Source: Terriglobia bacterium
GTDB taxonomy: Bacteria; Acidobacteriota; Terriglobia; UBA7540
Assembly (NCBI GenBank): GCA_030042795.1
Contig: JASHYZ010000420.1
Location: 1-6,498, forward strand
Reading direction: 5' to 3'
Length of the DNA: 6,498 nt
The position numbers were made by a program, and so were the translations under genes. The notes under the pieces are model-generated. The model was not told the origin of the DNA. It was given only the letters and a program-made list of their open reading frames with translations, and searched no databases. This document shows positions 1 through 6,498 of this stretch, piece by piece. Positions within the stretch are counted from its first letter, which is position 1. Each line of letters opens with the position of its first letter.

Positions 1-783
1 GACACTTACCGCGGCACTTACGGCGTGCGTCCGGAATGCGCATCGGAAGACTGCCTGAATTACCTTGAGAAGGAGCTCTTCCGGCGCCGCGTGGATCCCG
101 AGGAAGTGGCGGCCATCTTCATTGAGCCCATTCAGGGTGAAGGCGGATATCTGCCGGCTCCCTCAGAGTTCCTGCAGGGACTGGAACGGATTTGCCGCAA
201 GTATGGCATTCTGCTGGTGGCTGATGAAGTGCAATCGGGTATGGGTAGGACGGGCAAGTGGTGGGCCGTCGATCACGCTGGCGTGGAGCCCGACATCATC
301 TGTACCGCCAAGGGGATCGCATCAGGTATGCCGCTGGGCGCCATCATCGCGCGCTCGTCCGTGATGAACTGGGCGCCCGGCGCGCACGCGTCGACCTTCG
401 GCGGAAACCCGGTTTGCATCGCGGCGTCGCTCGCTACTCTCGATCTGCTAGAGCGGAAGTACATCGCCAATGCGGCTCGCATGGGCGAGCTCATCTTCAG
501 CCGAACCGCTGATTGGCGGGAGCGGCACGCCATTGTTGGCGACATCCGAGGCAAGGGCCTGATGATCGGCATTGAAATCGTGCGCGATCAAAGGACGAAG
601 GAGAAAGCGCCCGACCTGCGCAACCGCATCGTTCAACTGGCGTTCCAGCAGGGACTTCTGTTGCTGGGCTCAGGAGATACCACGTTGCGGCTCTGTCCAC
701 CGCTGGTGATTGACGAGGAGCAGGCGGACTTCGCCGTGCGCACTCTCGATGCTTGCATCACTGAGGCCGAGAGCTCGATCTAG
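1..783 (+). CDS. Class-III PLP-dependent aminotransferase, C-terminal part (5' end outside window)
   Basis: The reading frame is open from base 1 to the TAG at 781-783 and gives 260 residues, so the N-terminal part of a typical 430-450-residue protein is missing. Visible motifs are those of the acetylornithine/4-aminobutyrate aminotransferase family: IEPIQGEGGY, then VADEVQSGMGRTGK, whose Asp (residue 75 of this fragment) should contact the PLP pyridine nitrogen, then TAKGIASGMPLGA, whose Lys (residue 104, codon 310-312) should form the Schiff base, and STFGGNP near residue 132. The C-terminal small domain ends with LRLCPPLVIDEEQADF. The family moves an amino group from an omega- or alpha-amino acid to a 2-oxo acid in the cytoplasm; some relatives are amino-acid racemases. 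The DEVQSGMGRTGKWW and GVEPDII wording resembles GabT-like proteins, but substrate cannot be fixed from this part. It ends 28 bases before the next gene, so cotranscription is likely. Family call is sure, substrate is not. Confidence 0.95.
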   Translation, partial: DTYRGTYGVRPECASEDCLNYLEKELFRRRVDPEEVAAIFIEPIQGEGGYLPAPSEFLQGLERICRKYGILLVADEVQSGMGRTGKWWAVDHAGVEPDIICTAKGIASGMPLGAIIARSSVMNWAPGAHASTFGGNPVCIAASLATLDLLERKYIANAARMGELIFSRTADWRERHAIVGDIRGKGLMIGIEIVRDQRTKEKAPDLRNRIVQLAFQQGLLLLGSGDTTLRLCPPLVIDEEQADFAVRTLDACITEAESSI

Positions 784-811
784 GCCCCAACTCGGAAGGT
801 GGCCGCGCTGC

Positions 812-1357
812 ATGGTTCTGCTGGCTCGTGCCGTCTACCGGTTTCTGGTGTGGCGAGAGCGTCGCTCTGCCCAGCGTGCTCAGGGCCGACCCCGGACCAG
901 GCGCTTCAACGGGCGTCGAGCTGAGAGTCCCCAACGAGATTCCGCCCACCTCGAGGCGGGTCGCCGCGGTGAGACGCTGGCTTACTGGTACTTGCGCCGG
1001 GCAGGGTACATCGTGGTGGCGCGGAACCGGCGCCCGGGAGTAGCGCGCGAACACCAGCCGGGCCCGGTACCCGGCGAACTTGACCTGGTAGCCTGGGACG
1101 GGCCGGTGCTGGCCTTTGTCGAGGTTAAGACCCGCACTTCAGCAGAAGCCCAGTCTGACGCCCGCCTGGTTCAGGCCGCCCAGCGCGAGCGGATCGTGCG
1201 GGCCGCGAGAGCGTATATCCGCAAGCTTCGACGCGCGGGGAAGATCACTTACCGGTTCGATGTCATCCTGGTGGCGTGGAATCCGACCGAAGGGTATACA
1301 GTGAAGCTTGTGAGAGACGCCTTCAAGGCCGCAGGCCCACAGCAAATGAGTTGGTAG
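812..1357 (+). CDS. yraN: YraN/UPF0102 family protein, PD-(D/E)XK nuclease-like fold
   Basis: This 181-residue protein carries the UPF0102 signature in order: AGRRGETLAYWYLRRAGY (residues 49-66), GELDLVAWDG (88-97), FVEVKTR (102-108) and a C-terminal AAQRERI...YRFDVILV block (to about 153). Glu53, Asp91, Glu104 and Lys106 are where a PD-(D/E)XK active site would sit. The family is widespread and its role is poorly defined; a nuclease-like function is inferred from the fold. I chose the ATG at 812 because GGAAGGTGG (794-802) lies at ribosome-binding distance and the residues after it fit the protein better; a longer frame reaching back to a GTG at 710 overlaps the aminotransferase and has no family similarity. 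Compared with the usual 115-130 residues it has a basic, Arg-rich N-terminal extension of about 48 residues and a short insert (about residues 75-86) before GELDL. It probably shares a transcript with the upstream aminotransferase. Confidence 0.9.
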   Translation: MVLLARAVYRFLVWRERRSAQRAQGRPRTRRFNGRRAESPQRDSAHLEAGRRGETLAYWYLRRAGYIVVARNRRPGVAREHQPGPVPGELDLVAWDGPVLAFVEVKTRTSAEAQSDARLVQAAQRERIVRAARAYIRKLRRAGKITYRFDVILVAWNPTEGYTVKLVRDAFKAAGPQQMSW

Positions 1358-1458
1358 CAAACGGACGCTTCCTATTTGCTGGAGCGCAATCCAACCACGC
1401 TGAGAGTCTTTGTCGCGCGCTGGCTTGAGATCACGAGCATCATAACGAGAACTCCCCC

Positions 1459-1464
1459 GGAGAG
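1459..1464 (+). promoter_or_regulatory. Ribosome binding site supporting the TTG start of galT
   Basis: GGAGAG lies five bases before the TTG at 1470. It decides the start: no ATG or GTG upstream in this frame is better placed, and the family N-terminus begins right at the TTG. Confidence 0.7.
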
Positions 1465-1469
1465 AGAAC

Positions 1470-2516
1470 TTGCCTGAGCTCCGCAAAGACCCGGTTGTGG
1501 GCCGCTGGGTGATTATCGCTACCGACCGGGCCAAGCGGCCTACCGATTTCGTCCGCGAGAGCGTCGTCATCCGGGGCTCCAGGTTCTGCCCTTTCTGCTA
1601 CGGCAACGAGTCGAAGACGCCGCCGGAGATACTTGCTTACCGCAACAACGGAGGCTTTCGCGATACTTCAGGCTGGCAAGTGCGCGTCGTACCCAATAAA
1701 TTCCCTGCGCTCGGAATTGAGGGTTCCTTGAACCGGCAAGGCGAAGGACTCTATGACAAGATGAACGGCATCGGCGCCCACGAAGTGATCATCGAGACGC
1801 CCGATCACCGCGCCACCCTGGCCACGTTGCCACCTGCGCAGCTCGAATCTGTGTTGTGGGCTTATCGTGACCGGATTGTAGACCTCAAGCAGGACCGGCG
1901 CTTCAAGTACATCCTGATTTTCAAGAACCACGGCGCGGCCGCCGGGGCGACGCTCGAACACACTCACTCGCAACTGATTGCCCTGCCTGTAGTTCCCAAA
2001 TGGGTCGTCGAGGAAGTGACCGGTGCGCGCGATTACTTCGCCTACAAAGAACGGTGCATTTTCTGCGACATTCTTCGCCAGGAGATGTCCGCCGATGTGC
2101 GACTGGTCGCGCAAAATGACCTGTTTGCGGCTCTCTCGCCTTTTGCACCCCGCTTCCCATTCGAGCTTTGGCTCGTGCCCAAAGTCCACCAGTCAGCGTT
2201 CGAGGAATCCTCAAGGGAGGATTTGCAGCAACTGGCGGTGTTGCTGAAGGATATGCTCGGCCGCCTCGACGTGGTGCTTGACCATCCCGCCTACAATTAC
2301 GTCATCCATACCTCGCCGGTGCCGGAGCATTTGAACGACTACTATCATTGGCATCTCGAAATTATGCCGAAGCTTACAAATCTGGCCGGCTTTGAATGGG
2401 GAACAGGATTTCACATCAATCCCACGTCGCCTGAAGAGGCCGCCAAGTTTCTGAAGGAGACCGCGCCACAGGTCGGACAAGGTAACGGCTTGACCTATAG
2501 CGAACGCATTGGATGA
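1470..2516 (+). CDS. galT: Galactose-1-phosphate uridylyltransferase (GalT)
   Basis: The 348-residue product starts MPELRKDPVVGRWVIIA, the usual N-terminus of GalT. It would exchange UMP between UDP-glucose and galactose-1-phosphate in the cytoplasmic Leloir pathway. Cys40 and Cys43 (FCPFC), His104 (GAHEV) and His164 are placed as the zinc ligands known in E. coli GalT. The active-site segment is EHTHSQ, with His166 as the expected UMP-carrying nucleophile and Gln168 behind it; E. coli has HPHGQ here, so the Pro is Thr and the Gly is Ser. A second Cys pair (CIFC, 196-199) and the C-terminal HIT-like domain (YNYVIHTSP, YYHWHLEIMPKL) follow. The start is TTG, chosen because GGAGAG (1459-1464) precedes it by five bases and homology begins there. 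No galK or galE is adjacent. A related nucleotidyl transferase such as ADP-glucose phosphorylase cannot be excluded. Confidence 0.93.
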   Translation: MPELRKDPVVGRWVIIATDRAKRPTDFVRESVVIRGSRFCPFCYGNESKTPPEILAYRNNGGFRDTSGWQVRVVPNKFPALGIEGSLNRQGEGLYDKMNGIGAHEVIIETPDHRATLATLPPAQLESVLWAYRDRIVDLKQDRRFKYILIFKNHGAAAGATLEHTHSQLIALPVVPKWVVEEVTGARDYFAYKERCIFCDILRQEMSADVRLVAQNDLFAALSPFAPRFPFELWLVPKVHQSAFEESSREDLQQLAVLLKDMLGRLDVVLDHPAYNYVIHTSPVPEHLNDYYHWHLEIMPKLTNLAGFEWGTGFHINPTSPEEAAKFLKETAPQVGQGNGLTYSERIG

Positions 2517-2527
2517 TGTTACATCCC

Positions 2528-2558
2528 GCAAGGGCACGGCTTTTAGCCGTGCCCTTGC
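2528..2558. repeat. Perfect 13-bp inverted repeat after galT: REP-like palindrome or terminator
   Basis: The left arm GCAAGGGCACGGC (2528-2540) and right arm GCCGTGCCCTTGC (2546-2558) are exact reverse complements separated by the loop TTTTA. It begins 11 bases after the galT stop. RNA from either strand would fold into a very stable hairpin. A U-tract of the kind expected of an intrinsic terminator is absent on the + side (the next bases are ACCACCCAA), so it may instead be a dispersed intergenic palindrome. Palindromes with a GGCACGGC...GCCGTGCC core are, from memory, common in acidobacterial intergenic regions; I cannot verify this here. It could still protect the galT mRNA 3' end or assist termination. 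Confidence 0.8.
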
Positions 2559-2618
2559 ACCACCCAACTTGCCTCAAGACTTAATGCGCCGTGTATAGGC
2601 GACCAAGCTTACGATTCT

Positions 2619-2635
2619 GCGTGTTATAAACACGC
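2619..2635. repeat. Short perfect inverted repeat upstream of the rlpA promoter
   Basis: GCGTGTT (2619-2625) and AACACGC (2629-2635) are exact reverse complements around ATA. The dyad ends 20 bases before the -35 box at 2656. It could be an operator for a dimeric regulator, or a weak transcription stop after galT; the following TTAATAA is only mildly T-rich. Structure is certain, role is not. Confidence 0.5.
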
Positions 2636-2655
2636 TTAATAACCGGCGATTTCAA

Positions 2656-2684
2656 TTGACATAATCTACCAAATTCTGTATATT
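2656..2684 (+). promoter_or_regulatory. Sigma-70-type promoter for rlpA
   Basis: The -35 box TTGACA (2656-2661) is a perfect consensus. It is followed by a 17-base spacer and the -10 box TATATT (2679-2684), which matches five of six consensus positions. Transcription would start near 2691, leaving an untranslated leader of about 70 bases before rlpA. The promoter sits in a markedly AT-rich patch (about 2620-2725), unlike the GC-rich genes around it. It may also serve the thioredoxin-like gene downstream. Confidence 0.75.
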
Positions 2685-2761
2685 CTTCTTATCCAATTTT
2701 CCCAGACAATTTATTATGATCTTGGCGGTTGCTGCCGCTTCTGGGGCGTCATGGAGGTTGA

Positions 2762-3229
2762 ATGAGGAATTTGATAATGTGCTGCGCAGTAGCGGCGCTG
2801 GTCGCCCTCTCGGGTCAGACGGAAGCCCGTGTCCCGGCACGCTACCGTCAGGCGAGCGTTGTTCCCTTGACTTGGACTGAAGTTGGCTGGTCAAGCTGGT
2901 ACGGCTCCGAGTCCGCCGGCAAGACAGCAAGCGGGGAATCGTATGATATGAACAAATTAACGGCCGCACATCGCACGCTTCCGTTCAACTCCAAAATCAA
3001 GGTGACGAACCTCAGAAACGGCAAGGAAGTCACCGTACGCGTTAACGATCGGGGTCCAAACGTCCCTGGGCGCCTCCTGGACCTGTCCAAGGCAGCCGCC
3101 CAAAAGCTGGGTTTCATCGGTTCCGGTCATGCTCCCGTCCGGCTCACGGTGGTCCGGTATCCCAAGGGGTACGTCGCGCAGCCCAGTTCTCACCCCCTTC
3201 TCGCCTCTTGCGTAAGGCGGGCTAAATAG
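2762..3229 (+). CDS. rlpA: RlpA-like septal-ring lytic transglycosylase, double-psi beta-barrel, exported
   Basis: The 155-residue protein begins with a signal peptide (MRNLIMCCAVAALVALSGQTEA, cleavage probably after Ala22). The cysteines at 7 and 8 do not make a convincing lipobox, so it looks like a soluble secreted form rather than the lipoprotein known in Proteobacteria. The RlpA barrel follows from about residue 42 to 132: GWSSWYG, KTASGESYD, LTAAHRTLPF, VTVRVNDRGP, and LDLSKAAAQKLG. Glu59 and Asp96 are 37 residues apart, the same spacing as Glu120 and Asp157, the catalytic pair of Pseudomonas aeruginosa RlpA, which cleaves peptidoglycan strands lacking stem peptides. There is no SPOR domain; the last 20 residues are an unremarkable basic tail, so recruitment to septal glycan must differ if it is septal at all. 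GGAGG (2753-2757) lies four bases before the ATG, a slightly short spacing. Confidence 0.93.
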   Translation: MRNLIMCCAVAALVALSGQTEARVPARYRQASVVPLTWTEVGWSSWYGSESAGKTASGESYDMNKLTAAHRTLPFNSKIKVTNLRNGKEVTVRVNDRGPNVPGRLLDLSKAAAQKLGFIGSGHAPVRLTVVRYPKGYVAQPSSHPLLASCVRRAK

Positions 3230-3341
3230 CTCAGCGTGCCGCCGCAGCCAGGTTTTTCCTCCTTTTTTCGCGCCGCCGTCTATGGTGTAATACCACCGGA
3301 AGGCGTCTGGCATCGAATTGTGCAAACGTGAAGGGAGAAGC

Positions 3342-3824
3342 ATGGTAACCGGAGTTTACAGAAAAGCCGGCTTGGCGTTGATTGCCACGCTCGCGATGGC
3401 GGCCGGAACACTTGGGGCGGCCAACCCCATCTACGACGAGAGCGCGGACGCGCATCAGCAGATCGCGGCCGCGATGGCCCAGGCTTCGCGCTCGGGCAAG
3501 AACGTGGTGCTCGACTTCGGCGCCAACTGGTGCGGTGACTGCCACGCCCTTGACGCCCAGATGCGCTCGCCAGCGCTTGCCAGTTTGGTGGAAAAGAACT
3601 ACGTAGTAGTCCACGTCGATGTCGGCCGCATGAACAAGAACGTAGACCTGGCGCAGAAGTATGGCATCCCGCTCAGCAGGGGTATTCCCGCTCTGGCCGT
3701 GCTTAACTCGCATGGCAAGCTACTCTTCTCTCAAGATCAGGGCCAGTTCGAAGATGCCCGTCACCTTAGCTCCGACTCGTTCAAGCAATTCTTCGAGCAG
3801 TGGAGGCCGAAGGCGTTCAATTAA
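3342..3824 (+). CDS. Exported thioredoxin-family protein with WCGDC motif
   Basis: The 160-residue protein has a signal peptide ([16 protein letters not shown], cleavage probably after Ala26 or Ala27) and a thioredoxin fold. [13 protein letters not shown] (residues 55-67) gives the redox pair Cys64 and Cys67 in a CGDC motif, followed by HALDAQM; GIPAL (114-118) supplies the cis-proline (Pro116) opposite the active site. The Asp between the cysteines is unlike classical CGPC thioredoxin and resembles thioredoxin-like domains of the thioredoxin_7/DUF255 sort. It probably reduces or exchanges disulfides on periplasmic proteins; partner and direction are unknown. I chose the ATG at 3342 because AAGGGAG (3331-3337) precedes it well; an in-frame upstream start at 3318 would add eight residues before the signal peptide without a ribosome-binding site. 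It lies 112 bases after rlpA in the same direction. Its TAA overlaps the mnmG stop. Confidence 0.9.
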
Positions 3825-5884
3825 GCTGAAGCCCGTTCCATTGCCCGCCGCTGAAAGATTTCAATATAGACGTTCACCAGGCTGACGGCGGCCGGCGTGA
3901 TGCCGGGGATGCGCGCGGCCTGCCCGAGCGTCAGCGGCTTCACGCGGGTAAGCTTCTCCACCACCTCGCGTGAGAGCCCTGACACCTGGCGGTAATCAAA
4001 CCAGTCCGGAATGCGCCGGGTTTCCGCGCGTTTCATGCGCTCGATCTGCCTCTCCTGCTGCGCCAAATATCCCTCGTACTTGAAGCCGGTCTCCACGCGC
4101 AGTGCTTCTTCGCGGGCGAAGAGACACGGTGCGGCATTATCTCCCTCCAGCGAACCTTGCTCGAGGGAGCCGCCGAGCGGAGACAGCCCCTGGCCCGCCA
4201 ACTCTTGGTTCACCCATTCAATCAAGTCCTGGATTGACACCTCAGGCCGCTTCAAAAGCTGCGCGCCGTTGAGTGGAGCGGACCCCGTGAAGCGGTCGCC
4301 TGCCAGCATGCCGAGCTTCGTGTACACCGCGCGGCCCACGGGCGTCTCAGGATCGAGCCGTGTTTCCAGCAGAAACCGCGTAGCGGCTGAAATGCGTTGC
4401 TGCTTCTCAAGATACGCTTCGTAGTCCGCCTTACGAATCGTTCCGGCCGCGTAAGCCAGAGGAGTAAGCCTCTCGTCAGCGTTGTCAATCCGCAGGTGCA
4501 GCCGGAACTCAGCCCGCGAGGTGAACATGCGATAAGGCTCGTCACAGCCTTTGCTCACCAGATCGTCGATCAAGATGCCGGTGTAACCTTGGGTCCGTTC
4601 GATCACGAGCGGCTCGCGTCCTTGAACACGGAGTCCCGCATTGATGCCGCCCATAATGCCCTGGCAGGCCGCCTCCTCATAACCCGTGGTGCCGTTGATC
4701 TGCCCCGCCAAAAAAAGGTTTTCAATCTTCTTAGTCTCTAGCCACGGCGTCAGTTCGGTGGGCTGCACCATGTCGTATTCGATGGCGTAGCCGGGCCGGA
4801 TCATATCCGCCTGCTCGAGGCCTGGAATCGAGCGCACCATAGCCCATTGCACGTCGATGGGCATGGAGGTGGACATGCCGTTCACGTAGATTTCGTTCGT
4901 GTCCAGGCCCTCGGGCTCCAGAAAGATCTGGTGTTGAGCCTTGTCGGGGAACTTCACCACCTTGTCTTCGATCGACGGGCAATAGCGCGGTCCGAGGCCC
5001 TTGATCTGGCCGGAATAGAGCGGCGAGCGCTGCATGTTTTGCCGCAGCACCTGGTGTGTCTCGGCGTTCGTGTAAGTGATCCAGCAAACCGTTTGCGGCT
5101 GTGTGATAGCACGGGTGCGGAAGCTGAAAGGCGTCGGAATGCGATCGCCCGGCTGTACCTGAAACGGCGTGAAATCGATCGTCCGGGCGTCGAGTCGCGG
5201 CGGCGTCCCGGTCTTCAGGCGCCCGATTTCGAATCCGAGCCTGCGCAGCGCCTCGCCAAGCATCACCGCAGGCGATTCGCCGGAACGACCGGCCGCGTAC
5301 GTTTCTTCCCCGCAGTGAATCAAGCCGTTCAGAAAGGTACCGGTGGTAATCACCACCGCGACCGCTTCCACGGTGCGGCCGTCGCGCAGCTTGAGGCCGC
5401 AAACGCGGTAAGCGCGGCCCTTGCCGTCGCCCCGGGCAGGCACAAGGCCTGCCCCTACGTCCCGCGTGGCCGCGGCGGGTACCCTCTCCAGCACTAAATC
5501 GACCACCTCGGCCTGCTTGATCCGCAGGTTAGGCTCAGCCTCCAGCACCTGCCGCATCTTCATGCGGTAGAGCTTCTTATCGGCCTGCGCCCGGGGCGAC
5601 CAGACGGCCGGCCCGCGGCTTGTGTTCAGCAGCCGGAACTGGATGCCGACGGCGTCGATCACCTCGCTCATCACGCCGCCCAGCGCATCGACTTCGCGCA
5701 CGAGATGTCCCTTGGCGACGCCGCCCACCGCAGGGTTGCATGACATTTGGGCAATCAGGTCAAGGTTCATGGTATAGAGTGCGGTGCGCAGCCCCATGCG
5801 AGCCGCCGCCACGGCCGCCTCGCATCCGGCGTGACCGGCGCCCACCACCGCCACGTCATAGTTTTCGGTGAATCTTGCCGTCAT
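3821..5884 (-). CDS. mnmG: tRNA uridine-5-carboxymethylaminomethyl modification enzyme MnmG (GidA)
   Basis: MnmG works with the GTPase MnmE to install carboxymethylaminomethyl or aminomethyl groups at C5 of wobble uridine in several tRNAs, using FAD, NADH and methylene-tetrahydrofolate. The 687-residue product shows the FAD dinucleotide motif [12 protein letters not shown] (13-24), MSCNPAVGG (47-55), [17 protein letters not shown] (87-103), and both GidA signatures, [11 protein letters not shown] (298-308) and [17 protein letters not shown] (393-409). The C-terminal MnmE/tRNA-binding helical domain has KYEGYL (602-607), DYRQVSGLS (630-638) and [11 protein letters not shown]. Cys49 and Cys302 match the conserved cysteines 47 and 277 of E. 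coli MnmG. It is about 58 residues longer than the 629-residue E. coli protein, mainly through two insertions (residues about 134-157 and 561-597) described separately. The start is the ATG at 5884, with TTGAGG eight bases upstream; a TTG at 5917 would add eleven residues outside the family. mnmE is not adjacent within this window. Confidence 0.97.
4142..4171 (-). repeat. Short tandem repeat in mnmG encoding [10 protein letters not shown]
   Basis: Two imperfect 15-base units, read on the - strand, encode residues 572-581 (GSLEQ then GSLEG). The same DNA contains CTCCCTC (4141-4147) and GAGGGAG (4163-4169), an inverted repeat. It lies in a linker before KYEGYL that is about 27 residues longer than in E. 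coli MnmG, so this is probably a locally expanded surface loop. Confidence 0.55.
5414..5482 (-). repeat. REP-like palindromic element inserted in frame in mnmG
   Basis: On the + strand GGGCAGGC (5434-5441) and GCCTGCCC (5447-5454) form an exact 8-bp stem with loop ACAAG; the coding strand begins GTAGGGGCAGGC. Translated in the mnmG frame it gives VGAGLVPAR (residues 143-151). I recall GAGLVPAR as a recurring peptide produced where this palindromic repeat is translated in environmental bacteria; this is memory, not a search. The stretch falls between two beta-strands of the MnmG domain (VVDLVLE and VCGLKLRDG), where E. coli has a tight turn; from VVDL to GTF there are 58 residues here against about 34 in E. 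coli. The limits given are approximate; the palindromic core is 5432-5459. Confidence 0.75.
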
Positions 5885-5892
5885 TTGTGAAG

Positions 5893-5898
5893 CCTCAA
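5893..5898 (-). promoter_or_regulatory. Ribosome binding site deciding the mnmG start
   Basis: TTGAGG on the - strand ends eight bases before the ATG at 5884. It favours that ATG over the in-frame TTG at 5917, whose extra residues belong to the upstream antitoxin remnant rather than to MnmG. Confidence 0.65.
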
Positions 5899-5916
5899 AT
5901 TCGCCATTTCTGCTCA

Positions 5917-5957
5917 ACTCTCAGGGGTCTGCGAGAGTCCTTATCTCCGCGAGGAGA
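5917..5957 (-). other. Two small adjacent hairpins in the mnmG leader region
   Basis: ACTCTC (5917-5922) pairs with GAGAGT (5933-5938) around a 10-base loop, and TCTCC (5944-5948) pairs with GGAGA (5953-5957) around GCGA, or UCGC when read on the mnmG strand. Both stems would be in the mRNA leader if mnmG is transcribed from upstream of 5957. They lie within the antitoxin remnant, so they may be accidental. Confidence 0.3.
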
Positions 5958-6011
5958 GACCACATGAGCGTGGCACCTCGGTTTGAATTCAGAGATGGGA
6001 ATCCATTCCAT

Positions 6012-6498
6012 CGGTTGGCTCCAATATCCCTTGACCACGGCACCATGATCTAAGTGGCCGGTTGTGGCGGCGTCCCGCAGGGCCTTCGTTCGCCGGGTTT
6101 CGCCGACAAGCCCTAAACTCACCGCGCGGCAAGCAGGCCCCGTACTCATGTTAATCGAACCGAGCAAAGATTGGCAGCCGTCCGGAAGTCACCTGAGCAC
6201 GGACTTTGCAGTGCTTCTCGCCTTTGCCGACCAAGCGCGAGCCTCGGGCTCACGCCTAAGCCGTCCGTCTGCGAAGAGGCAAACTCGCCCCTAAGCCCCT
6301 CACAGGAGATCGCCCGCCGGGCGAAGCCCATAAGCTTCCGAGCCGCGTCCGGATGAGAAAATGAGGAACCGACGCCAATATGAGTAACCGCAGGCTGGGA
6401 GACAGGTAGTGCCCGACACCGACATTTTGGGCTTGACTCTCTTTACCACGCATGATATTAACAATCCGCCCCGAAGTAGTCTCGGGGATCCCCGGTTA
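6012..6498. other. Non-coding or decayed stretch with no recognisable gene
   Basis: About 490 bases without a frame that resembles a known protein on either strand; the open frames are short (under about 80 codons) and arginine- and serine-rich, as expected from GC-rich non-coding DNA. I looked for tRNA arms, tmRNA, RNase P and common riboswitch cores and saw none. Small dyads are present: GAGCC/GGCTC (6239-6251), CGCCC/GGGCG (6312-6324), CCCCGA/TCGGGG (6469-6487) and the 12-base palindrome at 6483-6494. The mnmG promoter should lie here or in the antitoxin remnant, but I could not pick one with confidence. Confidence 0.55.

Follow-up and report, generated by a model that had tools for sequence, protein, structure and literature searches.

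The window, by which we mean the whole 6,498-nucleotide stretch of Terriglobia DNA that was analysed, carries on its minus strand an open frame assigned to mnmG (gidA) by its matches to Pfam GIDA (E 4.3e-168) and NCBIfam TIGR00136 (E 1.2e-242). The features referred to below are as follows.

3821..5917, minus strand: mnmG (gidA), an open frame of 698 codons, listed with a TTG start; translation may in fact begin further downstream.
5396..5497, minus strand: loop 1, the variable stretch as used for the counts, residues 141–174, between EVVDLVL-E and LKLRDGR; ends approximate.
5408..5458, minus strand: whole REPIN, 51 nt or 17 codons, residues 154–170.
5434..5458, minus strand: left REP, a GTAG tag with a perfect 8-bp hairpin and 5-nt loop, read from GTA GGG as VGAGLVPA.
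5408..5432, minus strand: right REP, inverted and decayed, with a TTAC end where the intact L132 copy has CTAC; read GDGKGRAY (from the doublet alignment).
About 4094..4225, minus strand: loop 2, a second variable stretch at about residues 565–608, without a GTAG hairpin in the window copy and with REPs in some relatives.

On the minus strand, positions 5458–5434 read GTAGGGGCAGGCCTTGTGCCTGCCC, in which the GTAG tag is followed directly by the perfect 8-bp stem and its 5-nt loop; this is the sole GTAG hairpin with a stem of at least 6 bp within the window. The original prediction had noticed this stem inside mnmG and had described it as a REP-like insertion tolerated in frame, and on these points it holds: the mnmG frame stays open through the palindrome, and the hairpin forms the intact left half of an inverted doublet whose right half has decayed. 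The hairpin had been located correctly, but the real element is longer, a 51-nt doublet that matches an intact REPIN in L132, another open frame, from the relative G004 (blastn, 54 nt, 85%, E=8e-12). A recount of the residues from VVDL to GTF inclusive gives, as stated earlier, 58 in the window against 34 in E. coli MnmG, and of the 24 extra residues the REPIN encodes 17, while the remaining 7 are other loop filler. The predicted RNA fold energy by itself is unremarkable, at -31.5 kcal/mol (z -1.79), a value that 10 of 200 shuffles also reach, and an Rfam search returned no family at E≤1. The word "exapted", which had been applied to the palindrome, is not supported, since the analysis shows no function for the insert. 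Elsewhere in the window, just past a galT-like gene, a perfect 14-bp inverted repeat with a 3-nt loop (2528–2558) may be terminator-like or a dispersed palindrome. With ≤3 mismatches allowed, no match to its core was found in the pool of related DNA described below (739,597 bp), and a looser pattern finds 3 similar palindromes among all loci.

By alignment, loop 1 corresponds to the turn that follows VEDLIVEN in the E. coli protein, near residues 130–135 after removal of an inferred 20-residue tag. It falls in the FAD-binding domain (100–160), outside the MnmE contacts named in the available text of PMC12397908, and loop 2 is part of the helical domain, where it sits between the contact patches named there. 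Loop 1 would probably form a surface loop.

The repeat is dispersed in relatives, as had been anticipated. With ≤3 mismatches, the palindrome of the window family (family A) was found in 4 of the 10 genomes searched, most often in the nearest of them (G004 26 sites, G003 7, G006 6 and G008 1); the remaining 6 genomes and the backwards control gave 0. A degenerate pattern with ≤2 mismatches is present in 23 of the 40 genomes that represent the order. The MnmG of G004 is 87% identical to that of the window; in the nearest listed homologue, P0003 (92% identical), the position of the right REP reads GDHKGRPY. Across the order, the DNA of loop 1 contains seven types of stem:

Stem A, GGGCAGGC: window and G004.
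Stem B, GGGAGGGC: G003, G026 and G024.
Stem C, CGCCGGC: G013, and in tandem with B in G024.
Stem D, GGGCGATTC: G023.
Stem E, GGGCGCAGC: G027.
Stem F, GGGCACA: G025 and G033.
Stem G, GGGCGCATCG: G038.

Most of these families are multi-copy in the genome that carries them in mnmG: family B has 19 copies in G003, 21 in G024 and 28 in G026, family C 12 in G013, family D 25 in G023, and family E 9 hits at 8 sites in G027. Backwards controls gave one match (G020) in the family C search and 0 in the other pattern searches. Own-genome matches of families F and G are confined to mnmG (two in G025, one each in G033 and G038). The two matches in G025 lie in one gene, the mnmG of L059, where nearly the same 28-nt palindrome stands in both loops (G025:C243:10106-10133 and 8852-8879) as that genome's only two sites, as if one copy had seeded the other.

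Comparison of MnmG relatives at the insert gives a mixed result for the idea of an added segment that close relatives lack: several do have short loops, but many have a comparably long loop made of other REP families or repeat-like peptides. Among 120 of 121 proteins, the residues ahead of the GTF motif differ widely in number and content, the remaining one not fitting the extraction pattern. Nor is the insert in the window a single, isolated insertion, as had been implied; the site is a hotspot, filled in many relatives by other families. Among 38 mnmG genes, perfect GTAG hairpins with a stem of ≥7 bp occur 16 times in loop 1, 6 times in loop 2 and 0 times elsewhere. Loop 1 is covered in 37 genes; 11 of these have at least one such hairpin in it, and the other 26, several of which have short loops, lack one. 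Of 39 mnmG matches, G022 and G006, which do not reach loop 1, were left out, and L071, which starts at residue 171, is not counted among the 37; the 37 genes are not fully independent, as L057 and L058 share the same loop, as do L070 and L078, and G035 gave two genes. This G035 metagenome-assembled genome (MAG) holds two different mnmG genes (L054 and L072), through contamination or duplication.

Control tags in the same genes gave few hairpins: one with GATG in loop 1 and two outside the loops, one with GAGT in loop 2, and none with GTGA or GAAG; GGTA, which overlaps GGTAG, gave 5 in loop 1, 1 in loop 2 and 1 in the rest. For background density we used a pool of further DNA from the order (739,597 bp), cut from contigs with REP, RAYT or mnmG matches and therefore non-random; this choice of DNA should raise its REP density and thus render the comparison conservative. 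Relative to the pool, GTAG hairpins are about 78 times as dense in loop 1 and about 14 times in loop 2, and the rest of mnmG holds 0 against 4.0 expected (P 0.018). Chance formation of the hairpin is rejected by the control tags and these densities. When whole mnmG genes were searched against the pool by blastn, matches at E≤1e-3 were confined to the two loops (loop 1 in 7 genes, loop 2 in 6), and outside them the best match had E 0.002. The pool itself has 48 GTAG hairpins (7 to 18 for each of five control tags) in 35 clusters; of these, a strict in-gene filter retains 4, and 3 appear convincing. This corresponds to an in-gene rate of 3 in about 740 genes, a figure that assumes one gene per kb and depends on the filter. 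In loop 2, GTAG hairpins occur in L049, L059, L069 and L076, and REP-like peptides in P0062, P0077, P0064, P0051, P0054 and P0052. Filling of the loops by REPs alone was considered and rejected, since they also hold other repeat-like peptides. Several REP families thus occupy one site of MnmG, which is a multi-family insertion hotspot of which the window shows one case.

In 9 of 9 genes with a GTAGGGG tag in loop 1 the tag is read GTA GGG (VG), and the GTAAGGG of G033 follows this phase too; in G013, the C type is read as nGT AGC, in another phase. Of the three phases, one is closed by TAG and another is open yet unused. The constant GTA GGG phase may reflect tolerance of small-residue peptides or shared descent.

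The contents of the loop cluster on the MnmG tree, yet turn over fast. When loop labels were placed on a 154-row tree (none 64 rows, C 25, E 14, H 12, D 11, B 11, A 10 and FG 7), at least 56 changes were required, against a mean of 84.1 for shuffled labels, with 0 of 200 shuffles as low. These changes are not a count of insertions, as recombination, decay and peptide labelling contribute to them; the labels are our own peptide patterns, and proteins without a locus were labelled from the peptide alone. The tree (IQ-TREE quick mode, LG+G4, the two loops removed) leaves 51 of 146 inner branches open; it omits P0001, which is identical to the window, the row of the window locus, and L071, L077 and L078, and the rows of L073 and L076 were shortened at frame loss, with stops written as X.

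Nearly identical enzymes can carry different loops. Outside the loops, P0075 (label B) and P0119 (label D) differ at 4 aligned residues, 3 of which lie within 12 residues of loop 1, on both sides, and P0062 (C) and P0077 (FG) are 98.7% identical. Among 35 pairs with different labels, 96 of 461 differences fall ≤12 residues from loop 1, as compared with 15 of 162 in 32 same-label pairs and 5 of 70 in 21 same-loop pairs (Fisher P 0.0008, a value that is not reliable because pairs share rows). Such near-identical proteins with different loops, and the differences that flank the loop, suggest that a short tract carrying the loop may have been exchanged by recombination, as far as these pairs of protein sequences can tell. 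A single ancestral insertion that merely diverged is disfavoured by the unrelated stem types with copies in their own genomes and by the near-identical proteins with different loops.

We also examined the site outside the order. In a class-wide search, mnmG matches at E≤1e-100 were found in 125 of 161 genomes, and 44 further loci (4 returned as loci, 40 fetched) were inspected. The loop was found in all 44 of these loci from other orders, and a GTAG hairpin in loop 1 in none; L153 has three GTAG hairpins, at positions taken as beyond the gene. Loop 1 ranges in these orders from short turns to long loops, with peptides such as HPERSE (L156), RCARDD (L151), KLETG (L160), STVDR (L180) and RRHGGTE (L184), which are repeat-like and may be dispersed repeats, and with a 9-bp hairpin in L162. 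Loop 1 thus seems to tolerate filler in general, REPs being the filler in some lineages. REP peptides also stand in frame in Ser/Thr kinase-like frames, identified by eye (L014, L016, L018, L019, L027, L105 and L110). At one kinase-like site, after MEL.EG.TL, family B occurs in two frames of L135 (12402-12450 and 15428-15476) and family A in L027 and L105. Many of the other REP sites in this survey lie in no clear gene.

Candidate movers are common in the order: PF01797 is found in 35 of 40 of its genomes, against 5 of 14 control genomes. A GTAG hairpin lies near the gene at 10 of the 24 PF01797 loci scanned, a sample in which 12 loci were hand-picked, five of those for nearby REPs. Families B or C adjoin RAYTs in G003, G044, G022, G036 and G034; no family A copy was found within about 2 kb of the RAYTs of G004 and G006 (L091–L096). 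Two of the G004 RAYTs, L091 and L093, have five and six GTAG hairpins of their own, which differ from the mnmG family.

Based on these observations, we consider it likely that REP copies of multiple families survive in two tolerant loops of MnmG, where they decay and are swapped. More specifically, we propose that: (i) the insert is a translated REPIN, a GTAG-tagged palindrome doublet that is non-autonomous and whose kind is presumably mobilised in trans by RAYT (TnpA-REP) proteins, placed in a length-tolerant turn of the MnmG FAD domain; (ii) several multi-copy REP families in the order would supply copies that land in mnmG; (iii) a copy would survive only if the frame is kept, the TAG inside GTAG is avoided and the fold is undisturbed, conditions that loop 1, and less often loop 2, would satisfy; (iv) surviving copies would serve as presumably neutral peptide filler that decays, as in the right half of the window element, and may stand in tandem with other repeats; and (v) strains would swap loops, probably through homologous recombination over short tracts. 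Against this account stand the own-genome matches of families F and G, which occur only in mnmG, the lack of a family A RAYT among those found, and the non-GTAG peptides that loop 1 also holds.

A bolder version would make loop 1 a cassette site, into which palindromes are inserted in a preferred frame and exchanged faster than the enzyme changes, and whose selfish-DNA peptide or mRNA hairpin may modulate decoding or be what a partner recognises; we give this a small chance. It is similarly unlikely that loop 1 is a true insertion target, in the sense that the machinery prefers its DNA and survival is not the sole filter. The roughly 78-fold hairpin density and the single codon phase of all nine GTAGGGG tags would fit such a preference, but different REP families and non-REP repeats occupy the one place, their left flanks vary in length and sequence, and a second loop and another type of gene also take REPs. 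We regard as improbable a selected function, whereby the mRNA hairpin or added peptide would be useful for expression, folding or partner binding and palindromes would interchange because any hairpin suffices. Recurrence of a hairpin at one place while its sequence changes, in a constant codon phase, would favour this; however, the 26 of 37 genes without a perfect GTAG hairpin, several of them with short loops, the decayed right half in the window and the 44 hairpin-free loci of other orders speak against it. An artefact of metagenome assembly at repeats, which the MAG and metagenome sources and the two mnmG genes of the G035 MAG might suggest, is very improbable, as the element is short, the frame continues into the right gene, single loop sequences recur on several contigs (P0119 on 34, P0087 on 7) and P0003 comes from four sources.

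The reading of the insert as a translated REPIN places it among known elements. GTAG REPs and REPINs (BIMEs), with their RAYT/TnpA-REP genes, are described as mostly extragenic in the available text of PMC3116915 and PMC8266576. The present element resembles them in its inverted doublet, its many copies in relatives and the RAYT genes of the same genomes, some of which are REP-flanked; it differs in that the MnmG copy lies inside a coding frame, no RAYT with family A was found, and mobility is here putative. Intragenic REPs have been surveyed in PMC3733652, whose main text reports in-frame REPs and dimers in conserved genes and different REPs at about one recB site in X. campestris and X. oryzae. 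MnmG is alike in both respects, but here a single site takes seven stem types across one order, and proteins that are almost identical carry different families; gidA or mnmG is not named in that main text. In-frame REPs also occur in tnpA-REP genes between the HuH and Y motifs, a variable peripheral region by the authors' model (PMC6006769, as far as its available text describes them); both cases keep the frame, there in the transposase gene itself and here in a host tRNA-modification enzyme.

Rickettsia, which the original prediction offered as an example of the few bacteria with palindromes inside genes, is a valid precedent, but such palindromes are known well beyond it, according to the texts available for PMC3733652 and PMC6006769. 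The intragenic R. conorii repeats are described in the main text of PMC3733652 as CGTC-tagged or as the longer RPE-1. Like the MnmG insert, Rickettsia palindromic elements are translated in frame within conserved genes (PMC3733652, main text); unlike them, the insert is from another phylum, and bears GTAG where RPE-4 and RPE-6 have CGTC. No RPE model is among the NCBIfam matches listed for five MnmG proteins. In the open-licence literature, taken without the supplementary list of PMC3733652, we found no description of REPs in mnmG, and a case in mnmG may be in print; nor did that literature yield a mention of the VGAGLVPA peptide, or of a Rickettsia palindromic element together with gidA. A REP within a gene is thus already known, and the novelty lies in how far it goes at a single site, in the enzyme concerned and in the turnover seen between proteins that are nearly identical; the earlier interpretation as a whole is partly supported.

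The mnmG genes of this order provide a natural series, in which many palindrome families stand at one place of a conserved enzyme and relatives without them are at hand. This series makes testable the survival of translated selfish DNA, the location of tolerant loops, selection on the frame, and the speed of REPIN movement and recombination. In such genomes, loops encoded by repeats can mislead indel markers, gene trees and annotation.
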